Source of the DNA: Streptomyces paludis
GTDB lineage: Bacteria > Actinomycetota > Actinomycetes > Streptomycetales > Streptomycetaceae
Direction: 5' to 3'
Length of the DNA stretch: 64,000 bases
NCBI RefSeq assembly: GCF_003344965.1
Contig: NZ_CP031194.1
Span: forward strand, 4,154,001-4,218,000
The stretch's first letter is position 1, and each line of letters starts with the position of its first letter. Below are positions 1 through 64,000 of the stretch, piece by piece. A model generated the notes under the pieces. It did no database searches, was not told the origin of the DNA, and saw only the letters and a list, made by a program, of their open reading frames with translations. A program made the translations under genes and the position numbers.

Positions 1-165
1 GCCTCTTGTTCGTGAGCAAAGCTCCCCCACCCTTGAGATGCCTGATCGACTGTGTGGTCGCGCACGCGTTCGCTTCCGCAGTGTCAGATGCGATTTCTGG
101 AGCGGGAGTTGCAGTCTGTCAGGCACTTTCGTTCGAGAGGCTCGGTCGGTCGCTCGGTCGCTCGA

Positions 166-1245
166 TCAGGCGGGCGGCGGGGCCAGGACCGCGATGTCGT
201 TGCCGGACCCCACCACCAGCCGCCCGTCCGGCGCCATGGTCACCGCGGTCACCTCCGAGGGGAACACCACATCGGAGCCCACCTGGCGGTGGGAGGCGAG
301 GTTCCAGACCCGTACCGTACGGTCGTCGCCGCCGGTGACCACGAGCGGCCGGCCGCCGACCACGGCGCTGGCGACGGCCCACACCGGACCGGCGTGGGCG
401 GTCAGGGGCGCGGGCCCCGCCGCTTCCGTACGCGTGGCCACGTCCCACACCTCGATCCGGCCGTCCCAGCAGCCGGTGACGGCGACGAGACGGCCGTCCA
501 CGACGGCGACGGCCAGCGCCACCCGCTGGCGGGGTCCTCCGGCCGGAGGCAGGACCCGGCTCTCGTGCTGACGCTCCGTCAGATCCCATACGTGGACGGT
601 GCTGTCGTCGTGCAGGGTGAGGGCCTTGGGGCGGCCGTCCACCACGGCCGTCACCACGGTCACCACAGCGCCGAGGCGGAGTCGGTCCGTGGAGGGGTTC
701 GTCGCGAGGACCCCCAAGGGCTCGCCCGTGGCCGGGTCCCACAGTCGCAGCTGCTGAGCATTTCCGCCGCTTCCGCCGCTTCCGCCGCTTCCGCCGCCTC
801 CGCCGGTGAGGACCACGGAACGGCCGTCCACCACGGCCGTTGCCGCCGTCGACGCCCCGCCGTCGAGTTCCGCCAGAGGCCGGGGCCCGGTCAGCTCCCA
901 CGACCGCGCCTGCCTGGACGGATCCGCGACAACGGCGACGGGCCGGCCGTCCACCGTCGCCGTCACCACCGCCCACACCGAACCACGGGCGGGCAGGGCG
1001 TCGCCCATCCGCTCACCGGTCGCCAGGTCCCACATCAGCACGGTCTCGTCGTCGCCGCCGGTGAGGGCGACCGCGCGCCCGTCGACCACCGCCGTCGTGG
1101 CCGACCGTACGCAGTCCGCATGGCCGACCGCGCCGGCGGCCGTACCGTCGACCGCACCCACGGTCGCGCGCATCAGGCCGCCGGTGGCCCATACCGGCCG
1201 CCACCCCGCCACCGCGTCCGCCCGCCCTTCAGATCCGTCGCTCAT
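166..1245 (-). CDS. WD40 repeat protein
   Basis: A 359-residue protein built almost wholly of WD40-type repeats, probably a beta-propeller scaffold for protein contacts. Blades repeat a pattern of VVDGR, VTGGDD and VxVWDL about every 45-50 residues (VLMWDL, LRLWDP, VHVWDL, IEVWDV, VRVWNL). A Gly/Ser run (about residues 155-165) interrupts one loop. No enzymatic domain, signal peptide or membrane segment is visible. The ATG at 1245 is chosen because the longer reading frame upstream is only antisense to the subtilisin gene. Such propellers often sit beside kinases or conflict systems in actinobacteria, but no partner is in view here. Function unknown. Confidence 0.85.
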   Translation of the reverse strand: MSDGSEGRADAVAGWRPVWATGGLMRATVGAVDGTAAGAVGHADCVRSATTAVVDGRAVALTGGDDETVLMWDLATGERMGDALPARGSVWAVVTATVDGRPVAVVADPSRQARSWELTGPRPLAELDGGASTAATAVVDGRSVVLTGGGGGSGGSGGSGGNAQQLRLWDPATGEPLGVLATNPSTDRLRLGAVVTVVTAVVDGRPKALTLHDDSTVHVWDLTERQHESRVLPPAGGPRQRVALAVAVVDGRLVAVTGCWDGRIEVWDVATRTEAAGPAPLTAHAGPVWAVASAVVGGRPLVVTGGDDRTVRVWNLASHRQVGSDVVFPSEVTAVTMAPDGRLVVGSGNDIAVLAPPPA

Positions 1246-1325
1246 GATCGGGAGGTTAACGCGAAACCTCCACCGGCCCGAGGTTCCGGACCGATGGAGG
1301 CTGCTGCTGCACGTCGGAAGGCCGG

Positions 1326-4300
1326 CTACTTCAGCAGGTACGCCTTCTCGACGGTGACGTTGTACGTGTTGCCGCTCTTGTCGGTGAGCTTCGCCTTGAA
1401 GGAGACGGACTCCGCCTTCTTCGGGTGGTTCAGCTTCAGGCTCTTCTTGCCGTTCTTCGCGGTGGTCACCGGGGCCTTCGACCACTTCTTGCCGCCGTCG
1501 TACGAGACCTGCACGGCCAGCGACTTGAAGCTCTTCGCCGCCGGGCCCTGGAGGGTCAGCGGGACGGTGAACGTCTTGCCCGCCGGGGCAGTGCTCGTCA
1601 GGCTCAGCTTCGGGACGAAGCGGACGGTCGACAGCGGCAGGGTCGCGGTCTTGCCGGCCGCGGGCTTCTTCGACGTGAACGCCCAGTCCGCGATCAGGCG
1701 GGTGGTGACACCGGCGACCTTGGTGGAGCGGGACGCGTCCGTATAGATGCGGTACTTCGCGGACTTGGCCGGCACACCGGCGATGTCCTCGCCGCCGCAG
1801 AGCGTGCTCACCACGGTCTTCTTGCCGTTGACGGAGATGAAGCTCCGCTGCTTGGTCGTCAGCGACAGGCCCTCGTTGCCGGAGCTGTCCGTGAACTCGG
1901 GCATGCAGAACCACATGTCATTGCCCGACCGCCACGCGCCGCTGTACGAACCGATCCGCGGGCTGAACACACCGACGTTGAAGGTCCGCTCGTACGTCTT
2001 CTTCGGCTGGTAGACCTTCTCGCCGTACTGCGTGAGCATGACGTCCAGCTCCGGGGAGTTCTTGCTGACGTTCTGCCCGGCGGCGAAGCTCCACGCGATG
2101 CCCTTGCCCGCCGAGACGTATGTCTTCGCCGTGGCGGGCAGGGCGAACGGCTTGCTGACCGTCTGGTAGCCGTCCTCCGACGGCAGCTCCCAGGTCGGCG
2201 AGATCGACCCGAGACGGTTCTTGGCGGAGGCGCCGATCTTCATCTTCACCAGGGCCAGTTCACCCTTGTTGATCTTGTGGCTGAATCCGGTGTGCAGCGA
2301 ACCCCTGCGCGGATAGAGCACGTTGTAGGTGGTGCTCCCCTTCTGCCAGGTGCCGCCCACCTGCGAACCGAACTCCTTCGCCGGCACCGTCGGGCCGACA
2401 TGGCCGGTGCGGAACCCGCTGAAGGAGCCGAGGTCCATCGTGCTCGCGTAGGCGCGGCCCGCCGTGGTGTGGTCGTAACGCACGTACGTATGCACGCTCT
2501 TGGCGGACTCCGGCGCGGTGACGCTGATCGGCTTCGCCTTGCGGGCGTCGAACGTGACCGTGGTGTTCTTGGTGACGTTGAGCTTGGGCTGCATCATCAG
2601 CGCGACATCCGGATCGGCCTTCGCGCCCTTGGGCGTCTGGACCTGCGACTCCAGCGCGTACGTACCCTTCGGCACGCGCAGCTTGACGACGCCGTCGCCG
2701 TCTGTGTCGTACCGCTCGGCCCAGAAGTCGTTGGCGAGGCCGTAGACCATGCTGCCCGACTGCGAGGGCTTGCCCTTGGTGTCGAGGTACTTCAGCGTGA
2801 GCTGGTACGACTCGGTTTCGAGCTGCGCGGCGAAGCTGGTACGGACGGACTGGCCGCCCTCGGTGGCCTTCGCGACGACCGCGCCGGCGTAGCCGCCGCT
2901 CGCGCTGCCACCGATGTTGTTGGCGCTGAGACTGACCCGCGCGGTGCCGCCCGCCGGGACGGTGACCTGCTGGGCGCCGAGGGCGAAGAAACCGGCCGGG
3001 GCCGCCTTGCCCTTGGGCCCGGTCGCCTCCAGCGACAGATCGAGGGTGACCGGGCTCGTACCGTCGTTGCGGTAGGTGACCTGCTGGGTGACCGGCTTCG
3101 TGTGCGGCCACAGCAGGGTGCCGAAGCTGACCGAGCTGCGCTCGCTGACGACGGTCTGCGTGATCGCCTTCGTCAGGTCGGTGCGGCCGGTGCCCTGCTG
3201 GTACGGGGTGAGCCCGGCGGTCGGCTTGGCGGAGGAGACCAGCGCCTGCTTGATACGTGCCCCCGTCCAGTCGGGGTGCTGCTGGGCGAGGATGGCGGCG
3301 GCGCCCGCGACATGCGGGGTGGCCATCGACGTACCGGACATGGAGACGTAACCGGCGGCGGCCGGGGTGCCGTCGACGCCCTTGGCGGCCCTGGCGGCGA
3401 CGATATTCACGCCGGGCGCGGTGATGTCGGGCTTCAGCGAGCCGTCTGCGGTCGGGCCCACACTGGAGAAGCCGGCGATTTTGTTCTTGCTGTCGACCGC
3501 GCCGACCGTGAGCGCGGAGGCGGCGCTGCCCGGCGAGCCGATGGTCTCGGCATCGGGGCCCTCGTTGCCCGCCGCTATGACGAAGAGGACGTTCTTCTCG
3601 GCGGAGATCTTGTCGACCGCGGCCTCCAGCGGATCGACGTCCGCCGTGTCCTCGCCGCCGAGGCTCAGGTTGGCTATCTTCGCGCCCTGGTCGGCGGCCC
3701 ACTGCATGCCCGCGATGATGCCCGAGTCCTCGCCGAACCCGTCGTCGTCGAGCACCTTGGCGTCGATGATCTTCGTACCGGGCGCGACGCCCTTGTACTT
3801 GCCGCCCGACTTCGCGCCGGATCCCGCGATGGTCGACGCGACGTGTGTGCCGTGGCCGGAATGGTCGACGGTGTTGCCCGAGCCGGAGAAGTCCTTCCGG
3901 AGGATGGAGACGCCCTTGAGGTCGGGGTGCGTCTGATCGACTCCGGTGTCCAGGACGGCGACCTTCACGCCGGTGCCGTCGTAACCGGCCTGCCAGGCGG
4001 TCGGCGCGCCGATCTGCGGCACACTCTTGTCCAGCAGCGCCTTGCGCTTGCCGTCCAGCCACACCCGCTCGATCCCGGGGGCCGCTTCACGGGCCTCGCT
4101 CTGCGGATCGCCTTCGGCGGTGAGGGCCTCCCAGACGTCGGCGGTCTCGTCCTTGGGCGCGGTGAGCGCCTCGCCGCTGACGGCGGGGAGGGTACGCCGG
4201 ACGGAGATGTCCGCGTCGGCGATGGCGGCCTTGGCCTCCGCCTTCCGGCTCGCGTTCTTGGCGTACGACACGATGAGCGGGAGCGTGGCGCGGTGGGCGT

Positions 4301-4733
4301 CGTCGTACTGGGCCTTGAGCAGTCCCGTCACGTTGAACAGGCGTCGGTCCAGCCGCCCTTGGCCCACGAGGAGGGACGCGTCGGACGGCATGACGTACGT
4401 ATCGTCCCCGATGCGCCGGATGGAGATCCGCACGCTCTCGCGGCCTTCGCCACGCTGGACGCGGACGACCTTCCCGTGGGTGTCGACGTGGACCTGATCG
4501 CCGGTGATGAGGGTGACGACGGAGGTGGTGCCGTTGCCCTGGGCGCCGAAGGTCTTGGCGGTGCTTGTGTCTGCTGAGGTCGCGGTCGCGGCGGTGGCGG
4601 AGCTGGTGACCATGCCGGAGGTGAGTCCGGCGATGAGGAGGGCGGCGAGGGTGGCCGCGCCGGCTCGTGCGGTGGTGCTTCTGGTGTTGTTGCTTCGGTC
4701 GCTGCTTCTGTCGCTGCTTCGGTCGCTGAACAA
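1326..4733 (-). CDS. Secreted subtilisin-like serine protease (S8 family)
   Basis: An extracellular peptidase of 1135 residues. The N-terminus has a Ser/Arg/Asp tandem (SDRSSDRSSDRS), a hydrophobic signal segment (about residues 24-48) and a pro-region. The catalytic triad is readable: Asp262 in VLDTGVD, His294 in HGTHVAS and Ser469 in GTSMATPHVAG, with the oxyanion Asn390 in AAGNEGP. The roughly 650-residue C-terminal part is beta-rich, as in large Streptomyces subtilases, and may bind substrate or wall. The start is a TTG at 4733 preceded by a purine-rich GGGTGGGA. No closer ATG or GTG would keep the signal peptide intact. It is transcribed alone and the substrate is unknown. Confidence 0.93.
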   Translation of the reverse strand: MFSDRSSDRSSDRSNNTRSTTARAGAATLAALLIAGLTSGMVTSSATAATATSADTSTAKTFGAQGNGTTSVVTLITGDQVHVDTHGKVVRVQRGEGRESVRISIRRIGDDTYVMPSDASLLVGQGRLDRRLFNVTGLLKAQYDDAHRATLPLIVSYAKNASRKAEAKAAIADADISVRRTLPAVSGEALTAPKDETADVWEALTAEGDPQSEAREAAPGIERVWLDGKRKALLDKSVPQIGAPTAWQAGYDGTGVKVAVLDTGVDQTHPDLKGVSILRKDFSGSGNTVDHSGHGTHVASTIAGSGAKSGGKYKGVAPGTKIIDAKVLDDDGFGEDSGIIAGMQWAADQGAKIANLSLGGEDTADVDPLEAAVDKISAEKNVLFVIAAGNEGPDAETIGSPGSAASALTVGAVDSKNKIAGFSSVGPTADGSLKPDITAPGVNIVAARAAKGVDGTPAAAGYVSMSGTSMATPHVAGAAAILAQQHPDWTGARIKQALVSSAKPTAGLTPYQQGTGRTDLTKAITQTVVSERSSVSFGTLLWPHTKPVTQQVTYRNDGTSPVTLDLSLEATGPKGKAAPAGFFALGAQQVTVPAGGTARVSLSANNIGGSASGGYAGAVVAKATEGGQSVRTSFAAQLETESYQLTLKYLDTKGKPSQSGSMVYGLANDFWAERYDTDGDGVVKLRVPKGTYALESQVQTPKGAKADPDVALMMQPKLNVTKNTTVTFDARKAKPISVTAPESAKSVHTYVRYDHTTAGRAYASTMDLGSFSGFRTGHVGPTVPAKEFGSQVGGTWQKGSTTYNVLYPRRGSLHTGFSHKINKGELALVKMKIGASAKNRLGSISPTWELPSEDGYQTVSKPFALPATAKTYVSAGKGIAWSFAAGQNVSKNSPELDVMLTQYGEKVYQPKKTYERTFNVGVFSPRIGSYSGAWRSGNDMWFCMPEFTDSSGNEGLSLTTKQRSFISVNGKKTVVSTLCGGEDIAGVPAKSAKYRIYTDASRSTKVAGVTTRLIADWAFTSKKPAAGKTATLPLSTVRFVPKLSLTSTAPAGKTFTVPLTLQGPAAKSFKSLAVQVSYDGGKKWSKAPVTTAKNGKKSLKLNHPKKAESVSFKAKLTDKSGNTYNVTVEKAYLLK

Positions 4734-4794
4734 GGTTTCCCACCCCAGGATTTACTGAATCGGACGGAATTCACTCCGGGTGCCCCCACACCCT

Positions 4795-4829
4795 CGTGCT
4801 GCGTGCTGCGTGCTGCGTGCTGCGTGCTG
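4795..4829. repeat. Heptamer tandem repeat, five perfect CGTGCTG copies
   Basis: Five perfect head-to-tail copies of CGTGCTG, followed by a sixth imperfect copy. They lie between the subtilisin start (4733) and the stop of the next gene (4861). Probably a slippage product. No dyad or promoter-like box stands out within it. Confidence 0.85.
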
Positions 4830-4860
4830 CGTGGTCGTAGTGCGTGCTCGTGCTTGGGCG

Positions 4861-5265
4861 TCAGGCGGCGCTGGTGTTGGCGCGGGGGTTCCGGTTGGTG
4901 AACCAGCGGTACACGACCCCGAGCGCGAAGGCCTGGATGAGGGCGCTCACGGGAATCGTCATGAGGTACAGAACAACGTCAACGAAGGCCAGCGCCGGGG
5001 GAAGGATCGGGCCCAGGAGCGTGATCGGCGTGGAGATGAAGAACGAGGTCGGCGCGGTGACAACGGTGATCCATATCCCGGCGAGACTGGCGTCCCCCGA
5101 GTTGGCGTTGGAGATCGCGTCCACAGCGACCCAGGCGCAGACGGCGAGGACGATCGCGAGGTAGCCGAGGGCCACGGGGTTCACGAGGTTGTAGCGGAGC
5201 TTCTGGCGGAGGGAACCCCAGGGGGACGAGGCGGAGGACGAGGAAGAGGAGGAGGGGGCAGACAT
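4861..5265 (-). CDS. Small multi-pass membrane protein (SCO4225-like)
   Basis: A 134-residue protein with a Ser-rich cytoplasmic N-terminus and three hydrophobic helices (about residues 30-50, 60-90 and 95-120). Composition and length resemble the Streptomyces SCO4225-type membrane proteins, recalled from memory and not verified. The ATG at 5265 is chosen because CTCCGGGAG precedes it at proper spacing. The upstream in-frame extension lacks a ribosome site. No catalytic motif is visible and the function is unknown. Confidence 0.75.
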   Translation of the reverse strand: MSAPSSSSSSSASSPWGSLRQKLRYNLVNPVALGYLAIVLAVCAWVAVDAISNANSGDASLAGIWITVVTAPTSFFISTPITLLGPILPPALAFVDVVLYLMTIPVSALIQAFALGVVYRWFTNRNPRANTSAA

Positions 5266-5346
5266 GTTGTTCTCCCGGAGGTGTTTGTTGGTGCGCTCTG
5301 TTGACCTCCACATTGCCTTCGCCGAGAGATGCTCACCTGAGTAGTC

Positions 5347-5658
5347 CTACTCATGTTCGTGTGGGTGAACGGACGTGCGACGAGGGCAAGTTGAACACTC
5401 GCAACGGTCAACGGATGTCACATCAGAAGTGAGAGATGCACGCGACGACACATCCGTTCCAAAATCGCCGCCGGGATCGTAAGCGGAATCGGATTCGGGG
5501 GCTCGGTGGGCAGGTGCGGGCGCGGGGGCGCTGTCCCGTATGGCCGGCATCGACGCGCACAGCACCCCCACGGCCACGACGGCGACGCTGATCGCCGCCA
5601 CGACGAACCCCCACGGCCCGGCGGCGGCCGGAGCCACGGCCGAGCAGCCATCCGTCAC
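5347..5658 (-). CDS. Small membrane protein coupled to the HATPase gene
   Basis: A 103-residue product with one strong hydrophobic segment (about residues 14-34), then a low-complexity tail rich in Pro, Asp and Ser that ends in Cys and His (CECSTCP, HPHEHE). The GTG at 5658 overlaps the HATPase stop in the classic 4-base GTGA arrangement, which argues for translational coupling. It could be a membrane anchor or partner for the ATPase. The CxxxC/His-rich end might bind metal, but this is speculative. Without the overlap I would not have called it. Confidence 0.5.
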   Translation of the reverse strand: MTDGCSAVAPAAAGPWGFVVAAISVAVVAVGVLCASMPAIRDSAPAPAPAHRAPESDSAYDPGGDFGTDVSSRASLTSDVTSVDRCECSTCPRRTSVHPHEHE

Positions 5659-6140
5659 CCCCACCCGGGCGACTCCAGCGTGAACCAGATGGCCTTGCGC
5701 CCCACGGGATCGGACGCGTAGATGGTCGTCCCCCAGGCATGCGCGAGATGCGCCACGAGGGCGATCCCCCGCCCTTCCTCGTACGCGGACTGATCCCCGC
5801 CCCCGTCCTGCCCCTGCCCCCGGACGACGACCGTGGGCACGGGCAGCACCCAGGGCCTGTCGTCAGTGACGGCCACGGTGACGCGCCCCCCTTCCAGCGC
5901 CGCGGACACCCGGATCAACGGGGTCTGGGTGTGCCGGTGCGCGTTGGTGACGACCTCGGTGACACAGAGACGTGCGTCCTCAACGAGGGCGTGATGGCGG
6001 CGGTCGATGCCCAGCAGTGAACTCACGAAATTACGTGCGATTTTCGGCGCGGCGGCCGTGTTGGGGAGCGTGAGCAGGTAGGGCTTCCGGTCGAGGAGGG
6101 GTGGCGGGGCGGTCGAGGCGGTGGCGGTAACGGTGGTCAT
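5655..6140 (-). CDS. Anti-sigma-factor-like ATP-binding protein (HATPase_c)
   Basis: A 161-residue GHKL-fold ATPase of the SpoIIAB/RsbW-like group common in Streptomyces. The N box is readable as VCVTEVVTNAHRHT (about residues 60-75) and the G1/G2 region as DDRPW and EEGRGIALVAHLA (about 95-135). It is likely to bind or phosphorylate a sigma-factor antagonist. The ATG at 6140 follows GGGAGAACGAC. It is divergent from a WhiJ-type XRE gene with DUF397 behind it. That trio is a recurrent developmental regulatory module in Streptomyces (whiJ and abaA loci), so the three may act together. Confidence 0.85.
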   Translation of the reverse strand: MTTVTATASTAPPPLLDRKPYLLTLPNTAAAPKIARNFVSSLLGIDRRHHALVEDARLCVTEVVTNAHRHTQTPLIRVSAALEGGRVTVAVTDDRPWVLPVPTVVVRGQGQDGGGDQSAYEEGRGIALVAHLAHAWGTTIYASDPVGRKAIWFTLESPGWG

Positions 6141-6288
6141 GTCGTTCTCCCAACGCTGCGGTCTGAACTGGCGCGTTGTCCGTCGTACGTGGCGATGGCC
6201 CGTGGCCGCGCGCGGGTCAAGGCGCGCGGGAGGGGCTGCACTTCGGTCTGGGTGGCGGACGACGCGGTGCTGGGACGACCATAGCGCC

Positions 6289-6308
6289 CCGTACAACTGC
6301 TTGTACGG
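6289..6308. promoter_or_regulatory. Perfect 8-bp inverted repeat upstream of the XRE gene
   Basis: CCGTACAA and TTGTACGG are perfect inverted arms separated by CTGC. The dyad lies between the divergent HATPase and XRE genes, just upstream of a plausible promoter for the XRE gene (GGACAA at 6313 and TATCAT at 6337, 18-base spacer). Probably the binding site of the adjacent regulator. Confidence 0.6.
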
Positions 6309-6385
6309 ATCCGGACAAGGAGAGTGACCAGTTCGCTATCATCGAGACGGCAGTCACAATGGGGTACCGCGAGGAGGACGGGCTG

Positions 6386-7237
6386 ATGCCACCGAGGAAG
6401 GAACCCACGGCGCGGCAGCGCCGGTTGGGCAGTGAGCTGCGCAAGATCCGGCAGCGTGCAGGTCTCTCCATCGCTGAGGCCGCTCCCATGCTTGCCACCG
6501 ACCGCACCACGGTCAGTAACACTGAATCGGGGCGCTTCGGAGTAAGCCCCGAACGGGTTCGGACATGGGCCGAGAAGTACGAGTGCACAGACGCGCCCTA
6601 TGTTGACGCTCTCGCGGGCATGGCGGCCGAACGCATAAATGGATGGTGGGAGGACTACCGGGGCGAGCTGCATGATGTGGCCCTCGACTTGGCCGAACTG
6701 GAGCATCACGCGGTTGCTATCCGCGCTGTTCAGTTCATGCATGTGCCCGGGCTGCTGCAGAACGAGAACTACATCCGTGCGGTGTACGCCGAGTCTGTTC
6801 CGCCTCGGAGCCCGGCCCGACAGCGACGCTTGATCTCGCACAGGCTGAAGAGGCGGGACGTACTCGATCGGGACAACCCGCCGGACTGCACGTTCCTCGT
6901 CCACGAGGCTGCCCTACGTATGGCATTCGGTGGCCCGGAAGTCCTCCGGGCGCAGCTCAGGAGCCTTCTGGAAGAGTCGGAGCGCGACAACGTGACTGTC
7001 CTGGTGCTTCCGTTCTCCGCAGGTGGAATTCCGCATGCGAGCAGTTCGGCGCATTACGTCTACGGCCCGGTCCCGCAGCTCGACACGGTGCAGACGGATA
7101 CCCCGACCGGTTCGGGGTTCGTGGACGCGGAACTCCGTCTTTCCAACTGGCGAGCGGTGCTCGACAGCGCTGAGGGGAAGGCCCTCGATCCGCAGAGGTC
7201 GAGAGACTTTATCGACAAGGTTGCACAACAAATCTGA
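6386..7237 (+). CDS. WhiJ-type XRE transcriptional regulator (Scr1 family)
   Basis: A 283-residue regulator. An N-terminal XRE helix-turn-helix (about residues 8-60, LRKIRQRAGLSIAEAAPMLATD) is followed by the roughly 200-residue domain typical of Scr1/WhiJ-like proteins (ending VPQLDTVQTDTPTGSGFVD and ending RDFIDKVAQQI). The ATG at 6386 is preferred over one 27 bases upstream because GAGGAGG lies 8 bases before it. The DUF397 gene follows within 15 bases, the usual partner of this family. In S. coelicolor such regulators repress developmental genes and are antagonised by their small partners, so a switch role is inferred. Confidence 0.9.
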   Translation: MPPRKEPTARQRRLGSELRKIRQRAGLSIAEAAPMLATDRTTVSNTESGRFGVSPERVRTWAEKYECTDAPYVDALAGMAAERINGWWEDYRGELHDVALDLAELEHHAVAIRAVQFMHVPGLLQNENYIRAVYAESVPPRSPARQRRLISHRLKRRDVLDRDNPPDCTFLVHEAALRMAFGGPEVLRAQLRSLLEESERDNVTVLVLPFSAGGIPHASSSAHYVYGPVPQLDTVQTDTPTGSGFVDAELRLSNWRAVLDSAEGKALDPQRSRDFIDKVAQQI

Positions 7238-7250
7238 AGGCGTGAAGGTC

Positions 7251-7445
7251 ATGCACATTCAATGGCGCAAGTCGTCCAAGTCGGCCGAACACGACGAAGC
7301 CGAGTGCCTCGAACTCGCTGAATACGATGGCGAGATCCTGATGCGCGAGAGCGACAACCCCGACGTCGTCATCCGTACGACCCGCGCCAAGCTGCGGGCG
7401 TTTCTGGGAGGCGCCAAGGAGGGCGAGTTCGACGACTTGGCGTGA
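7251..7445 (+). CDS. DUF397 small acidic protein
   Basis: A 64-residue protein with the DUF397 signature WRKSSKSxxHDEAECLELA near its start and the typical end in RESDNPDVVIRTTRAKLRAFLGGAKEGEFDDL. Proteins of this type pair with WhiJ-like XRE regulators and are thought to modulate them. A GTG nine bases upstream (7242) is also in frame. The ATG is preferred because GAAGG lies at better spacing. It is co-transcribed with the XRE gene and closed by the terminator at 7513. Confidence 0.88.
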   Translation: MHIQWRKSSKSAEHDEAECLELAEYDGEILMRESDNPDVVIRTTRAKLRAFLGGAKEGEFDDLA

Positions 7446-7512
7446 GTTCGCCAGGTCTCGGCGGCGGGCGGTTTCCCATTGGCGCAGATGGGGGGCCGCC
7501 CGTTCGCATTGA

Positions 7513-7554
7513 CCGGGACGGTCGCGATGGTTGACACCATCGCGACCGTCCCGG
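7513..7554. terminator. 19-bp-stem hairpin between convergent genes
   Basis: Perfect 19-base inverted arms (starting CCGGGACGG and ending CCGTCCCGG) enclose a TGAC loop. It lies between the convergent ends of the DUF397 gene and the SgcJ-like gene, so it probably terminates both. There is no U-tract, as is common in Streptomyces. Confidence 0.85.
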
Positions 7555-7608
7555 GGAGATGGCTGCACGACGTGTCTTGGCCCTAATTGCGGACGAGTTG
7601 GGGCGTCC

Positions 7609-8067
7609 TCACTCCCCGGATCCGAAGACGGGGCGATCCGGCGACATCGACTCGTCCTCGGGCGCGCCAGTGTTCTGGCAGGCGGTCAGGAGCCACCGCC
7701 CGTCTTCCTTCGCCATGATCCACAGCGGAGAGCCCACGTCCAGTCCCTCGGGTGTCTGGTACAGCTGGCGGAGCTTGACCGCGGCGACGTCGGGGCGGAT
7801 GAACAACACGTGTTCCAATTCGAACGTCATCGTCAGGCCCTGCATCCCGCCAGGGAGAACTTGGTGTGTGAAGGCCGAGATCGCATCGTGGCCGAAGAGT
7901 CGCTTGCCTCCACCCGTTGTCCAGATTGCGTCGGCTCGGAAGAGGCTGAGGAACTCGTCAGGGAGTTCGTTGTTCTGGGCGTGTTCGACCGTGGCGACGA
8001 CCTGCTTGATCGCTTCGATCTCGGCTTCGCGGGTCCGTGCGTCGATGTCTGTATTCATGGTGGCCAC
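7609..8067 (-). CDS. SgcJ/EcaC-like SnoaL-fold protein
   Basis: A 152-residue protein of the NTF2-like/DUF4440 fold annotated as the SgcJ/EcaC oxidoreductase family. Typical features are IKQVVATVEHAQNNELPDEFLSLFRADAIWTTGGGKRLFGHDAI at the N-terminus and DGRWLLTACQNT near the end. Enzymatic activity in this family is generally unproved. Small-ligand isomerase, cyclase or binding roles are known in relatives. The GTG at 8067 lies 13 bases after GAGG, and an ATG at 8058 is the alternative. It is transcribed alone and ends against the shared terminator at 7513. Confidence 0.82.
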   Translation of the reverse strand: MATMNTDIDARTREAEIEAIKQVVATVEHAQNNELPDEFLSLFRADAIWTTGGGKRLFGHDAISAFTHQVLPGGMQGLTMTFELEHVLFIRPDVAAVKLRQLYQTPEGLDVGSPLWIMAKEDGRWLLTACQNTGAPEDESMSPDRPVFGSGE

Positions 8068-8160
8068 TGTGAAATATCAACCTCGCTTGAGGTCAAGGAT
8101 TTGCGGCGAACTCACGGCGAGCGCGACGGCAGTCACTCATTGCGGATCGGGAACGACTGG

Positions 8161-8187
8161 AGCCCTGCCGGGGAGCCCGGCAGGGCT
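8161..8187 (-). terminator. 11-bp-stem hairpin
   Basis: AGCCCTGCCGG and CCGGCAGGGCT are perfect arms around a GGAGC loop. It lies 40 bases beyond the stop of the small minus-strand gene at 8227-8466 and upstream of the SgcJ-like gene, so it separates the two transcription units. Confidence 0.75.
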
Positions 8188-8226
8188 TACGTATGGGTGC
8201 TGTGTGAGCGGACATGCCGGCCTCAG

Positions 8227-8466
8227 CTACTCGGGGCAGGCGCTACCGCTCCCGCCCCCACTTCCGCTGCCATCCTGGCCGTCGCCGCCGCTGGGCTCGC
8301 GCGGTGCCTCCGGGGGCTTGGGGCCTCCGTCGTGCTTGCCGCCGTCGGCGTCGGCCGTGTGTGCCGGGACGTCGTCCGGCAGGCGGAACGGCACGCCGCG
8401 CCACCCCATGGGGTCGGGCGCGTGCGTCTCGTACGTATCGACCGTGTCGACGGTCTGAACGCTCAT
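8227..8466 (-). CDS. Small acidic Gly/Pro-rich protein, unrecognised
   Basis: A 79-residue protein with no family I recognise. The first 35 residues look structured (SVQTVDTVDTYETHAPDP then MGWRGVPFRLPDD). The rest is disordered, rich in Gly, Asp and Pro, and ends SGSACPE with a single cysteine. Its ribosome site is the strongest in the window: AAGGAGGTAACC directly before the ATG, an almost full match to the 16S tail. It has its own terminator (8161) and a dyad-rich control region (8531-8630). The leader-plus-variable-tail shape could fit a RiPP precursor or a small regulator. No modifying enzyme lies beside it. Confidence 0.65.
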   Translation of the reverse strand: MSVQTVDTVDTYETHAPDPMGWRGVPFRLPDDVPAHTADADGGKHDGGPKPPEAPREPSGGDGQDGSGSGGGSGSACPE

Positions 8467-8530
8467 GGTTACCTCCTTGCTCTTCGCGCGCTGAGGGCGC
8501 GCTTGCCGCGTGGTTTCGGCGGCTTGAGCG

Positions 8531-8630
8531 GGACGCTAGTCCGTGCGATCCAGTAGCACTAGCTAAAGAAGTCCGTATCACTCGTTAGGGTCAAACACTT
8601 GATACGGAGCCGTCGCAAACGCTAGCGTCC
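8531..8630. promoter_or_regulatory. Dyad-rich, CTAG-rich control region
   Basis: Three inverted repeats are packed into 100 bases. GGACGCTAG (8531) pairs with CTAGCGTCC (8622), TCCGTATCA (8572) pairs with TGATACGGA (8600), and GCTAGT (8535) pairs with ACTAGC (8558). Three CTAG tetramers, normally rare, sit within them. The region is noticeably more AT-rich than its surroundings. It lies upstream of the minus-strand gene at 8227-8466 and also upstream of the plus-strand pair starting at 8813, so it may control both. Confidence 0.6.
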
Positions 8631-8812
8631 TTGTGGCGCGACGCCGGGCCGACTCCTCGTCAGGGGACCCGGCGGCGGCCAACTCCCCTGCACTCTGCGC
8701 CTGTTGGGGAGTGTTATCGACAGGGCCCGGCCCCTCGCCTGCGGCTCGTCACGCCGGCCAAGGGCGGCTGGGGCGGGCCCTGTCTCTCTGTCTCTCTGTC
8801 TGAAGGGATGGC

Positions 8813-9001
8813 ATGACGACGCTCAGCACATTGCCCATGCCGCATCAACTCGTATGTGAGACAACGGCCTTGGAGGACGTTGCATTACCGCCCGGTGGGA
8901 TCTGGAACCTGGTGCCCGCCTCCGTACCCCGGGAGTTTGACGAGCCGACGCCGGAGTTGCTGGCGCGGGTGAGGCTGGGGCTCAGGAGGTGGGTCGCGTG
9001 A
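8813..9001 (+). CDS. Small protein, unrecognised (62 aa)
   Basis: A 62-residue protein of no known family. It has PPGGIWNLVPASVPREFDEP in the middle and a basic amphipathic C-terminal helix (ELLARVRLGLRRWVA). A GAAGGG lies just before the ATG at 8813. Its stop overlaps the GTG of the next gene by 4 bases and the AGGAGG for that gene lies inside it, so the two are translated together. Function unknown. Confidence 0.6.
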   Translation: MTTLSTLPMPHQLVCETTALEDVALPPGGIWNLVPASVPREFDEPTPELLARVRLGLRRWVA

Positions 9002-9231
9002 CGAGGGGCAAGGGGAGTTACGCGCGGCAGCGGTTGTCGCTGCTGATCGCCATGTTCGGAGTGAACGGCGCGTTGGTCATCCCCCGGGACACCCCTCCGC
9101 CCCCCGACCCGGACCCCGGACCCGCACCCAAGCCCGCCCCTCCGGGGCCGGAGCAACCACCGCCCACAACAGACGAGTTGAGCGCCCGCATCGCAGAACG
9201 CAACAAGCGCAGCAGCCGTGGCGGGGTATGA
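8998..9231 (+). CDS. Small proline-rich protein, unrecognised (77 aa)
   Basis: A 77-residue protein. A basic N-terminus (TRGKGSYARQRLSL) is followed by a short hydrophobic stretch (LLIAMFGVNGALVI), a run of Pro-Asp, Pro-Gly and Pro-Ala dipeptides, and a charged end (ELSARIAERNKRSS). It looks like a single-pass or peripheral membrane protein with a proline linker. The GTG at 8998 is set by AGGAGG at 8984 and by the 4-base overlap with the preceding gene. Family and function unknown. Confidence 0.6.
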   Translation: MTRGKGSYARQRLSLLIAMFGVNGALVIPRDTPPPPDPDPGPAPKPAPPGPEQPPPTTDELSARIAERNKRSSRGGV

Positions 9232-9310
9232 ACGGCGATGTGGGCTCAGCCCGGTAAACGGACCTGTTCAGGACTGCTCCGGCGCCGTGATCACAGCAGC
9301 CACTGAGTGA

Positions 9311-9736
9311 TCATTCCACTGCTTCGGGTTCACCCTGCTCGAACGCGATGCGGCAGCGTTCCACCTGGTCAGCCACCAGCTCCATGAACCATTGCATGAT
9401 CGCGTAGGGGATGACGTGCTCGTCAGGGCTATAGGTGCGAACGGTCGGCTCCAGATCAGGGTCCTGATCGGGGATGAGTGCCACCAGGAAGGCCGGACCG
9501 GGCAGATGGGCCGCCGCGTTGGGCGTCTCAGGCCGCGCGGCTGGCGCAGGCACAGCCTCGCTCAGCTCCACAGCCCAGGAATCGTCGGGCAAGGCGTAGT
9601 GGAACTGGATGGCGTAGTGACGACCTGCATGTTCTCTTAGCTCTGCTGGCATGACGGCAGGCTGCCACAGCATGCGGTCAAGGGCCCGGGGATATCGACC
9701 GAGGCCCAGCCGCTGGGAAGAAGTCCCGCTGGTCAC
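9311..9736 (-). CDS. Hypothetical cytosolic protein (141 aa)
   Basis: A 141-residue protein with ordinary Streptomyces codon use and a foldable sequence: LRYP-like N-terminus, REHAGRHYAIQFHYALPDDSWAVELSE, and an amphipathic helix YAIMQWFMELVADQVERCRIAFEQGE. No family is recognised and no membrane segment or signal is present. The GTG at 9736 gives the longest frame but has no good ribosome site, so an internal ATG (MLWQP, about residue 22) is an alternative. It borders the repeat region that follows. Confidence 0.55.
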   Translation of the reverse strand: MTSGTSSQRLGLGRYPRALDRMLWQPAVMPAELREHAGRHYAIQFHYALPDDSWAVELSEAVPAPAARPETPNAAAHLPGPAFLVALIPDQDPDLEPTVRTYSPDEHVIPYAIMQWFMELVADQVERCRIAFEQGEPEAVE

Positions 9737-9799
9737 CGTGGAGTTGCTGTCTGCGGGTCAGAGCGGAACTCTGTCGGGGGTGTGCCGGTGGCGGGGGTT

Positions 9800-10065
9800 G
9801 TTGGGCGTGGGGCCGCCCCTCCAGCCTTTGAGTGTCGCGCTTCCGGGCCGGGAGTCAAGGGCGCTCCTAAAGTCGCGTCGGCTTCGCCGATTGCGCTGCG
9901 CTCCACCCTTGACACCCGTCCCTCCAGCGCAAGTGCAGGTGCGGGAGGGGCGGCCGGGGGGAAGGGGGGCCCAGGAGGTGGCACCGTACTGCCACTCGGC
10001 TCAGGGGCTGGCGGGCCGGTGGGCCCTGCGGGGCTGCGAGGCAGAGGAATGGGGTGACTCGGCCC
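9800..10065 (+). repeat. Dispersed repeat, copy 1
   Basis: About 265 bases that recur in inverted orientation at 11155-11435 and more diverged at 37857-38257. Shared landmarks in order are CCGCCCCTCC, GAGTGTCGCG, GGGCGCTCCT, GTCGCGTCGGC, CCCTTGACACC, GGGGCGGCCGGGGGG, and a block reading ACTGCCACTCGGCTCAGGGGCTGG. By eye this copy and the one at 11155 agree at well over three quarters of positions. No open frame is conserved between copies. It is likely a non-autonomous mobile or hairpin-type intergenic repeat. Confidence 0.8.
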
Positions 10066-10069
10066 CGGT

Positions 10070-10227
10070 CCGGGGCACCTTCACGCAGTCCATGACCTCA
10101 TCAAGCACGGTGCAATCGTTGACGTTGCCGGGCGGTGACGACGACGGCCAGGGGCAGGCCACGGCCATCGCAGGCGAGATGGACCTTGGTGGTCAGCCCT
10201 CCGCGGGACCGGCCGAGTGCCTGGCCA
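10070..10227 (-). pseudogene. IS5-type transposase fragment, frameshifted
   Basis: On the minus strand the piece GQALGRSRGGLTTKVHLACDG with RGLPLAVVVT, then after a frame shift PGNVNDCTVLDEVM and DCVKVPR, matches the middle of IS5-family DDE transposases (SRGGLTTKIHLACDGRGRP and GNxxDC patterns). Only about 50 residues survive, the frame is broken, and no terminal repeats or target duplications can be assigned. It abuts repeat copy 1, so the interval looks like a landing site for mobile DNA. Confidence 0.75.
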
Positions 10228-10327
10228 GCGGCGCTATTTGCTCGCACGCCGAATCCGTCAGCTCACCAAGACCCACCACAAGATCACTTATCCGACAGGT
10301 CCTAGGGATCCGGCCAACGGCTTCGGG

Positions 10328-10774
10328 TCAGGTCCGCTTGCGGTTCGCGATCTCGTCAGAGAGCTGCTGCACATGGGCGGGGTCCGCGTCCCGGGCAAGG
10401 GCGACGTAGTGGTCCATGACGGCCGGCCGGTAGCGCACGGGCAACGTCTGTCCTGGGGCGAGTCGGGTGAGTTCGGTGATCGTGAGGGTTTCGTCCGCGA
10501 TACCGCGGAACGAGATGCCACCGGCGGTCTCCACGTCGAGCATCAGGACCACGCGTGGATTGCTGTTGACCTCCCGCCATTCGACGAGCACGCCGAGCGC
10601 AAGCGCCCCCGTACGCAGTTCCGCATTGCGCTTCCGTGCATCACTGCTCAGGAGCGGGTTCGGGGCGACGCCCGGGAAGTCGGGCCCGACGCCGAGCGAT
10701 TCCCGACTCAGGTCGGGCCTGAGCTGCGCCATCAGATCGTTCAGATCGGTGAGCTTCTTCTTCCAACCGAACAT
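10328..10774 (-). CDS. Hypothetical protein (148 aa)
   Basis: A 148-residue cytosolic protein. It begins MFGWKKKLTDLNDLMAQLRPDLSRE, has a beta-rich core (NPRVVLMLDVETAGGISFRGIADETLTI, with LTRLAPGQTLPVRYRP) and ends in a helix with basic residues (VQQLSDEIANRKRT). The ATG at 10774 follows GAGGGAGGGG and is well supported. The core pattern of a bulk property followed by PGQTLPVRYRP resembles Streptomyces proteins of unknown function in which a beta-barrel reads a value and a limit. I do not recognise a named family. Confidence 0.75.
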   Translation of the reverse strand: MFGWKKKLTDLNDLMAQLRPDLSRESLGVGPDFPGVAPNPLLSSDARKRNAELRTGALALGVLVEWREVNSNPRVVLMLDVETAGGISFRGIADETLTITELTRLAPGQTLPVRYRPAVMDHYVALARDADPAHVQQLSDEIANRKRT

Positions 10775-10929
10775 CCTGACCCCTCCCTCACACCAGTGCC
10801 GGAATCTCGACCGGGTGCTTCGCCCCCACCGCGAGTGTACGGCGCGGCCATTCCCGACCACCGTCGCATCGCCCCGTCCCGATGTCGCGCTGTGGCGCCC
10901 GGAAGGCGGACGGTTTCCGCGGCCCGGCC

Positions 10930-11570
10930 GGGTCTGCGGGCCGGACACCCCGCCCACATGTCCCATATGAGATAGTTTGGCGGCCTGTTGGAGGTCTCCT
11001 CGGGCGGCACATGTGTCCTCAGGTGCGTTAGCGGCCCTCCTAGACGCATGGACGGCCTTCAAGGGCCCACTTGTCGCCACCCGCGTCCCAGTAACCCCAC
11101 AACCCACACCACGGTGACCAGCGGGGCTTGTGTCTCAGCAAACAGCGGACCGTCAGCCGCCGAGACGGGGCCGAGTCACCCCACTCCTCTGCCGCGCAGC
11201 CCCGCAGGGCCCACCGGCCTGCCAGCCCCTGAGCCGAGTGGCAGTACGGCGCCACCCCTTGGGCCCCCTCCCCCCGGCCGCCCCCCCCTCATCCGCACTT
11301 GCGACTCCGGGGGAGGTGTCAAGGGCGGAGCGCAGCGGAGTCGGCGTAGCCGACGCGACGAAGGAGCGCCCTTTACTCCTCCCCCGGAGGCGCGACACTG
11401 AAGGGAGGAGGGGCGGCCCAGCGCCCAGCATCTCGCTCCCGGCCCGCCCCGGTTACCTCTTGGTACTGACCCGCACCCGACAACCCCACGGCGCCCAGCG
11501 GGGCGCGAGTCTCAACCAGCAGGCGGCCGTCAGCCGCCGAACCGACCCCCGCAGCCCCATTCAAGAGGGC
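10930..11570. repeat. Mosaic of dispersed repeat copies (copy 2 and flanks)
   Basis: There is no gene in the kilobase 10775-11791. It holds three repeat parts. Bases 10965-11058 match the other half of the 37.9-kb copy (TTTGGCGGCCTGTT, CATGTGTCCT, GGTGCGT landmarks). Bases 11155-11435 are the inverted counterpart of 9800-10065. Bases 11060-11170 and 11440-11560 are partial direct repeats of each other (both with ACCCCAC, CAGCGGGGC and CGTCAGCCGCCGA). The element has therefore been duplicated, inverted and rearranged here. Confidence 0.7.
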
Positions 11571-11640
11571 GAGCCCCGCAGGGCCCGCCCGCCGGCAGCC
11601 GCCCACTGGCCGATGGCCGCCGCCCTCTGCTGGGTCAACA

Positions 11641-11680
11641 GAACCGCCCTCGACCTGCGGAAACAGGTCGAGGGCGGTTC
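11641..11680 (-). terminator. 17-bp-stem hairpin
   Basis: Perfect 17-base arms (GAACCGCCCTCGACCTG and its complement) around a CGGAAA loop. It lies 110 bases downstream of the minus-strand secreted repeat protein and is the obvious terminator for it. Confidence 0.85.
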
Positions 11681-11791
11681 TCTGCGTCCGTCTGTGCGAC
11701 ACCGGCCCCGGGGTGACCGGGGCGGGGCCGGACCGGCCGCTGATGGAGCGACCGGGCCGCCTCGGTTCCCGATGCCTCGGAGCCTGATGCC

Positions 11792-12136
11792 TCAGTTCCC
11801 GATGCCGGAGCTGCCCAGGCCGGAGTTGCCGATGCCGTGGCTGCCGAGGCCGGTGTTGGCGATGCCGGCGGTGCCGAGGCCCCAGTTGGCGATGCCTGCG
11901 TTGCCCAGACCCCAGTTGGCGATGCCCGCGTTGCCGAGGCCGTCGTTGAGGGCGCCGGCGTTGCCGATGCCGTAGTTCAGGGCGCCCGCGTTGCCGACAC
12001 CCGAGTTTCCGAAGCCCGAGCTGCCCACGCTGTGACCCGGCTCCGTGTCGTGGGCGCCGGCTGCGCCGGCACCGTAGAGGGCGAGGGCCGCCGTGGCGCC
12101 CAGTGTGGCCGTCGCGCGGAGAAGAGTGGAACGCAT
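11792..12136 (-). CDS. Secreted Gly/Asn-rich repeat protein
   Basis: A 114-residue protein. A clear Sec signal peptide (about residues 1-28, LLRATATLGATAALALYGAGAAGA) is followed by about eight degenerate 10-residue repeats of the form NAGxxNxGxG (NAGALNYGIG, NAGALNDGLG, NAGIANWGLG twice). The pattern resembles mycobacterial MPTR-type NxGxGNxG repeats and predicts a narrow beta-helix or amyloid-prone surface protein. The ATG at 12136 follows GGAGG. The repeat pattern continues past the TGA stop (GIRLRGIGNRG would follow), so the gene may be shortened from a longer ancestor. Function unknown, with a surface or matrix role likely. Confidence 0.8.
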   Translation of the reverse strand: MRSTLLRATATLGATAALALYGAGAAGAHDTEPGHSVGSSGFGNSGVGNAGALNYGIGNAGALNDGLGNAGIANWGLGNAGIANWGLGTAGIANTGLGSHGIGNSGLGSSGIGN

Positions 12137-12265
12137 CGTTGCATACCTCCTATTTAGGGGTTATTTGCTCCATATCTCTAGCACGCCGGTATGCCGGTAC
12201 GCGGGATACGCGGGGCGGCGTCCGAAGTCGCCGTGTCGCCCTGGGGTCCTTCCGGTGTACGGCCG

Positions 12266-12308
12266 AATGTAAAGTCTGCTTGACGGTCAAATGTAAAGCA
12301 CGCTTGAC
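12266..12308 (+). promoter_or_regulatory. Two 19-bp direct repeats before the membrane/XRE pair
   Basis: AATGTAAAGTCTGCTTGAC (12266) and AATGTAAAGCACGCTTGAC (12290) are direct repeats with a 24-base period and only three mismatches. The second ends two bases before the first start codon (12311). The AT-rich, strand-asymmetric TGTAAAG/CTTGAC motif looks like the operator of the XRE regulator in the same operon, overlapping the promoter. Confidence 0.65.
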
Positions 12309-12310
12309 TC

Positions 12311-12760
12311 ATGGTCATGTCGAACACGCGCAGCATTGCAGCGAGCGGCCAGAAGGCCCCGGCCGGTGTCTACGTCCTCATGTCCGTGGTGGGAGTGGGC
12401 TTGGCGATGGCAGTCGGGGCCGTGGCGGCGCTGTTCCGAGGGGAGGGTGGAGCGCTCGTCTTCGGGGTCTTCGCGGCTGCGGCGCTGGGGCCGTGTCTGT
12501 CCCTGTCGTGGCTCGTCCTCGTCTCTCGCCGTACGGTCACGCCCGACCGCCATGCCGAGGAGAACATCGAACGCCTCTGGCTCACGAACGCCACCAGCGG
12601 GGCATGCACCGACACCTGCGCGGCCTGCGGCATCGCGCTTGCCGCCGTCGCCGTCACGGGGCTGGACCTCAGCGGCAGCGTGGCGCTGGGCGGAGTCCTC
12701 GTGCTCATGCTGGTCGATACGGCGGTCCGCTACCTCGTTGAGAAGCGGCGGAGCTGCTGA
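12311..12760 (+). CDS. Four-helix membrane protein paired with an XRE regulator
   Basis: A 149-residue protein with four hydrophobic helices (about residues 20-42, 47-70, 98-118 and 122-140) and a Cys-containing loop (GACTDTCAACG). It is co-transcribed with the small XRE gene, whose ATG overlaps its TGA by one base. Such membrane-protein/XRE pairs recur across Gram-positive bacteria, and many are autoregulated. The ATG at 12317 is an equally possible start. There is no clear ribosome site, and the transcript may be nearly leaderless. Function unknown, with signal sensing or sequestration of the regulator possible. Confidence 0.75.
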   Translation: MVMSNTRSIAASGQKAPAGVYVLMSVVGVGLAMAVGAVAALFRGEGGALVFGVFAAAALGPCLSLSWLVLVSRRTVTPDRHAEENIERLWLTNATSGACTDTCAACGIALAAVAVTGLDLSGSVALGGVLVLMLVDTAVRYLVEKRRSC

Positions 12761-12960
12761 TGAGGAACGAACTCGCGGTCCTGCGTTCTGAGCGCGGATG
12801 GTCCCAGGCGCGCCTCGCGGAGGAGCTGGGCGTCTCGCGCCAGACCGTCATCTCCATCGAACGCGAACGCTTCGACCCGAGCCTCCCACTGGCCTTCCGC
12901 ATCGCCCGCGCCTTCGACCGCCCCATCGAGGACGTCTTCCACCCGGACGCCGAAGCGTGA
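12760..12960 (+). CDS. Minimal XRE transcriptional regulator
   Basis: A 66-residue protein consisting only of an XRE helix-turn-helix (LRSERGWSQARLAEELGVSRQTVISIERERFDPSLPLAFRIARAF) and the short tail IEDVFHPDAEA typical of YozG/XRE mini-regulators. It is translationally coupled to the membrane protein by the TGATG overlap. Probably a repressor of its own operon through the 12266 direct repeats. Confidence 0.92.
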   Translation: MRNELAVLRSERGWSQARLAEELGVSRQTVISIERERFDPSLPLAFRIARAFDRPIEDVFHPDAEA

Positions 12961-12976
12961 CGAGCGCGGGAACGGA

Positions 12977-13040
12977 CCGGGGCGGCCCAGCGCTGCACAC
13001 TCGCTCCCGTACACCCCGGTCTACCTCTCGGTACCGTCCT
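12977..13040. repeat. Fragment of the dispersed repeat flank
   Basis: About 60 bases (GGGGCGGCCCAGCG, CTCGCTCCCG, CCCCGGT, ACCTCT and GGTACC landmarks) match 11412-11470. It is a truncated copy of the flank seen beside repeat copy 2. It lies between the end of the small XRE gene and the stop of the large XRE gene. Confidence 0.6.
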
Positions 13041-13077
13041 GGCATCCTGGCTCATGGCGAGGAAGGCAGGGAACCCG

Positions 13078-14496
13078 TCAGGCCGCCACCGCGCCCGTGC
13101 GTACAGCGAACTCGCGCAGGCCGGCCAGGCTGCCCGGCCTGTAGAGGAGATCGGCCGTGAGTGTGCGGATCGCGGGTCGCCTGACCTCTTCGGGCGCGGT
13201 GTGCTCGATGGCTCGTAGCGCGCTGAAAGTGCGGCGTCCGTAGCCCAGTTGGTGCCATACGCGGGCCGTGTCCGTGAGGTAGCGGGCGACCCTTTCCGTG
13301 TTCGCCAACTGTGCGGGCTTGACGCGGCGGACGTACGGAACGGCGTCGTCGGGTGTGCCGAGGACCGTGAGGCTGCTGATCCGGTACATCTGGACATCGG
13401 CAGGACTGGCCGAGATCGTGAAGAGACCTGCGGGTTTTCCGCTCCGATCGACGGGGACGCGGTTGGCGGTCTCCTCCGCCTCCTGGAGCAGGCCGAGCGC
13501 GGTGCTGCGACGACCACCGGACGCGGCCGTGTAGGCGGCGGTCATGAGCAGGCAGGCGCGGGCGGCCAGGGTGTCGGCCTGCGGACCGTTCTTCTCCGCG
13601 ACCAGCGAAGTCGCCGTACGGACCAGGAAGTCGACGGTGGCCGAGCTGCGGCCGGCACGGCGCATGGTGATGGCCAGGACCCGGGCGGCGTCGCTGAGGG
13701 GCCGCGGATCGCCACTGGCCCGCGCCGCGATGAGCGCACGGTCCGCGGTGGCCCAGGCGGCCTCGGAGTGCTGCTTGACGGCGAGTTCGGTGGCCAGCAC
13801 GTAGGCGCGGGCAATGGCGGCCTGGGCGCGCTCCCGCGCGCGGCCGGTGGTGGCGTCCCGGGTCGCCTCGGCCGTGGCGATCAGCGGGGGAAGGGCGTTG
13901 CCGAGGGCGGCGTAGCGGGCGCCGGAGAACATCTCGCGGGCCGTTGTGAGTCCGTCGGCGAGATCGCTCAGGCTCGTCGGTCTGCTGGTGACCGGCTCGA
14001 ACAGCGCCCGTTCCATGGCGGCGGCCGGGTTCTGGGCGGCCGGTTCCGCCGCGGCGGCATCGGAGCCGGCCCCGGCGATCAGACCGGCGCCGAGTCCCAG
14101 CGCCCCAGCCATCAGTTCCCGACGTCGCACATCGTCCTCCAGCTCGGCTTCGGTCACCATAGCGGCCGCCGGCGGCATAGCGGGCGCGTTGCGGCGAGCC
14201 CTGGGATCAGTGCTGCCGCTCTGGTCGGCAAGGCCCAGGAGGGAGTGCGGGATGGCGAGGCCCTCGGCGATCCGTAGCAGGACATCGACGCTCTGAACCT
14301 GGCGCACTCCCCGCTCGATCGCACTGACATCGGACTGGGCGAGCCCGGCGAGGGAGCCCACGAGGGTCTGGCTGGCGCCGGTGTACTGCCGGAAGTGCTT
14401 GATCACGGCGGCGAGGTCGCGCGCTGCGAGGGCTCGTCGCGCCTTCTCGTGATCCCAAAGATCGACGGGAACGACCAGCCGGGAGTGGCTGCGCAC
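13078..14496 (-). CDS. Large XRE regulator divergent from the 14.7-kb operon
   Basis: A 472-residue protein. An N-terminal XRE helix-turn-helix (about residues 25-80, YTGASQTLVGSLAGLAQSDVSAIERG) is followed by a linker and an alpha-helical, TPR-like region to the end, as in many Streptomyces pathway regulators. The GTG at 14496 is chosen for the GAGGGGAG six bases upstream. The longer reading frame above it has no ribosome site. The gene is divergent from the polyproline/biosynthetic operon with about 250 bases between them, so it is the likely pathway-specific regulator. Confidence 0.85.
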   Translation of the reverse strand: MRSHSRLVVPVDLWDHEKARRALAARDLAAVIKHFRQYTGASQTLVGSLAGLAQSDVSAIERGVRQVQSVDVLLRIAEGLAIPHSLLGLADQSGSTDPRARRNAPAMPPAAAMVTEAELEDDVRRRELMAGALGLGAGLIAGAGSDAAAAEPAAQNPAAAMERALFEPVTSRPTSLSDLADGLTTAREMFSGARYAALGNALPPLIATAEATRDATTGRARERAQAAIARAYVLATELAVKQHSEAAWATADRALIAARASGDPRPLSDAARVLAITMRRAGRSSATVDFLVRTATSLVAEKNGPQADTLAARACLLMTAAYTAASGGRRSTALGLLQEAEETANRVPVDRSGKPAGLFTISASPADVQMYRISSLTVLGTPDDAVPYVRRVKPAQLANTERVARYLTDTARVWHQLGYGRRTFSALRAIEHTAPEEVRRPAIRTLTADLLYRPGSLAGLREFAVRTGAVAA

Positions 14497-14749
14497 AGTG
14501 ATCTCCCCTCCGGGGGCGGCGGCATGACCTTGTCTCAGAGTAGGGCCGTCGTGACTCCCTGTCAGGGCAGTGGGTGGGGCGGCGGGGCGCCAGAGGGCCG
14601 TCCTATAGGGCCGTCGGATGGGTTTCACCCACGTGTCCTCCCAGTCTGTGAGTGCACAGAGAACTCCAGAACTCCCCGCACAGCACTCGGCAACCGTCCG
14701 GTTCCCGCAGTTCCGTGCTGGGCTCACCCCTGGTCGAAGGAGTGTTCAC
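14497..14749. promoter_or_regulatory. Divergent control region of the regulator and operon
   Basis: This 253-base region has no gene. It contains two short dyads: TGGGT-TTC-ACCCA near 14620 and CTGTG-AGTG-CACAG near 14648. It ends in the GAAGGAG site for the small peptide gene. The dyads are the best candidate targets of the divergent XRE protein, and no promoter can be assigned with confidence. Confidence 0.4.
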
Positions 14750-14833
14750 ATGCCGCAGCCGCCTTCTCCGCCCCCGCCGCCGCCCCCGCCGGGGCCGCTC
14801 CCGACTCCGCCCCCGCCCGGCGGCGGTGAGTAG
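14750..14833 (+). CDS. 27-residue polyproline peptide (leader or precursor)
   Basis: A tiny open frame encoding MPQPPSPPPPPPPPGPLPTP then PPPGGGE, with 17 prolines including eight in a row, and a TAG stop. GAAGGAG sits seven bases before the ATG, and the next gene starts 49 bases after its stop with its own AAGGAG, so it is placed exactly where a leader or precursor gene would be. Eight consecutive prolines should stall ribosomes unless EF-P acts, so a translational attenuator is one reading. The other is a peptide substrate for the operon's kinase, glycosyltransferase and glutamate ligase (Ser6, Thr19 and the C-terminal GGGE are candidate sites). Neither is proved. Confidence 0.6.
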   Translation: MPQPPSPPPPPPPPGPLPTPPPPGGGE

Positions 14834-14882
14834 GTCCCCGGCCCCGCTGTCTCAAGCGCAGACATCGACAAGGAGAAACCCC

Positions 14883-15719
14883 GTGCAGGGAATCACCGTG
14901 CTCAACCCCGACGAACTGGGGCAGGACCCCGCTGTCGGCATGGATCTGGCCCTCGTGCTGGGCGTGGGGCACCTGGAGATCCGTACGGCCTACGGTTCGA
15001 ACGCCCTCGTCCTGAGCGACGCGCGGCTTCGCGAGATCCGGCGGCTGGCCGACGAACGGGGGCTGCGCGTGGCGGCGCTGGCGTCCCCGCTGTGGAAGTG
15101 GTGCCGTCCCGAGGCTGTGCCCGGCAGGGTCGACAGCTTCGGCTTTCCCACTCAGGTCCCGGCCGACGACCGGGCACGCTGGGTGGACCGCGCGCTCGCC
15201 GTCGCCGGCATCCTGGGCACCGACCGCGTCCGCGTCTTCTCCCACCTGTCCGTGGGCGAGGAGACGGAGACGTTCCGGGACGACCCGCTGCTGACGTACG
15301 CCCTCAAGGCCGCGGAACGGGCCGGGGTGCGGCTGCTGCTGGAGAACGAGCCGGTGTGCACGATCACCGAACCGGCGCAGCTCTTGGAGGTGCTCCGCGA
15401 GCACACCGGGCTGGGACTCTGGCTCGACCTGGGGAATCTGTACGAGGCCGGGCACGGCACGGCGGAAGCCGTCGAAGCCCTCGCCCCGTACGTCGAGTAC
15501 GTCCATGCCAAGGACTACGTGCCGCGCGACGACGGCAGGAAGCGGTTCGTGGCGGCGGGTGACGGCGATGTGCCGTACGCGGACCTGCTTCCCGTCCTGC
15601 ACCGGGTACGGCCGGTGCTGCCGTACGCGCTGGAGACGCACGTACGGGAGACTCCGGGCGAGGCGCTGACGCGTGGCGCGGCCTTCCTGCGCGGCGCCGT
15701 CCCGGGCGGCCTGGCGTGA
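14883..15719 (+). CDS. Xylose-isomerase-like TIM-barrel enzyme
   Basis: A 278-residue metal-dependent TIM barrel of the sugar phosphate isomerase/epimerase (AP_endonuc_2) superfamily. The expected metal ligands are present: Glu154 (LLLENEP), Asp182 (LWLDLGN), His208 (YVHAKD) and Glu251 (ALETH). The same fold includes 3-dehydroshikimate dehydratases of the AsbF/QuiC type and inosose or ketose epimerases. The shikimate dehydrogenase in this operon makes a shikimate-derived substrate worth testing. The GTG at 14883 follows AAGGAG at 14870. Its stop overlaps the next start (GTGA). Confidence 0.88.
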   Translation: MQGITVLNPDELGQDPAVGMDLALVLGVGHLEIRTAYGSNALVLSDARLREIRRLADERGLRVAALASPLWKWCRPEAVPGRVDSFGFPTQVPADDRARWVDRALAVAGILGTDRVRVFSHLSVGEETETFRDDPLLTYALKAAERAGVRLLLENEPVCTITEPAQLLEVLREHTGLGLWLDLGNLYEAGHGTAEAVEALAPYVEYVHAKDYVPRDDGRKRFVAAGDGDVPYADLLPVLHRVRPVLPYALETHVRETPGEALTRGAAFLRGAVPGGLA

Positions 15720-16648
15720 GGCGGGTTCTGCTCATCGGCTCCGGGGAGGTCGGAGCCAAGCACACCGAGGCCCTGAACCGCACCGACGGGATGGACCTGG
15801 TGGGCGTCGCCGACCCCTCTCCAGTCGTTGCCCCACCTGCCGGGGTGCCGCTGTTCGCACAGTGGGGGAACGCGCTCGGACAACTCGCACCGGACGTTGT
15901 CGTGGTGGCTGCGCCACCCGTCACCGCTCTGGTGGCTGCCCGGGCCGCCGCGCGGGCCGGCGCGACCGTCCTCGTGGAGAAGCCGGTCACACTCAACCCC
16001 GCCGACCTGGCACCGGCACTGGAAGACCGGCGGATCTTCGTCGCCTTCCAGCCGCACTTCGCCCCCGGGCTCGCCGGGCTGCTCGACCAGGCGCCGCCGG
16101 TTCGGCGGGCCACGGTGACACTGGTGTGCCGCCGGGACCGCGCCTACTACCGGAGCTGGCGCACCCGGTACGCCACCGCCGGGGGCATCCTGCACCAGCA
16201 GGCGATCCACGGACTGGCCCTCGCCCTGCGCCTGCTGGCACCCGCGCCGATTACCTCCTGCACCGCCGAGGTACGCCGTGTCCGGCAGTGGGCCGAATCC
16301 GAGGACCGCATCACCGCGACGGTGGCGTTCGAGGGCGGCGCACTCCTGACGGTGGACGCTCGGGTCGACAGCGACGAGCCTCGGCGTCACGACGTGAGCG
16401 TGCACCTGGACGACGGGCGGCAGGTGCACGTGCGCGGCCGGAATCTCGAAGCCGGCCTCGGCAGGCCGCAGTCCGCCCCCAGCGATCTGGCGCTGCGCCA
16501 GACCATGTACCGGTCATTGCCCGCCGGTGACACCGGTCCGCGCCATCCGTCCCTGTTCCCGCTTCCTCAGCTCCGCCGCACCCTGGAGGTCATCGATTGT
16601 GCCTACCGCAACGCGCGCACCGTTTCTGAGGCCGGTACTGCCACATGA
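15716..16648 (+). CDS. Gfo/Idh/MocA-type oxidoreductase
   Basis: A 310-residue NAD(P)-dependent dehydrogenase. The Rossmann start is LLIGSGEVGAKHTEAL (residues 4-20), followed by VLVEKPVTL (about residue 85), the conserved Lys-Pro element. GGILHQQAIHGLAL (about 155-170) carries the catalytic His of the C-terminal domain. Family members oxidise or reduce cyclic polyols and sugars, including inositols and UDP-sugars. The GTG at 15716 overlaps the previous stop by 4 bases, and the next gene starts 50 bases inside its end. The substrate is probably the product of the TIM-barrel enzyme. Confidence 0.88.
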   Translation: MRRVLLIGSGEVGAKHTEALNRTDGMDLVGVADPSPVVAPPAGVPLFAQWGNALGQLAPDVVVVAAPPVTALVAARAAARAGATVLVEKPVTLNPADLAPALEDRRIFVAFQPHFAPGLAGLLDQAPPVRRATVTLVCRRDRAYYRSWRTRYATAGGILHQQAIHGLALALRLLAPAPITSCTAEVRRVRQWAESEDRITATVAFEGGALLTVDARVDSDEPRRHDVSVHLDDGRQVHVRGRNLEAGLGRPQSAPSDLALRQTMYRSLPAGDTGPRHPSLFPLPQLRRTLEVIDCAYRNARTVSEAGTAT

Positions 16649-17825
16649 CCTCGATGTCGAGGTCGTCGAGCGCAAAGGCGTCGGGCACCCGGACACCCTC
16701 GCCGACTCCATCGCCGAGCTGGCCTCGATCCGCTACAGCGACTACTGCCTGAGCGAGTTCGGCGCCGTCCTGCACCACAACCTCGACAAGGTGGCCGTCC
16801 TCGGCGGTCGCGCCCGATTCGGTGACACCGACGGCATGTACGACCGCCCCGTACGGGTGATCTTCGGCGGCCGGATCTCCAAGACCTTCGGCGGACGTGC
16901 GATCCCTGTGCGCGACATCCTCGAGAACGCCGCCGCCGAGCAACTGCGCACCGCCCTGCCGGGGTTCGAGCGGATCACCTGGCAGGTCCGGCACGAGACG
17001 ACCGACTCCTCCAAGTTCGAGCGCTGGTTCGCCCCTCGTGGCCTGGCGGACCTGCCGGAGCGCCCTACGGCCTTCTCCAACGACACCGCGTTCCTCGTCG
17101 GCACGGCACGGCGCACCACGGCCGAGACCGTAGCGCTGCTCACCGAGGCATGGTTCCGCCGGCAGCCGTGGGCGGGCAGCGATATCAAGGCCCTGGTCAT
17201 CCGCGACGGGCACGCACTGACGGTCACCGTGTGCGTCCCGGCCGTGGCCGGACACCTGGCAAGCAGCGCGGAGTTCGAGGACGCCGTCAGCGACGCCGCC
17301 CAGGAACTCACCACCCAGCTCCTCAACCGCTCGCCCGGTCCGGTCAAGGTCGTGTGCAACACCCGCGACAGCCGCTCGGGCCCGCTGTCGGGCCAGTACT
17401 TCACCGTCTCCGGATCGGCGATCGACTACGGCGAAGACGGGCTGGTCGGCCGGGGCAACGCCCGTTCCGGTCTGATCACACCCGGGCAGCAGGCCGGCAA
17501 CGAAGCCCTGTTCGGGAAGAATCCCGCCTATCACGTCGGCAAGGTCGGCGGGTGGCTCGTCGACGAGGCGAGCCGCACGCTCGCCGAGAAGACCGGCAGG
17601 CCGTGCCGTATCGCGGTGATGTGGCGCAACGGGAGCCCCTACCCGGAGCCCGCCTCGCTCGACATCACCACCGCGGCCCTCGCCCCGTCCGGCACCGAGC
17701 TGGTGCGCGATGTGCTGCGCCGCACCGACTGGGTGCCCGATCTCGTGGACAACCAGCGCTACGTGCCCACCGTTCTGCCCGCAGCCGACCTGCTGGCCGA
17801 ACTCGGCCCGCCCACGCTGCCGTGA
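16599..17825 (+). CDS. Archaeal-type S-adenosylmethionine synthetase
   Basis: A 408-residue methionine adenosyltransferase of the archaeal class, not the bacterial MetK class. The marker strings are VERKGVGHPDTLADSIAE (residues 23-40), GGRARFGD (about 69-76), FSNDTAFLVG (about 159-168) and VGRGNARSGLITP (about 283-295). It would make S-adenosylmethionine from methionine and ATP, or use a methionine or nucleotide analogue. The GTG at 16599 follows GGAGGT and lies inside the preceding gene by 50 bases, so they are coupled. Streptomyces should already have a housekeeping metK, so this copy implies a dedicated or altered substrate. A horizontal origin is plausible. Confidence 0.88.
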   Translation: MPTATRAPFLRPVLPHDLDVEVVERKGVGHPDTLADSIAELASIRYSDYCLSEFGAVLHHNLDKVAVLGGRARFGDTDGMYDRPVRVIFGGRISKTFGGRAIPVRDILENAAAEQLRTALPGFERITWQVRHETTDSSKFERWFAPRGLADLPERPTAFSNDTAFLVGTARRTTAETVALLTEAWFRRQPWAGSDIKALVIRDGHALTVTVCVPAVAGHLASSAEFEDAVSDAAQELTTQLLNRSPGPVKVVCNTRDSRSGPLSGQYFTVSGSAIDYGEDGLVGRGNARSGLITPGQQAGNEALFGKNPAYHVGKVGGWLVDEASRTLAEKTGRPCRIAVMWRNGSPYPEPASLDITTAALAPSGTELVRDVLRRTDWVPDLVDNQRYVPTVLPAADLLAELGPPTLP

Positions 17826-18709
17826 CCCCGACCGCCGTGGCGACCGGCCACCTCACCGCTGTCCTGGGGCTTCCTCCGGGGCTGGACACAGGCCCGGCCG
17901 CCACGGCGGCCAACCGGCTTCCCGGCGGCTGGTACCTGTCCGTCCCGGGCCCCGAGAGCCGGGACTGTCCGGCCGTGACGGTGACCTACGCCGAAGCGGA
18001 GCCCACCGTCGCCGTGGACGGACAGACGGTCCGCATGAGCCTCCCCCGGCCTGTGGCCCGCTCCTCGACGCTGGCCTACACGACGTACACCGCCCTGGAA
18101 CGGGCCCGCCAGCAGCGGCACATGCTCACCCTCCACGCCAACGCGGCCGTCACGCCCAGCGGGCGCGGCGTCCTGCTGCTGGGCAACAAGGGCGCGGGCA
18201 AGACCAGCGTGACACTGGCCCTCGGCGCCCGCGGCTGGACCCACGCCGGTGACGACTTGACCGTCCTGGCCGAGAACGACGCGGAGCTGCTGATCCTGCC
18301 GGGCAAGGCGACCGCCGCCGTCCGCCCGCAGGACCCGCAGCTGTGGCAGTCCCCGAAGCCCATCGTCGGCCTCACCCCCTTCCTCCGCGTCCCCGTTCCC
18401 CTGGCAGGGGTCATCCGCCTCATCGTCCATCCCGCCGTCCCCCGCCCGCTGCTGGTGTCGGCCACGCCGTTCTCCGCGAACGAACAGCTCCGCCTCCACG
18501 AGGCCCTCGCCCGGTACATCAGCGGACTCCCCACCCCGCTGACCGGCCCCACCGGGGCGCCGTACGGACCGGTCTGGCCGCTGGACGACGTCCCGCTCGC
18601 CCGCTGGCGGACCCACCTGATCGCACGGCTCCAACAGCACCAGTACGGCTATCTGTACGCGCCCGACCCGCAGACCGCCGCCGACCTCATCACCGAGGAG
18701 TACGTGTGA
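17822..18709 (+). CDS. HPr-kinase-like P-loop kinase
   Basis: A 295-residue protein. A Walker A loop GNKGAGKTS (residues 121-129) is followed by LALGARGWTHAGDDLTVL, matching the HprK/P C-terminal kinase domain, where the Asp pair acts in phosphotransfer. The N-terminal 100 residues are divergent and lack the HprK N-domain. HprK-like kinases in peptide pathways phosphorylate Ser residues (for example in the lasso peptide paeninodin), and others act on small sugars or cofactors. The GTG at 17822 overlaps the previous stop (GTGA). The partner may be the small peptide or an intermediate of the pathway. Confidence 0.82.
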   Translation: MTPTAVATGHLTAVLGLPPGLDTGPAATAANRLPGGWYLSVPGPESRDCPAVTVTYAEAEPTVAVDGQTVRMSLPRPVARSSTLAYTTYTALERARQQRHMLTLHANAAVTPSGRGVLLLGNKGAGKTSVTLALGARGWTHAGDDLTVLAENDAELLILPGKATAAVRPQDPQLWQSPKPIVGLTPFLRVPVPLAGVIRLIVHPAVPRPLLVSATPFSANEQLRLHEALARYISGLPTPLTGPTGAPYGPVWPLDDVPLARWRTHLIARLQQHQYGYLYAPDPQTAADLITEEYV

Positions 18710-19767
18710 CGCCGAAGCCCGCCGCCGCGATCCTGCCCAGCCGGAACGAAGCCGCCACCGTCGCCGCCGTCGCCGCCGCGGTGGACAGCGCGCTGGACGA
18801 CGCGCGGGCGGTCATCGTGCACGCGGACTCATCCGACACCTCCCACACCGCCGACTCCTTCGCAGCCGTCTCCACGCTGGCCGGGACGGTCGGGCTGACC
18901 GGGCTGGAGCGGGGCAAGGGCGCCCAGATCCTTGCCGCCGCCCGGCTCGCGAAGATCGCCGACGCCGAAGTGGTGCTGATCGCCGACACCGACACCCGCG
19001 ACCCGGACCCGGCCGTCCACCGCGCGCTGCTGGACCGGGTACGCGACGGGGCCGCTCTGGCGATCGCCGACTACCCGCGCCATTGGGACGAGGCGAACCT
19101 CACCAACCATCTCGCCCGGCCGCTGATCGCCGCGACCACCGGACACGATGTTCCTCAACCGCTGGCCGGAGACCTCGCCGTCTCCCGCGAGGCCCTGGCC
19201 ACCGCCGTACGGGCCGCCGCCGCGCTGCCCGCCGAACTGGCGGTGTGCACGAACGGGTACGGCATCGATGCCTTCCTGCTGCTGACCGCCGCCGCGACCG
19301 GCCCCGTCACCTCCGTACGGATCGACGAGCCCAAACGGCATGCCGGGTCCTTCGGTCACCTCCCGGCCATCTTCCACCAGGCCGTCCCGGTGCTGCTGCA
19401 CCTGACCGCCGCGTGGAGCCGGTCGCCCGCACCGTCCGTCGGCCGCCCGGTCGTCTACCGGGCCGCCGACCGCGCGCTGTCGCCCGACCGGGTTCAGACC
19501 ATGCTGACCGCGCTGGGCGGCCTCGCGCCGCTCCCGGACGGATACGATGGCGAGCCCTGGCCGCTGCCCGTCGCGGGAGCCTGGCGCGCTGTCAACTCCG
19601 GTACCGCACCCGCCGATGCGACCCGCCAGTTGTGGCCGCACTATCTGCACCGCGTCCGTGACTGGCTCGTCAGCGGGCACCACGCCACCACCCGGCAGAG
19701 GGCCCAGGCGCTCGCCGCCGCACACGACCGTCTGCACACCGTTCTCGTCCCCGCAGGAGCTTCGTGA
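18706..19767 (+). CDS. GT2-like glycosyltransferase (GpgS-like)
   Basis: A 353-residue nucleotide-sugar transferase with a GT-A fold. The readable motifs are ILPSRNEAATV (residues 9-19), LERGKGAQIL (about 66-75) and the metal-binding IADTDTRDPDP (about 88-98). The GKG and DTD arrangement resembles glucosyl-3-phosphoglycerate synthases and mannosylglycerate synthases, which glycosylate a small carboxylic acid and not a polymer. Catalytic residues appear intact. The GTG at 18706 overlaps the preceding stop by 4 bases. It probably adds a sugar to an acid made by the earlier enzymes. Confidence 0.82.
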   Translation: MTPKPAAAILPSRNEAATVAAVAAAVDSALDDARAVIVHADSSDTSHTADSFAAVSTLAGTVGLTGLERGKGAQILAAARLAKIADAEVVLIADTDTRDPDPAVHRALLDRVRDGAALAIADYPRHWDEANLTNHLARPLIAATTGHDVPQPLAGDLAVSREALATAVRAAAALPAELAVCTNGYGIDAFLLLTAAATGPVTSVRIDEPKRHAGSFGHLPAIFHQAVPVLLHLTAAWSRSPAPSVGRPVVYRAADRALSPDRVQTMLTALGGLAPLPDGYDGEPWPLPVAGAWRAVNSGTAPADATRQLWPHYLHRVRDWLVSGHHATTRQRAQALAAAHDRLHTVLVPAGAS

Positions 19768-20516
19768 TGACCACCCCCACCTCCGGCTTCTCCGCCTTCG
19801 CCCTGGAACCCTTCCCCGAACTCCAGCCCGGCACCGATCTGGCCAGTGCCATCACCGACACCCTCACGCGCACCGGCACCGCCCTCCGGACCGGGGACAT
19901 CGTGGTGGTGGCCAGCAAGGTCGTGTCCATCGCGGAGAAGCGCTACGTCGATCTGGCCGGCATCAGCCCGTCGCCCGAGGCCGTGGAGCTGTCCGCCAGG
20001 ACGGGCAAGCCCGCCGAGGTCGTGCAGCTCATCCTGGACAACTCCACCGAGCACTTCCTGGCCACCGAACGCGGACCGATCATCGCCCGGCACACCCTCG
20101 GCCACCAGCTCACCTCGGCCGGGATCGACCGCGCCGGTACCGAGGGCGCATGGCTGCTGCCGGCAGACCCGGACTCCTCCGCCCGCGCCCTGCGCGATGC
20201 CCTGATCACCCACACCGGCGCGGACGTGGCCGTCGTCGTCGCCGACTCCGACGGCCGCGCCGACCGGCGTGGGGCGACCTGCATTTCCATCGGCGCCGCC
20301 GGGGTGGCACCCCTACGGATCACCGAGCACGACGGCAAGCGGCAGGAGGAGACCCTGACCGACATGATCGCCGCCGCGGCCGGAATCATCCTGGGCCAGC
20401 GAGGCCGCGGCGTCCCCGTTGCCGTCCTGCGCGGCATCGGCTACACCCCGTTCTCCGACGAGGGCGTGACCGCCATGCTTCACCACACCCCCGCTTCACC
20501 ACGCCCCCACTCATGA
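19764..20516 (+). CDS. CofE-like glutamate (amino acid) ligase
   Basis: A 250-residue protein of the F420-0:gamma-glutamyl ligase (CofE/FbiB N-terminal) family. Supporting strings are GDIVVVASKVVSIAEKRYVDL (about residues 44-64), THTGADVAVVVADSDGRADRRG (about 150-172) and an end reading LRGIGYTPF. The known reaction joins L-glutamate to a carboxylate using GTP. No F420 biosynthesis genes are nearby, so an analogous amide-forming step on another carboxylate is inferred. Starts at GTG 19764 or ATG 19767, overlapping the glycosyltransferase stop. Confidence 0.85.
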   Translation: MMTTPTSGFSAFALEPFPELQPGTDLASAITDTLTRTGTALRTGDIVVVASKVVSIAEKRYVDLAGISPSPEAVELSARTGKPAEVVQLILDNSTEHFLATERGPIIARHTLGHQLTSAGIDRAGTEGAWLLPADPDSSARALRDALITHTGADVAVVVADSDGRADRRGATCISIGAAGVAPLRITEHDGKRQEETLTDMIAAAAGIILGQRGRGVPVAVLRGIGYTPFSDEGVTAMLHHTPASPRPHS

Positions 20517-20528
20517 GCGCCCCTCGCG

Positions 20529-21344
20529 ATGAAGCAGCTAGCCGTACTCGGATCACCCATCGGCCAGGCACTCTCCCCGGTGCTTCACCGTGCCGCGTAC
20601 CAGGCCCTCGGCCTGAACTGGACCTACGGAGCCCGCGACTGCACCCCCGATCGACTGGCCGCCTTCCTCGCCTCCCTCGACGACACATGGGCCGGCCTGT
20701 CGCTGACCATGCCGCTCAAGCGCACTGTTGTCCCGCTCCTCGACCGGGTGTCGGACACGGTGGTGCGGATTGGAGCGGCGAACACCATCGTCGTGACGGA
20801 TGGCCGGCTCATCGGGGAGAACACCGACCTGTACGGCATGGTGCAGGCACTTCGCGAAGCGGGCACGGCGGCGCCGGCCGACGCCACAGTGCTCGGCGCC
20901 GGAGCGACCGCCTGCACAGCACTGGCTGCTGCCCGCGAGCTGGGCTGTGATCAAGCCACCGTGATCGCCCGCGATGCCGGACGGGCCCGTCCGGCCCTTG
21001 AGTCCACAGGCGAACGGATCGGCATCAGAGTTCGAGTCGAGCCTTGGGCCGCCGCGGTGGATCACCTCTCCGCCGACCTGGTCGTCTCCGCTCTGCCGCC
21101 CCGCGCCGCCGACGCTCTCGCGCCACTCTGGGCGCAGACACGCGCCTCAGGCACCCTCATGGATGTCGTCTACCGCCCCTGGCCCACCGCGCTCGCTCAT
21201 GCTGCCGAGGGGGCGGGACGGCGTGTCGTGGGCGGGCTGCCCATGCTCGTGCACCAAGCCGCCCGGCAGGTCACACTCCAGACCGGCCGGCTCACACCGC
21301 CGATCGACAAGATGCTGCATGCCGCTACGGCTGCCCTGGCCTGA
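20529..21344 (+). CDS. Shikimate dehydrogenase family enzyme
   Basis: A 271-residue AroE-like protein. The substrate-binding segments are GSPIGQALSPVLH (residues 8-20), LTMPLKR (about 60) with the catalytic Lys, and GENTDLYGM (about 97) with the catalytic Asp. The NADP-binding loop is VLGAGATACTAL (about 120). All key residues are present, so it should reduce 3-dehydroshikimate or a close analogue. The ATG at 20529 lies 12 bases after the CofE-like gene and completes the operon. As a second AroE in an accessory cluster, it points to a shikimate or quinate-type intermediate. Confidence 0.9.
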   Translation: MKQLAVLGSPIGQALSPVLHRAAYQALGLNWTYGARDCTPDRLAAFLASLDDTWAGLSLTMPLKRTVVPLLDRVSDTVVRIGAANTIVVTDGRLIGENTDLYGMVQALREAGTAAPADATVLGAGATACTALAAARELGCDQATVIARDAGRARPALESTGERIGIRVRVEPWAAAVDHLSADLVVSALPPRAADALAPLWAQTRASGTLMDVVYRPWPTALAHAAEGAGRRVVGGLPMLVHQAARQVTLQTGRLTPPIDKMLHAATAALA

Positions 21345-21738
21345 GAGGACGAGAGTCCGGGAGGGCGCGAGACGCGCTTGGGGTGGTTGGTGGCTGATGT
21401 CTTTCGGCTGGTGGGGGACTTGTGCGGGGGTGTCGGTGGGGGATGCGAGACTCGGGGCTATGGTGCTCGGCGATCTCAAGGGCGACCCGCACCGCCGTCT
21501 GACCTGGGCGCACGCGGACGCGATGGTTGAGGCGTTGCCGATGTCGTGCGTGAGGTGATCTACGGCGAGGTCCCTGGTGTCAGGAACACTGGGGCCGGTT
21601 GGTGGGTTCCTTCAAGAGGGCTCAGGGCAGGCGGAGTTGAGATCCGTGAAGCTCAGGGCGTCGGGTTGGAAGCGGGCTGAGGCGTATTTGACTCGGGTAG
21701 AACTCCGGGCAACCCAGGAAGGGGAAGGGGATGTGCCG
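21345..21738. other. Intergenic region, no gene supported
   Basis: A stretch of 394 bases after the operon. I see no conserved protein, RNA gene or strong hairpin. A short frame near 21461-21558 (MVLGDLKGDPHRRLTWAHAD) has acceptable codon use but no ribosome site and could be the remnant of a lost gene. Confidence 0.4.
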
Positions 21739-21852
21739 ATGACTGATATCTGGACCATCGTCGCCGCGTTAGCGGTCCTCAATGTGGCGGGCTTCCTCGT
21801 GGCGGTGGCGTTCGTCAATCTGCACCGCATTCGATGTCGTCGCCGCAGGTGA
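21739..21852 (+). CDS. Single-pass membrane micropeptide (37 aa)
   Basis: A 37-residue product that begins MTDIWTIVAALAVLNVAGFL, continues as a hydrophobic helix and ends in RIRCRRRR. One clean transmembrane helix is followed by a positively charged tail, so the C-terminus should lie inside. The ATG at 21739 follows GGAAGGGGAAGGGG. The ORF is short enough to be chance, but the ribosome site and the membrane-helix-plus-basic-tail design favour a real small protein. Confidence 0.45.
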   Translation: MTDIWTIVAALAVLNVAGFLVAVAFVNLHRIRCRRRR

Positions 21853-21870
21853 GGGGGCGTCAGTCGCCAG

Positions 21871-23040
21871 TCACCAGCCGCCGCCACCGCCTCCGCCTCC
21901 GCCGAAGTCGCCTCCCCCGCTGAAGCCGCCTCCACCGCCACCTCCGCCGCCTCCGCTGCTTCCGCCGCCGTGGCTGGTGATGTAGTCGATGGCGATGCCC
22001 ACGGCAATGTCGCTGTTGCTCGCGCCGTGATCGCTCGTGTTTCCGCCGCCGGAGGAGCTGCCGTCGTGTGAGCCGGAGCGGCTGTTTGCGCGGGGCGTTG
22101 TGTGGGGAGTGGTGCGCCTTCGCCTGGTGCGCGGGCGGGGGGCCGGTGGTGTCCACATCTCTGTGGCCACCGCGGCCCACCAATCCGTGAACGTCATCGG
22201 CGCGCCCGCGTCGCGGCACTCCTTCCTGACCCGGGCGCGGGCCCGGGCGTCCCACTTGAGCTTGCCGCTCCGGGGATGGAGGCCCAATTCACGCAATTTT
22301 GAGTACAGTTGGCGCGCGGTCAAGGGCTCTTCTGATTCGGCCGGAGACGCGGGCAGCGGGGTCACATCGCAGCGGTACACCAGGATGGCCCCGGGCTTCG
22401 CGTTCGTCTCGGCCGCCCTGCTGGTGTAGTTCCACACGGGCTGGTCGGCGAACTGGAGGGCCACCTCGCGACGCTGTTCCGCTTCCCGGGCCCGGGAAGC
22501 GATCTCGGCCTGTTCTTCGGCCTTGAGGTCCGAGATCCGCTGTGCGATCTCCACGCGTACGGAGCGGTACGCCTTGGTCGCCGGCTCCGTGGCCGCGAGG
22601 AAGGCGCGTTGTGCGTCCTCCGACCGTACGGTGGCCCTGCGTCGCCAACCCGGCAGGGGGACGGGGCGCCCCAACCGGTCCCAGCGCGCGCGGTGTTCGT
22701 ACAGATCCACGGTGATGCTCCGGCCGCCGTGGGCGCGGTAGAGCGCTTCGACCGCGCGGGAGAGCGTGTCGAGGTAGGTGCGTTCGGCGGCGGCCCAGCG
22801 CGTCAGGTCCGCTTCTGTGCAGCGCAGATTCTTGTCTCTGTCGATGCTGCGGTGGTAGGCGCGGTAGACGTGGACGCTGTCCTCGAACGCGAAGGACACG
22901 CTCGGGATGAACCTCACCCCGCACATTCCCCTGGTATCCAGGCGAATTTCGGCCAGATCCATCCGGACCAGCTCTTCCGCGGCCAGGTCCGATTCCGCCA
23001 CGACCACCACCCCCACAAGCGCGCGGCCCGCTCCGACCAC
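21871..23040 (-). CDS. Gly-rich-tailed hypothetical protein (389 aa)
   Basis: A 389-residue protein with three parts. An N-terminal domain contains MCGVRFIPSVSFAFEDSVHV. A charged helical middle (about residues 150-200, EIAQRISDLKAEEQAEIASRAREAEQRREVAL) suggests coiled coil. A helix-turn-like segment (LTARQLYSKLRELGLHP) precedes a tail of almost only Gly and Ser ending GGGGGW. No family is recognised. The start is ambiguous, with several in-frame GTGs between 23040 and about 23000 and no clear ribosome site. The polyglycine tail suggests phase separation or a surface role, which is inference only. Confidence 0.6.
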   Translation of the reverse strand: MVGAGRALVGVVVVAESDLAAEELVRMDLAEIRLDTRGMCGVRFIPSVSFAFEDSVHVYRAYHRSIDRDKNLRCTEADLTRWAAAERTYLDTLSRAVEALYRAHGGRSITVDLYEHRARWDRLGRPVPLPGWRRRATVRSEDAQRAFLAATEPATKAYRSVRVEIAQRISDLKAEEQAEIASRAREAEQRREVALQFADQPVWNYTSRAAETNAKPGAILVYRCDVTPLPASPAESEEPLTARQLYSKLRELGLHPRSGKLKWDARARARVRKECRDAGAPMTFTDWWAAVATEMWTPPAPRPRTRRRRTTPHTTPRANSRSGSHDGSSSGGGNTSDHGASNSDIAVGIAIDYITSHGGGSSGGGGGGGGGGFSGGGDFGGGGGGGGGW

Positions 23041-23116
23041 AGCCGCCGCCGGCCCGTGCCCCCGGGCGGCGGTCGTGGTCCCCGTATCTTCACCATAGCC
23101 GTCCGTAACCTCGGTG

Positions 23117-25846
23117 TCAGGAAGGGCGGTTGCGGGCCTCGTTGGTCTTCCTGACCTGGCTGGGCAGGATGAACGCGTTGACCAGCCAGCCGATTCCCCC
23201 GAGTCCCACGGTGCACAGATAGAGCACGCCGAGCCGGGTCTTCCCCAGGTAGAAGTGGTGCGCCCCGAACAGGCCGAGGGGGAACCACCAGAGGTACGCC
23301 ATGCCGAGTGATGCCTGGCGGACGGCTGCCGGTGTCGGTGCCTGGGCCTCCGGCGACGGTGTTTCCGGCCGTACCTCGGGCTTCGTCCGCGGCTTGTTCA
23401 GGACCGCGGTGGCCGTGAAGGGCCCCGGTTCCGGGTGGTGGTTCCGGGGGAGCGGGATCGGCAGCGGCTCCATCCGTACAGGTGATGTCGGCGCCGGCTC
23501 CGGCGCCGCCGGCAGCACCGTTTCGTGCAGACCAATGTGGCCGTGTACGCGCTTGAGCCACGCCGGTGCCCACCAGTTGCCCTCGCCCAGCAGCGTCATG
23601 ACCGCGGGCACCAGGACACACCGTACGACCGTGGCGTCCAGGGCCACCGCGAGGGCCAGGCCCAGGCCGAGCTGCTGGATCGCGCCCATGCTGCCGGTGA
23701 CGAAGCAGCCGAAGACGATGACCATCAGCAGTCCGGCCGACGTGATGATCCTGCCCGAGTGCTGGAGGCCGCGCCGTACCGCCACGTCGGTCGGCAGGCC
23801 CTCGGCCACGTACTCCTTGATCCGGCCGAGCAGGAACACCTCGTAGTCCATCGACAGGCCGAACGCGAAGGCGATGACGCACACCACCGTGAACGGGCTG
23901 AAGCCGTCGACGGTCAGCAGACCCAGCGGACCGGCGAGGAAGCCGTCCTGGAAGACCAGGGCCAGCAGACCGAACGTCGCACCCAGCGACAGTGTGTTCA
24001 TGGCGATCGCGGTGAGCGGTACGACGATGGAGCCGGTCATCGCGAAGAGCAGGATGATCATCGCGATGAACGTCACCGCGATCGCCAGCGGCAGCCGGTC
24101 GGTGATCTGCTGGAGTACGTCGTCGAGGGCCGCCGCGGTGCCGGTCACCCACGACTGCCCGCCGCTCGGACGGTCGGCGCGGATCTGGTGCACCAGGTCC
24201 CGTGCCGTGGCGCCCTCGGGGTCACCGGCGGTGTCGATGCCGAGGGTGGCCAGCCCGGGGCCGGCCTCCTGCGCCGGGTAGACGCGGGTGACACCGGGGC
24301 GGTCCGCCCAGCGCCGCGCCCAGTCGTCCAGGGCGGCGGCGTCGGTACGGGCGACGACCGTGATGGTCGGGGTCGCGGGCAGGTCGAACCGGTCGGTGAG
24401 CTGGTCGGTGACCCGTACGGACTCCAGGGTCCTGGGGAGCGCCCCGGGGTCGCTGAGGTGCATCGACATCGACAGTACGGGGAGGCTCGCGGCGACCAGG
24501 GCCACGCCCGTGACCAGCATGGTGGTCACCGGACGGCGCTGGACGCGGCGGGCGAGCCCGGCGAAGACGCCCGTCTCGGAGGCGTCCACCGGTGCGCCCT
24601 GAGCCTGGGACTGCGCCTCGCCCCGCGCATGGACCTCGCCCCGCGCATGGACCTCGCCCCGCGCCTGGCCCTCGCCCCGCGCCTCGCCCCGCCGCTTACG
24701 CCGCTTCGCGGGCTTGATCCGCTTGTACGCGAAGCCGGTCAACGCCGCCGTCAGCGTCAGGGCCACCAGCATCGACGCCAGCGCGATCGCGACACCGGCC
24801 GCACCGACCGCCGCCAGCTCGGGGATGTCGAACATCAGCAGCCCGGTCAGCGCCGCGGCCACGGTCAGGGCGCTGAAGGTGATGGTCCGCCCCGCCGTCG
24901 CCCAGGAGCGGTTCAGCGCCTGCTCCGGACCGTAACCGGCCGCCAGCTCCTCGCGGTAGCGGGCGACGAGCAGCAGCCCGTAGTCGATGGACAGGCCCAT
25001 CCCGAGGAGTGTCACCACCGTGACCGCGTCCGATGTGATGGAGGTGAACCGGGTGATGAGCAGCAGAATGGTCATCGAGGCCGCGATCGACACGACCGCG
25101 CCGAGCACCGGCAGTCCCGCCGCGATCACACCGCCGAAGATGAACACCAGCACGATCAGTGTGATCGGCAGCGACAGCGTCTCCGCGCCCAACAGGTCTT
25201 CGGACGCCCGCTCGTTGAGCTGCTTCTCCATGGCCGGCTCGCCCCCGACGGTCACCCGGGCGCCGGTCTGGCCGCTGTCCACGAGGGTCGCGGTGAAGGC
25301 GTGCAGGGTGTCCGTGAGCGCGTCGACAGTGGCGGCCTCCGCCTCCGCGTCCTTGGTCTCGTCCTTGGCCGCGTCGTTGTTCCCGCCGTCCTTCCCGCCC
25401 TTCCCGCCCTTCCCGTCCTTGCCGTCGGCCGGCCTGGACAGGGTGATCTGTACGAGCAGACCCCGCTTGTCCTTGGCCGTCAGCATCGCCGTCTCGGCCG
25501 CCGACAGCCCCGCGTCGTACGGAGTGACGACCTCGGCCACCCCGGCCACCCGCTGGAGTGTGCCCGCGAGGGACCGTACGTCCTCGCCCACCGCCGGGGC
25601 GGCCGTGTCGACGCCGTCGATGACACCGATGACGGTTCCGCCGCGCTCGCTCCCCTTGTCGAGTACGGCGCCGGCCTCGATCGACTCCATGGTTGACGAG
25701 CCGCTCGTGCTTGAGATCGAACTGAAGACCGGTCCCGCGCTCAGGACGCCGATCGCGACCGCGACCGCCCAGATCAGCAGCGTCTGCCAGCGGTGCCGGA
25801 AGCACCAGTTCCCGGTGCGGGCGATAAGCCCCTGAGCCTCAGCCAT
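23117..25846 (-). CDS. MMPL/RND-family transporter with C-terminal TM2 domain
   Basis: A 909-residue inner-membrane exporter. Two MMPL halves each have a periplasmic loop and a helical bundle (GMGLSIDYGLLLVARYREE and FAFGLSMDYEVFLLGRIKEY carry the conserved Asp pairs). Related proteins export lipids or siderophores using proton motive force. After residue about 780 comes a Pro-rich linker. The final 60 residues, MAYLWWFPLGLFGAHHFYLG then GVLYLCTVGLGGIGWLVN, are a TM2 domain, an addition not usual for MMPL proteins. The ATG at 25846 replaces a longer frame because the extension contains no membrane segment. It is divergent from the phospholipase gene. Confidence 0.9.
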   Translation of the reverse strand: MAEAQGLIARTGNWCFRHRWQTLLIWAVAVAIGVLSAGPVFSSISSTSGSSTMESIEAGAVLDKGSERGGTVIGVIDGVDTAAPAVGEDVRSLAGTLQRVAGVAEVVTPYDAGLSAAETAMLTAKDKRGLLVQITLSRPADGKDGKGGKGGKDGGNNDAAKDETKDAEAEAATVDALTDTLHAFTATLVDSGQTGARVTVGGEPAMEKQLNERASEDLLGAETLSLPITLIVLVFIFGGVIAAGLPVLGAVVSIAASMTILLLITRFTSITSDAVTVVTLLGMGLSIDYGLLLVARYREELAAGYGPEQALNRSWATAGRTITFSALTVAAALTGLLMFDIPELAAVGAAGVAIALASMLVALTLTAALTGFAYKRIKPAKRRKRRGEARGEGQARGEVHARGEVHARGEAQSQAQGAPVDASETGVFAGLARRVQRRPVTTMLVTGVALVAASLPVLSMSMHLSDPGALPRTLESVRVTDQLTDRFDLPATPTITVVARTDAAALDDWARRWADRPGVTRVYPAQEAGPGLATLGIDTAGDPEGATARDLVHQIRADRPSGGQSWVTGTAAALDDVLQQITDRLPLAIAVTFIAMIILLFAMTGSIVVPLTAIAMNTLSLGATFGLLALVFQDGFLAGPLGLLTVDGFSPFTVVCVIAFAFGLSMDYEVFLLGRIKEYVAEGLPTDVAVRRGLQHSGRIITSAGLLMVIVFGCFVTGSMGAIQQLGLGLALAVALDATVVRCVLVPAVMTLLGEGNWWAPAWLKRVHGHIGLHETVLPAAPEPAPTSPVRMEPLPIPLPRNHHPEPGPFTATAVLNKPRTKPEVRPETPSPEAQAPTPAAVRQASLGMAYLWWFPLGLFGAHHFYLGKTRLGVLYLCTVGLGGIGWLVNAFILPSQVRKTNEARNRPS

Positions 25847-26115
25847 GGTTGATTCGACCGTCTCTCTGGTCTGCCGACCGTGTGTGGAGTGATGTGGTCG
25901 ATCCTTCTCCGGGGCGGGGTGCCGGACCATGGGAGAACCGCCCGAGTGCGGGGTGGTGTTAACCCCACCGCCGCCCCCGGGTCAGCCGCAGACGGGGTAC
26001 GCGTCAGGTGGTCAACTCGGCTTGCCTGAAAGGCTGTTCATGCGTGATGTGTTCCGGTCATAATCCGAGGGCCCGTACGCCCCGTTCGACCCCACGCGCC
26101 GCGGAGGCTCCTGCC

Positions 26116-27024
26116 ATGGTCATGATCGACAGCTCAACTCCCGCACCCCAAAGCGGACTTGGACGGCGCGGCTTTCTCGCCGGCGCGCTCGCGGCGTCCG
26201 CCACCGCCCTTGTCGGGGTCGGTCTCGGCGCGAGCCCCGCCCATGCCGCCACGTACGACTGGATGGGCGGCTTCGCCGACTCCACCCCCGTGCAGCGGCT
26301 CACCATCCCGGGTACGCACAACGCCGGGGCGCAGGTCGGCGGGCTCTATGTGGCCTGCCAGAACACCAGCATCGCTGATCAACTCAACAGCGGCATAAGG
26401 TTTTTGGACATCCGGTGCCGGGCGATCGACGGCGTGTTCACCATTCACCACGCCGCGTTCTATCAGAACCTCAACTTCGGTGATGTCCTCATCGCCTGCC
26501 GGAACTTCCTCCGGGCCCGCCCCTCCGAGACCGTACTGATGCGCGTCAAGCAGGAGTACTCGTCGGTCAGCGACACCGAGTTCCGGCGGATCTTCGACAC
26601 CTACCTCGACGACAAGGGCTGGCGCTCCCTCTTCCGGCTGGACGGCGGTCTGCCGACGCTCGGCCAGGCGCGCGGGCGCGTGGTGCTGCTCGGAGACAAC
26701 GGAGGGCTGCCCGGCCTGCGGTACGGGGACGGCAACCTCTTCGACATCCAGGACGACTTCCAGGCCCTGCCCGTCGCCAAGTACCCCAAGATCGCGGCCC
26801 AGTTCCGCAAGGCCGTGCAGCAGCCGGGCAAGTTGTACATCAACTACGTCAGTACGGCCGCCTACTTGCCGCCCCGCTGGAACTCCGACCAGCTCAACCC
26901 ACAGGTGCACAGCCTCCTCGACAGCTCCGAGGGGAACGCCTGGCGCGGGCTCGGGATCGTACCGTTGGACTTCCCGGCCACCCGGGCCGGACTGGTCGAG
27001 TCCCTCATCCGGCACAACGGCTGA
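26116..27024 (+). CDS. Tat-secreted PI-PLC-like phosphodiesterase
   Basis: A 302-residue secreted enzyme. A twin-arginine signal (LGRRGFLAGALAASA, Arg17-Arg18) ends at AHAA (about residue 44). The PI-PLC X-domain catalytic histidines are visible as IPGTHNAG (His68) and TIHHAAF (His111/112), with LDIRCR between them. It should cleave phosphatidylinositol or glycosyl-PI by acid-base catalysis. Length matches bacterial PI-PLC. The ATG at 26116 follows GGAGG and a second ATG lies two codons later. It is transcribed alone. Confidence 0.9.
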   Translation: MVMIDSSTPAPQSGLGRRGFLAGALAASATALVGVGLGASPAHAATYDWMGGFADSTPVQRLTIPGTHNAGAQVGGLYVACQNTSIADQLNSGIRFLDIRCRAIDGVFTIHHAAFYQNLNFGDVLIACRNFLRARPSETVLMRVKQEYSSVSDTEFRRIFDTYLDDKGWRSLFRLDGGLPTLGQARGRVVLLGDNGGLPGLRYGDGNLFDIQDDFQALPVAKYPKIAAQFRKAVQQPGKLYINYVSTAAYLPPRWNSDQLNPQVHSLLDSSEGNAWRGLGIVPLDFPATRAGLVESLIRHNG

Positions 27025-27097
27025 CCGGCACAACGGCTGAGGGACTCGACGGGCGCACGCGGCCCAAGGGCGGCCGGGCGGTATGGCAGTACAGCGG

Positions 27098-28513
27098 TCA
27101 GTACATGTCCGGCGGCGGCTTCGGCGCCCCCGGGATACGGATCACCGCCACCGTCCCGCCGCCCGCCGCATGCCGGAGCGCGACCTCGCCGCCCGTCTGC
27201 TGGACCGTACGGGCCACGATCGACAGCCCGAGCCCCGAGCCCGGCAGCGCCCGGGCCGACGAGGAACGCCAGAACCGCTCGAAGACATGCGGGAGTTCCT
27301 CGGCCGGGATACCGGGACCGTGGTCCCGTACGGTCAGCTCGCCGCTCTTGCTCAGCGCCACCTCGATCGTGCCGCCGGCCGGGCTGAACTTCACCGCGTT
27401 GTCGAGGACGTTGACCAACGCCCGTTCCAGCGCGGCCGGTTCGGCCCGTACGAACCACGGGTTCAGATCGGCGTCGATCGTCAGGTCCGGGCCGCGCAGC
27501 CGGGCCCGCTGGAGGGCGCTGGTCATGGTGTCGTGCAGAGCGATGACCTGGAGCGGGCCCGGATCGGCGGCGTCCGGCCGGGACAGCTCCTGCAAGTCAC
27601 CGATGAGGGAGGCCAGTTCGGTCATCTGTGCCTTGACCGATGCCATGAGCGCCTTGCGGTCGTCGGGCGGGATCGCGCGGCCGGTCTCCTCGCTGCGGGC
27701 GAGCAGCTCGATGTTCGTACGGAGCGAGGTGAGCGGGGTCCGCAGCTCGTGCCCGGCGTCCGCGATCAGCTGCGACTGCCGGTCGCGGGAGGAGGCGAGC
27801 GCGGCGGTCATCGAGTTGAACGACCTTGAGAGCCGGGCGACTTCGTCCTCGCCCTCCACCGGGATCCGGACCGTGAGGTCCTCCGTACGGGCCATGTGCT
27901 CGACCGCGCGCGTCAGATCGTCGACCGGCCGCAGCCCGGCCCGCGCCACCCAGAGCCCGGCGGCGCCCGCGCCGATGACACCGACTCCGGCGACGGCCGC
28001 GAGCAGCAGCGCGAGCTGGTTGAGGGACGAGTCGATCTCGGCGAGGGGCCGTGACACCGAGACGGCGGCCTGGACACCACCGGCCCGCAGCGGGATCTGC
28101 TGGCGCTGGGTGAAGACCCGGACCTTGGCACCGCTGGCGGTCGTGCTGTTGTGCAGGGCGCTGCTCTCCGCGCCGCGCGCGACGTCGGTATCGTCCGACT
28201 GCACCGTCACCGGCTCCGAGTACGAGGCCACGCAGCGCGTGCCGTCGCTCAGGACCACCTGGATATAGGCGAACGAGGCCCTGTTGTCGCTGTTGCTGGG
28301 GGCGCCGCAGTTGCTGAGGGCGTCGCGTACGGCGTCCGGCGGCGCGGCGGTGTTCTGGAGGGAGGTGTCCAGCTCGCTCTCCAGCTGGTTGCGCGTCAGC
28401 ACCCAGCACGCGCCGGCCGCCGCGGCGACCGCGACGGCCACGGCGGAGGCGACCAGCAGCGCGAGCCGGGAGCGCAGCGGGAGCGTACGGAGCCGGTCGA
28501 TCACAGACGTCAC
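27098..28513 (-). CDS. Sensor histidine kinase (MprB-like)
   Basis: A 471-residue two-component sensor. Two membrane helices (about residues 18-40 and 166-190) flank a periplasmic domain, then come a HAMP linker and the HisKA box [15 protein letters not shown] with His255. The ATP domain has the N box [14 protein letters not shown], then DHGPGIP and GSGLGLSIV. It starts with GTG overlapping the regulator's stop by 4 bases (GTGA), so the pair is coupled. The same gene order as MprAB with a nearby HtrA-like protease suggests an envelope-stress sensor. Confidence 0.93.
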
Positions 28514-29295
28514 GACGGGCCGCCGCCGAAGCCACCGGAGGAAGCGCCCGCCCCGCCCGCACCACCGGTACCGCCCGCCGCGTCCGAGCGCAGCGCGTAC
28601 CCGACCCCGCGCACGGTGTGCACCAGCCGCGGTTCGCCGCCGCTCTCCGTCTTCCGGCGCAGATACATCACGTACACGTCCAGGGAGTTGCTGCTCGGCT
28701 CGAAGTCGAAGCCCCAGACCGCCTTGAGGATCTGCTCGCGGGTCAGCACCTGCCGGGGGTGCGCCAGGAACATCTCCAGCAGTGTGAACTCGGTACGGGT
28801 CAGCTCCACCCGCCGCTCGCCGCGCGTGACTTCGCGTGTCGTCAGGTCCATCCGCAGATCCGCGAAGGCCAGCACATCGTCCGCCGGGGCCTCGCCCACG
28901 TCCGTCGCGTACGAGCTGCGCCGCAGCAGCGCGCGGATCCGGGCGAACAGCTCGTCCAGCTCGAACGGCTTGACCAGGTAGTCGTCCGCCCCCGCGTCCA
29001 GCCCGGTGACCCGGTCGCCGACGGTGTCGCGCGCGGTCAGCATCAGGATCGGCACCTTCGAACCGCCGGCCCGCAGCCGCCGGGCGGCCGTCAGTCCGTC
29101 CATCCGGGGCATCTGGATGTCGAGGACGATCAGATCGGGCGCGTACGCGGCGGCCTTCGTGAGCGCGTCGAGACCGTCCACGGCGACCTCGGTCCCGTAG
29201 CCGTCGAAGGCGAGGCTCCGCTGAAGGGCTTCCCGTACGGCGGGCTCGTCGTCGACGATCAGGATTCTGTGGGGATCGCCTTCGGCGGGACTCAT
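28510..29295 (-). CDS. Response regulator, OmpR family (MprA-like)
   Basis: A 261-residue regulator. The receiver domain has the acidic pocket VDDEP, the phosphorylated Asp59 in LIVLDIQMP, and TARD and VKPF. It is followed by a winged-helix effector (about residues 140-235, [20 protein letters not shown] and [11 protein letters not shown]). A Gly-rich tail follows. It lies upstream of and overlaps the kinase gene. The HtrA-like protease gene to the right is the likely regulon member by analogy with MprAB/PepD. Confidence 0.94.
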
Positions 29296-29346
29296 GTGGC
29301 GGCTACCTCGTCAGTCGGTCGGTGGTGGTGAACGGTGTGGCGCGTC

Positions 29347-29529
29347 TCAGCCTCGCACGGCGGCCCGCCGGCGGCGTGCCGCCCGCGTCCTGGGGGAGAC
29401 GGTACGTACCTCGTCCGCGCGCCGCGTGTGGTGCTGGAGGAGATCCTGTACGAGCGCGAGCGGAAGTGCCAGATCGGCGGGGCCCGCCGGACCGTCGGTG
29501 GCGGTCGTCGCGGTGAGATGTGTCGCCAT
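29347..29529 (-). CDS. Small basic protein (60 aa), unrecognised
   Basis: A 60-residue protein (MATHLTATTATDGPAGPADL, then LALPLALVQDLLQHHTRRAD and a basic end). AGGAGG lies six bases before the ATG, so translation is well supported, although the family is unknown. It sits between the protease and the response regulator on the same strand, in an operon-like position, and might modulate either. No domain is visible. Confidence 0.55.
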   Translation of the reverse strand: MATHLTATTATDGPAGPADLALPLALVQDLLQHHTRRADEVRTVSPRTRAARRRRAAVRG

Positions 29530-29564
29530 GGTGTGCCTCCTGGGGTTTCCCTGGTACGGACGGA

Positions 29565-30722
29565 TCAGCTGCCGCTGTCGCTGGTGCCGCCGGCGCGCAG
29601 CTTCGCGAGGTCCGCCTTGACGGTGTTGACCGGGATGGCAAAGCCGAGGCCGACGCTGCCCGCGCTGGAGCTGGAGCCGACGGACGAGGAACTCGGCGCG
29701 TACATGGCCGAGTTGATACCGATGATCTCGCCGTTCATGTTGATCAGCGCGCCACCGGAGTTGCCCGGGTTGAGAGAGGCGTCGGTCTGGAGGGCCTTGT
29801 ACGTGGTCTTCGAGGACCCGGTGTCGCCGTTGAACTGCTGACCGCCGAACTCGAACGGCCAGCCGTTCCCGCCCTGCTGCTGCCCCTGCCCCTGCTGTCC
29901 CTGCTGGCTGTTGCCGTCGTCCTTCGCGACGGTGACATCGCGGTTCAGGGCCGAGACGATGCCGCTGGTGACCGTGCCGGTCAGGCCCTCGGGCGAGCCG
30001 ATCGCCACGACCTGGTCGCCGACCGCCACCTGGGAGGAGTCACCGAGCGTGGCCGTCTTCAGACCGCTCGCGCCCTCCAGCTTGATCAGCGCGAGGTCCT
30101 TGTCGGGGTCGGTGCCCACGACCTGGGCGGTGTACGACTTGCCGGTGCTGAGCTGGACCTTGAGGGTCGAGGCACCGGAGATGACGTGGTTGTTGGTGAC
30201 GATCTCGCCGTCGGACGTGATGATCACGCCGGAGCCGGTCGCCGCGCCGCTGGCCGATGTCGCGTTGATCTCCACGATGGTGGGGGAGAGCGCGGCGGCG
30301 ACCCCGGCGACGGTGCCCTTGCTGCTCTGCGCGACGGGCGTACCGCTGATGACCGACGCGGCGCTGTTGCTCGTACCGCTGTCGGTGTACCGGCCGACCA
30401 GCGCGGCCGACCCGCCGCCGACGACCGCCGCGGCGAGGGCCACCGCGGCGAGCAGCGCGACGGGGCGCTTGGCACGGGCCGGGGCGGCGGCGGGGGCCGC
30501 GTGGTGCGCCGGGCCGGCCGGGGCGGCGGCGACCGTGGGGCCGTACGCGGGGGGCGGGGGCCAGGCGGCCGACTGGTTGCCGTAGGTCTCCGAAGCCGAA
30601 GCCGAAGCCGGGGTCTCAGAGGTGCCCGAGGTGCCCGGGGTGCCCATCGCGTTCGCGTTCACGCCTTCGGGCTGCTGCTGCGTGCTGTCACCGTCGCCGC
30701 TGCTGCGGTAGTAGTCCGTCAT
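29565..30722 (-). CDS. Membrane-anchored HtrA/PepD-like serine protease
   Basis: A 385-residue protein with a Pro/Ala-rich cytoplasmic N-terminus, one membrane helix (about residues 86-108) and a trypsin-like domain outside. The catalytic triad is His179 (TNNHVISG), Asp209 (DPDKDLALIK) and Ser322 (NPGNSGGAL). A Gln/Gly-rich loop (about residues 265-290) is inserted before the Ser strand. Unlike DegP and PepD it ends without a PDZ domain. Likely a quality-control protease of the cell envelope, controlled by the adjacent MprAB-like system. Confidence 0.92.
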   Translation of the reverse strand: MTDYYRSSGDGDSTQQQPEGVNANAMGTPGTSGTSETPASASASETYGNQSAAWPPPPAYGPTVAAAPAGPAHHAAPAAAPARAKRPVALLAAVALAAAVVGGGSAALVGRYTDSGTSNSAASVISGTPVAQSSKGTVAGVAAALSPTIVEINATSASGAATGSGVIITSDGEIVTNNHVISGASTLKVQLSTGKSYTAQVVGTDPDKDLALIKLEGASGLKTATLGDSSQVAVGDQVVAIGSPEGLTGTVTSGIVSALNRDVTVAKDDGNSQQGQQGQGQQQGGNGWPFEFGGQQFNGDTGSSKTTYKALQTDASLNPGNSGGALINMNGEIIGINSAMYAPSSSSVGSSSSAGSVGLGFAIPVNTVKADLAKLRAGGTSDSGS

Positions 30723-30869
30723 GGGTATGACTCTGGGCGGCGACTATGAGAGGACGCTGAGGACCCGCTGAGAACGGCTGTAAAACCGCGTATGCCCGAT
30801 ATAAAGGCAGGTCGCGAGGCAGACCGGCGACCGCGCGAACCGCACCGCCGGAGCCCCCGGCGCCCTACC

Positions 30870-31892
30870 TCACGCGCACCCGCACGACCGCCGTACCACC
30901 AGCGCCGACGGGAACTGCTTCACCCGCTCCCGGCGCGAGCCCGCGACCCGCAGCCCCTCGTCCAGTACGAGATCCACCGCCGCCCGCGCCATCGCCGGCC
31001 GGTCCGAGGAGACCGTCGTCAGCGGCGGGTCCGTGAGACCGGCCTCCTTGACGTCGTCGAAGCCGGCCACCGCCAGCTCGCCCGGCACATCGATCCGCAG
31101 CTCGCGGGCCGCCCGGAGCAGACCGATCGCCTGGTCGTCGGTCGAGCAGAAGATCGCCGGGGGCCGGTCCGGGCCCGCCAGCAGCTCCAGCGCGATCAGA
31201 TAGGCGTCGTACCGGTTGTACGGGGCCTGGAAGAGCCGCCCCTCCACCGACCGGCCCGACTCCAGCATCGCCCGCCGCCAGCCCTCGACATGGTCGGCCA
31301 CCGGGTCGCCGACCACCGGGGTCGCCTCGATGCCGCCGAGGCACGCCACGTACGCGTGACCGTGCTCCAGCAGATGGCGGGTGGCGAGCTGGGCGCCGCC
31401 GATGTCGTCGGTGATGACGGCGACGTCGTCGATGTTCTCCGGCCGCTCGTGCAGCAGCACCACCCGGGCGTCCCACGCGTCGATCTCGGCCGCCGCGCGC
31501 TCGCTGGGGCCCTGGCTGACCAGGATCAGCCCGGAGACCCGCATGCCCAGGAAGGCCCGCAGGTAGTGGACTTCGCGCTCGTCGCGGTAGTCCGAGTTGC
31601 CGACGAGGACCATTTTGCCGCGCTCGGCGGCGGCCTGTTCGACGGCGTGGGCCATCTCCGCGAAGAAGGGCTGCCGGGCGTCCGGCACGACCATCCCTAT
31701 GAGGTCGGTCCGCCGTGAGGCCATCGCCTGGGCGACCCGGTCGGGCCGGTAGCCCAGCTCCTTGATCGCGGCGACCACCCGCTCGCGCGTGGCCGGGGCG
31801 ACCGGCCGGGGTCCGTTGTTGATGACGTAGCTGACGACCGCGGTCGACGTACCCGCCAGTCGTGCCACATCGTCCCGCGTCACCTTGGCCAC
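30870..31892 (-). CDS. LacI-family transcriptional regulator
   Basis: A 340-residue repressor. The N-terminal helix-turn-helix ([28 protein letters not shown]) is followed by a hinge and the periplasmic-binding-type effector domain ([36 protein letters not shown]). It ends in the Cys pair CGCA. The GTG at 31892 is 24 bases after the stop of glnR. No transporter or sugar enzyme lies beside it, so the ligand is unknown. The position matches the S. coelicolor SCO4158 neighbourhood from memory. Confidence 0.92.
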
Positions 31893-31915
31893 GCGCGAAG
31901 TCTACGCGTGGTGAC

Positions 31916-32788
31916 CTACCGCTGGGCAGGTCGTACGGCTGCTTCTTCGACGGCTTCCGGCCCGATGGCGTCCCGCACCGTGTCCGGTACGGCGTCGAGT
32001 CCGGCGGCCGGTCCGTCCGCTCCGGAATGCGAACCGCTGTCGCCGGAAGCGGCCCCGGCCGCAGCGGCGGCGGTCTTCGCCTTGGCGGCCCGGGCGTCCT
32101 CGGCGGCGCGCTCCGGCTTCTCCGGCGTGACGAAGCGGTAGCCCACGTTCCGTACGGTGCCGATCAGCGACTCGTGCTCGACGCCGAGCTTGGCGCGCAG
32201 CCGCCGTACGTGGACGTCGACCGTTCGCGTACCGCCGAAGTAGTCGTAGCCCCAGACCTCCTGGAGCAGCTGGGCGCGGGTGAAGACCCGGCCGGGGTGC
32301 TGCGCGAGGTACTTGAGCAGCTCGAACTCCTTGAAGGTCAGGTCCAGGACCCGGCCCTTCAGCTTCGCGCTGTACGTCGCCTCGTCGACCGAGAGGTCGC
32401 CGTTGCGGATCTCCATCGGGGAGTCGTCGGTCGAGATCTGCTGGCGGCCCATCGCGAGCCGCAGCCGCGCCTCGACCTCGGCCGGCCCTGCCGTGTCGAG
32501 GAGTACGTCGTCGATGCCCCAGTCGGCGGTGACGGCCGCGAGGCCGCCCTCGGTGACGACGAGGATCAGCGGGCAGCCCGGTCCGGTGGAGCGGAGCAGC
32601 TGGCAGAGCGAGCGCACCTGGGGGAGGTCGCGCCGGCCGTCGATCAGGATGACATCGGCACCAGGGGTGTCGACGAGGGCGGGCCCCTCGGCGGGGGCCA
32701 CCCGCACGTTGTGGAGCAGAAGTCCGAGCGCGGGCAGCACCTCCGTGGAGGGCTGGAGTGCGTTGGTCAGAAGCAGCAGAGAACTCAT
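31916..32788 (-). CDS. glnR: GlnR, global nitrogen regulator
   Basis: A 290-residue OmpR-type winged-helix regulator that activates nitrogen assimilation genes (glnA, amtB and others) and represses some. It begins [20 protein letters not shown], the diagnostic start of actinobacterial GlnR. Asp50 sits in the VILIDGRRD pocket, which in GlnR mediates dimer contacts and not phosphorylation. The winged helix (about residues 133-228, [19 protein letters not shown] and [10 protein letters not shown]) is intact. The C-terminal tail is longer than usual, Ala/Glu-rich. ATG at 32788, preceded by AGGTGGG. No sensor kinase is adjacent, as expected. Confidence 0.94.
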
Positions 32789-32899
32789 CGCCGCCCACCT
32801 GCCTCGATTGCCTGGGTCGGACTGTTGTCGTACACGGTTCGCTTGCCCATTACGTCGGTTCCTCCTCGGTCCCTGCGAGGACGTATGCGGCACTGCTGG

Positions 32900-32947
32900 G
32901 TAACGCGGTAACGCGGTAACGCCGGTAACGCGGGTATTGCCGGTAAC
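32900..32947. repeat. Cluster of five GTAAC motifs upstream of glnR
   Basis: GTAAC occurs at 32900, 32908, 32916, 32925 and 32943. The first three form an 8-base tandem repeat (GTAACGCG). GTAAC resembles half of the actinobacterial GlnR box (GTnAC then GAAAC), so this may be an autoregulatory array or a simple slippage repeat. It lies 110 bases upstream of glnR. Confidence 0.6.
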
Positions 32948-33360
32948 GCGGGTGCTGCTGGGTCCTTCGGTCCTTCTGTCCGTGAGTTCCGTCTGTGTCA
33001 TCTGTCTGTAACAACAGCCGGGAAACACAAAAGGACCCGGGGGCGACATTGCCCGGATCCTCTTCCGAGGAGAATAACCCACTTGTGTCCCCGCGCAGAG
33101 GGGCAATGTCGCAGATCACGAGATTGCCGGCGCGCGCGGAGCGCCCGGCGCACGCTTCCGGAGGCGTGTTCGGGCCCTCATCCGGGCGGTGTACAGGCTA
33201 TGTACGGCAGGTTTCGCGGGGTTTCGCCGGCACGGTGCACAGGGGGCGCACAGATGCGCGGATCTTCTCCGCCATCATGGAGGGAGAGCCACCGGGGGCA
33301 CGGGGCGCGGGGACGGACGAACGCGGTGTACGCGGCGAACGCAGTGAGGAGGGGCCGGAC
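32948..33360. promoter_or_regulatory. Divergent region between glnR and the MoaD gene
   Basis: No gene is supported in these 413 bases. A hairpin (33032-33061, AGGACCCGGG pairing with CCCGGATCCT, one mismatch) lies near the middle. GTAAC at 33008 and GAAAC at 33021 could be a degenerate GlnR-type site. The right end carries the GAGGAGGGG ribosome site for the MoaD-like gene. Confidence 0.35.
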
Positions 33361-33615
33361 ATGGCGTCGGGCACGATGCGCTACTGGGCCGCGGCCAAGG
33401 CCGCGGCGGGGCTCGCGGAGGAGCCGTACGCGGCGGAGTCGCTCGCCGAGGCCCTGGAGGCCGCTCGGGTGAAGCACCCCGGTGAACTGGCCCGGCTGCT
33501 GCGGGGATGTTCCTTCCTTGTCGACGGTGACCCCGTCGGTGCCCGCGAGCATGAGACCGTACGCCTTGCCGAGGGCGGCACGGTCGAGGTGCTCCCGCCG
33601 TTCGCAGGAGGGTGA
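33361..33615 (+). CDS. MoaD/ThiS-family sulfur carrier protein
   Basis: An 84-residue ubiquitin-fold protein ending in the obligatory Gly-Gly (PPFAGG). The C-terminal glycine is normally adenylylated and thiocarboxylated to donate sulfur, as in molybdopterin, thiamine or thioamide formation. Core strands MRYWAAAKAAAGLAEE and CSFLVDGDPV fit the fold. The ATG at 33361 is preferred to an upstream ATG because it has GAGGAGGGG. The sulfurtransferase at 36.2 kb could be a sulfur source, but no cognate activating enzyme is visible. Confidence 0.85.
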   Translation: MASGTMRYWAAAKAAAGLAEEPYAAESLAEALEAARVKHPGELARLLRGCSFLVDGDPVGAREHETVRLAEGGTVEVLPPFAGG

Positions 33616-33625
33616 ACCGCAGCAC

Positions 33626-34870
33626 ATGAGCAACGATCAGCAGTATCCGTACGGAGGCCAGGGGGCCGGGTCGCAGGGGCCTCAGGGCTCCCAGGGCTGG
33701 ACCGAGCCTCAGCAGTCGGCGCCGGGGCCGGGGCAGGGCCAGCGGGAGGCTGTCGCCGCGCAGACATGGGAGGGGCAGACCTGGGACACGCAGTACCAGC
33801 CGCAGATCCAGCGGATACAGCCCCAGGCGGCCCAGGCGCAGGCGCAGGCGACCCCTCAGGCGGCGTCCCAGGCCCCTCAGGCGCCTCAGGGGCTCCACCG
33901 GACCGGCCAGGCGCCCCAGGCCGCCCAGACGGCCTATCTGCCGCCACAGGGCGCGTTCGGCCCGCCGGAGCCCGCGCCCGGCACCCCGCCGCCGGGCCTC
34001 GCGCCCACGACCGCACCCGCGCCCGCGTCCGCACCCGTCGGCGCCGCCGCGTCGCCCGCCGACACCAGCGGCTACGGAGCCCCCACCACCCTGGGCAACG
34101 CCCGGATGACCGACGCCCAGCGCGCCCGCGCCGAGGGCCGCTCGCCGATCATCCCGCCCGGTATCCAGCCGGCCGGGCTGACCGCGCTGCTCGGCCTGCT
34201 GCTCGCCGGGGGCGCGGCCATCGGTCCGTACGCCCTGCTCGTTCCTCTCGTGCTGCTCCAGGCGGTCACGGCGGCCGGCTGGTTCCGGCTGAACGGCATG
34301 TGGCCGGCGCGGCAGGGCATCGCGCTCGCCTTCCTCGGCGGGCTCGTCTCCGATGTGGTGCTGCTGGCGGCGGGCCGGGAGAACGCCGCCGCCGCGATCC
34401 TCGGCACGCTCGGGGTGTGGGTGCTGCTCGTCGTCGTGCTCCAGCTGCGCAGCCACGCGAGCGCCGACGAGCGGATGGCGGGCCTGATGGCCGCCGTCGC
34501 CTCCGCCGCGCTGGCGATCCTGGCGACCGGCCATCTGGCGGCCGTACCGGACGCGGTGGTCCTCGGCACGCTCGCGGTCGGCGCAGCCACCGTGGTCCGC
34601 GCGCTGCCGCTGCCGTCCTTCGTCACCCTCGTCGTGGCGCCGCTGGCCGGCGCGGTCGCGGGGTACGTGGTGACCGCCGCCGGGGTGACGGAGCTGAGCG
34701 GCACCAACGGCGGGCTGCTCGGGCTGGGCGCCGGGGTCTGCGCGCTGATCGGGCTGCGGGTGGCGAGCTACGACTACCCGTCGAAGTTCGTGCACATGAC
34801 CGCCGGGGTGGCCCTGCCGCTGACGGCCGCCGCGCCCGCCGTCTATCTGCTGGGCCGGGCGCTGGCCTGA
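33626..34870 (+). CDS. Multi-pass membrane protein with Gln/Pro-rich N-terminus
   Basis: A 414-residue protein. The first 160 residues are disordered and rich in Gln, Pro, Ala and Gly. About ten hydrophobic helices follow (GLTALLGLLLAGGAAIGPYA onward). The arrangement of a cytoplasmic low-complexity region plus integral membrane body is common in Streptomyces proteins of unknown function. GGAGGG lies 13 bases before the ATG. Ten bases separate it from the MoaD gene, so they may be co-transcribed. No transporter signature is recognised. Confidence 0.85.
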   Translation: MSNDQQYPYGGQGAGSQGPQGSQGWTEPQQSAPGPGQGQREAVAAQTWEGQTWDTQYQPQIQRIQPQAAQAQAQATPQAASQAPQAPQGLHRTGQAPQAAQTAYLPPQGAFGPPEPAPGTPPPGLAPTTAPAPASAPVGAAASPADTSGYGAPTTLGNARMTDAQRARAEGRSPIIPPGIQPAGLTALLGLLLAGGAAIGPYALLVPLVLLQAVTAAGWFRLNGMWPARQGIALAFLGGLVSDVVLLAAGRENAAAAILGTLGVWVLLVVVLQLRSHASADERMAGLMAAVASAALAILATGHLAAVPDAVVLGTLAVGAATVVRALPLPSFVTLVVAPLAGAVAGYVVTAAGVTELSGTNGGLLGLGAGVCALIGLRVASYDYPSKFVHMTAGVALPLTAAAPAVYLLGRALA

Positions 34871-35008
34871 ACCGTGCTGACCTGATCATGATGGCCGACG
34901 GGAACCGTTTGCCCCTGCCGGGCGTCGATGACTCCGGCATGGGGCATCCTCGGTGACCGGAGCTGCCACTCACCACTCACTACGACCAGTACGGGGGAAG
35001 TCCGGGAA

Positions 35009-35758
35009 ATGCGCGCACTGCGAACTCTGCTGATACTCGTCGTGATCTTCGGCGGGCTCTTCGTCGCGGCCGACCGGGCCGCCGTCTACTTCGCCGAGGG
35101 GCAGGTCGCGCAGAAGATCCGGTCGAGCCAGGGGCTCGCCACCGACCCCGAGGTCTCCATCAAGGGCTTCCCCTTCCTCACCCAGGTCCTCGACTCGAAC
35201 CTCACCGAGGTCCAGGTCGGCCTCGGCGGCGTGAACGCCACCGTGGACGGCCAGACGGTAGAGGTGACCGAGGTCAACGCGATCCTCAAGCGGGTCAAGA
35301 TCGACAGCAGCTTCACCTCGGCGACGGCCGGGGAGGCCGACGGCTCCGCGCAGATGTCGTACGCGGCCCTCCAGAAGTCGGCGCCGAAGGGCGTGACCAT
35401 CGGGTACGCGGGCGCCGAGCGCGCCGCCAAGGGGCAGGTCAAGCTCTCCGGCTCGCTGGCCGATGTCGCGGAGGGCGCCGGCTTCCCCTTGCCCGCCGCG
35501 CTGAAGCCGCTGGTGAACGGCGAGAAGCTGACCGTCTACAGCACGGTCGAGCTGGTGAACGGCGACACGGTCCGCTGGAAGGCGGAGAATCTGCCGACGC
35601 TGCCGATCCCGGGCCTGGAGGCCCAGATGCGGGACGTGCTGGACCGCGACATGAAGATCGACGGAATGCCGTCGACCGTCAAGCTCGACAAGGTCAGCGC
35701 GGCCGAGGACGGGCTCCGCTTCACGGGTACGGGGACGGACGTCTCGCTCACCAGCTGA
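35009..35758 (+). CDS. DUF2993 (LmeA-like) membrane-anchored protein
   Basis: A 249-residue protein with an N-terminal anchor helix (LLILVVIFGGLFVAADRAAV) and an extracytoplasmic DUF2993 domain (SIKGFPFLTQVLDSNLTEVQ, DVLDRDMKIDG). In mycobacteria the DUF2993 protein LmeA takes part in mannan and lipid transfer in the cell envelope. The ATG at 35009 follows CGGGGGAAG. It is closed by a hairpin at 35802. The role here is inferred from the family only. Confidence 0.85.
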   Translation: MRALRTLLILVVIFGGLFVAADRAAVYFAEGQVAQKIRSSQGLATDPEVSIKGFPFLTQVLDSNLTEVQVGLGGVNATVDGQTVEVTEVNAILKRVKIDSSFTSATAGEADGSAQMSYAALQKSAPKGVTIGYAGAERAAKGQVKLSGSLADVAEGAGFPLPAALKPLVNGEKLTVYSTVELVNGDTVRWKAENLPTLPIPGLEAQMRDVLDRDMKIDGMPSTVKLDKVSAAEDGLRFTGTGTDVSLTS

Positions 35759-35801
35759 GACGGTGGTGTCCGTGGCGCAGCGGTGGGCAGGATGACGGGC
35801 A

Positions 35802-35842
35802 GTGCGGGAGGGGCGGCTGGGAGCCGGCCGGCCGTCCCGCAC
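35802..35842 (+). terminator. Hairpin after the DUF2993 gene
   Basis: GTGCGGGA and TCCCGCAC are perfect outer arms, with further partial pairing inside (GGGGCGGC and GCCG). It lies 44 bases after the stop codon and before the promoter of the sulfur operon. Confidence 0.6.
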
Positions 35843-35892
35843 GCCCCACGCCTGCCCGTTTCCCCTTCGGCGCCTCTTCGCGGAGCTTTGGT

Positions 35893-35965
35893 GTCTCGAC
35901 AGATGGACGATCGCGTCTCATGATGCGACACGGCGGTGACATGACCGCCGAGACCTACCTACGAT
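35893..35965 (+). promoter_or_regulatory. Promoter and dyads of the sulfur operon
   Basis: A likely promoter is GTGACA (35936) and TACGAT (35960) with an 18-base spacer, giving a start at or next to the ATG at 35973. Upstream are two dyads: TGTC-TC-GACA (35893) and GTCTCAT-G-ATGCGAC (35915, one mismatch). They are candidate sites for a sulfur- or cysteine-responsive regulator. Confidence 0.5.
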
Positions 35966-35972
35966 CGGACAT

Positions 35973-36053
35973 ATGAAGCGTCAGGCGGACCTCACGAAGC
36001 GGCGGGCAGTGGACCTGTGCCGCGTCGCCGCCATGCTCTGTCGCACTCACTGA
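35973..36053 (+). CDS. Cysteine-containing leader peptide
   Basis: A 26-residue peptide (MKRQADLTKRRAVDLCRVAA then MLCRTH) of the type annotated as putative leader peptide in front of actinobacterial sulfur genes. It has two Cys codons near the end. A leaderless start is likely, with a TANNNT box seven bases before the ATG. In mycobacteria and Streptomyces such peptides are thought to sense cysteine supply through ribosome stalling and attenuate the downstream sulfur operon. The rhodanese gene starts 198 bases later. Confidence 0.75.
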   Translation: MKRQADLTKRRAVDLCRVAAMLCRTH

Positions 36054-36251
36054 GCGGACCGTCCCGCGCGTACGAACGCGTACGCGTCGCCGTTCCGCTT
36101 CTCCCGGGCTTTCCCGGGCCCTTCGAGCTTCCTCAGGGCCCTCAGGAGCGCACTTTTCCCGCGCCCCGGACCCGGCCCCCGCTCAGCTCAGCCCGCTCAG
36201 CTCAGCACCCGCCCGCACCATCTCGCCGCAACTGCCCCGGAGGAGAAAAGC

Positions 36252-37091
36252 ATGAGCCGTAGTGACGTCCTGGTAGACGCCGACTGGGTCGAGGCCCACC
36301 TCGACGACCCGAAGGTAGTCATCGTCGAGGTCGACGAGGACACCTCGGCCTACGACAAGAACCACATCAGGAACGCCGTACGGATCGACTGGAAGAAGGA
36401 CCTCCAGGACCCCGTCCGCCGCGACTTCGTCGACCAGGAGGGCTTCGAGCAGCTCCTGTCGGCCAAGGGCATCGCCAACGACGACACGGTCGTGCTCTAC
36501 GGCGGCAACAACAACTGGTTCGCGTCCTACGCGTACTGGTACTTCAAGCTGTACGGCCACGACTCCGTCAAGCTCCTCGACGGCGGTCGCAAGAAGTGGG
36601 AGCTGGACTCCCGTGACCTGGTCGAGGCCGTCCCGTCCCGCGAGGCCACCTCGTACACCGCGCAGCCCCAGGACACCTCGATCCGCGCCTTCCGCGACGA
36701 CGCCGTCGCCGCGATCGGCACGCAGAACCTGGTCGACGTGCGCTCGCCCGACGAGTTCAGCGGCAAGCTGCTCGCCCCGGCGCACCTCCCACAGGAGCAG
36801 TCGCAGCGGCCGGGCCACATCCCGACCGCGCGCAACATCCCGTGGTCCAAGAACGCCAACGACGACGGCACCTTCAAGTCGGACGACGAGCTGAAGGAGC
36901 TGTACGAGACCGAGCAGATCGACCTGGCGAAGGACACCGTCGCGTACTGCCGCATCGGTGAGCGCTCGGCGCTCACCTGGTTCGTGCTGCACGAGCTGCT
37001 CGGTGTCGGCAACGTCAAGAACTACGACGGCTCGTGGACCGAGTACGGCTCCCTCGTCGGCGTGCCGATCGAGCTGGGTGCCAACAAGTAA
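36252..37091 (+). CDS. Thiosulfate sulfurtransferase (two-domain rhodanese)
   Basis: A 279-residue enzyme with two rhodanese domains. The active one is the second, with the catalytic Cys in AYCRIGERSALT (about residue 232). The first has lost the Cys, as is usual. It moves sulfane sulfur from thiosulfate to cyanide or a thiol acceptor. [16 protein letters not shown] lies directly before the ATG. DUF1416 follows within 35 bases. The pair is the standard actinobacterial unit, probably under the upstream leader peptide. Confidence 0.93.
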   Translation: MSRSDVLVDADWVEAHLDDPKVVIVEVDEDTSAYDKNHIRNAVRIDWKKDLQDPVRRDFVDQEGFEQLLSAKGIANDDTVVLYGGNNNWFASYAYWYFKLYGHDSVKLLDGGRKKWELDSRDLVEAVPSREATSYTAQPQDTSIRAFRDDAVAAIGTQNLVDVRSPDEFSGKLLAPAHLPQEQSQRPGHIPTARNIPWSKNANDDGTFKSDDELKELYETEQIDLAKDTVAYCRIGERSALTWFVLHELLGVGNVKNYDGSWTEYGSLVGVPIELGANK

Positions 37092-37126
37092 ACCCGCCCC
37101 GACCTGCGACAGAAGGACTGAACAGT

Positions 37127-37414
37127 ATGTGTGGAGCACAGGCCGGCGGCCCGGACGCTTCGACGATCAAGCCCGGCGAGACCACCATCCAGGGTTCCGT
37201 GACGCGTGACGGCGAGCCCGTCACCGGTTACGTACGCCTGCTGGACTCGACCGGCGAGTTCACGGCGGAGGTGCCGACCTCGGCGACCGGCCAGTTCCGC
37301 TTCTACGCGGCCGAGGGCACGTGGACGGTGCGCGCCCTCGTCCCCGGCGGCACGGCGGACCGTACGGTCGTCGCGCAGACCGGTGGTCTCTCCGAGGTCG
37401 CGATCGCGGTCTGA
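37127..37414 (+). CDS. DUF1416 protein
   Basis: A 95-residue protein with the DUF1416 start MCGAQAGGPD and a transthyretin-like beta sandwich (TIQGSVTRDGEPVTGYVRLL, VPTSATGQFRFYAAEGTWTV). It always accompanies the rhodanese gene in actinobacteria, and the invariant Cys2 suggests a persulfide or metal role. AAGGA lies nine bases before the ATG. Ends at the terminator at 37451. Confidence 0.92.
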   Translation: MCGAQAGGPDASTIKPGETTIQGSVTRDGEPVTGYVRLLDSTGEFTAEVPTSATGQFRFYAAEGTWTVRALVPGGTADRTVVAQTGGLSEVAIAV

Positions 37415-37450
37415 GTTCCGCGCGCGGTTCGTACGTATTAACAACCGGCC

Positions 37451-37503
37451 GGAGGGCCGTGCCCCAGGGAGTTGGACGCTTCCACCGGGGGGCACGGCCC
37501 TCC
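37451..37503 (+). terminator. 15-bp-stem terminator
   Basis: GGAGGGCCGTGCCCC and its exact complement enclose a 23-base loop, 37 bases after the DUF1416 stop. It ends the sulfur operon. Confidence 0.85.
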
Positions 37504-37551
37504 GCGCCGTTCTCCCCGCCGTTTCGGCGCGGCCGGTCGTACCCTGAGGGT

Positions 37552-37827
37552 ATGTACGCGCGACGCCGTCGCGGCTACTTCGTGATCATGGGCGGATGCC
37601 TGATCCTCTTCGTCTCCGCCTGGACCTTCGTGCGCATCTGGTCCCTGCCGGCCGCCGTCGCGCTGTGCGTGGTGGCCCTGCTCCTCCCGCCGATCGCCGC
37701 CATCGTCGGCAATACGCGCGGCAAGGACGACCGCTGGTGGGACGAGCCGCCGGAGGACCCCGAGACCCGCGAGGCGCGGAAGTCGGCGGCCTGGCTGGAC
37801 GAGCTGGAGCGCAAGAAGCGCCGTTAG
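37552..37827 (+). CDS. DUF3099 membrane protein
   Basis: A 91-residue protein with two membrane helices (about residues 9-28 and 32-52) and a charged C-terminal tail rich in Trp, Glu and Arg (DDRWWDEPPEDPETREARKSA), which matches DUF3099. A TACCCT box six bases before the ATG suggests a leaderless mRNA. Function unknown. Confidence 0.82.
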   Translation: MYARRRRGYFVIMGGCLILFVSAWTFVRIWSLPAAVALCVVALLLPPIAAIVGNTRGKDDRWWDEPPEDPETREARKSAAWLDELERKKRR

Positions 37828-37856
37828 GGCGCGCGGGGGGTGGTAGCGGGCGGGCT

Positions 37857-38257
37857 CCTCCAGCCTTTGAGTGTCGCGCCGGAAGGGGGGCGACTGTGCG
37901 TCCAGGAGTGCTCCTTATGCACCTCAGGACACATGAGCCGTCGTGAGGGCCCCCGAACAGGCCGCCAAACTGCCATATACGGGACAAACAGGCGGCCGCC
38001 GAGACGAGCCGGGCCGCCCCCTTGGGGGGTGCGTGCCCCGCAGGGGCCTGCCGACCACCGGGCCGCCGGACCCTGGGCCGAGTTGTAGTGCGGCGGGCCC
38101 TCCGGGCAACCCCCTCCCACCCGGCCGCCCCTCCCAACAAGCCGCGCTTGCGGCTCCGGGGCAGGTGTCAAGGGTGGGCGCAGCCCATCGCGCAGCGACG
38201 CGACGTTAGGAGCGCCCTTTACTCCTGGCACGGAGACGCGACACTCACAGCTGGAGG
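37857..38257 (-). repeat. Dispersed repeat, complete copy with terminal inverted repeats
   Basis: About 400 bases bounded by inverted arms of the form CCTCCAGCxxTGAGTGTCGCG (left 37857-37878, right 38237-38257). The right part corresponds to copies at 9800 and 11155. The left part (ACACATGAGCC, GCCGCCAAACTGCCATAT) corresponds to 10965-11058. It encodes no consistent protein. It lies between the DUF3099 gene and the NmrA-type gene. The arms suggest a miniature transposable element or a large hairpin RNA element. No target-site duplication could be identified. Confidence 0.75.
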
Positions 38258-38326
38258 GGCGGCCCCACTCCCCACAGCCTCAGCCACGGCTCCCCCAGCC
38301 CCAGCCCTCCACTCGTCGCGCCTACG

Positions 38327-39169
38327 CTACGGCCGGAACGCGTCGGCGTGTTCCGTAGCCCACCGGTGGAACGGCAGGGCGGGGGCGCCCGTGAGGCGGG
38401 GGACCGTGTCGCGTACCGCGCGCAGGGCGTCGTTGACGTCGCCGCCCATCAGGTCGAGTACGGCGTCCGCCTGCTCGGCGCCCAGGAACGCCGCCATCCC
38501 CGTGTGCGCCTCCGCCCGGCTGATCTCGGCGAGGGGTACGTCCCGGCCCAGCGCGGCGCCGATGGCCGCGGCCTGCTCGCGGGGCGTGATCCGCGCCGGG
38601 CCGGTCAGCGCGTACGTCTGCCCCTGATGCCCGGGCTCCGTCAGCGCCAGACGGGCGACGGACGCGATGTCCGAGGGGTGGACGGCGGGCAGCCCGATGT
38701 CCGCGTACGGCACCCGGACCGGCTGGTGCGCGCGGATCGCCGGTGCCCACCACAGGGTGTTCGAGGTGAACTGTGTCGGCCGCAGGATCGTCCAGGCCAT
38801 ACCGCTGTCCTTGAGCAGCCGCTCGGTGGTCGCGTTGTCCACGGCGGCGGGCAGATGCGGGTGCGTCTCTACGGTGACCGACGAGACGAGGACGACATGC
38901 TCCACGCCCGCCTCCCGGGCGGCGGCCAGGATCGCGGCGTCATCGCCCAGCCGCGACACCAGGAACAGGGCGCGGACCCCGTCCAGCGCCGGCTTCAGCG
39001 AGTCCGTACGGGCGAGGTCGGCCGCGACGGCCTCGACCCCGGCGGGGAAGGCGGTGGCGGCCCGCCCGGCGTCGCGGGTCAGGCCGCGCAGGGGGCGGGC
39101 GCCGTGCCGGTGGAGCTGGCTCAGGAGGGGGGTACCGATGTTTCCGGTCGCGCCGGTGACAAGGATCAT
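38327..39169 (-). CDS. NmrA-like NAD(P)H-binding protein
   Basis: A 280-residue Rossmann protein. The nucleotide loop is ILVTGATGNIGTPLL (residues 2-16). The sequence continues in NmrA/quinone-oxidoreductase style: VEHVVLVSSVTVETHPHLPA and WTILRPTQFTSNT. The classic YxxxK catalytic pair of short-chain dehydrogenases is absent, so it may be a redox sensor or an atypical reductase. ATG at 39169 and transcribed alone. Confidence 0.85.
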   Translation of the reverse strand: MILVTGATGNIGTPLLSQLHRHGARPLRGLTRDAGRAATAFPAGVEAVAADLARTDSLKPALDGVRALFLVSRLGDDAAILAAAREAGVEHVVLVSSVTVETHPHLPAAVDNATTERLLKDSGMAWTILRPTQFTSNTLWWAPAIRAHQPVRVPYADIGLPAVHPSDIASVARLALTEPGHQGQTYALTGPARITPREQAAAIGAALGRDVPLAEISRAEAHTGMAAFLGAEQADAVLDLMGGDVNDALRAVRDTVPRLTGAPALPFHRWATEHADAFRP

Positions 39170-39294
39170 GACAAGGACGGTAGAACCCCAACCGCCCTTG
39201 AGATCAAGGGATGGCGTCCATACGTCCGTTACTTATCGCTGTCCGTCGCGGTCCGCCGCTGCCCCTTGCGTACCCCTCCGCTGCCCCCCCGCCA

Positions 39295-39663
39295 TCAGTA
39301 GACGAGCGCCTGGACGCCGTCCGCCATGATCTCGCTGACGAAGACCTGCGCCCCGGCGATCCGTACGCCCTCCAGCACGTCCTTCTCCTCGATCCCGCGC
39401 CGCGCCGCGCACTGCGTGCACAGCGTGATCCGCCCGCCCGCCAGGATCGAATCGACGAGATCGGGCAGCGGCGCGGCATGCGGCAGCTCGAACTCCGCCG
39501 CCCGCCCCGGCAGCGCGAACCACGCCGACTCGCCCGTCAGCCAGAACGACACCTCCACCCCGCTGGCCACGGCGACGGCCGCGACGGTGAATGCCTGGGA
39601 GCAGCGCTCGGGGGAGTCGGCGCCGGCGGTGACTTTGATGACGAGCTTCTTCGCGGAGGGCAT
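39295..39663 (-). CDS. DsrE-family protein
   Basis: A 122-residue protein with the DsrE fold (KLVIKVTAGADSPERCSQAF, VEVSFWLTGESAW). It contains a CTQCAARRGI motif near residue 82 with two cysteines, consistent with a sulfur-transfer or redox role for this family. ATG at 39663. The downstream neighbour is an EamA transporter, whose gene starts far upstream on the same strand. Confidence 0.85.
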   Translation of the reverse strand: MPSAKKLVIKVTAGADSPERCSQAFTVAAVAVASGVEVSFWLTGESAWFALPGRAAEFELPHAAPLPDLVDSILAGGRITLCTQCAARRGIEEKDVLEGVRIAGAQVFVSEIMADGVQALVY

Positions 39664-39707
39664 GGCCGCATCGTAATCCGAGGCTCACGGGCTCCGAGGC
39701 TCACGGC

Positions 39708-40976
39708 CTAGGACCGGTCACGAAGCCACCCTGGGCGCGTCAGTGTCGTGGTGGGGGTGTCGATGCCCGATTCCGTCTGCTCCACTCCCGCCGTCGTCGC
39801 CAGCTCTTCCGCGCGCGGCCGGCGCAGCGTCACGGTGCCGAACGCTCCAGCGCCGTGATAGACGACCCGCACGGGCGTATGCGTGTCCTTACGCGGCGCT
39901 GCCCATTCCAGCCTCGGGTCCGGTACGGCGGCCTGCTGGAACGCCGGCGCGTAGTCGGGATACGGCGGTATGACCGGGCCACCGTGGGCCAACGGCCGCT
40001 GCGCCGAGGCCTGTTCGGCGTCGGCGCGGGCGTCGGCACCGGCAGTGGCGTCGGCATCGGCGTCTGCACTGCTGCCGCCGCCGCTGGTCACCACGACCGT
40101 CACCCCGACGACGATCAGCACCAGCCCGGGCACGGTCGCCACTTCGAGCTTCTGCCCCATCAGCCACCACGCGCCGAACGCGGCCACGGGAGTCTCCAGC
40201 AGGAGCAGCACGCTCATCGTCGTCGCCGATATCCGGCCGAGCGCGAAGTTCATCGCGCCGAGCCCGAGTATCTGCGGGAGCAGGAGCAGCCCGAGCAGGG
40301 CCAGTTGGGTGTCCCGGTCGAAGCCGGTGAGCGGGATGTCGGCCAGCCAGCAGACGGCCAGCAGCTCCAGCCCGCAGACCAGCGAGGTGAACGTCGAGTA
40401 GAGCGGCGCGCTCACATCCGCGCGCGACCGTTCGCTCAGTGCGGTGTACGCGGCCTGGGCGATGGCGCCGAGGAGGGCGAGCAGATCACCCAGCAGCGCC
40501 GTACCGCCCGCCCGGATGTCCAGGCCGGCGGCAAGGGCGGTGCCCGCGACGGAGAGCGAGAGGCCGGTCCATGCCCTGCGGGAGGTACGTACCCCCTGAC
40601 CAGCGGCGATGAGGGCCTGCCAGACGGGCTGGGTGGCGACCAGCGCCGTGGACATGGCGACCGTGGTCAGCCGGGTGCTCGTCATGAAGGCCGCGAAGTG
40701 GAGGGCGAGCGCCGTGGCCGCGAGGGTGCCGAAGACCAGCGGCACCCACTGCTCCCGGCGCAGGAGACGGCGCTCGCCGCGTACGACGCGCTTCACCTCG
40801 CGGCGGCGCAGCAGGAGGAGCAGCGGCCCGAGGAGGGCGAAGCCCAGGGCGTTGCGCCAGAAGGCCATGGCTAACGGTGAGGCGGTGGCGAAGGCGGTGA
40901 GCGGGGCGGTGGCCGAGATGGAGAGGACCGTGATGGTCATCGCCGTGACGGACAGGGGATCGACCTTGGATTTCAT
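39708..40976 (-). CDS. EamA/DMT-family transporter
   Basis: A 422-residue exporter of the drug/metabolite transporter superfamily. It has ten predicted helices in two EamA repeats (about residues 8-140 and 150-290). A poorly conserved cytoplasmic tail of 120 residues contains an Ala/Asp-rich run. Substrates in this family include amino acids and small drugs, and none can be assigned. ATG at 40976. Confidence 0.85.
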   Translation of the reverse strand: MKSKVDPLSVTAMTITVLSISATAPLTAFATASPLAMAFWRNALGFALLGPLLLLLRRREVKRVVRGERRLLRREQWVPLVFGTLAATALALHFAAFMTSTRLTTVAMSTALVATQPVWQALIAAGQGVRTSRRAWTGLSLSVAGTALAAGLDIRAGGTALLGDLLALLGAIAQAAYTALSERSRADVSAPLYSTFTSLVCGLELLAVCWLADIPLTGFDRDTQLALLGLLLLPQILGLGAMNFALGRISATTMSVLLLLETPVAAFGAWWLMGQKLEVATVPGLVLIVVGVTVVVTSGGGSSADADADATAGADARADAEQASAQRPLAHGGPVIPPYPDYAPAFQQAAVPDPRLEWAAPRKDTHTPVRVVYHGAGAFGTVTLRRPRAEELATTAGVEQTESGIDTPTTTLTRPGWLRDRS

Positions 40977-41207
40977 ACGTGTTTTCTGTGCCGTGGGGAT
41001 GGGTGGCGTGGGGGAGGCGTGGGGGGAGACGTGCGAGGGATGCCATCGGTTTCGATGTGGCCTGTGTTGTTCGTGGGGCCACCAGGACGCGTGTGCCGAA
41101 TCGTGATCCGCCGACGTACAACCGCGTGGCGATGCCGCTGGTCAGGTGGGTGCGCGGGAAACGGAACCCGCGCTTCGGAGAGTCAGCATCCTTGGGGGGA
41201 AGCACAC

Positions 41208-42014
41208 TTGGACACCACACACACGGAGCCACAGACGGAGCCGGAGGCGGAGCTACAGACGGAGCCGGAGCATCAACCCGCCGCACACCCCGCCCCGCGC
41301 ACCCGAAGACGCGGCCGTACGGCCCTGCTCATCGCCACCGCCGCCGTCCTCGGCATCGTCGCGGGCACGGCCACGGGGTACGCGGTCCAGGCCGACCGCG
41401 ACCCGACCCCACTGCCGGTGCTTGCCCAGCCGGGCGGAGTGCCGTACCCGGCGAAGCCCCTCGCGGCGAGTGGCGGTGCCGGTGCCAAGGCGGCCGTCGA
41501 TCCGCCGGGGACGGTCCGGGATCTGCGGAAGCTGCTGATCGGCCGGCCGGCGGGGAGCCGCGCCCACGAGCCGGAGTCGATGGAGGACGGCTGGATGTCC
41601 GTGGCGGGGTACGCCCAGTACTTCAATTCCCCGGTGGACACCTTCACCTGGCTGGTCGGCGACGACGTGCGCCGGATCGCCGCGACGTCCTGGCTGGAGG
41701 GCGAACACCGGCAGGTGGACGTGATGTTGGTCGAGTTCCAGCCGGGCGCGTACACCACCGTTCTGAAAGAAATCGACACGGTGCGGTCCCGTGGCTATAC
41801 GGACGTGACGAGCGGTGGCGCGGCGGCGGGCAGCGTCAGAGGCGGCTACTACCTCTTTGAACCCCGGCAGGAGGCCGGCTTCCTGCCGGTCTACCAGGCC
41901 CTGGGGTACGCGGGCCGGGGCGATGTGAAAGTGGAGATCCATCTCTACGACTCGCGGCCCATCGCTGAGCGCGACATCAGGAAGCTGACCGAGCGGCAGT
42001 TGGAGCGCCTGTGA
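41208..42014 (+). CDS. Membrane-anchored hypothetical protein, first of three
   Basis: A 268-residue protein with a Glu/Pro-rich cytoplasmic start, one membrane helix (about residues 38-60) and an outer domain (RDLRKLLIGRPAGSRAHEPE and SVAGYAQYFNSPVDTFTWLV). The start is a TTG at 41208 after GGGGGGAAG, and no ATG or GTG lies in a suitable place. The next two genes overlap it in turn and have the same architecture, so this looks like a paralogous operon. Family and function unknown. Confidence 0.75.
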   Translation: MDTTHTEPQTEPEAELQTEPEHQPAAHPAPRTRRRGRTALLIATAAVLGIVAGTATGYAVQADRDPTPLPVLAQPGGVPYPAKPLAASGGAGAKAAVDPPGTVRDLRKLLIGRPAGSRAHEPESMEDGWMSVAGYAQYFNSPVDTFTWLVGDDVRRIAATSWLEGEHRQVDVMLVEFQPGAYTTVLKEIDTVRSRGYTDVTSGGAAAGSVRGGYYLFEPRQEAGFLPVYQALGYAGRGDVKVEIHLYDSRPIAERDIRKLTERQLERL

Positions 42015-42808
42015 TGAACGAGTCCGAGGCCGAGGACGTCTCGAAAGTGGTGCCCTGCGCCCCGTCGCGCTCGCGACGGCTCCTCGGGACGGTGCTGCCG
42101 GCCGTTCTCGTGGGCGGAGCCATCGGTGGAGGTCTCGCCTTCATCAAGATCACGGCGGATGGCGCCGACCGGGACGTCACCGCCGCCATCAGGGAGGAGG
42201 ACGACCCCAAGCCGGGCAAGGACCCCGCCGCGCCTGTCGGCAAGGGACGCGCCGTCACCGAACTGACCAAGAAGCTGCTGCCCGTGCCGTCCGGCTACCG
42301 GCTCGGCCCCGATGTCAAGGGGATGAGCAACGACGGTGAGTTGACCGCCGAGCAGCTGAAGCGACGGCTCGTTGCCCAGCTGACGGGGGGCACCGCAGTG
42401 CAGCGCGACCGTTTCGGGGACCGGCTCGGAGGAATGGGCGTCAAGGGGATGGCCGTCCGTACGTACAGTGCCGACAGCCGCCGTCTTGTCGTCGAGGTGG
42501 CCGTCAGCCAGCTGACCAAGCCGGGGGCCACCCGCCTCTGGCACGAGTCGTTCGTGGAGGCGGCACGGTTGACGGAGCGGGAGGGACCGTCCTTCGGGAA
42601 GGGGATCAAGGCTGCCTGTTTCCGGCCCGCCCGGGCATCGGAGGACATCGCGCCGGGTCTCCGTTCGATGATGTGCTCCGGGTACGTGGACGACATCGTC
42701 GTGAACCTCACCGCGCAGGGCAGGACCGATGACCTCGACGCCGGGGAGGTCGCCAAGCTGATGCGGCGGCAACTGAACCACCTCGCGTCGCCCGGGAGAT
42801 ACGTATGA
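42011..42808 (+). CDS. Membrane-anchored hypothetical protein, second of three
   Basis: A 265-residue protein with a membrane helix at about residues 24-44 and an extracytoplasmic domain (VTELTKKLLPVPSGYRLGPD, SQLTKPGATRLWHESFVEAA and two Cys residues, ACFRPAR and MMCSGY). The GTG at 42011 overlaps the previous stop. Resembles its neighbours in layout. Function unknown. The conserved Cys pair could be a disulfide. Confidence 0.8.
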   Translation: MMNESEAEDVSKVVPCAPSRSRRLLGTVLPAVLVGGAIGGGLAFIKITADGADRDVTAAIREEDDPKPGKDPAAPVGKGRAVTELTKKLLPVPSGYRLGPDVKGMSNDGELTAEQLKRRLVAQLTGGTAVQRDRFGDRLGGMGVKGMAVRTYSADSRRLVVEVAVSQLTKPGATRLWHESFVEAARLTEREGPSFGKGIKAACFRPARASEDIAPGLRSMMCSGYVDDIVVNLTAQGRTDDLDAGEVAKLMRRQLNHLASPGRYV

Positions 42809-43641
42809 GCGAGCAGTCCGTCACCACCGCCGAATCCTCGCCGGAGGCGACCCCGGAGGCGACCCCGGAGGCCACCTCCGCACCGCCCCGGCGCGTCCTG
42901 CGGGCCGTCGCCCGCTGGACGGTCGCCGCCGCCGTGTTCGCCGGGCTCGGCGGGGGAGTCGCGTACGGCATCACCTCGATGGAGCGCGGCGACGTCCCCG
43001 GGCTCTCCACCCGGGGCGACGGCCGCTGGGACTACCCGCGCCTGACGCTGCCCGCGCTGCCCGCCGGAGCACCGCGCCCGTACACCGAGGGCAACAGGGC
43101 GCAGATCCACTACGCCGACGAGCGCGACCTGCTGCTCCCCGCGCCCGCGGGGGCGATCCCCGACAAGGAACTCACCGGGGGCCGGGTCGGTGTGAAGCGG
43201 CTGCTGGCCGAGTTCGACGCGGAACGCCGTACGGAACTGGGCGAAGTGCTGCGGGACCACGGCGTACGGCAGGTCGTGTCGCGCGGCTGGACCATGCCGG
43301 ACGGCACCGCCGCGCGCATCCACCTGGTGCGCTTCCCGTCGGTCGGGCACGCGTACTCCTTCGTGAACGAGAAGGTCGTGGAGCAGCTCTACGGCTCCCC
43401 CATGACGGCGGGGCCCGACACCGAGCAGGACCCCGGGTGGACCGACGGCGGGGCGGAGGCCGTACTGAACACCACGGCGTACGTCTTCCTGGAGCCCGAG
43501 CCCTACGGGGCGACCCAGCTGCGGCAGGCGTATGTGCTGGCCGGGGACATGGTCGCGGTGATCACACACGAGAAGAAGGGCGGCACCCCGGCCGTGCCCT
43601 TCCACCAGACGGTGATCCTCCAGAACCAGCTGCTCGGCTGA
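42805..43641 (+). CDS. Membrane-anchored hypothetical protein, third of three
   Basis: A 278-residue protein. A Thr/Pro/Glu repeat (PEATPEATPEAT) precedes a membrane helix (about residues 38-60), then comes a soluble outer domain (GVRQVVSRGWTMPDGTAARI, VFLEPEPYGATQLRQAYVLA). ATGA overlap with the second gene. The three genes are probably translated as one unit and may form a cell-surface complex. A hairpin at 43744 ends the operon. Confidence 0.8.
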   Translation: MSEQSVTTAESSPEATPEATPEATSAPPRRVLRAVARWTVAAAVFAGLGGGVAYGITSMERGDVPGLSTRGDGRWDYPRLTLPALPAGAPRPYTEGNRAQIHYADERDLLLPAPAGAIPDKELTGGRVGVKRLLAEFDAERRTELGEVLRDHGVRQVVSRGWTMPDGTAARIHLVRFPSVGHAYSFVNEKVVEQLYGSPMTAGPDTEQDPGWTDGGAEAVLNTTAYVFLEPEPYGATQLRQAYVLAGDMVAVITHEKKGGTPAVPFHQTVILQNQLLG

Positions 43642-43743
43642 GAGCGCCGGGCCACGGGCGTACGGGCGTACCGGCGTACGAGCGCGCGGGCCCACGGGCT
43701 ACGAGGCACCTCCCCGCTTCCCGCCCGGAGTACCTCGCCGAGA

Positions 43744-43780
43744 GAGCCGGGCCCCCACCCATTAGGCTGGGGCCCGGCTC
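43744..43780 (+). terminator. 12-bp-stem terminator
   Basis: GAGCCGGGCCCC and its exact complement enclose a 13-base loop, followed by TTGCC. It lies about 100 bases after the three-gene operon and before the micropeptide gene. Confidence 0.85.
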
Positions 43781-43847
43781 TTGCCGTCCGTACCGGCGGC
43801 TCTGGTCCCGCCCGTACCGCTCGTACCGTTCACCCGAGGAGCACCCC

Positions 43848-43949
43848 GTGCTTGAGGCTTTCTTCACTACTCTGCTGATCCTCGTCTGCGTCGGCGTGCT
43901 CGCCTTCACCGGGCTGGCCGTGAAGAAGCTGTACCAGGGCCAGCGCTGA
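43848..43949 (+). CDS. Conserved small membrane protein (33 aa)
   Basis: A 33-residue product (VLEAFFTTLLILVCVGVLAF, then TGLAVKKLYQGQR) with one membrane helix and a basic end. GAGGAG lies six bases before the GTG. The sequence matches, from memory, a micropeptide kept in many Streptomyces next to nitrobindin and nur. Function unknown. Confidence 0.75.
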   Translation: MLEAFFTTLLILVCVGVLAFTGLAVKKLYQGQR

Positions 43950-44014
43950 CCCTCGTCGCCGTAGACCGTCCCTGACCGTCCCGCTCGCCACTACAGATCG
44001 CCTGAGCTGCTCCC

Positions 44015-44587
44015 ATGATCGAGATCCCGTCCGACCTGCACCCGGACCTTGTCCCTCTCGCCTTCCTCCTCGGCGACTGGCAGGGGGTCGGCGTCTTCGA
44101 CTTCCCCGGTGACGAGAAGGCCAACTTCGGCCAGGAAGTCAGCTTCAGCCACGACGGCCGGGACTTCCTCGAATACGTCTCGCACACCTGGGCGCTCGAC
44201 GGCGAGGGCAACAAGGTCCGGCCGATCGAGTCCGAGTCCGGCTACTGGCGCGTGGACAAGGACCGCAAGGTCGAGATCGTGATGGTCCGGGACCAGGGCG
44301 TGGTGGAGATCTGGTACGGGGACCTGGGCGCGACGAAGCCGCAGATCGACCTCGTGACCGACGCGGTGGCGCGTACGGCGGCCTCCGGTCCGTACAGCGG
44401 GGGCAAGCGGCTGTACGGGTACGTCAACAGCGACCTGATGTGGGTGGGCGAGAAGGCGACCCCCGAGGTCCCGCTGCGCCCGTACATGTCGGCGCATCTG
44501 AAGAAGGTCGTCACGCCGGACCAGGTCGCCGCGTGGGCGAAGGACCTCGGGGATCTTCCGGACGACGGGATCGCGTTCTTCAAGTAG
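44015..44587 (+). CDS. Nitrobindin-like FABP-family heme protein
   Basis: A 190-residue ten-stranded beta barrel of the nitrobindin (DUF1794/THAP4-like) family. The GDWQGVGVF motif (residues 20-28) is the family mark. These proteins bind heme and sense or detoxify nitric oxide and peroxynitrite. The heme-ligand His near the C-terminus appears as MSAHLKKV. ATG at 44015. Upstream of nur, as in other Streptomyces. Confidence 0.88.
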   Translation: MIEIPSDLHPDLVPLAFLLGDWQGVGVFDFPGDEKANFGQEVSFSHDGRDFLEYVSHTWALDGEGNKVRPIESESGYWRVDKDRKVEIVMVRDQGVVEIWYGDLGATKPQIDLVTDAVARTAASGPYSGGKRLYGYVNSDLMWVGEKATPEVPLRPYMSAHLKKVVTPDQVAAWAKDLGDLPDDGIAFFK

Positions 44588-44676
44588 GAACGGACGCGCG
44601 CTTCAAGAGGGACGGAAGCGCGCCCCGGTCCGTCGGCACGGTTCACCGTGCCACGCCGCCTGCCTACACTGGGTCC

Positions 44677-45159
44677 GTGGTGAGCACTGACTGGAAAAGC
44701 GATCTGCGGCAGCGCGGCTACCGGCTGACCCCGCAGCGCCAGCTTGTCCTCGAAGCCGTCGACACCCTCGAACACGCGACGCCGGACGACATCCTCTGCG
44801 AGGTACGGAAGACCGCCTCCGGAGTGAACATCTCCACCGTCTACCGCACGCTGGAGCTGCTGGAGGAGCTGGGCCTCGTCTCGCACGCCCACCTCGGGCA
44901 CGGCGCGCCGACGTACCACCTGGCGGACCGGCACCACCACATACACCTGGTCTGCCGGGACTGTACGGAAGTGATCGAGGCGGACACCGCGGTCGCGGCG
45001 GAGTTCACGGCCAAGCTGCGCGAGGACTTCGGGTTCACGACGGACATGAAGCACTTCGCGATCTTCGGCCGCTGCCGGGACTGCGCGGCGAAGGCGGCGA
45101 GGGCCGCCAAGGCGGCGAGGGCGGCGGACGGGGCCGACGGCTCGGGTTCCGGGTCGTAA
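44677..45159 (+). CDS. nur: Nur, nickel-responsive Fur-family regulator
   Basis: A 160-residue Fur-type regulator. Helix-turn-helix in GYRLTPQRQLVLEAVDTLEH and NISTVYRTLELLEELGLVS, metal-site His cluster in HLADRHHHIHLVCRDC, and a second CxxC (CRDC) near the end. Position between nitrobindin and ygfZ matches S. coelicolor Nur, which represses nickel uptake and the iron superoxide dismutase gene when nickel is bound. GTG at 44677 with TACACT seven bases before it, so probably leaderless. An Ala/Lys-rich tail is longer than usual. Confidence 0.88.
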   Translation: MVSTDWKSDLRQRGYRLTPQRQLVLEAVDTLEHATPDDILCEVRKTASGVNISTVYRTLELLEELGLVSHAHLGHGAPTYHLADRHHHIHLVCRDCTEVIEADTAVAAEFTAKLREDFGFTTDMKHFAIFGRCRDCAAKAARAAKAARAADGADGSGSGS

Positions 45160-45238
45160 GCGACGCTGTCGCCGCCGCTCGGCGCTGCCCTTCGCCGCCG
45201 CCGGTCATCGTCGCCGCGCCGGTCGTACGCTGAACAGC

Positions 45239-46249
45239 ATGCAGCCTCATTCAGCGACCGGTTCCACGACCGGCCCCACGCCCGTCCCCAGCCCCCTCCT
45301 CTCCCTCCCCGGCGCCGTCGCCGCCGACGGGCAGGACGAGGGGGTCGCCGCGCATTACGGTGATCTCTTCCGCGAGCAGCGCGCCCTCGCCGCCGGCACC
45401 GGCCTTGTCGACCTCTCCCACCGGGGCGTCCTCACCGTCACCGGCGACGACCGGCTGAGCTGGCTGCATCTGCTGCTCACCCAGCACGTCAGCGAGCTGC
45501 CGGCCGGCCAGGCCACGGAGGCGCTGGTCCTCTCCGCGAACGGCCATATCGAGCACGCGCTGTATCTCGTGGACGACGGCACGACCGTCTGGGCGCATGT
45601 CGAGCCGGGGACGCGGGAGGCGCTCGTCGCGTATCTGGAGTCGATGAAGTTCTTCTACCGGGTCGAGGTCGCGGACCGTACGGACGACTTCGCCGTCGTC
45701 CATCTCCCGGCGGGCTCCATCGCGGACATCCCGGAGGGCGTGGCCGTACGGGAGGTGCCGTACGGCAGGGACGTCTTCCTGCCCCGGGCCGACCTGGAGG
45801 CGTACGCCGCCGCGCACGGTCCCGCGATCGGTCTTCTCGCGTACGAGGCGCTGCGGATCGAGGGCCACCGGCCGCGCCTCGGCTTCGAGACCGACCACCG
45901 GACCATCCCGCACGAGCTGGGCTGGATCGGCGGCGCGGTCCACCTCCAGAAGGGCTGCTACCGGGGCCAGGAGACCGTGGCCCGCGTCCAGAACCTGGGA
46001 AAGCCGCCGCGCCGGCTGGTCTTCCTGCACCTGGACGGCAGCGATGTCCACCTCCCCGGCCACGGCACCCCGCTCCGGCTCGCGGCGGACGGCGCGGAGG
46101 GGCGGCAGCTCGGCTTCATCACGTCCTCGGGGCGCCACCACGAGCTGGGGCCGATCGCGCTGGCCCTGATCAAGCGCAATGTGCCGCTGGACGCGCAGCT
46201 GCTGGCGGGGGACACGGCGGCGGCACAGGAAGTGGTCGTGGAGCCGTAG
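45239..46249 (+). CDS. ygfZ: YgfZ/CAF17-like folate-binding protein
   Basis: A 336-residue glycine-cleavage-T-fold protein that helps assemble iron-sulfur clusters. The signature KGCYRGQE, with its essential Cys, is at about residue 240. The preceding HELGWIGGAVHLQ and following VARVQNLGKPPRRL are standard. TACGCT seven bases before the ATG suggests leaderless translation. Convergent with dtd. Confidence 0.9.
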   Translation: MQPHSATGSTTGPTPVPSPLLSLPGAVAADGQDEGVAAHYGDLFREQRALAAGTGLVDLSHRGVLTVTGDDRLSWLHLLLTQHVSELPAGQATEALVLSANGHIEHALYLVDDGTTVWAHVEPGTREALVAYLESMKFFYRVEVADRTDDFAVVHLPAGSIADIPEGVAVREVPYGRDVFLPRADLEAYAAAHGPAIGLLAYEALRIEGHRPRLGFETDHRTIPHELGWIGGAVHLQKGCYRGQETVARVQNLGKPPRRLVFLHLDGSDVHLPGHGTPLRLAADGAEGRQLGFITSSGRHHELGPIALALIKRNVPLDAQLLAGDTAAAQEVVVEP

Positions 46250-46321
46250 GCCGCGCCCCTTGGGTGGCGCACGGCCCGTAGCCCGTAGTGCGTGACCCCT
46301 TGGCCCACGCCGCTCACCGCG

Positions 46322-46759
46322 TCACATGTCGATGATCACCGTGAACGGGCCGTGATTCGTGAGCGAGACCCGCATCTCCGCTCCGAACCGGCCCGTCTCC
46401 ACCGTCGCCCCCAGCTTCCGCAGTTGCGCCACCACCTCATCCACCAGCGGTTCGGCCACCTCGCCCGGCGCCGCGGCGTTCCAGGTGGGGCGGCGGCCCT
46501 TGCGCGCGTCCCCGTAGAGAGTGAACTGCGAAATCACCAGGAGCGGGGCGTTCACCTCCGAACAGGACTTCTCGCCCGCCAGCATCCGTATCGACCAGAG
46601 CTTGCGGGCGAGCCGCTCCGCCTGCTCCGGGGTGTCCTCGTGGGCGACTCCCACCAGCACACACAGGCCCTCGCCGGTGATCAGGCCGACGGTCTCCGGC
46701 CCCGACTCCGTCTCGACGACGACGCTCGCGCCGTCCACTCTCTGCACCACTGCTCGCAT
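46322..46759 (-). CDS. dtd: D-aminoacyl-tRNA deacylase
   Basis: A 145-residue homodimeric enzyme that removes D-amino acids mischarged on tRNA. The start is MRAVVQRVDGASVVV, with the active-site element LLVISQFTLYGDARKGRRP (about residues 75-92) and the end LTNHGPFTVIIDM carrying the conserved Asn-His-Gly-Pro. TAGGTT seven bases before the ATG indicates a leaderless mRNA. Length and motifs are typical. Confidence 0.93.
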   Translation of the reverse strand: MRAVVQRVDGASVVVETESGPETVGLITGEGLCVLVGVAHEDTPEQAERLARKLWSIRMLAGEKSCSEVNAPLLVISQFTLYGDARKGRRPTWNAAAPGEVAEPLVDEVVAQLRKLGATVETGRFGAEMRVSLTNHGPFTVIIDM

Positions 46760-46855
46760 ACGAACCAACCTATCGGGGGCCGAACGGGTGCAGAGCGCCC
46801 CCATGGGCGGCGGCGGGAATGGCACGATGCACGGGAGCGAGGGGAAGTACGCGTG

Positions 46856-47581
46856 ATGAGCACATCTGGCGCCGGACAGCTGCCTGGGCAGTCGTCCGGC
46901 CAGCCGTCCGGGCAATCGGCCGGGCCGCCGTCCGGGCAGTCGTACGGGCCGCTGTCCGGGCTGCCGTCCGGTCCGTCGTCCGGCCGGCTGCCCGACCGCC
47001 CGCCCGGTCCCGTACCGACGACCCGTACGACGGCCGGCACCGGGGGCCATGACCCGGGCGGGGGCGGGGGCGGGGGCGAGAGCGGCGTGCTGCCCGCGCC
47101 CAAGCCGTACGACTTCACTGTTCTGCGCCTGCCCGAGCTGCGCGCGCTGTGCCGGGAGTCGCAGCGCGACGAGGCCGATCTGAGCTATCTGCGCCGGCTG
47201 TTCCAGGGCCGGATCGACATCCTGCGGGCCGAGTTGGCGCGCCGTACCGCGCCCGAGACGCCGGTGGTCGACCGGCTGTCCGAGATCCTCGCGGACACCC
47301 CCTCGCGGCACCGCTCGTCCGCCCGCCATGTCACGCTCTCCACGCCGCGCGGCGAGGAGTTCCGTACGCTGGCCGCCGAGACGCTCGCGGAGGTGGAGCT
47401 GTCGGACCTGGAGGCGCGTACGGACGACGAGTTGCGGGCAGCCATGAGCCGACTGGTCGGAAACGAAAGGCAGTTGTCACGCAGACGCCATCAACTGCAA
47501 CGTACGGCCGATGATTGCAGCGCGGAGATCGCGCGCAGGTACCGTGAAGGTGAAGCGCGGGTGGACGACCTGCTCACATAG
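46856..47581 (+). CDS. rsiG: RsiG, c-di-GMP-binding anti-sigma factor for WhiG
   Basis: A 241-residue protein with a long Gly/Ser/Pro-rich N-terminus. The C-terminal coiled coil carries both c-di-GMP motifs of the form E(x3)S(x2)R(x3)Q(x3)D: EADLSYLRRLFQGRID and ERQLSRRRHQLQRTAD. Each matches at every conserved position. In Streptomyces RsiG with c-di-GMP sequesters the sporulation sigma factor WhiG until c-di-GMP falls. GAGGGGAAG precedes the ATG. This links the window to control of development. Confidence 0.92.
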   Translation: MSTSGAGQLPGQSSGQPSGQSAGPPSGQSYGPLSGLPSGPSSGRLPDRPPGPVPTTRTTAGTGGHDPGGGGGGGESGVLPAPKPYDFTVLRLPELRALCRESQRDEADLSYLRRLFQGRIDILRAELARRTAPETPVVDRLSEILADTPSRHRSSARHVTLSTPRGEEFRTLAAETLAEVELSDLEARTDDELRAAMSRLVGNERQLSRRRHQLQRTADDCSAEIARRYREGEARVDDLLT

Positions 47582-47656
47582 GGCCGCGCTGGGTGCCCCG
47601 CACCCCGCACCCCTGCAACCTGCCCCGCACCCCGCACCCGCATCGGAAGGCCGACG

Positions 47657-48637
47657 ATGACCTCCAGCACATACGCGATACCGCCCGCCGCCGCCGTCGA
47701 GCCGCCGGTGCTCGCGGAGGTCGTACGGTCCGGCTTCGTGGAGGGCCGGCACCGCGGGTCGCTGGTGCTGCTCTCGGCGGACGGCCGGGTGGAGCTGGAG
47801 CTGGGTGACCCCGAGGCGCCGGTCTTCCCGCGCTCCAGCAACAAGCCGATGCAGGCGGCGGCCGTGCTGCGGGCGGGGCTCGAACTGGCGGAAGAGCGGC
47901 TGGCGTTGGCGGCGGCGAGCCACTCGGGCGAGCCGTTCCACCTCGACCTCGTCCGGACGATGCTCGCCGAGCACGGCCTGACCGCCGACGATCTCCAGAC
48001 CCCGCCGGACCTGCCGCTGGACCCCGCCGAGGCGGAGACGTATCTCGCGGCGGGCGGGGTACGGGAGCGGATCACCATGAACTGCTCCGGCAAGCACACG
48101 GCGATGCTGGCGGCCTGCGACCGGAACGGCTGGCCCCGGGAGAGCTATCTGGACCCGGGGCACCCGTTGCAGAAGCTCGTCCTGAGTGTGGTCGAGGCGA
48201 CGGCGGGGGAGCGGGTCCCGGTGGTCGGTACGGACGGCTGCGGCGCCCCGCTGATGGCGCTGAGCCTCACCGGTCTCGCCCGCTCCTTCCGTCACTTCGT
48301 ACTCGCCGCGCCGGGGACGCCCGAGCGCCGGGTGGCGGACGCGATGCGCGCGCACCCCGAGTACGTCGCGGGGACGCGGCGCTCGGACACCTGGCTGATG
48401 CGGGAGGTGCCCGGCACGCTCTCGAAGATGGGCGCGGAGGCCGTACAGGCGGTGGCGCTGGCGGACGGCCGCGCGCTGGCCTTCAAGATCGAGGACGGCG
48501 GGGCGCGGGCGCTGGGTCCGGTGCTGGCGCGGGCGCTCCAGCTGCTGGGCGTGGAGGCCGAGGTGCTGTCCCGGATCGGCCGGGCGCCGCTGCTGGGCGG
48601 CGGCGAGGTGGTCGGGGCGGTACGGGCGGCGTTCTGA
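47657..48637 (+). CDS. L-asparaginase II-like protein
   Basis: A 326-residue protein of the asparaginase II family (AsnA-type, unlike the classical AnsA/B fold). Family strings are [47 protein letters not shown] and [15 protein letters not shown] role in asparagine or related amide hydrolysis is inferred from annotation of the family. ATG at 47657 with GGAAGG upstream. Confidence 0.88.
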
Positions 48638-48669
48638 GCGGAGGGCCGACGCCGGGCCTGGTCCGGACC

Positions 48670-48749
48670 TGTTCGGGCCTTTGCCTCTTCGGGCCCGCGT
48701 CTGTCCGGGCCTGCGCCTGTTCGGGCCTGCGCCTGTTCGGGCCTGCGCC
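48670..48749. repeat. Five 16-bp tandem repeats
   Basis: Five head-to-tail copies of a 16-base unit, TGTTCGGGCCTGCGCC, with the first two diverged. They are followed directly by a second pair of about 34-base direct repeats (both GCGCTGGTCGGGAGGCG...CGGATGCG, 48761 and 48796). No gene is supported in this interval before the acetyltransferase. Confidence 0.75.
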
Positions 48750-48824
48750 CATGGGATACGGCGCTGGTCGGGAGGCGTTCGCTTACGCGGATGCGGCGCT
48801 GGTCGGGAGGCGCCGCTTATTCGG

Positions 48825-48854
48825 ATGCGGCGGTCCGTATCCGCCGCATACGGT
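48825..48854 (+). promoter_or_regulatory. Dyad overlapping the acetyltransferase promoter
   Basis: ATGCGGCGG and CCGCCGCAT are perfect 9-base arms around TCCGTAT. The right arm touches the likely -10 box TACGGT (48849), which lies seven bases before the ATG at 48862. This is a natural operator position. Confidence 0.6.
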
Positions 48855-48861
48855 GCCGACC

Positions 48862-50103
48862 ATGAGCCTTGAGGTCCGCACCATCACCGCGTCCGAGTAC
48901 CCCGACTGGACGCGGGCCGTCGACACCGGCTTCCTGCGCTCGTCGGCCGTCCCGGACGAGGTACTGGCCGGCCGGCTCGCCAACATCGACCTGGACCGTA
49001 CGCGGGGCGTCTTCGACGGCGGGCGCTGCGTCGGGACCTTCCGGTCCTTCGCGCAGGAGCTGACGGTGGTCGGCGGCGCCCGGCTGGCCGCCGACGCCGT
49101 GACGAACGTGTCGGTGTCGCCGACCCACCGCAGGCGCGGGCTGCTCGGCCGGATGATGGACGCCGATCTGACGGCGGCGAAGGAGCGCGGCGACGCCCTC
49201 GCCACGCTGATCGCCGCCGAGTACCGGATCTACGGCCGGTACGGCTTCGGCCCCGCCGCCTGGATGACCGAGTGGGAGATCGATGTGCCGCGTACGGGCC
49301 TGGACCCGCGCTGGCGCGGCCCGGAGGACGGCGGCCGGATCGATATGGTCGACGCCGCCGACGTACGGGAGTTCGGGCCCGCGCTGTACGAGCGCTTCCG
49401 CGCCCGGCAGCCCGGCGCCGTGACCCGGGACGACCGCTTCTGGCGGACATCGACCGGACAGCTCCCGGAACGCGGCCCCTTCGTCCCGCCGTTCTGGGCC
49501 GTGTACCGCTCCCCGGCCGGCGAGATAGAGGGGCTGGTGACCTACACCGCCGACGAGCGATGGGGCGACGGCAAGCAGCCGCTGAACACCGTGTCGGTAC
49601 GCGGGATGATCGCGCTGCACCCGGCGGCGGAGCACGCGCTGTGGCGGTTCCTGTGCTCGATCGACTGGGTGACGACCGTACGGACGGGCCACCGCGCCCC
49701 GGACGATCTGCTGCCCCAGTTCTTCCCCGACCCGCGCGCGGCCAGGATCGTCACGCAGGCGGACTTCCTGTGGGTGCGCCTGCTCGATGTCGTCCGGGCG
49801 CTGGAGGCGCGTACGTACCCGGTGACGGCCGGGCTGGTGCTCGACGTACAGGACAAGACCGGGCTGGCGGCCGGCCGCTTCCGGCTGGACACCTCGCCGA
49901 CGGGCGCGAGCTGCGCACCGACCACGGAGTCCGCCGATCTCACCCTGGACGTAAGGGAGTTGGGCGCGCTCTACCTGGGCGACGAGTCGGCACTGCGGCT
50001 GGCGGCGCTGGGCACCGTACGGGAGGAACGCCCGCGCGCGGCGGCGGTCGCGGAGTCCCTGTTCCGCACACCCCGACGCCCGTGGTGCCCGGACGTGTTC
50101 TGA
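48862..50103 (+). CDS. Eis-like GNAT N-acetyltransferase
   Basis: A 413-residue protein of the Eis family (GNAT N-terminal domain plus SCP2-like C-terminal domain). The acetyl-CoA signature [17 protein letters not shown] (about residues 80-96) and YGRYGFGPA are present. The protein ends in Phe (PDVF), whose carboxylate acts in catalysis in Eis. Eis enzymes acetylate aminoglycosides and other amines, so a resistance role is possible. A probable leaderless start with a dyad over the promoter suggests induction. Confidence 0.9.
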
Positions 50104-50200
50104 CGCGTTCTGGCGCGTTCTGGCGCGAACTGACGCGCTCTAGCGGGATCTGACGCGCTCTGGCGGGATCTGAGGCGCTCCGGCGGGAACTGACGCGTCC
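50101..50200. repeat. Decamer tandem array, about ten 10-bp units
   Basis: Ten degenerate, perfectly phased 10-base units of the form TGRCGSGNTC cover 50101-50200. The first unit contains the acetyltransferase stop codon. A period of 10 bases puts the same face of the helix forward in each copy. No hairpin or gene is present. It separates the acetyltransferase from the convergent ABC permease. Confidence 0.75.
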
Positions 50201-50234
50201 CTGACGGCTCGGAGGTGTCCCACGGCGGAGCCGC

Positions 50235-50990
50235 TCAGTCCGTACGCAGCCGGAACACCACCTCCGACGCCACCAGCGCCACACCGATCATCCCGGCGCA
50301 CCACGCGAGCGCGATCCAGGGCGCCGAGCCGACCGGATGCCCCAGCAGCAGCCCGCGGAGGGTCTCGATCACGTAGGTCACCGGCTGGTGCCGGGCGAAG
50401 GCGTGCAGCCAGCCAGGCATGGTCTCGATCGGTACGAACGCGCTGCTCGGGTAGGGCAGGAACATCATCAGGAAGGTGAATCCGCCGGCCGCCTCCGGCG
50501 TTTTCGCGAGCAGTCCGGCCACCGCCGAGAGCCAGGAGACGGCCGCGACGAAGCAGGTCAGGATGCCCACCGCGGCGAGTGCCGCGCCGGGGTTGGTGTG
50601 GGGGCGGAAGCCGATCAGCAAGGCGACGCCGAGGACGAGCGTGGTCGAGATGAGGTTGCGGGCCACACTCGCGACGACATGCCCGGAGAGGATGGGAACG
50701 CCGCCGATGTCGAGGGAGCGGAAGCGGTCGATGATGCCGCCCTTCATGTCCTCGCTGACGCTCACGGCGGTGGAGGCGGAGCCGAATCCGGCGCAGAGGA
50801 GCAGCACGCCGGGGACGACATAGGTCACGTACTGCGTCCCGGTGTCGATGGCACCGCCGAAGAAGTAAACGAAGATCAGCATCAGCATGATCGGCAGCAT
50901 CAGGGCGGTGATGAGGGCGTCGACGTTGCGCCGGCTGAGCCGGAGGCTGCGGCCGGTCATGGTGGCGGCGTGGGTGAGGGCTTCAGGCAC
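50235..50990 (-). CDS. ABC-2 type permease (DrrB-like)
   Basis: A 251-residue permease with six membrane helices and the conserved AFVPIETMPGWLHAFARHQP near helix five. DrrB-type exporters use this arrangement for daunorubicin and similar drugs. The GTG at 50990 overlaps the end of the ATPase gene by 8 bases, so the two are coupled. The longer frame above it is in the ATPase gene and was rejected. Confidence 0.9.
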   Translation of the reverse strand: MPEALTHAATMTGRSLRLSRRNVDALITALMLPIMLMLIFVYFFGGAIDTGTQYVTYVVPGVLLLCAGFGSASTAVSVSEDMKGGIIDRFRSLDIGGVPILSGHVVASVARNLISTTLVLGVALLIGFRPHTNPGAALAAVGILTCFVAAVSWLSAVAGLLAKTPEAAGGFTFLMMFLPYPSSAFVPIETMPGWLHAFARHQPVTYVIETLRGLLLGHPVGSAPWIALAWCAGMIGVALVASEVVFRLRTD

Positions 50991-52095
50991 GGGAGGGATC
51001 CTTCGCCTCGGGGGCCGGCGCGGGCACGGGGGGTGAGGCGGTGGCCGCACTACCGGCGGGTGCGTCGGTCGTTGTGGCCGTGGCCGTGGCCGTGGCCGTG
51101 GCCGTGTTCGTGTCGGTGGCCGTGGCCGTGGCCGTGCCGGTCAGTGCGAGGAAGACGTCGTCGAGGGTGGCGGTGTGGACGGTGAAGCGCGTCACGGCCG
51201 TACCGTCCGGATCGATTCCGTCCAGCAGCGCGCGGACATGGGCGGCGCTGCCGTCGGTCGGCAGGCCGAGGGTGAGGCTCTCCGGGGAGCGGTGCGTGGC
51301 CGCCGGCCCGGTGGCCGAGGCGAGGCGCAGATAGGTCGCGGAGTCCGCGAGCACAAGGTCCAGGCGGTGGCCCGAGACCCGGCTCTTCAGCTCTGCCGGC
51401 GTGCCGCGCGCGACCACTTGGCCGTGGTCGAGGAGCGCGATGGAGTCCGCCAACTGGTCCGCCTCCTCCAGATACTGGGTGGTGAGGAAGACGGTGGTGC
51501 CCCGCGCGGCGAGGTCCCGTACGACCTGCTGAAGCTCCTGGCGGCTGCGTGGGTCGAGGCCGGTCGTCGGCTCGTCCAGGAAGACCACCTCCGGCTCGCC
51601 GACCAGTCCGGCGGCGAGGTCGAGACGGCGCCGCATACCGCCGGAGTACGTGCGCGCGAGGCGGTGGCCCGCGTCGGTGAGGCCGAAGCGGTCGAGGAGT
51701 TCGGCCGCGCGGGCGCGGGCGCACGCGCCGGAGAACCCGCTGAGGCGGGCCATCATGCGGAGGTTCTCCGCGCCGGTCTGCTTCTCGTCGACGGCCGCGA
51801 ACTGGCCGGTCAGGCTGATGGCGCCGCGCACCCGGCGCCGGTCGGCGACGACGTCGTAACCGGCGACGCGGGCCGTACCGCTGTCCGGGATGGTGAGGGT
51901 GGCGAGGATCCGTACGGCGGTGGTCTTGCCCGCGCCGTTCGGGCCGAGGAGGGCGAAGACGGAGCCGCGCTCGACATGGAGATCGACCCCGCGCAGGACT
52001 TCCGTGCGCGCGCGCCGCTTCAGCGGTCCGGCGGTGCTTCCGTGGGCGTAGGACTTGCGGAGGCCGGTGGCCTCGATGGCGGGTGGCGGGGACAT
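50983..52095 (-). CDS. ABC transporter ATPase (DrrA-like)
   Basis: A 370-residue ATPase. Walker A GPNGAGKTTAV, signature YSGGMRRRLDLAAG (Tyr replaces the usual Leu) and Walker B VVFLDEPTTGLDPRS are all present. A C-terminal low-complexity tail of Thr-Ala repeats comes from a GGCCGT slippage run in the DNA (51070-51140). With the permease it forms a daunorubicin-resistance-type exporter. The divergent TetR gene at 52271 is the probable regulator. Confidence 0.92.
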   Translation of the reverse strand: MSPPPAIEATGLRKSYAHGSTAGPLKRRARTEVLRGVDLHVERGSVFALLGPNGAGKTTAVRILATLTIPDSGTARVAGYDVVADRRRVRGAISLTGQFAAVDEKQTGAENLRMMARLSGFSGACARARAAELLDRFGLTDAGHRLARTYSGGMRRRLDLAAGLVGEPEVVFLDEPTTGLDPRSRQELQQVVRDLAARGTTVFLTTQYLEEADQLADSIALLDHGQVVARGTPAELKSRVSGHRLDLVLADSATYLRLASATGPAATHRSPESLTLGLPTDGSAAHVRALLDGIDPDGTAVTRFTVHTATLDDVFLALTGTATATATDTNTATATATATATTTDAPAGSAATASPPVPAPAPEAKDPSRA

Positions 52096-52160
52096 GGCAG
52101 TACTCGTTCCTTACGTCGGCATTTCGTTGTCGGCGCGCACGTCGCCGCCCGCATTACTGC

Positions 52161-52195
52161 GTATGGCATACACGCTACTGTGTAAGGGTTACGCA
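52161..52195. promoter_or_regulatory. Two dyads in the exporter/TetR intergenic region
   Basis: GTATG-G-CATAC (52161-52171) is perfect. TGTGTAA-GGG-TTACGCA (52179-52195) has one mismatch. They sit in the AT-rich centre of the 175-base divergent region, as expected for TetR operators over both promoters. Confidence 0.65.
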
Positions 52196-52270
52196 CTACT
52201 AGAGTTCGAGTCAAGGGGGCGTGAGGGCGCATGGGGGCGCGCAGACGAGTGAGCGGAAGGGGTCGCGGCG

Positions 52271-53047
52271 GTGGCGGACAACGGCGACGGTGATACGGGC
52301 GGGCTGCCCACCAGCATCGAGGCGGCCTGGGGGGAGCGCGTGCGCCCGTCCAGGGGCCCCCGGCCCGGCCTCAGCGTGTCCGGAATCGTCGGCGCGGCGG
52401 TGGGCGTCGCGGCGGGCGAGGGGCTCGGCGCGGTCTCCATGGGGCGGGTCGCCAAGGAGCTGGGCGTATCGACCATGTCCCTGTACCGCTATGTCGCTTC
52501 CAAGGAAGAGCTGTACGTCCTGATGCAGGAGGTGGCCTTCGGTGAGCTGCCCGGCCCGCCCGAGCCCGGTACCGGCTGGCGCGAGGGGCTGACGGAGTGG
52601 GCGCACGAGATGCGCGGGATGTTCCGCCGCAATCTGTGGGTCCTGCGTGTACCGATCTCGGGGCCGCCGGCCACCCCCAACTCGGTCGCGTGGTGGGACC
52701 TGGGCATGGCCGCGCTGGACGGCACCGGCCTCGATGACGGTACGAGAACCTCCGTCGTCCTGCTGGTCAGCAACTTCGTGCGCAGCGACGCGACCGTCAT
52801 GGCGGATCTGGAGGCCGGCGCGGCGGCGCGCGGCGCCTCGCCCGAGGACGTCACGTCCGGCTACGGCCGCGCCCTGCGCCGACTGGTCGATCCGGTCCGC
52901 TATCCGTCGGTCGCCCGGCTCCTGGAGTCGGGGATCATGTCCGAACCGGACAACCCCGACTACGAGTTCCTCTTCGGTCTGGACTGTCTGCTGGACGGCG
53001 TGGACGCGCTGATCCGGCGGAGGGCGTCGGGGGCGCCGGGGCGGTGA
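52271..53047 (+). CDS. TetR regulator of the exporter
   Basis: A 258-residue TetR/AcrR-type repressor. The helix-turn-helix (about residues 50-85, MGRVAKELGVSTMSLYRYVASKEELY) is preceded by a 35-residue extension. The C-terminal ligand domain contains WWDLGMAALDGTGLDDGTRTSVVLL. GTG at 52271 after GGAAGGGG. It is divergent from the DrrAB-like genes and likely to repress them until the ligand binds. Confidence 0.9.
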   Translation: MADNGDGDTGGLPTSIEAAWGERVRPSRGPRPGLSVSGIVGAAVGVAAGEGLGAVSMGRVAKELGVSTMSLYRYVASKEELYVLMQEVAFGELPGPPEPGTGWREGLTEWAHEMRGMFRRNLWVLRVPISGPPATPNSVAWWDLGMAALDGTGLDDGTRTSVVLLVSNFVRSDATVMADLEAGAAARGASPEDVTSGYGRALRRLVDPVRYPSVARLLESGIMSEPDNPDYEFLFGLDCLLDGVDALIRRRASGAPGR

Positions 53048-53094
53048 CACGGCCTGAAGGCGGGGGCGCCGGCCGCTGCGTAGGCTTCGTCAGC

Positions 53095-53802
53095 ATGAGC
53101 GACGACGACGGCCGCCCCGGTGGCGGCGGTGACTCTGCGGGCAGCGACTCCGTGGGCGGCGCCCCTTCGGGCGGTGACCCTTCGGGCAGTGACTCCGACT
53201 CCGGCTTGCGGGAACGCAAGAAGCGGCAGCGGTATCAGGACATCTCCGACGCGGCGATCGCGCTCTTCCTCGACAAGGGGTTCGACGCCGTCTCCGTCGC
53301 GGAGGTCGCGGCGGCGGCCGAGATCTCCAAGCCGACGCTCTTCCGGTACTTCCCGACCAAGGAGGATCTCGCCCTCCACCGCTTCGCCGACCACGAGGAC
53401 GAGGCGGCCCGGGTGGTACGCGGCCGGCCCGACGGCGTACGCCCGCTCGACGCGCTCTGCCGCCACTTCGTCGACGGGCTGGACCGGCGCGACCCGGTGA
53501 CCGGACTCACCGACGACGAGACCCTGTACGCGTACCTCCGGCTGCTGTACGGGACCCCGAGCCTGGTCGCCCGGCTGCACGAGTACACGCGGCGCTCGGA
53601 GGAGGCGCTCGCGACGGCGCTCGGCGGGGGGATCGAGGGCGCGCTCGGGGCCGGGCAGGTACTCGCCGTACAGCGCATCCTTGCGGAGGCGAACTGGCGG
53701 CGGATCAGGGAGGGGGCGAGCGCCGAGGAGGTGTATCCGGGGGCGGTCGCGCAGGCCGAGCTGGCGTTCGGGCGGCTGCGGACGGGGATGGCCGCGTGGT
53801 GA
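53095..53802 (+). CDS. TetR regulator upstream of the HelD-type gene
   Basis: A 235-residue TetR-type protein. A Gly/Ser/Asp-rich N-terminus precedes the helix-turn-helix (about residues 42-88, SVAEVAAAAEISKPTLFRYFPTKEDL). The ATG at 53095 has TAGGCT eight bases upstream and may be leaderless. A GTG at 53044 overlapping the preceding stop is the alternative start. A dyad right after its stop (53810) sits on the promoter of the helicase gene, which it may control. Confidence 0.88.
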   Translation: MSDDDGRPGGGGDSAGSDSVGGAPSGGDPSGSDSDSGLRERKKRQRYQDISDAAIALFLDKGFDAVSVAEVAAAAEISKPTLFRYFPTKEDLALHRFADHEDEAARVVRGRPDGVRPLDALCRHFVDGLDRRDPVTGLTDDETLYAYLRLLYGTPSLVARLHEYTRRSEEALATALGGGIEGALGAGQVLAVQRILAEANWRRIREGASAEEVYPGAVAQAELAFGRLRTGMAAW

Positions 53803-53809
53803 GAGTTTT

Positions 53810-53848
53810 CGTTACTGGGTAACGTTTGATGGCGGGTTGCATTATTCT
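53810..53848 (+). promoter_or_regulatory. Dyad and promoter of the HelD-type gene
   Basis: CGTTAC-TGG-GTAACG (53810-53824) has perfect 6-base arms. TATTCT (53843) is a good -10 box seven bases before the GTG at 53856, so the transcript should be leaderless. The dyad covers the -35 region. I looked for a rifamycin-associated element near it and saw none. Confidence 0.65.
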
Positions 53849-53855
53849 GCTCAGA

Positions 53856-56123
53856 GTGATGCCATCCGAATCTGCCCCAGTTCCAGATCCGCTCGATGAC
53901 GATCTTGCTCGTGAACTCGACCGCGAGCGCGCCTATCACCGGACCTGCCGCGCCGCCTTGGCCGGCATGGTGTCCGACGCCCACGAGCAGGTCGCCACCG
54001 GCGAGAACGCCTTCGCCTCCGGCGCGGACGCCGAGGTGCTCGGCCGCCATCTGCGCAGCCGGGCGAAGGAGTTGCGGCTCGACGCCGACGGCCCGCTGTT
54101 CTTCGGCCGGCTCGACTTCGTACGGGACGGGGAGAGCGGCGGCGGGGACGGCGGTGAGCACGCCGGGCAGAGCTACCACATCGGCCGCCGCCGGATCAGC
54201 GAACACCCCGCCGTCCCGCCCCTCGTCATCGACTGGCGGGCGCCCGTCTCGCGTGCGTTCTACCGGGCGAGCGCCCGCGATCCGCAGGGCGTCGCGGTGC
54301 GCCGCCGGTTCGGCTGGGCGCCGGGGAGCGAGGGGGAGCCGGAGGATCTGACCGGCCTGGAGGACGAGCACCTCACGGCCGGGCGGGCGGACGCGGCACC
54401 GGTGGCTGGTGCGTCCCCGGCCGCAGAAGCCTCCCCGGCGCGCGGCGACGTCGGCGCGAGCGCGATCCTCACCCGCGAGATCGAGCGCCCCCGCGTGGGC
54501 CCGATGCGCGACATCGCCGCGACCATCCAGCCCGAGCAGGACGAACTCGTACGCTCCGGGCCCGGCCGCTCCCTCTGCGTCCAGGGCGCCCCCGGCACCG
54601 GCAAGACCGCCGTCGGGCTGCACCGGGCCGCGTACCTCCTCTACACGTACCCGCAGCGCGTCCAGCGCGCCGGCCTGCTGATCCTCGGCCCCAACCGCGC
54701 CTTCCTCGGCTATATCGCAGAGGTTCTGCCCGCCCTCGGCGAGACCGGCATCCGTCAGTCGACGCTCGCCGACGAGATCGCCCGCCACCCCGTGGGCACG
54801 GAGGACTCCGAGGCCGCCGCCGTCGTCAAGCACGACGTCCGGATGGCCGAGGTCTGCCGCCGGGCGCTGTACGGGCGGATCGCGGCGCCCACCGAGCCGC
54901 CCACCGAGCCGCCCACCGAGCCGCCCACCGGGTCGCCCGCCGGGCCGCCGGTCGAGCCGCTGACCGTGCCCGACGGGTCGTGCCGCTGGCGGGTCGGCGC
55001 CGACGAACTGGCCGGGATCGTGGCGGCCGTACGGGCCGAGGCGCCTCCGTACGCCATCGGCCGCGAGCGCGTGCGCAGCCGGGCCGTACAGGCGGTGCGG
55101 CTCCAGGCGGAACGGCGCGGCGGGCCGAAGCCGGCGGCGTGGGTGCGGCGGATCGAACGGTCCCGGGCGGTCAGCGCGTACGTCGACGCGGTCTGGCCGG
55201 TGGCGCGCCCGGAGGAGGTGCTGGCGGGGCTGCTGGCGGAGCCGGGGGCGGTGGCGGCCGGGATCCTGACGGAGGAGGAGTGCCGGTCGATCCGGCGCGA
55301 CGCGGCGCCCACCGGCCCACGCGGGCGACCGGTTCCCTGGTCAGCGGCCGATCTCGTGCTCCTCGACGAACTCGCCGGACTCATCGAACGCCCCGGCGGC
55401 TACGGTCACCTCGTCATTGACGAGGCGCAGGATCTCTCCCCGATGGAGTGCCGGGCGATCGCGCGCCGCGCGGACTTCGGCTCGCTGACGGTGCTGGGCG
55501 ATCTCGCCCAGGGCACCACCCCGTGGGCCGCCCGCTCCTGGCCCGAACTCCTGGGCCATCTCGGCAAACCGGACGCCGCCGTGATCCCGCTGACCCTCGG
55601 CTACCGGGTCCCGGGCGCGGTCGTACGGATCGCCAACCGGCTGCTCGCCGCGCTCGACGTGGACGTACCGCCGGCCCGTTCGCTGCGCGGCGAGGGCGAG
55701 TTGACGGTACGGTACGCCGACAGCGCGACCGGCGGCGCGCCCGGGGCCGTCACCGCCGCAGTGACTGCCGCCGTACGGGAGGCGCTGGCGCGCGAGGGCT
55801 CGATCGGCGTCATCGCCGACACGGCGGCGCTGCCCGGCCTCCGTACGGCCCTGGCCGCCGCCGGGATGGCGCCGCCGGGCGGCCGGGTGACCGTACTGTC
55901 CGCGACGGCGGCGAAGGGCCTGGAGTACGACCACGTCGTCCTCGTGGAACCGGCGGCCATCGTGGCGGCGGAGGCGCACGGGCGAGGGCTGCGCAGGCTG
56001 TACGTGGCGCTCACGCGCGCGGTGTCGCGGCTGGACATCGTCCACAGCCGCCCGCTGCCGCCGGAACTGACGGAACTGCCGGAGCCCATGGAGCCGACGG
56101 AGCCGGAGAACCTGGCGGACTGA
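53856..56123 (+). CDS. HelD/HelR-type UvrD-like helicase
   Basis: A 755-residue superfamily 1 ATPase. The N-terminal helical region (DDDLARELDRERAYHRTCRA) is like the HelD arm that enters RNA polymerase. Walker A is VQGAPGTGKTAVGLHRAAYL. Walker B HLVIDEAQDLSPMECRAI and motif VI region GLRRLYVALTRAVSRLDIVH are present. HelD recycles stalled RNA polymerase, and HelR versions protect it from rifamycins. A proline-rich insert (TEPPTEPPTEPPTGSPAGPP) lies mid-protein. Downstream of a TetR and a dyad, so probably inducible. Confidence 0.9.
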   Translation: MMPSESAPVPDPLDDDLARELDRERAYHRTCRAALAGMVSDAHEQVATGENAFASGADAEVLGRHLRSRAKELRLDADGPLFFGRLDFVRDGESGGGDGGEHAGQSYHIGRRRISEHPAVPPLVIDWRAPVSRAFYRASARDPQGVAVRRRFGWAPGSEGEPEDLTGLEDEHLTAGRADAAPVAGASPAAEASPARGDVGASAILTREIERPRVGPMRDIAATIQPEQDELVRSGPGRSLCVQGAPGTGKTAVGLHRAAYLLYTYPQRVQRAGLLILGPNRAFLGYIAEVLPALGETGIRQSTLADEIARHPVGTEDSEAAAVVKHDVRMAEVCRRALYGRIAAPTEPPTEPPTEPPTGSPAGPPVEPLTVPDGSCRWRVGADELAGIVAAVRAEAPPYAIGRERVRSRAVQAVRLQAERRGGPKPAAWVRRIERSRAVSAYVDAVWPVARPEEVLAGLLAEPGAVAAGILTEEECRSIRRDAAPTGPRGRPVPWSAADLVLLDELAGLIERPGGYGHLVIDEAQDLSPMECRAIARRADFGSLTVLGDLAQGTTPWAARSWPELLGHLGKPDAAVIPLTLGYRVPGAVVRIANRLLAALDVDVPPARSLRGEGELTVRYADSATGGAPGAVTAAVTAAVREALAREGSIGVIADTAALPGLRTALAAAGMAPPGGRVTVLSATAAKGLEYDHVVLVEPAAIVAAEAHGRGLRRLYVALTRAVSRLDIVHSRPLPPELTELPEPMEPTEPENLAD

Positions 56124-56168
56124 GCGCGGCCGGCCCGACTGTCAGACCCCCGTGCCATAGTCCGAAGC

Positions 56169-56753
56169 GTGAACGACGACGCTTTCTGGGACCTGATCGA
56201 GGACACGCGGCGGCGGAGCGACGACCCCGACCGCCGACTCGACCTGCTGCGCGACCACCTGCGCTCGCGCACGCCGGCGGAGATCATAGGTTTCTGGATG
56301 TGTCTGGACCGGGCGCGCGCCCAGGTCGACACCTGGGAGATGTGGTCGGCCGCCGAGCGAATATGCGATGGCTGGTGCTCCGACGACAGCTTCTGGTACT
56401 TCCAGTTCTGGGTGGTCGGCCTCGGCCGCGCCGCGCTGACGAAGGTCGCGGCGGATCCGGACGCGCTCGCGGAGATCCCAGAAGTGCGCCGGCTGGCCGT
56501 CCTGCCGTTGAGCGAGTGGGACGACGGCGATGTGCCCGAGTGGGAGTGCCTGGACTATGTAGCGGCGGAGGCGTTCGACGCCGTGACGGGCGAAACGGAC
56601 GGACTGGAGGCGGCGTTGGCGGCGGCCGGGGTCGAAATGTCATGCAACCCGGAGCCGACGGGCGAGCCGGTCGAGATACGGGACGCGGCCGAGGCCGCCC
56701 GCCGGCTGCCGCGCCTGAGCGCGTTGTTCCCGCTGGAGCGAGCGGCGGCGTGA
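56169..56753 (+). CDS. DUF4240-domain protein
   Basis: A 194-residue protein with the DUF4240 start MNDDAFWDLIEDTRRRSDDP and the conserved WFQ/FWY pattern (SDDSFWYFQFWVVGLGR). Function unknown, though the family often occurs near immunity and toxin genes. CATAGT seven bases before the GTG suggests leaderless translation. Confidence 0.88.
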   Translation: MNDDAFWDLIEDTRRRSDDPDRRLDLLRDHLRSRTPAEIIGFWMCLDRARAQVDTWEMWSAAERICDGWCSDDSFWYFQFWVVGLGRAALTKVAADPDALAEIPEVRRLAVLPLSEWDDGDVPEWECLDYVAAEAFDAVTGETDGLEAALAAAGVEMSCNPEPTGEPVEIRDAAEAARRLPRLSALFPLERAAA

Positions 56754-56783
56754 GCGACGCGATGCCCGCGACGGCCGGCTCCC

Positions 56784-57308
56784 TCAGCCCATGACGGCCT
56801 TCGCGATCCGCTGGGCGGCCTCGGCGGGTGCGAGGTGCGTGGTGTCGACGACCTCGGCCTCGGCATGCAGCCACGTACGGGCGGCCTCGGCGTAGGGATC
56901 GAGGTGCCGAAGACGGAAAGGGGAGTTGGGGCCGACAACGGTGTCCTCCGCGATGCGCTCGCGGAGGGTGTCGTGGTCGGCGTGGAGGACGAAGTGCCGT
57001 ACGGGAATGCCGTGGCGGGCGAGGCCCGCGCTGATCTCGCGCCAGTACTCCTCGACCAGGACGGTCATGGGCATCACCAGGGTGCCGCCGGCGTAGTCGA
57101 GTACATGGCGGGCGGTCTCGACCACAAGCGGGCGCCATGGCGGCCAGTGCTGGAAGTTGCCCGTCCAGGGCAGCCCCGGCTTGATGTCCATGAGTGCCTC
57201 GCCGACTTTCTCGGCGTCGAACACCCGCGAGTCCGGGATCAGTTGCTGCACGAGTGCGCCGGTCGTCGTCTTGCCCGCGCCGTGCGTGCCATTGAGCCAT
57301 ACGATCAT
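56784..57308 (-). CDS. P-loop nucleotide/small-molecule kinase
   Basis: A 174-residue AAA-type kinase. Walker A is LNGTHGAGKTTTGAL (residues 5-19), and a second Asp/Arg-containing loop (TLRERIAED, about residue 115) looks like the lid. Length and start resemble chloramphenicol phosphotransferase and gluconate-kinase-like enzymes, which phosphorylate small metabolites or antibiotics. Substrate unknown. ATG at 57308 with TAGCGT eight bases upstream. Confidence 0.82.
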   Translation of the reverse strand: MIVWLNGTHGAGKTTTGALVQQLIPDSRVFDAEKVGEALMDIKPGLPWTGNFQHWPPWRPLVVETARHVLDYAGGTLVMPMTVLVEEYWREISAGLARHGIPVRHFVLHADHDTLRERIAEDTVVGPNSPFRLRHLDPYAEAARTWLHAEAEVVDTTHLAPAEAAQRIAKAVMG

Positions 57309-57400
57309 GGAGCGCCACGCTACCGCCGCGCGGGCCGCCCCGGTCGGTCCCGTCCACACCGCACTACGCTGACGACGCCCCCCCCACCGGCTTCCTGACG

Positions 57401-58093
57401 TCACGTCGACGGTCGGATGAGCTTGGTGGCCACGGCATCAAGAACCCAGTCCAGGCCGGTCGCGAAGGATGTCTCGGCGTCCACGTCCGTGCCCTCGTAC
57501 ACCGCCTTGGCCAGCGCCGGGAAGCGGCCGGTGGCCAGCATTCTCGTCATGTGCGGGCCGTGGGCGCGCTGCCAGTCGTGGTTGGACAGACCCGTGGCGC
57601 GCTCGGCCCGCAGGTTCGCGATCTCGCGCCTGATCGCGCCAATGAAATAGGCGCTGACGGTCTCCACAGCGCGCATGACCGTGTCCGTATCGGCGAAGCC
57701 GTCGAAGGCGGCCAACGTGGCTTCGGTCACGGCAAGGCGGTTCGGGCCCAGAGCTGGACGGCCGCCGAGCAGGTCGGCCAGCCATTCGTGCCGGAGCGCG
57801 GTCTGTCTGGTGCGGTGGGCGAGGACGCGCAGCGCCTCCCGCCAGTCACCGGGCTGCTCCTCGGGGCGGATCTCGGCGTGCACCGCGTCCACCATGAGGT
57901 CGAACAGCTCTTCTTTGGTGGAGATGTATCTGTACAGCCGCATCGGACCGGCGTCCAGGCGGGCCGCGACCTTGCGTACCGACACCGCCTCCAGCCCGCC
58001 CTCGTCGGCCAGCGCGACAGCGGCGGCGACAATCCGCTCCCGGTCGAGCGGCACGGGTTGAGTCGGCGGCTCCGGCCGGTCCCACACAGTCAT
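57401..58093 (-). CDS. TetR regulator of the flavin monooxygenase
   Basis: A 230-residue TetR protein with the helix-turn-helix SVRKVAARLDAGPMRLYRYISTKEEL (about residues 38-66). The C-terminal domain is of the TetR_C type associated with tetracycline-like ligands (LADLLGGRPALGPNRL, DTVMRAVETVSAYFIGAIRR). ATG at 58093. It is divergent from the monooxygenase gene with only 51 bases between them, which contain a perfect dyad. Confidence 0.9.
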   Translation of the reverse strand: MTVWDRPEPPTQPVPLDRERIVAAAVALADEGGLEAVSVRKVAARLDAGPMRLYRYISTKEELFDLMVDAVHAEIRPEEQPGDWREALRVLAHRTRQTALRHEWLADLLGGRPALGPNRLAVTEATLAAFDGFADTDTVMRAVETVSAYFIGAIRREIANLRAERATGLSNHDWQRAHGPHMTRMLATGRFPALAKAVYEGTDVDAETSFATGLDWVLDAVATKLIRPST

Positions 58094-58096
58094 GGT

Positions 58097-58138
58097 TGCA
58101 TCGTACCGTTGCGATGCACTGCATTGACAAAATACGGT
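58097..58138. promoter_or_regulatory. Operator and promoter of the monooxygenase gene
   Basis: TGCATCG and CGATGCA are perfect 7-base arms around an 8-base spacer (58097-58118). TTGCGA (58109) and TACGGT (58133, 18-base spacer) form a promoter, and TACGGT lies six bases before the ATG at 58145. The dyad therefore covers the -35 box and would block expression when TetR is bound. Confidence 0.7.
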
Positions 58139-58144
58139 GTATCG

Positions 58145-59275
58145 ATGAGACATCGCATCGCAGTGGTCGGGAGTGGCCCGGCCGGCCTTACCTTTGCCCG
58201 CGTCCTGCACCGACATCGTCACCGTCACCGTCACCTGGTGACCGTCCTCGAACGCGATCCCGCCCGGGACGCCCGTCCGCCGGGCGGCACCTTGGATCTG
58301 CACGAAGGGCTGGGCCGGCTCGCGCTGGACAAGGCGGGGCTACTGACGGAGTTCCAGGTGCTTTCCCGTCCCGAGGGGCAGGCCATGCGGATCCTGGACA
58401 CGGACGGGACGGTCCTCCGTGACTGGCGACCACGTCCGGATGACCGGGCCAACCCCGAGATCGACCGCGGACAACTCCGTGACCTGCTGCCCGGACCTCT
58501 GGACGTCCGGTGGGGGCGGGGCGTGACGCACGTGGTGCCGGGGGCCCGGGACGGTGTGGTGGTCCACTTCGAGGACGGGCGACAGGAGACGTTCGACCTC
58601 GTGGTCGGCGCGGACGGCGCCTGGTCCCGGGTCCGCCCGGCGCTCTCGTCGGTGACGCCGCACTACACCGGCGTGACCATGGTCGAGACCTCCCTCGACG
58701 ACGTCGACACCCGCCATTCCGGCCTCGCCCGGTTGATCGGTGACGGTTCCGTAGCTGTGTACGGCGTGAACCGAGGTCTTGTCGCCCAGCGCAACAGCGG
58801 CGGTCACGTCAAGGTGTACGCGCAGTTCCGGGCGCCGCTGGACTGGCACACGAACCTGGACCTGGCCGACGTGGAGGCCGTACGAGCGAGTCTGCTGACC
58901 CTGTTCGACGGCTGGGCCGCTCCCGTCCTGGACCTTCTCCACCACGGCACCGCTTTCGTCCACCGCCCCCTCTACGCCCTGCCCGTCTCCCACACCTGGC
59001 CCCACGTCCCCGGCGTAACGCTCCTGGGCGACGCCGCCCACCTGATGCCCCCACTGGGCGCGGGCGCGAACCTCGCGATGCTGGAAGGCGCCGAACTCGC
59101 CGAGTCCATCGCGGCCGACCCCGAAGATCTGGACGAGGCCGTCCGCGCCTTCGAGGAGCGGATGTGGCCACGGGCCGGCAGATGGGCGAAGCTCACAACG
59201 GCCGGACTGAACCGCCTAGTAGGCCCGAACCCCACCGAAGCCCTCGCGCTCTTCGACCAGGTCCAGCCATCCTGA
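58145..59275 (+). CDS. TetX-like FAD-dependent monooxygenase
   Basis: A 376-residue class A flavin monooxygenase. FAD motifs are IAVVGSGPAGLTFARVL (residues 5-21), VVGADGAWSRVRP (about 155-168) and LLGDAAHLMPPLGAGANLAM (about 295-315). TetX relatives hydroxylate tetracyclines or other aromatic antibiotics and so inactivate them. A tandem His-Arg run (HRHRHRHRH, about residues 22-30) from a CACCGT repeat follows the first motif and is unusual. Regulated by the divergent TetR. A resistance role is likely, and the drug is unknown. Confidence 0.9.
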   Translation: MRHRIAVVGSGPAGLTFARVLHRHRHRHRHLVTVLERDPARDARPPGGTLDLHEGLGRLALDKAGLLTEFQVLSRPEGQAMRILDTDGTVLRDWRPRPDDRANPEIDRGQLRDLLPGPLDVRWGRGVTHVVPGARDGVVVHFEDGRQETFDLVVGADGAWSRVRPALSSVTPHYTGVTMVETSLDDVDTRHSGLARLIGDGSVAVYGVNRGLVAQRNSGGHVKVYAQFRAPLDWHTNLDLADVEAVRASLLTLFDGWAAPVLDLLHHGTAFVHRPLYALPVSHTWPHVPGVTLLGDAAHLMPPLGAGANLAMLEGAELAESIAADPEDLDEAVRAFEERMWPRAGRWAKLTTAGLNRLVGPNPTEALALFDQVQPS

Positions 59276-59384
59276 CCGCCAAACGCCGTGAGTGTCGCTC
59301 GCTTCAGGAAAGCTGAGCACGGCGCGCGGCCGTACCGACTGCTGGAGTGTGGAACGCGGCGGAGGGCCCCCGCGTTTCGGGGGT

Positions 59385-59714
59385 ATGAGAGGCACTGTGC
59401 TTGTGGTGGCAGTCGGCTTCACCGCCGGCATTTTCCTGATTCTGGCGGATCGCGCTTTGCTCTGGGCGGAGCGCCGTGGATGGATCTACTACCGCAGGAC
59501 GAAGGGGCGTACCGCCGTGCTGGCGGAGGAGTTCTCTCCGGCAGCACAAGCGGTGAAGCGTGCGATGGAGCAGGAGAGGATCCGCAAGAACGTCCGCCCC
59601 GTCGAGGGCCCGCCACTCGGCGTGGACCTGGACAAGGGCGTCGCGCGAATCCGTCACCCGCAGCCCGGTCGGCAGCAATCCGCCGACCCGAGTGAGGCCG
59701 AAGTGCCCCGTTGA
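59385..59714 (+). CDS. Small membrane protein (109 aa)
   Basis: A 109-residue protein with one N-terminal membrane helix (LVVAVGFTAGIFLILADRAL) and a basic, Gln/Arg-rich cytoplasmic tail. No family is recognised. The ATG at 59385 has no ribosome site at usual spacing, though GGAGGG lies 25 bases upstream. It might be a structural or signalling peptide. Confidence 0.5.
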   Translation: MRGTVLVVAVGFTAGIFLILADRALLWAERRGWIYYRRTKGRTAVLAEEFSPAAQAVKRAMEQERIRKNVRPVEGPPLGVDLDKGVARIRHPQPGRQQSADPSEAEVPR

Positions 59715-59763
59715 GAACGGCGAGCCAGTTTTAATCACTCGGTGCGCTACTCAGGGCGAACTA

Positions 59764-60549
59764 ATGTTCCGCCCTATGGCAACCGCTTCCGATCTTCCCC
59801 CGCGTCTCGGCAGTCTGACCTTCCACGGACCGCTCTCCGAAGCCCGCGCTGGGCGCATTGTCGCGCGGCTCGCCGCCGTCTCGCCCTCCACCGTCCTCGA
59901 CATCGGCTGCGGCTGGGGCGAACTGCTGCTCCGCGTTCTGGAGTCCGTCCCGGGGGCGACAGGTGTGGGCCTCGATATCAACGCTGAGGATCTGGCCAGG
60001 GGCCGGGACCTGGCGAAGGGGCGCGGACTGGCCGGACGGGTCGAATTCGCTGAGGAGTCGGCCCTCGGCACGGCACGCGGGCCTGTGGACGTGGTGCTCT
60101 GCCTGGGGGCTGGTCAGGCATTGTGCGACCCCGAGCAGCCGTACGATCCCCGCGTCGTACTGCACGAGCTGCGCCGCTTGGTCCGCCCAGGCGGATGTGT
60201 CGTCCTGGGCGAGGGCTTCTGGGATCGCGCCCCGACGGACGAGGAACTCGCGGCTATGTGGCCCGGGGCGCATGCGGGCGACCACCTGCGGCTCGGCCCG
60301 CTCGTCGATCTCGCTGTCGAGGCGGGCTTCCGGCCGGCGTGGATCGAGTCGGCGAGCCGTGAGGAGTGGGAGGAGTTTGAGTCCGGCTACCGCCACGACA
60401 CAGAACTCTGGCTCGCCATGAACCCGCACCACCCACTCGCCGCCGAGACCCGCGAACGAGTCGACCGCCAGCGGTCGTCCTGGGCCGACGGCTACCGCGA
60501 CATCCTTGGCATCACGTACTTGACCCTCGTCCCGGTGACCAGAACCTGA
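59764..60549 (+). CDS. Class I SAM-dependent methyltransferase
   Basis: A 261-residue methyltransferase. Motif I is VLDIGCGWGELLLRVL (about residues 44-60), followed by GVGLDINAEDLARG and the post-motif VDVVLCLGAGQAL. The C-terminal part contains a ubiE-like arrangement (LRRLVRPGGCVVLGEGFW). It methylates an unknown small molecule. ATG at 59764 or 59776. Transcribed alone. Confidence 0.88.
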   Translation: MFRPMATASDLPPRLGSLTFHGPLSEARAGRIVARLAAVSPSTVLDIGCGWGELLLRVLESVPGATGVGLDINAEDLARGRDLAKGRGLAGRVEFAEESALGTARGPVDVVLCLGAGQALCDPEQPYDPRVVLHELRRLVRPGGCVVLGEGFWDRAPTDEELAAMWPGAHAGDHLRLGPLVDLAVEAGFRPAWIESASREEWEEFESGYRHDTELWLAMNPHHPLAAETRERVDRQRSSWADGYRDILGITYLTLVPVTRT

Positions 60550-60573
60550 GCGCCGGGGCGGGTGGCGTGGAAC

Positions 60574-60601
60574 ACTTTTGCAAGCGGGTGCTTGCAAAAG
60601 T
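60574..60601. promoter_or_regulatory. Perfect 12-bp inverted repeat before the XRE gene
   Basis: ACTTTTGCAAGC and GCTTGCAAAAGT are perfect arms around GGGT, giving a 28-base site. A further AGCAAG half-site follows at 60603. It lies 25 bases before the XRE start codon and is the most convincing operator in the window. Confidence 0.8.
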
Positions 60602-60626
60602 TAGCAAGGGGTCGCAGGATGGCGGC

Positions 60627-61067
60627 ATGGCATCACTCAACGTCGGCAATCTCGGTGAGTATCTGCGCGAGCAGCGGCGTCATGCGCAGCTTTCGCTGCG
60701 GCAGCTCGCTGAGGCCGCCGGCGTGTCGAATCCGTATCTGAGCCAGATCGAGCGCGGGCTGCGGAAGCCCAGTGCGGACATTCTTCAGCAGCTGGCGAAG
60801 GCGTTGCGGATCTCCGCCGAGACCCTGTATGTGCAGGCCGGGATGCTCGACGAGCGGGAGAGGGAGGAGCTGGAGACGCGTGCGGTCATTCTGGCGGATC
60901 CCTCGATCAACGAGCGGCAGAAGCAGGTGCTGCTACAGATCTACGACTCGTTCCGCAAGGAGAACGCCATGGACGCCGGCCTGGATGCGGACGCGGGCAC
61001 GGACGTGCCCAAGGGCCCCGGCGCGCCGGGCGTTGAATCTTCTGACACACCACCACCCTCACAGTGA
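60627..61067 (+). CDS. XRE regulator upstream of HbhA
   Basis: A 146-residue regulator. The helix-turn-helix (about residues 8-60, LREQRRHAQLSLRQLAEAAGVSNPYLSQIERG) is followed by a helical region and a low-complexity tail. It corresponds to Rv0474 of Mycobacterium tuberculosis, which also precedes hbhA and a DUF2516 gene. It probably represses itself and the next genes through the palindrome at 60574. Confidence 0.92.
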   Translation: MASLNVGNLGEYLREQRRHAQLSLRQLAEAAGVSNPYLSQIERGLRKPSADILQQLAKALRISAETLYVQAGMLDEREREELETRAVILADPSINERQKQVLLQIYDSFRKENAMDAGLDADAGTDVPKGPGAPGVESSDTPPPSQ

Positions 61068-61084
61068 TCCGGGAGGACACAGTC

Positions 61085-61696
61085 ATGGCCATCACCGATG
61101 AGCTGCGCAAGACCCTCACCGACCCCAAGCCCCTCTACTTCGCCGCCGGTACGGCCGAGCTGGCCGTGGAGCAGGCGAAGAAGGTGCCCGGACTGATCGA
61201 CCAGTTGCGGGCCGAGGCGCCGGGGCGGTTCGAGGCGGTACGGAACTCCGACCCGAAGGCCGTTCAGGACCGGGTCAGCGTGCAGGCGAAGGAAGCCCAG
61301 GCGACCGTGCAGGCCAAGGTCACCGAGGTGATCGGGGTTCTCGACACCGACCTGAAGAAGCTCGGCGAGACCGCGCAGGACCTGGCGCTGCGGGGCGTGG
61401 GCGTGGCCGCCGAGTACGCCGTCAGGGCGCGCGAGACGTATGAGCGGGTCGCGGAGCGTGGCGAGCAGACCGTACGGTCCTGGCGGGACGGCGCGGACGA
61501 GGAGATCACCGAGATCCCCGTCGCCGTCGAGCCCGTGACGGAGCCCGTGTCCGTGACGGAACCCGTGTCCGTGGTGGAGCCCGTGGTCGAGCCCGCTGCC
61601 GAGTCCGGTCCTGCCGCTAAGCCCGCCGCCGCCAAGAAGACCGGCCCGCGCAAGGCCGCCACGAAGAAGGCCGCCCCGGCCGAGCCCGCCGAGTAG
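61085..61696 (+). CDS. HbhA-like heparin-binding/lipid-droplet protein
   Basis: A 203-residue protein. A long alpha-helical, coiled-coil N-terminal part (residues 1-130) precedes a low-complexity tail that begins with Val/Glu/Pro repeats and ends in a Lys/Ala/Pro-rich stretch (AAAKKTGPRKAATKKAAPA). This is the hallmark of HbhA, which binds sulfated glycans or lipid inclusions. GGGAGG precedes the ATG. Same order as the mycobacterial XRE-hbhA-DUF2516 locus. Confidence 0.88.
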   Translation: MAITDELRKTLTDPKPLYFAAGTAELAVEQAKKVPGLIDQLRAEAPGRFEAVRNSDPKAVQDRVSVQAKEAQATVQAKVTEVIGVLDTDLKKLGETAQDLALRGVGVAAEYAVRARETYERVAERGEQTVRSWRDGADEEITEIPVAVEPVTEPVSVTEPVSVVEPVVEPAAESGPAAKPAAAKKTGPRKAATKKAAPAEPAE

Positions 61697-61718
61697 CGGT
61701 CGGCCCCTACATCTTTTC

Positions 61719-61749
61719 CGGGCCGGGCACCTCCACGGTGTCCGGCCCG
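61719..61749 (+). terminator. Hairpin after the HbhA-like gene
   Basis: GGGCCGGGCACC pairs with GGTGTCCGGCCC with one mismatch, loop TCCAC. It lies 23 bases after the stop and separates HbhA from DUF2516 at least partly. Confidence 0.65.
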
Positions 61750-61804
61750 TTGTCCAGGTACCTTGGCTGTTCGGTCCCGATTGTCTGTCTAGGAGGCGCT
61801 CAGC

Positions 61805-62152
61805 ATGTTGATGTCGGGGTTCGGCTCCATCCTCGCTCTGCTCAGCCTGGCCATGGTCGTTCTCGCCATCGTCGCGCTCTTCTTCGCCGCGACGGCCCGG
61901 GAGGACGCGTACCGGGCGGCCGACAAGCAGACGAAGATGTTCTGGCTGATCATTCTCGGTCTCACGGTCGTCGTGGACCTGCTCATCCCGGGAATGATGT
62001 TCCTGCGGATCGCCGGGCTCGTCGCCACCATCGTCTTCATGGTCGACGTACGGCCCGCCCTCAAGGCGGTCTCCGGCGGCGGCGGTGGCGGACGCCGCAG
62101 TGGCGGTTCCAGCAGCGACGGTCCGTACGGGCCCTACAACGGAGGGCGCTGA
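61805..62152 (+). CDS. DUF2516 membrane protein
   Basis: A 115-residue protein with three membrane helices (about residues 8-30, 45-65 and 68-86) and a Gly/Ser-rich tail. The pattern ATAREDAYRAADKQTKMFWL between the first two helices identifies DUF2516. AGGAGG precedes the ATG at 61805, and an ATG two codons later is possible. Confidence 0.88.
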   Translation: MLMSGFGSILALLSLAMVVLAIVALFFAATAREDAYRAADKQTKMFWLIILGLTVVVDLLIPGMMFLRIAGLVATIVFMVDVRPALKAVSGGGGGGRRSGGSSSDGPYGPYNGGR

Positions 62153-62196
62153 CCACCTCCCTTTACGGCGGCGGCCTGCCCGTCCCCACGTAAGCC

Positions 62197-63597
62197 TTAC
62201 GGCGCGTCGCGCCCCAGGAGCAGTACCGCCACGTCGTCCGTCAGCTCCCCGCCGTTCAGCTCCCGCGCCCGCGCCACCGCCGCCTCCAGCAGGTCATCGC
62301 CGCTCAGCCCGTCGGCCAGGTGGCCGTTGACCATCTCGACCATGCCCTCCTGGCCCAGCCGCTGGGTGGTGCCCGGCCCGACCCTGCCCTCTATCAGGCC
62401 GTCGGTGTACATCATCAGGCTCCACGAACCGCCCAGCTCCACCTGCCTGCGCGGCCAGCGCGCCCCCGGCAGCAGTCCCAGCGCCGGGCCGCCGTCCTCG
62501 TACGGGAGCAGCTCGCCCGCCCGGCCCTCCCGGGTGATCAGCGGCGACGGATGGCCCGCCAGACAGAGGCCGGCCCGCCGGCCGTCGGGCGCGATGTCGA
62601 CCGTGCAGAGCGTCGCGAAGATCTCCTCGCTCTCCCGCTCGTGCTCCAGCACCTGCTGGAGCGTCGCGAGGAGCCGGTCGCCGCAGAGCCCCGCCAGCGT
62701 CAGCGCCCGCCAGGCGATCCGCAGCTCCACACCGAGCGCCGCCTCGTCCGGGCCGTGGCCGCAGACGTCGCCGATCATCGCGTGGACCGTACCGTCCGGC
62801 GTACGGACCGTGTCGTAGAAGTCCCCGCCCAGCAGCGCCCGGGACCGCCCCGGCCGGTAGTGCGAGGAGAAGCGCAGGTCGGAGCCCTGTAGTAGGGGAG
62901 TGGGCAGCAGGCCGCGCTCCAGCCGGGCGTTCTCCTGCGCGCGCAGCCGCGACTCGGTCAGCTGGCGCTGCGCGATGTCCGCGCGCTTGCGCTCGACGGC
63001 GTACCGGATGGCGCGGCTCAGCAGCCGTCCGTCCAGTTCGTCGCGGAAGAGGTAGTCCTGCGCCCCGGCCCGTACGGCCGCCGCCGCGCGCTCGACATCG
63101 CCCTCGGCCGCCAGCGCGAGTACGGCGTGCCGGGGTGCCAGCCGCAGTACGTGCTTCAGCGGCGCCAGTTCGTCGGCCGCGTCCATGCCGCTGACGGCCG
63201 GGAGCGCGAGGTCCACCAGGATGCAGTGGATGTCGTCGGTGAGCAGCCGCTCGGCCTCGGTGAGGTTGCGGGCGGTACGGATACGGAGGCGGGTGCCGGT
63301 CGTCGTACCGGAGCCGTCCTGCTGGGCCAGGTCGTCCGGTGCGGTGGTGAGGTCGCCCGCCGGGTCGTCCGCGATGACGAGGAGTGTGAGGTCGCCGCCG
63401 ACGGAGCCTGTGCCGTGCGAGGCGCCCCGGGAGGTGCCGTGGGAGTCGACGCCCTCGGAGTCGCCCGCGGGCTCGCCCTCGGGATCCTCGGCGGAGGCGT
63501 CCCCGGGGCCGCCCACGGCGGAGTCCGCCGCCGGGCCGCGCTCGGCCTCCGGCGCCGGCCCTGTGCGCTGCCGCGGTACGGGTACGGATGCGGGCAT
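62197..63597 (-). CDS. SpoIIE-type phosphatase with receiver-like domain
   Basis: A 466-residue PP2C-family phosphatase of the RsbU/SpoIIE type. A disordered N-terminus precedes a receiver-like domain (TLLVIADDPAGD, HCILVDLALPAVSGMD with the presumptive Asp). The catalytic domain follows, with GGDFYDTV, MIGDVCGHGPDEA and MMYTDGLIEGR carrying the metal Asps. These enzymes dephosphorylate anti-anti-sigma factors and so release stress sigma factors. The ATG at 63597 follows GGAAGGAAA. A GTG at 63657 is an alternative start. Confidence 0.88.
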   Translation of the reverse strand: MPASVPVPRQRTGPAPEAERGPAADSAVGGPGDASAEDPEGEPAGDSEGVDSHGTSRGASHGTGSVGGDLTLLVIADDPAGDLTTAPDDLAQQDGSGTTTGTRLRIRTARNLTEAERLLTDDIHCILVDLALPAVSGMDAADELAPLKHVLRLAPRHAVLALAAEGDVERAAAAVRAGAQDYLFRDELDGRLLSRAIRYAVERKRADIAQRQLTESRLRAQENARLERGLLPTPLLQGSDLRFSSHYRPGRSRALLGGDFYDTVRTPDGTVHAMIGDVCGHGPDEAALGVELRIAWRALTLAGLCGDRLLATLQQVLEHERESEEIFATLCTVDIAPDGRRAGLCLAGHPSPLITREGRAGELLPYEDGGPALGLLPGARWPRRQVELGGSWSLMMYTDGLIEGRVGPGTTQRLGQEGMVEMVNGHLADGLSGDDLLEAAVARARELNGGELTDDVAVLLLGRDAP

Positions 63598-63879
63598 CGG
63601 TCTGGGTTTCCTTCCCACCCCCCGAGGGCATGGCGCGGGCGACGGTCGACGCCCCACCAGATCGGGACCATAGCGCTAGCCGCGCCCCCAGCGGAATGGG
63701 ACGGGGAGCGGACGCCACCGTCATATGCCGTATCCCGTAACGCATCCGGCGCTATTCGGCCACCGGGGCCCATGACAAACATCACGTGCGGGGTCGCCCA
63801 AGTGGCGCCTCGGTGAGCCGGAAGGGCCACTGTCAGCCGGAGGCTCCTTTGTACGCGCGGCCAACGAACGACCCGCGTT

Positions 63880-64000
63880 CTACGCGTCCGGGCGCACCAC
63901 GCCAAGTATGCGCATCGACCCCGCGCCCGCCAGCGTGATGTCCCGTCCGGGCCGGGGCGCGTGCACCATCCGCCCGTCGCCCACGTACATGGCCACATGG
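63880..64000 (-). CDS. NlpC/P60 peptidase, C-terminal end only
   Basis: The 3' end of a gene that continues beyond the window. The last 40 residues read HVAMYVGDGRMVHAPRPGRD then ITLAGAGSMRILGVVRPDA. This is the typical final block of NlpC/P60 wall hydrolases, with the catalytic His in HVAMYVG. It should cut peptide cross-links in peptidoglycan. The Cys and the signal peptide are outside the window. Stop TAG at 63880. Confidence 0.8.
   Translation of the reverse strand, partial: HVAMYVGDGRMVHAPRPGRDITLAGAGSMRILGVVRPDA

Follow-up and report, generated by a model that had tools for sequence, protein, structure and literature searches.

A Streptomyces paludis operon related to the enzyme core of the streptococcal qim operon

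What might be made by an operon that places an archaeal-type methionine adenosyltransferase (MAT), a kinase-like protein, a glycosyltransferase and four further enzymes of diverse families behind a 27-codon polyproline reading frame? The first-pass annotation of this locus had proposed its layout from the letters of the window, i.e. the whole stretch of 64,000 nucleotides that was analysed. Re-derivation from the window sequence yielded the same coordinates for all operon parts, including the overlaps, the gap and the divergent regulator (Table 1), and the enzyme families proposed earlier agree with Pfam/NCBIfam profile searches, the Hpr_kinase_C and GpgS matches being weak. We read the locus as an actinobacterial qim-type biosynthetic operon that would yield a small phosphorylated glycoside (probability roughly 0.7), a product that possibly contains an adenosyl moiety.

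Table 1. Parts of the operon and its upstream region in window coordinates, with family assignments from Pfam/NCBIfam profile searches
Feature	Coordinates	Strand	Remarks
Divergent HTH (XRE-type) regulator	about 13078..14502	-	start uncertain, ORF open to 14727; HTH_31 1.1e-07
Candidate operator dyad	14692..14703		AACCGTCCGGTT; spotted by eye in upstream sequences of the window, L003, L005, L083 and L024
27-codon polyproline leader ORF	14750..14833	+	MPQPPSPPPPPPPPGPLPTPPPPGGGE; GGAG Shine-Dalgarno
TIM-barrel isomerase/epimerase/dehydratase-like, QimB counterpart	14883..15719	+	AP_endonuc_2 PF01261 3e-23
Gfo/Idh/MocA oxidoreductase, QimD counterpart	15716..16648	+	GFO_IDH_MocA PF01408 5.2e-14; 4-base overlap with TIM gene
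Archaeal-type MAT, QimE counterpart	16599..17825	+	AdoMet_Synthase PF01941 7.4e-62; 50-base overlap with Gfo/Idh gene
PEPCK/HprK-superfamily P-loop kinase-like protein, QimF counterpart	17822..18709	+	weak Hpr_kinase_C; 4-base overlap with MAT gene
GpgS/mannosylglycerate-synthase-like glycosyltransferase, QimG counterpart	18706..19767	+	NF010496 2.3e-10, below cut-off; 4-base overlap with kinase gene
CofE-like ligase, QimC counterpart	19764..20516	+	F420_ligase PF01996 3.2e-52; 4-base overlap with transferase gene; alternative ATG 19767
AroE-type shikimate dehydrogenase homologue, QimA counterpart	20529..21344	+	NF001311 249.8 bits vs cut-off 235; 12-base gap after CofE-like gene

The view that the operon is undescribed and matches no known pathway has to be given up, since its seven enzymes belong to the families QimA-QimG of an operon that was named qim in 2026 (PMC13059722), and similar gene sets had been noted in 2021 in S. 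pyogenes, S. porcinus, S. pseudoporcinus, Salinispora tropica and B. thuringiensis (PMC8262891). In Streptococcus pyogenes the qim operon corresponds to spy49_0450-0460 (PMC13059722, PMC8262891), and qimA to qimJ encode, in this order, an AroE protein, a TIM epimerase, a CofE protein, an aldose oxidoreductase, a SAM synthase, a PEPCK-like protein, a mannosylglycerate-synthase-like protein, an NRPS, a UDP-glucose dehydrogenase (UGDH) and a flippase (PMC13059722, Table 1). The operon alters the surface of group A streptococci and quietens immune cells, and QimA, B, E, F, G and H are each required for the published phenotype (PMC13059722). As to whether homologous operons are already tied to a known compound, the answer is divided: a surface phenotype that involves GlcNAc-ribitol in the wall has been assigned, but the enzyme chemistry is unsolved (PMC13059722).

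All seven families stand side by side in the window, in the order TIM, Gfo, MAT, kinase, transferase, CofE and AroE. The published order is kept in an S. pseudoporcinus locus (L056; transporter ORF named by eye), the proteins of which are 18-37% identical to those of the window, so that the substrates could differ. Where qim has Rgg/SHP, the window has a different regulator and the polyproline leader: the regulator matches HTH_31/HTH_3 only and lacks the Rgg_C domain, which is encoded in L056. A phmmer search of the 64 kb window with the L056 proteins (E 1e-3) recovered no relative of qimH (NRPS-like), qimI (UGDH) or qimJ (flippase), nor did any occur at E 1e-10 in 26 other actinobacterial loci, several contigs of which end less than 7 kb from the MAT gene. 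Among the core loci, such relatives at E 1e-10 were confined to L035, L046 (UGDH), L056 and L066. Because they are missing, we call the window operon a relative of the enzyme core and not a full qim operon.

The enzyme families of the window operon turn up jointly in several phyla, more than chance would explain, and the concern that the genes might not be co-conserved in other genomes is thereby removed. The MAT, the PEPCK/HprK-like kinase, the GpgS-like transferase and the CofE-like ligase are found together in Actinomycetota, Bacillota, Alphaproteobacteria and Patescibacteria, and a haloarchaeal plasmid carries six of the seven families. A locus was labelled 'core' when it combined the MAT with two of kinase, transferase and CofE, and the core counts of these three are therefore partly a matter of construction. 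Recruitment with the kinase alone is free of that construction, and all seven loci recruited in this way (taken from eight other matches) contained all seven families. The loci analysed do not include G008, a further Streptomyces match. For six families the thinned distance correlations range from 0.69 to 0.95. The complete set of seven is present in 10 of the 27 actinobacterial loci; AroE was not detected in the remaining 17, some of them on short contigs. Among the loci as a whole, L020, L023, L028, L034 and L048 have the four-gene core only, which suggests that the starter unit may vary. What had been described as a single co-conserved biosynthetic operon beyond the standard cluster classes, with kinase, transferase, glutamate-ligase-type and shikimate-type enzymes, is thus borne out. 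New with respect to the published accounts are the cross-phylum extent of the cassette, a MAT clade with an Asp to Glu replacement (see below) and the polyproline micro-ORF ahead of actinobacterial operons.

Of 19 actinobacterial loci (a set that excludes L004, L007 and L009), 12 have that micro-ORF ahead of the operon, and a five-proline run was absent, in any frame, from the 10 non-actinobacterial loci searched (L034 left out). The peptide, earlier counted among the members of the operon, is accordingly part of the actinobacterial leader but not of the pathway core. Its position ahead of enzyme genes and the purifying selection acting on it (dN < dS in 10/10 pairs from 5 loci compared) would suit a RiPP precursor that is modified by the operon enzymes. 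We consider this very improbable, as 7 of the 19 actinobacterial and all 10 searched non-actinobacterial loci retain the enzymes and lack the peptide, its C-terminal residue varies, and the Pfam/NCBIfam searches found no RiPP enzyme family among the operon proteins. Regulator homologues that are 55-88% identical occupy the same divergent position in L003, L005, L018 and L084, and GGCATCCGTCCGGATGCC, again picked out by eye, is the candidate operator dyad at the equivalent place in L083. Downstream (3') of the leader ORF a hairpin with a z-score of -2.6 or lower is present in 9 of the 12 leader loci; L018 reaches -0.8, and no hairpin was found in the window or L084.

Since the operon families are those of housekeeping enzymes, and since the host encodes an FO synthase, the genes might be spare copies for SAM, F420 or shikimate metabolism. 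This is scarcely credible: the host already has another F420 ligase, two further genes for shikimate dehydrogenase and a canonical MetK that lies away from the operon (the case in 5 of the 7 carriers, host included, that were searched), and FO synthase had no match in the six other carriers searched, three of which are small draft genomes (0.5-1.2 Mb). The window ligase shares PF01996 with the F420-0:glutamate ligase CofE (177.6 bits), but it stays below the curated F420_cofE cut-off (170 bits vs 180.65), and relatives of it persist in genomes that gave no match to FO synthase. On the sequence evidence, the seven families QimA-QimG are co-inherited across phyla in addition to the MAT, CofE and AroE of the host's housekeeping set.

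The AroE-type protein retains S16, T60, K64, N85, D100 and Q243 in 10/10 rows, positions that we take to be the catalytic Lys/Asp pair and the substrate-binding Ser, Thr, Asn and Gln; in the window, Ala replaces the first Ser of SxS. Invariant residues comprise E154, D182, H208 and E251 in the TIM-barrel protein (11 rows; structure model pLDDT 93) and D94, D96, T133-N134-H135, Q151, G155 and Y185-G186-D188 in the transferase (12 rows). The kinase-like protein has the P-loop and the PEPCK/HprK fold and misses the curated HprK cut-offs (20.5 bits vs 33.3; 18.4 vs 240). Tentative support for the proposals that the product is glutamylated and derives from the shikimate branch comes from CofE homology for the former and from the conserved substrate-binding residues in AroE for the latter.

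The MATs of the operon fall on one side of a single branch (SH-aLRT 96; 38 rows, 36 core) in a quick, midpoint-rooted tree in which long branches meet, and the label changes number three because L007 and L042 carry the label 'other'. With the archaeal enzymes TkMAT, SsMAT and MjMAT they share the PF01941 family, the catalytic His (H30, 38/38 rows), the stacking Tyr (Y267, 38/38), the ribose Asp201 and the carboxylate His, and the Asn residues are mostly kept. The position of TkMAT Asp283, in contrast, is Glu in 38/38 core-clade rows (E279 within a GEDG motif in the window) and Asp in 45/45 others; in solved MATs the equivalent Asp holds the ribose and the methionine amino group. The non-clade MATs were recruited with two peptide patterns (best 80 of 226 relatives), so that the sample is biased, although the residue in question falls outside both patterns. 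L001, L002 and L009 (fragments or a copy) were omitted before the tree was built, these plus L004 before the distance test, and these four plus L072 before the residue count.

Does the operon decorate the cell wall with teichoic-acid-like GlcNAc-ribitol, as reported in S. pyogenes? This appears unlikely. To our knowledge haloarchaea, one of the carrier groups, have neither peptidoglycan nor wall teichoic acid, and their plasmid nevertheless holds the six families. HexNAc-ribitol and phage-protein binding do depend on qim in Streptococcus (PMC13059722, section 9), but the absence of qimH-J relatives described above argues against the same end product, and the qim authors themselves regard the roles of QimA, QimC and QimE as unclear and not placeable in such a route (PMC13059722). 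Given the near-complete versions carried by other bacteria and by an archaeal plasmid, qim-type chemistry is probably more general than its role in streptococcal infection.

A product resembling thuringiensin, i.e. an adenine nucleoside conjugate of adenosyl, hexose, acid and phosphate, is possible if still doubtful; the nucleophile that receives the 5'-adenosyl group from the MAT would then not be methionine. Consistent with this are the replacement at the ribose/methionine-amino contact, the lack of a SAM-using family among the window operon proteins (Pfam/NCBIfam), the nucleotide-handling neighbours in L104 and a published remark on comparable genes at the thuringiensin cluster (PMC8262891). 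According to PMC4147579, thuringiensin consists of adenosine, glucose, acid and phosphate, and the thu cluster of Bacillus thuringiensis shares the names NRPS, UGDH, glycosyltransferase and kinase with the Streptococcus qim version; the thu gene list, however, names no MAT, CofE or AroE. Furthermore, the remaining ligand positions of the MAT are for the most part intact, so that ordinary SAM synthesis is possible, and queries with the transferase, kinase, MAT and TIM proteins gave no B. thuringiensis record in one plasmid collection, which may lack the thu plasmid (an NRPS query gave 1233 records, of which 12 were listed). More tentative still is the idea that the GE-type MATs form a new class of enzymes, in which an intermediate of the pathway, and not methionine, accepts the adenosyl moiety of ATP. 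This transfer would be the committed step of an ancient route to adenosyl-glycoside phosphates that spread horizontally and is common to Streptomyces, group A streptococci, Patescibacteria and haloarchaea, and the streptococcal immune effect would be one local use of that route. For other operon members the literature found names no product, the thuringiensin remark excepted.

In the qim-type pathway that we favour, the AroE, TIM-barrel and Gfo/Idh proteins would supply a polyol or acid building block, which the PEPCK/HprK-like protein would phosphorylate and to which the GpgS-like transferase would attach a sugar. The CofE-like ligase may form an amide at a carboxylate, and the special MAT may add adenosyl or yield a dedicated SAM-like intermediate. 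The resulting small phosphorylated glycoside would be released or placed on the cell surface, and in Streptomyces the divergent regulator together with putative ribosome pausing at the polyproline leader would control the operon. The Streptomyces relative matters because qim, although tied to a phenotype in a major human pathogen, is chemically unsolved; without NRPS, UGDH and flippase, the relative offers a smaller enzyme set from a non-pathogen in which to work that chemistry out. Two questions arise from the distribution over several phyla and from the clade-wide D-to-E replacement: which molecule the MAT adenosylates, and whether the product is a nucleoside-like metabolite or a sugar at the cell surface. 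A point against this reading is that the MAT of L060 lies outside the clade, yet a kinase of the operon's kinase family (1e-90) is encoded near it.

The operon in the window is a true and co-conserved one, and it is a variant of the kind represented by the Streptococcus pyogenes operon qim, the genes of which (qimA-J) are listed in Table 1 of PMC13059722. At the S. pseudoporcinus locus L056 the gene order is the order of that Table (PMC13059722). Relatives of qimH (NRPS-like), qimI (UGDH) and qimJ (flippase) were not found within the window. Suppression of macrophage NF-kB requires each of qimA, B, E, F, G and H, the GlcNAc-ribitol in the wall depends on qim, and deletions of qimC and qimD are announced as future work (PMC13059722); the paper describes what qimA, C and E do as unclear. 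An earlier paper (PMC8262891) had pointed to like gene sets in Salinispora tropica, in two streptococci (S. porcinus and S. pseudoporcinus) and at the B. thuringiensis thuringiensin cluster. The B. thuringiensis case was not confirmed by our plasmid searches, which recovered no relatives of the transferase, kinase, MAT or TIM from that species. Compared with what the published qim accounts say in the parts consulted, the enzyme core has a wider distribution.

The first-pass annotation had joined a peptide gene and seven enzyme genes in a single operon, and the co-conservation of the enzyme genes was borne out. Scanning with a MAT alignment and labelling the families by HMM yielded 87 MAT loci (window included), 38 of which, counting a window fragment and one copy, have two or all three of the genes for the kinase, the transferase and CofE. 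These core loci contain the kinase in 38 cases, the transferase in 37, CofE in 36, TIM in 28, Gfo in 26 and AroE in 19. In a second tally (L007 and L042 added, L001 and L009 dropped) all seven families occur in 10 of 27 actinobacterial loci; the 11 other loci all have MAT, kinase and transferase, 10 have CofE, 8 AroE, 5 TIM and 2 Gfo, the last count being affected by Firmicute oxidoreductases that are out of reach of the Gfo profile (with Pfam GFO_IDH_MocA, L056 and L066 score above the cut-off, L035 below it, and L046 has no match). A check recruited through the kinase alone (7 of 8 other hits taken) gave all seven families in 7/7 loci, with two different arrangements of the genes. For Gfo in Streptococcus the query was the L056 protein; one locus is the plasmid L084 seen before, and another resembles L066. 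A Halorussus salilacus plasmid encodes TIM, Gfo (1.5e-05), AroE, MAT and the transferase; its kinase match is weak (1.1e-16), and CofE was not found in the 22 kb read.

Only the four-gene core was detected in L020, L023, L028, L034 and L048, and it adjoins a LarA-like gene in L028 and radical-SAM and dehydroquinate-synthase-like genes in L048. We infer that four enzymes form a constant core, to which interchangeable modules for the starter unit are joined. Counter to a strict rule, the MAT of L060 (a candidate division WWE3 contig) falls outside the core clade, yet a kinase of the operon's type (1e-90) lies nearby. ORFs that by eye resemble the epimerase-like gene of L085 (see table) are present in L008, L010, L011, L016 and L017; AroE is undetected in four of the loci with such a gene after CofE, and the gene may replace AroE.

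In a quick, midpoint-rooted MAT tree every core MAT lies on one side of a single branch (38/84 rows, SH-aLRT 96). Two clade members fail the core rule, and both come from short contigs: L007 (3.3 kb; TIM, Gfo and a kinase remnant beside MAT) and L042 (3.6 kb; CofE beside MAT). Pairwise distances of six families (Gfo excluded) correlate, with thinned r of 0.69 to 0.95, and the genes have travelled as a set. A scan of 18 thinned core rows against 45 other MAT rows (drawn from the best 80 of 226 relatives) singled out window residue 279 as the sole position fixed differently, positions 303 and 316 being mostly different: it is Glu in 38/38 core rows and Asp in 45/45 others. A motif search of 121 proteins, comprising P0001 and the best 120 of 846 hits, showed Glu in 116 of them and gave no reading in the other 5; the Halorussus MAT has the motif GEEG. 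The residue aligns opposite Thermococcus Asp283, which, like E. coli Asp238, contacts the amino group of methionine and the hydroxyls of the ribose (PMC3853416). Since the catalytic His, stacking Tyr, second ribose Asp and carboxylate His (38/38 each) and the two carboxylate Asn (36/38 and 34/38) are mostly kept, the core-clade MAT looks like a working MAT-type catalyst in which an amino-acid or ribose contact is altered. It may use a nucleophile other than methionine. Another archaeal-type MAT group belongs to a recurrent Streptomyces cluster (L026, L030-L033, L037, L038, L040, L043, L044, L086), its common ORFs being recognised by clustering; that of L086 holds a glycosyltransferase, TIM barrel, Gfo/Idh, AAA protein, carbamoyltransferase and NUDIX. 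Genes for MAT, TIM, NUDIX and Gfo/Idh also occur on L106, a plasmid from Rickettsiales (Megaera), and the MATs of L086 and L106 read GDEG.

The distribution of the operon is rare and patchy. Counting its own genome throughout, a MAT match at E 1e-60 occurs in 2/100 relatives and the kinase in 4/392 genomes of the genus; phylum-wide, the kinase is a clear member in 1/396 genomes, the other 11 with a signal having only partial P-loop matches (5.1e-12 or weaker). Within Streptococcus, the genus of L056, it is present in 6/118 genomes. The operons closest to that of the window are in Streptomyces, where three plasmids bear it (AroE undetected on one) and a fourth carries a remnant. The host genome (a single contig of 8.45 Mb) encodes its canonical MetK elsewhere, a second F420 ligase and two further shikimate dehydrogenases, and the operon MAT, CofE and AroE are therefore extra copies.

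A polyproline ORF lies 36-120 bases ahead of the TIM gene in 12/19 actinobacterial loci (only 13 codons in L013), and L021, scored as absent, has by eye a start-less remnant. In five close loci the leader peptide is under purifying selection, given dN of 0.06-0.26 against dS of 0.18-0.94. It was rejected as a pathway substrate because it is missing from the non-actinobacterial loci searched. A hairpin follows the leader in 9/12 loci (z -2.6 or lower, sequence unconserved; z -0.8 in L018); among these 12 loci the hairpin is absent in the window and L084, and its absence behind the window leader speaks against simple attenuation there. As polyproline runs are strong EF-P-dependent pause sites, our preferred reading is a putative control by ribosome pausing on the leader.

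The order and nature of every pathway step are put forward conditionally. Substrate-site residues of AroE are conserved in the alignment and argue for a shikimate-like carboxylic acid; also conserved are the TIM-barrel residues that we take to be a metal site, the fold being compatible with an epimerase, isomerase or dehydroshikimate dehydratase. Family searches of the proteins encoded by the window operon gave neither a methyltransferase nor a radical-SAM family, so that no SAM user is evident there, which favours a place for the MAT product itself on the pathway.

Coordinates of features in the window and in compared loci
Sequence	Position	Strand	Feature
Window	11521-11593	minus	tRNA-Ser (TGA) by ARAGORN; absent from the Rfam list at the gathering threshold
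Window	14692-14703		Dyad ahead of the leader, candidate operator; arms change in a matched way between window/L003/L005 and L083/L024
Window	14750..14833		Polyproline leader ORF, 27 codons
Window	14750..21344		Operon
Window	14834-14882		Compared by eye with L003 and L005: only the leader hairpin seemingly lost, close relatives retaining it
L060	1934 and 3687		Kinase of the operon's type (1e-90) near a MAT outside the core clade
L100, L101 (viral contigs)	7932-9170		Transferase of the operon's type (2e-70), other operon genes absent
L108 (Parageobacillus plasmid)	5554-9158		MAT (motif GDVG) adjoining myo-inositol-phosphate synthase, PqqD-family gene and HAD hydrolase
L085	13843-14592		NAD-dependent epimerase-like gene after CofE (Pfam, L085 only)
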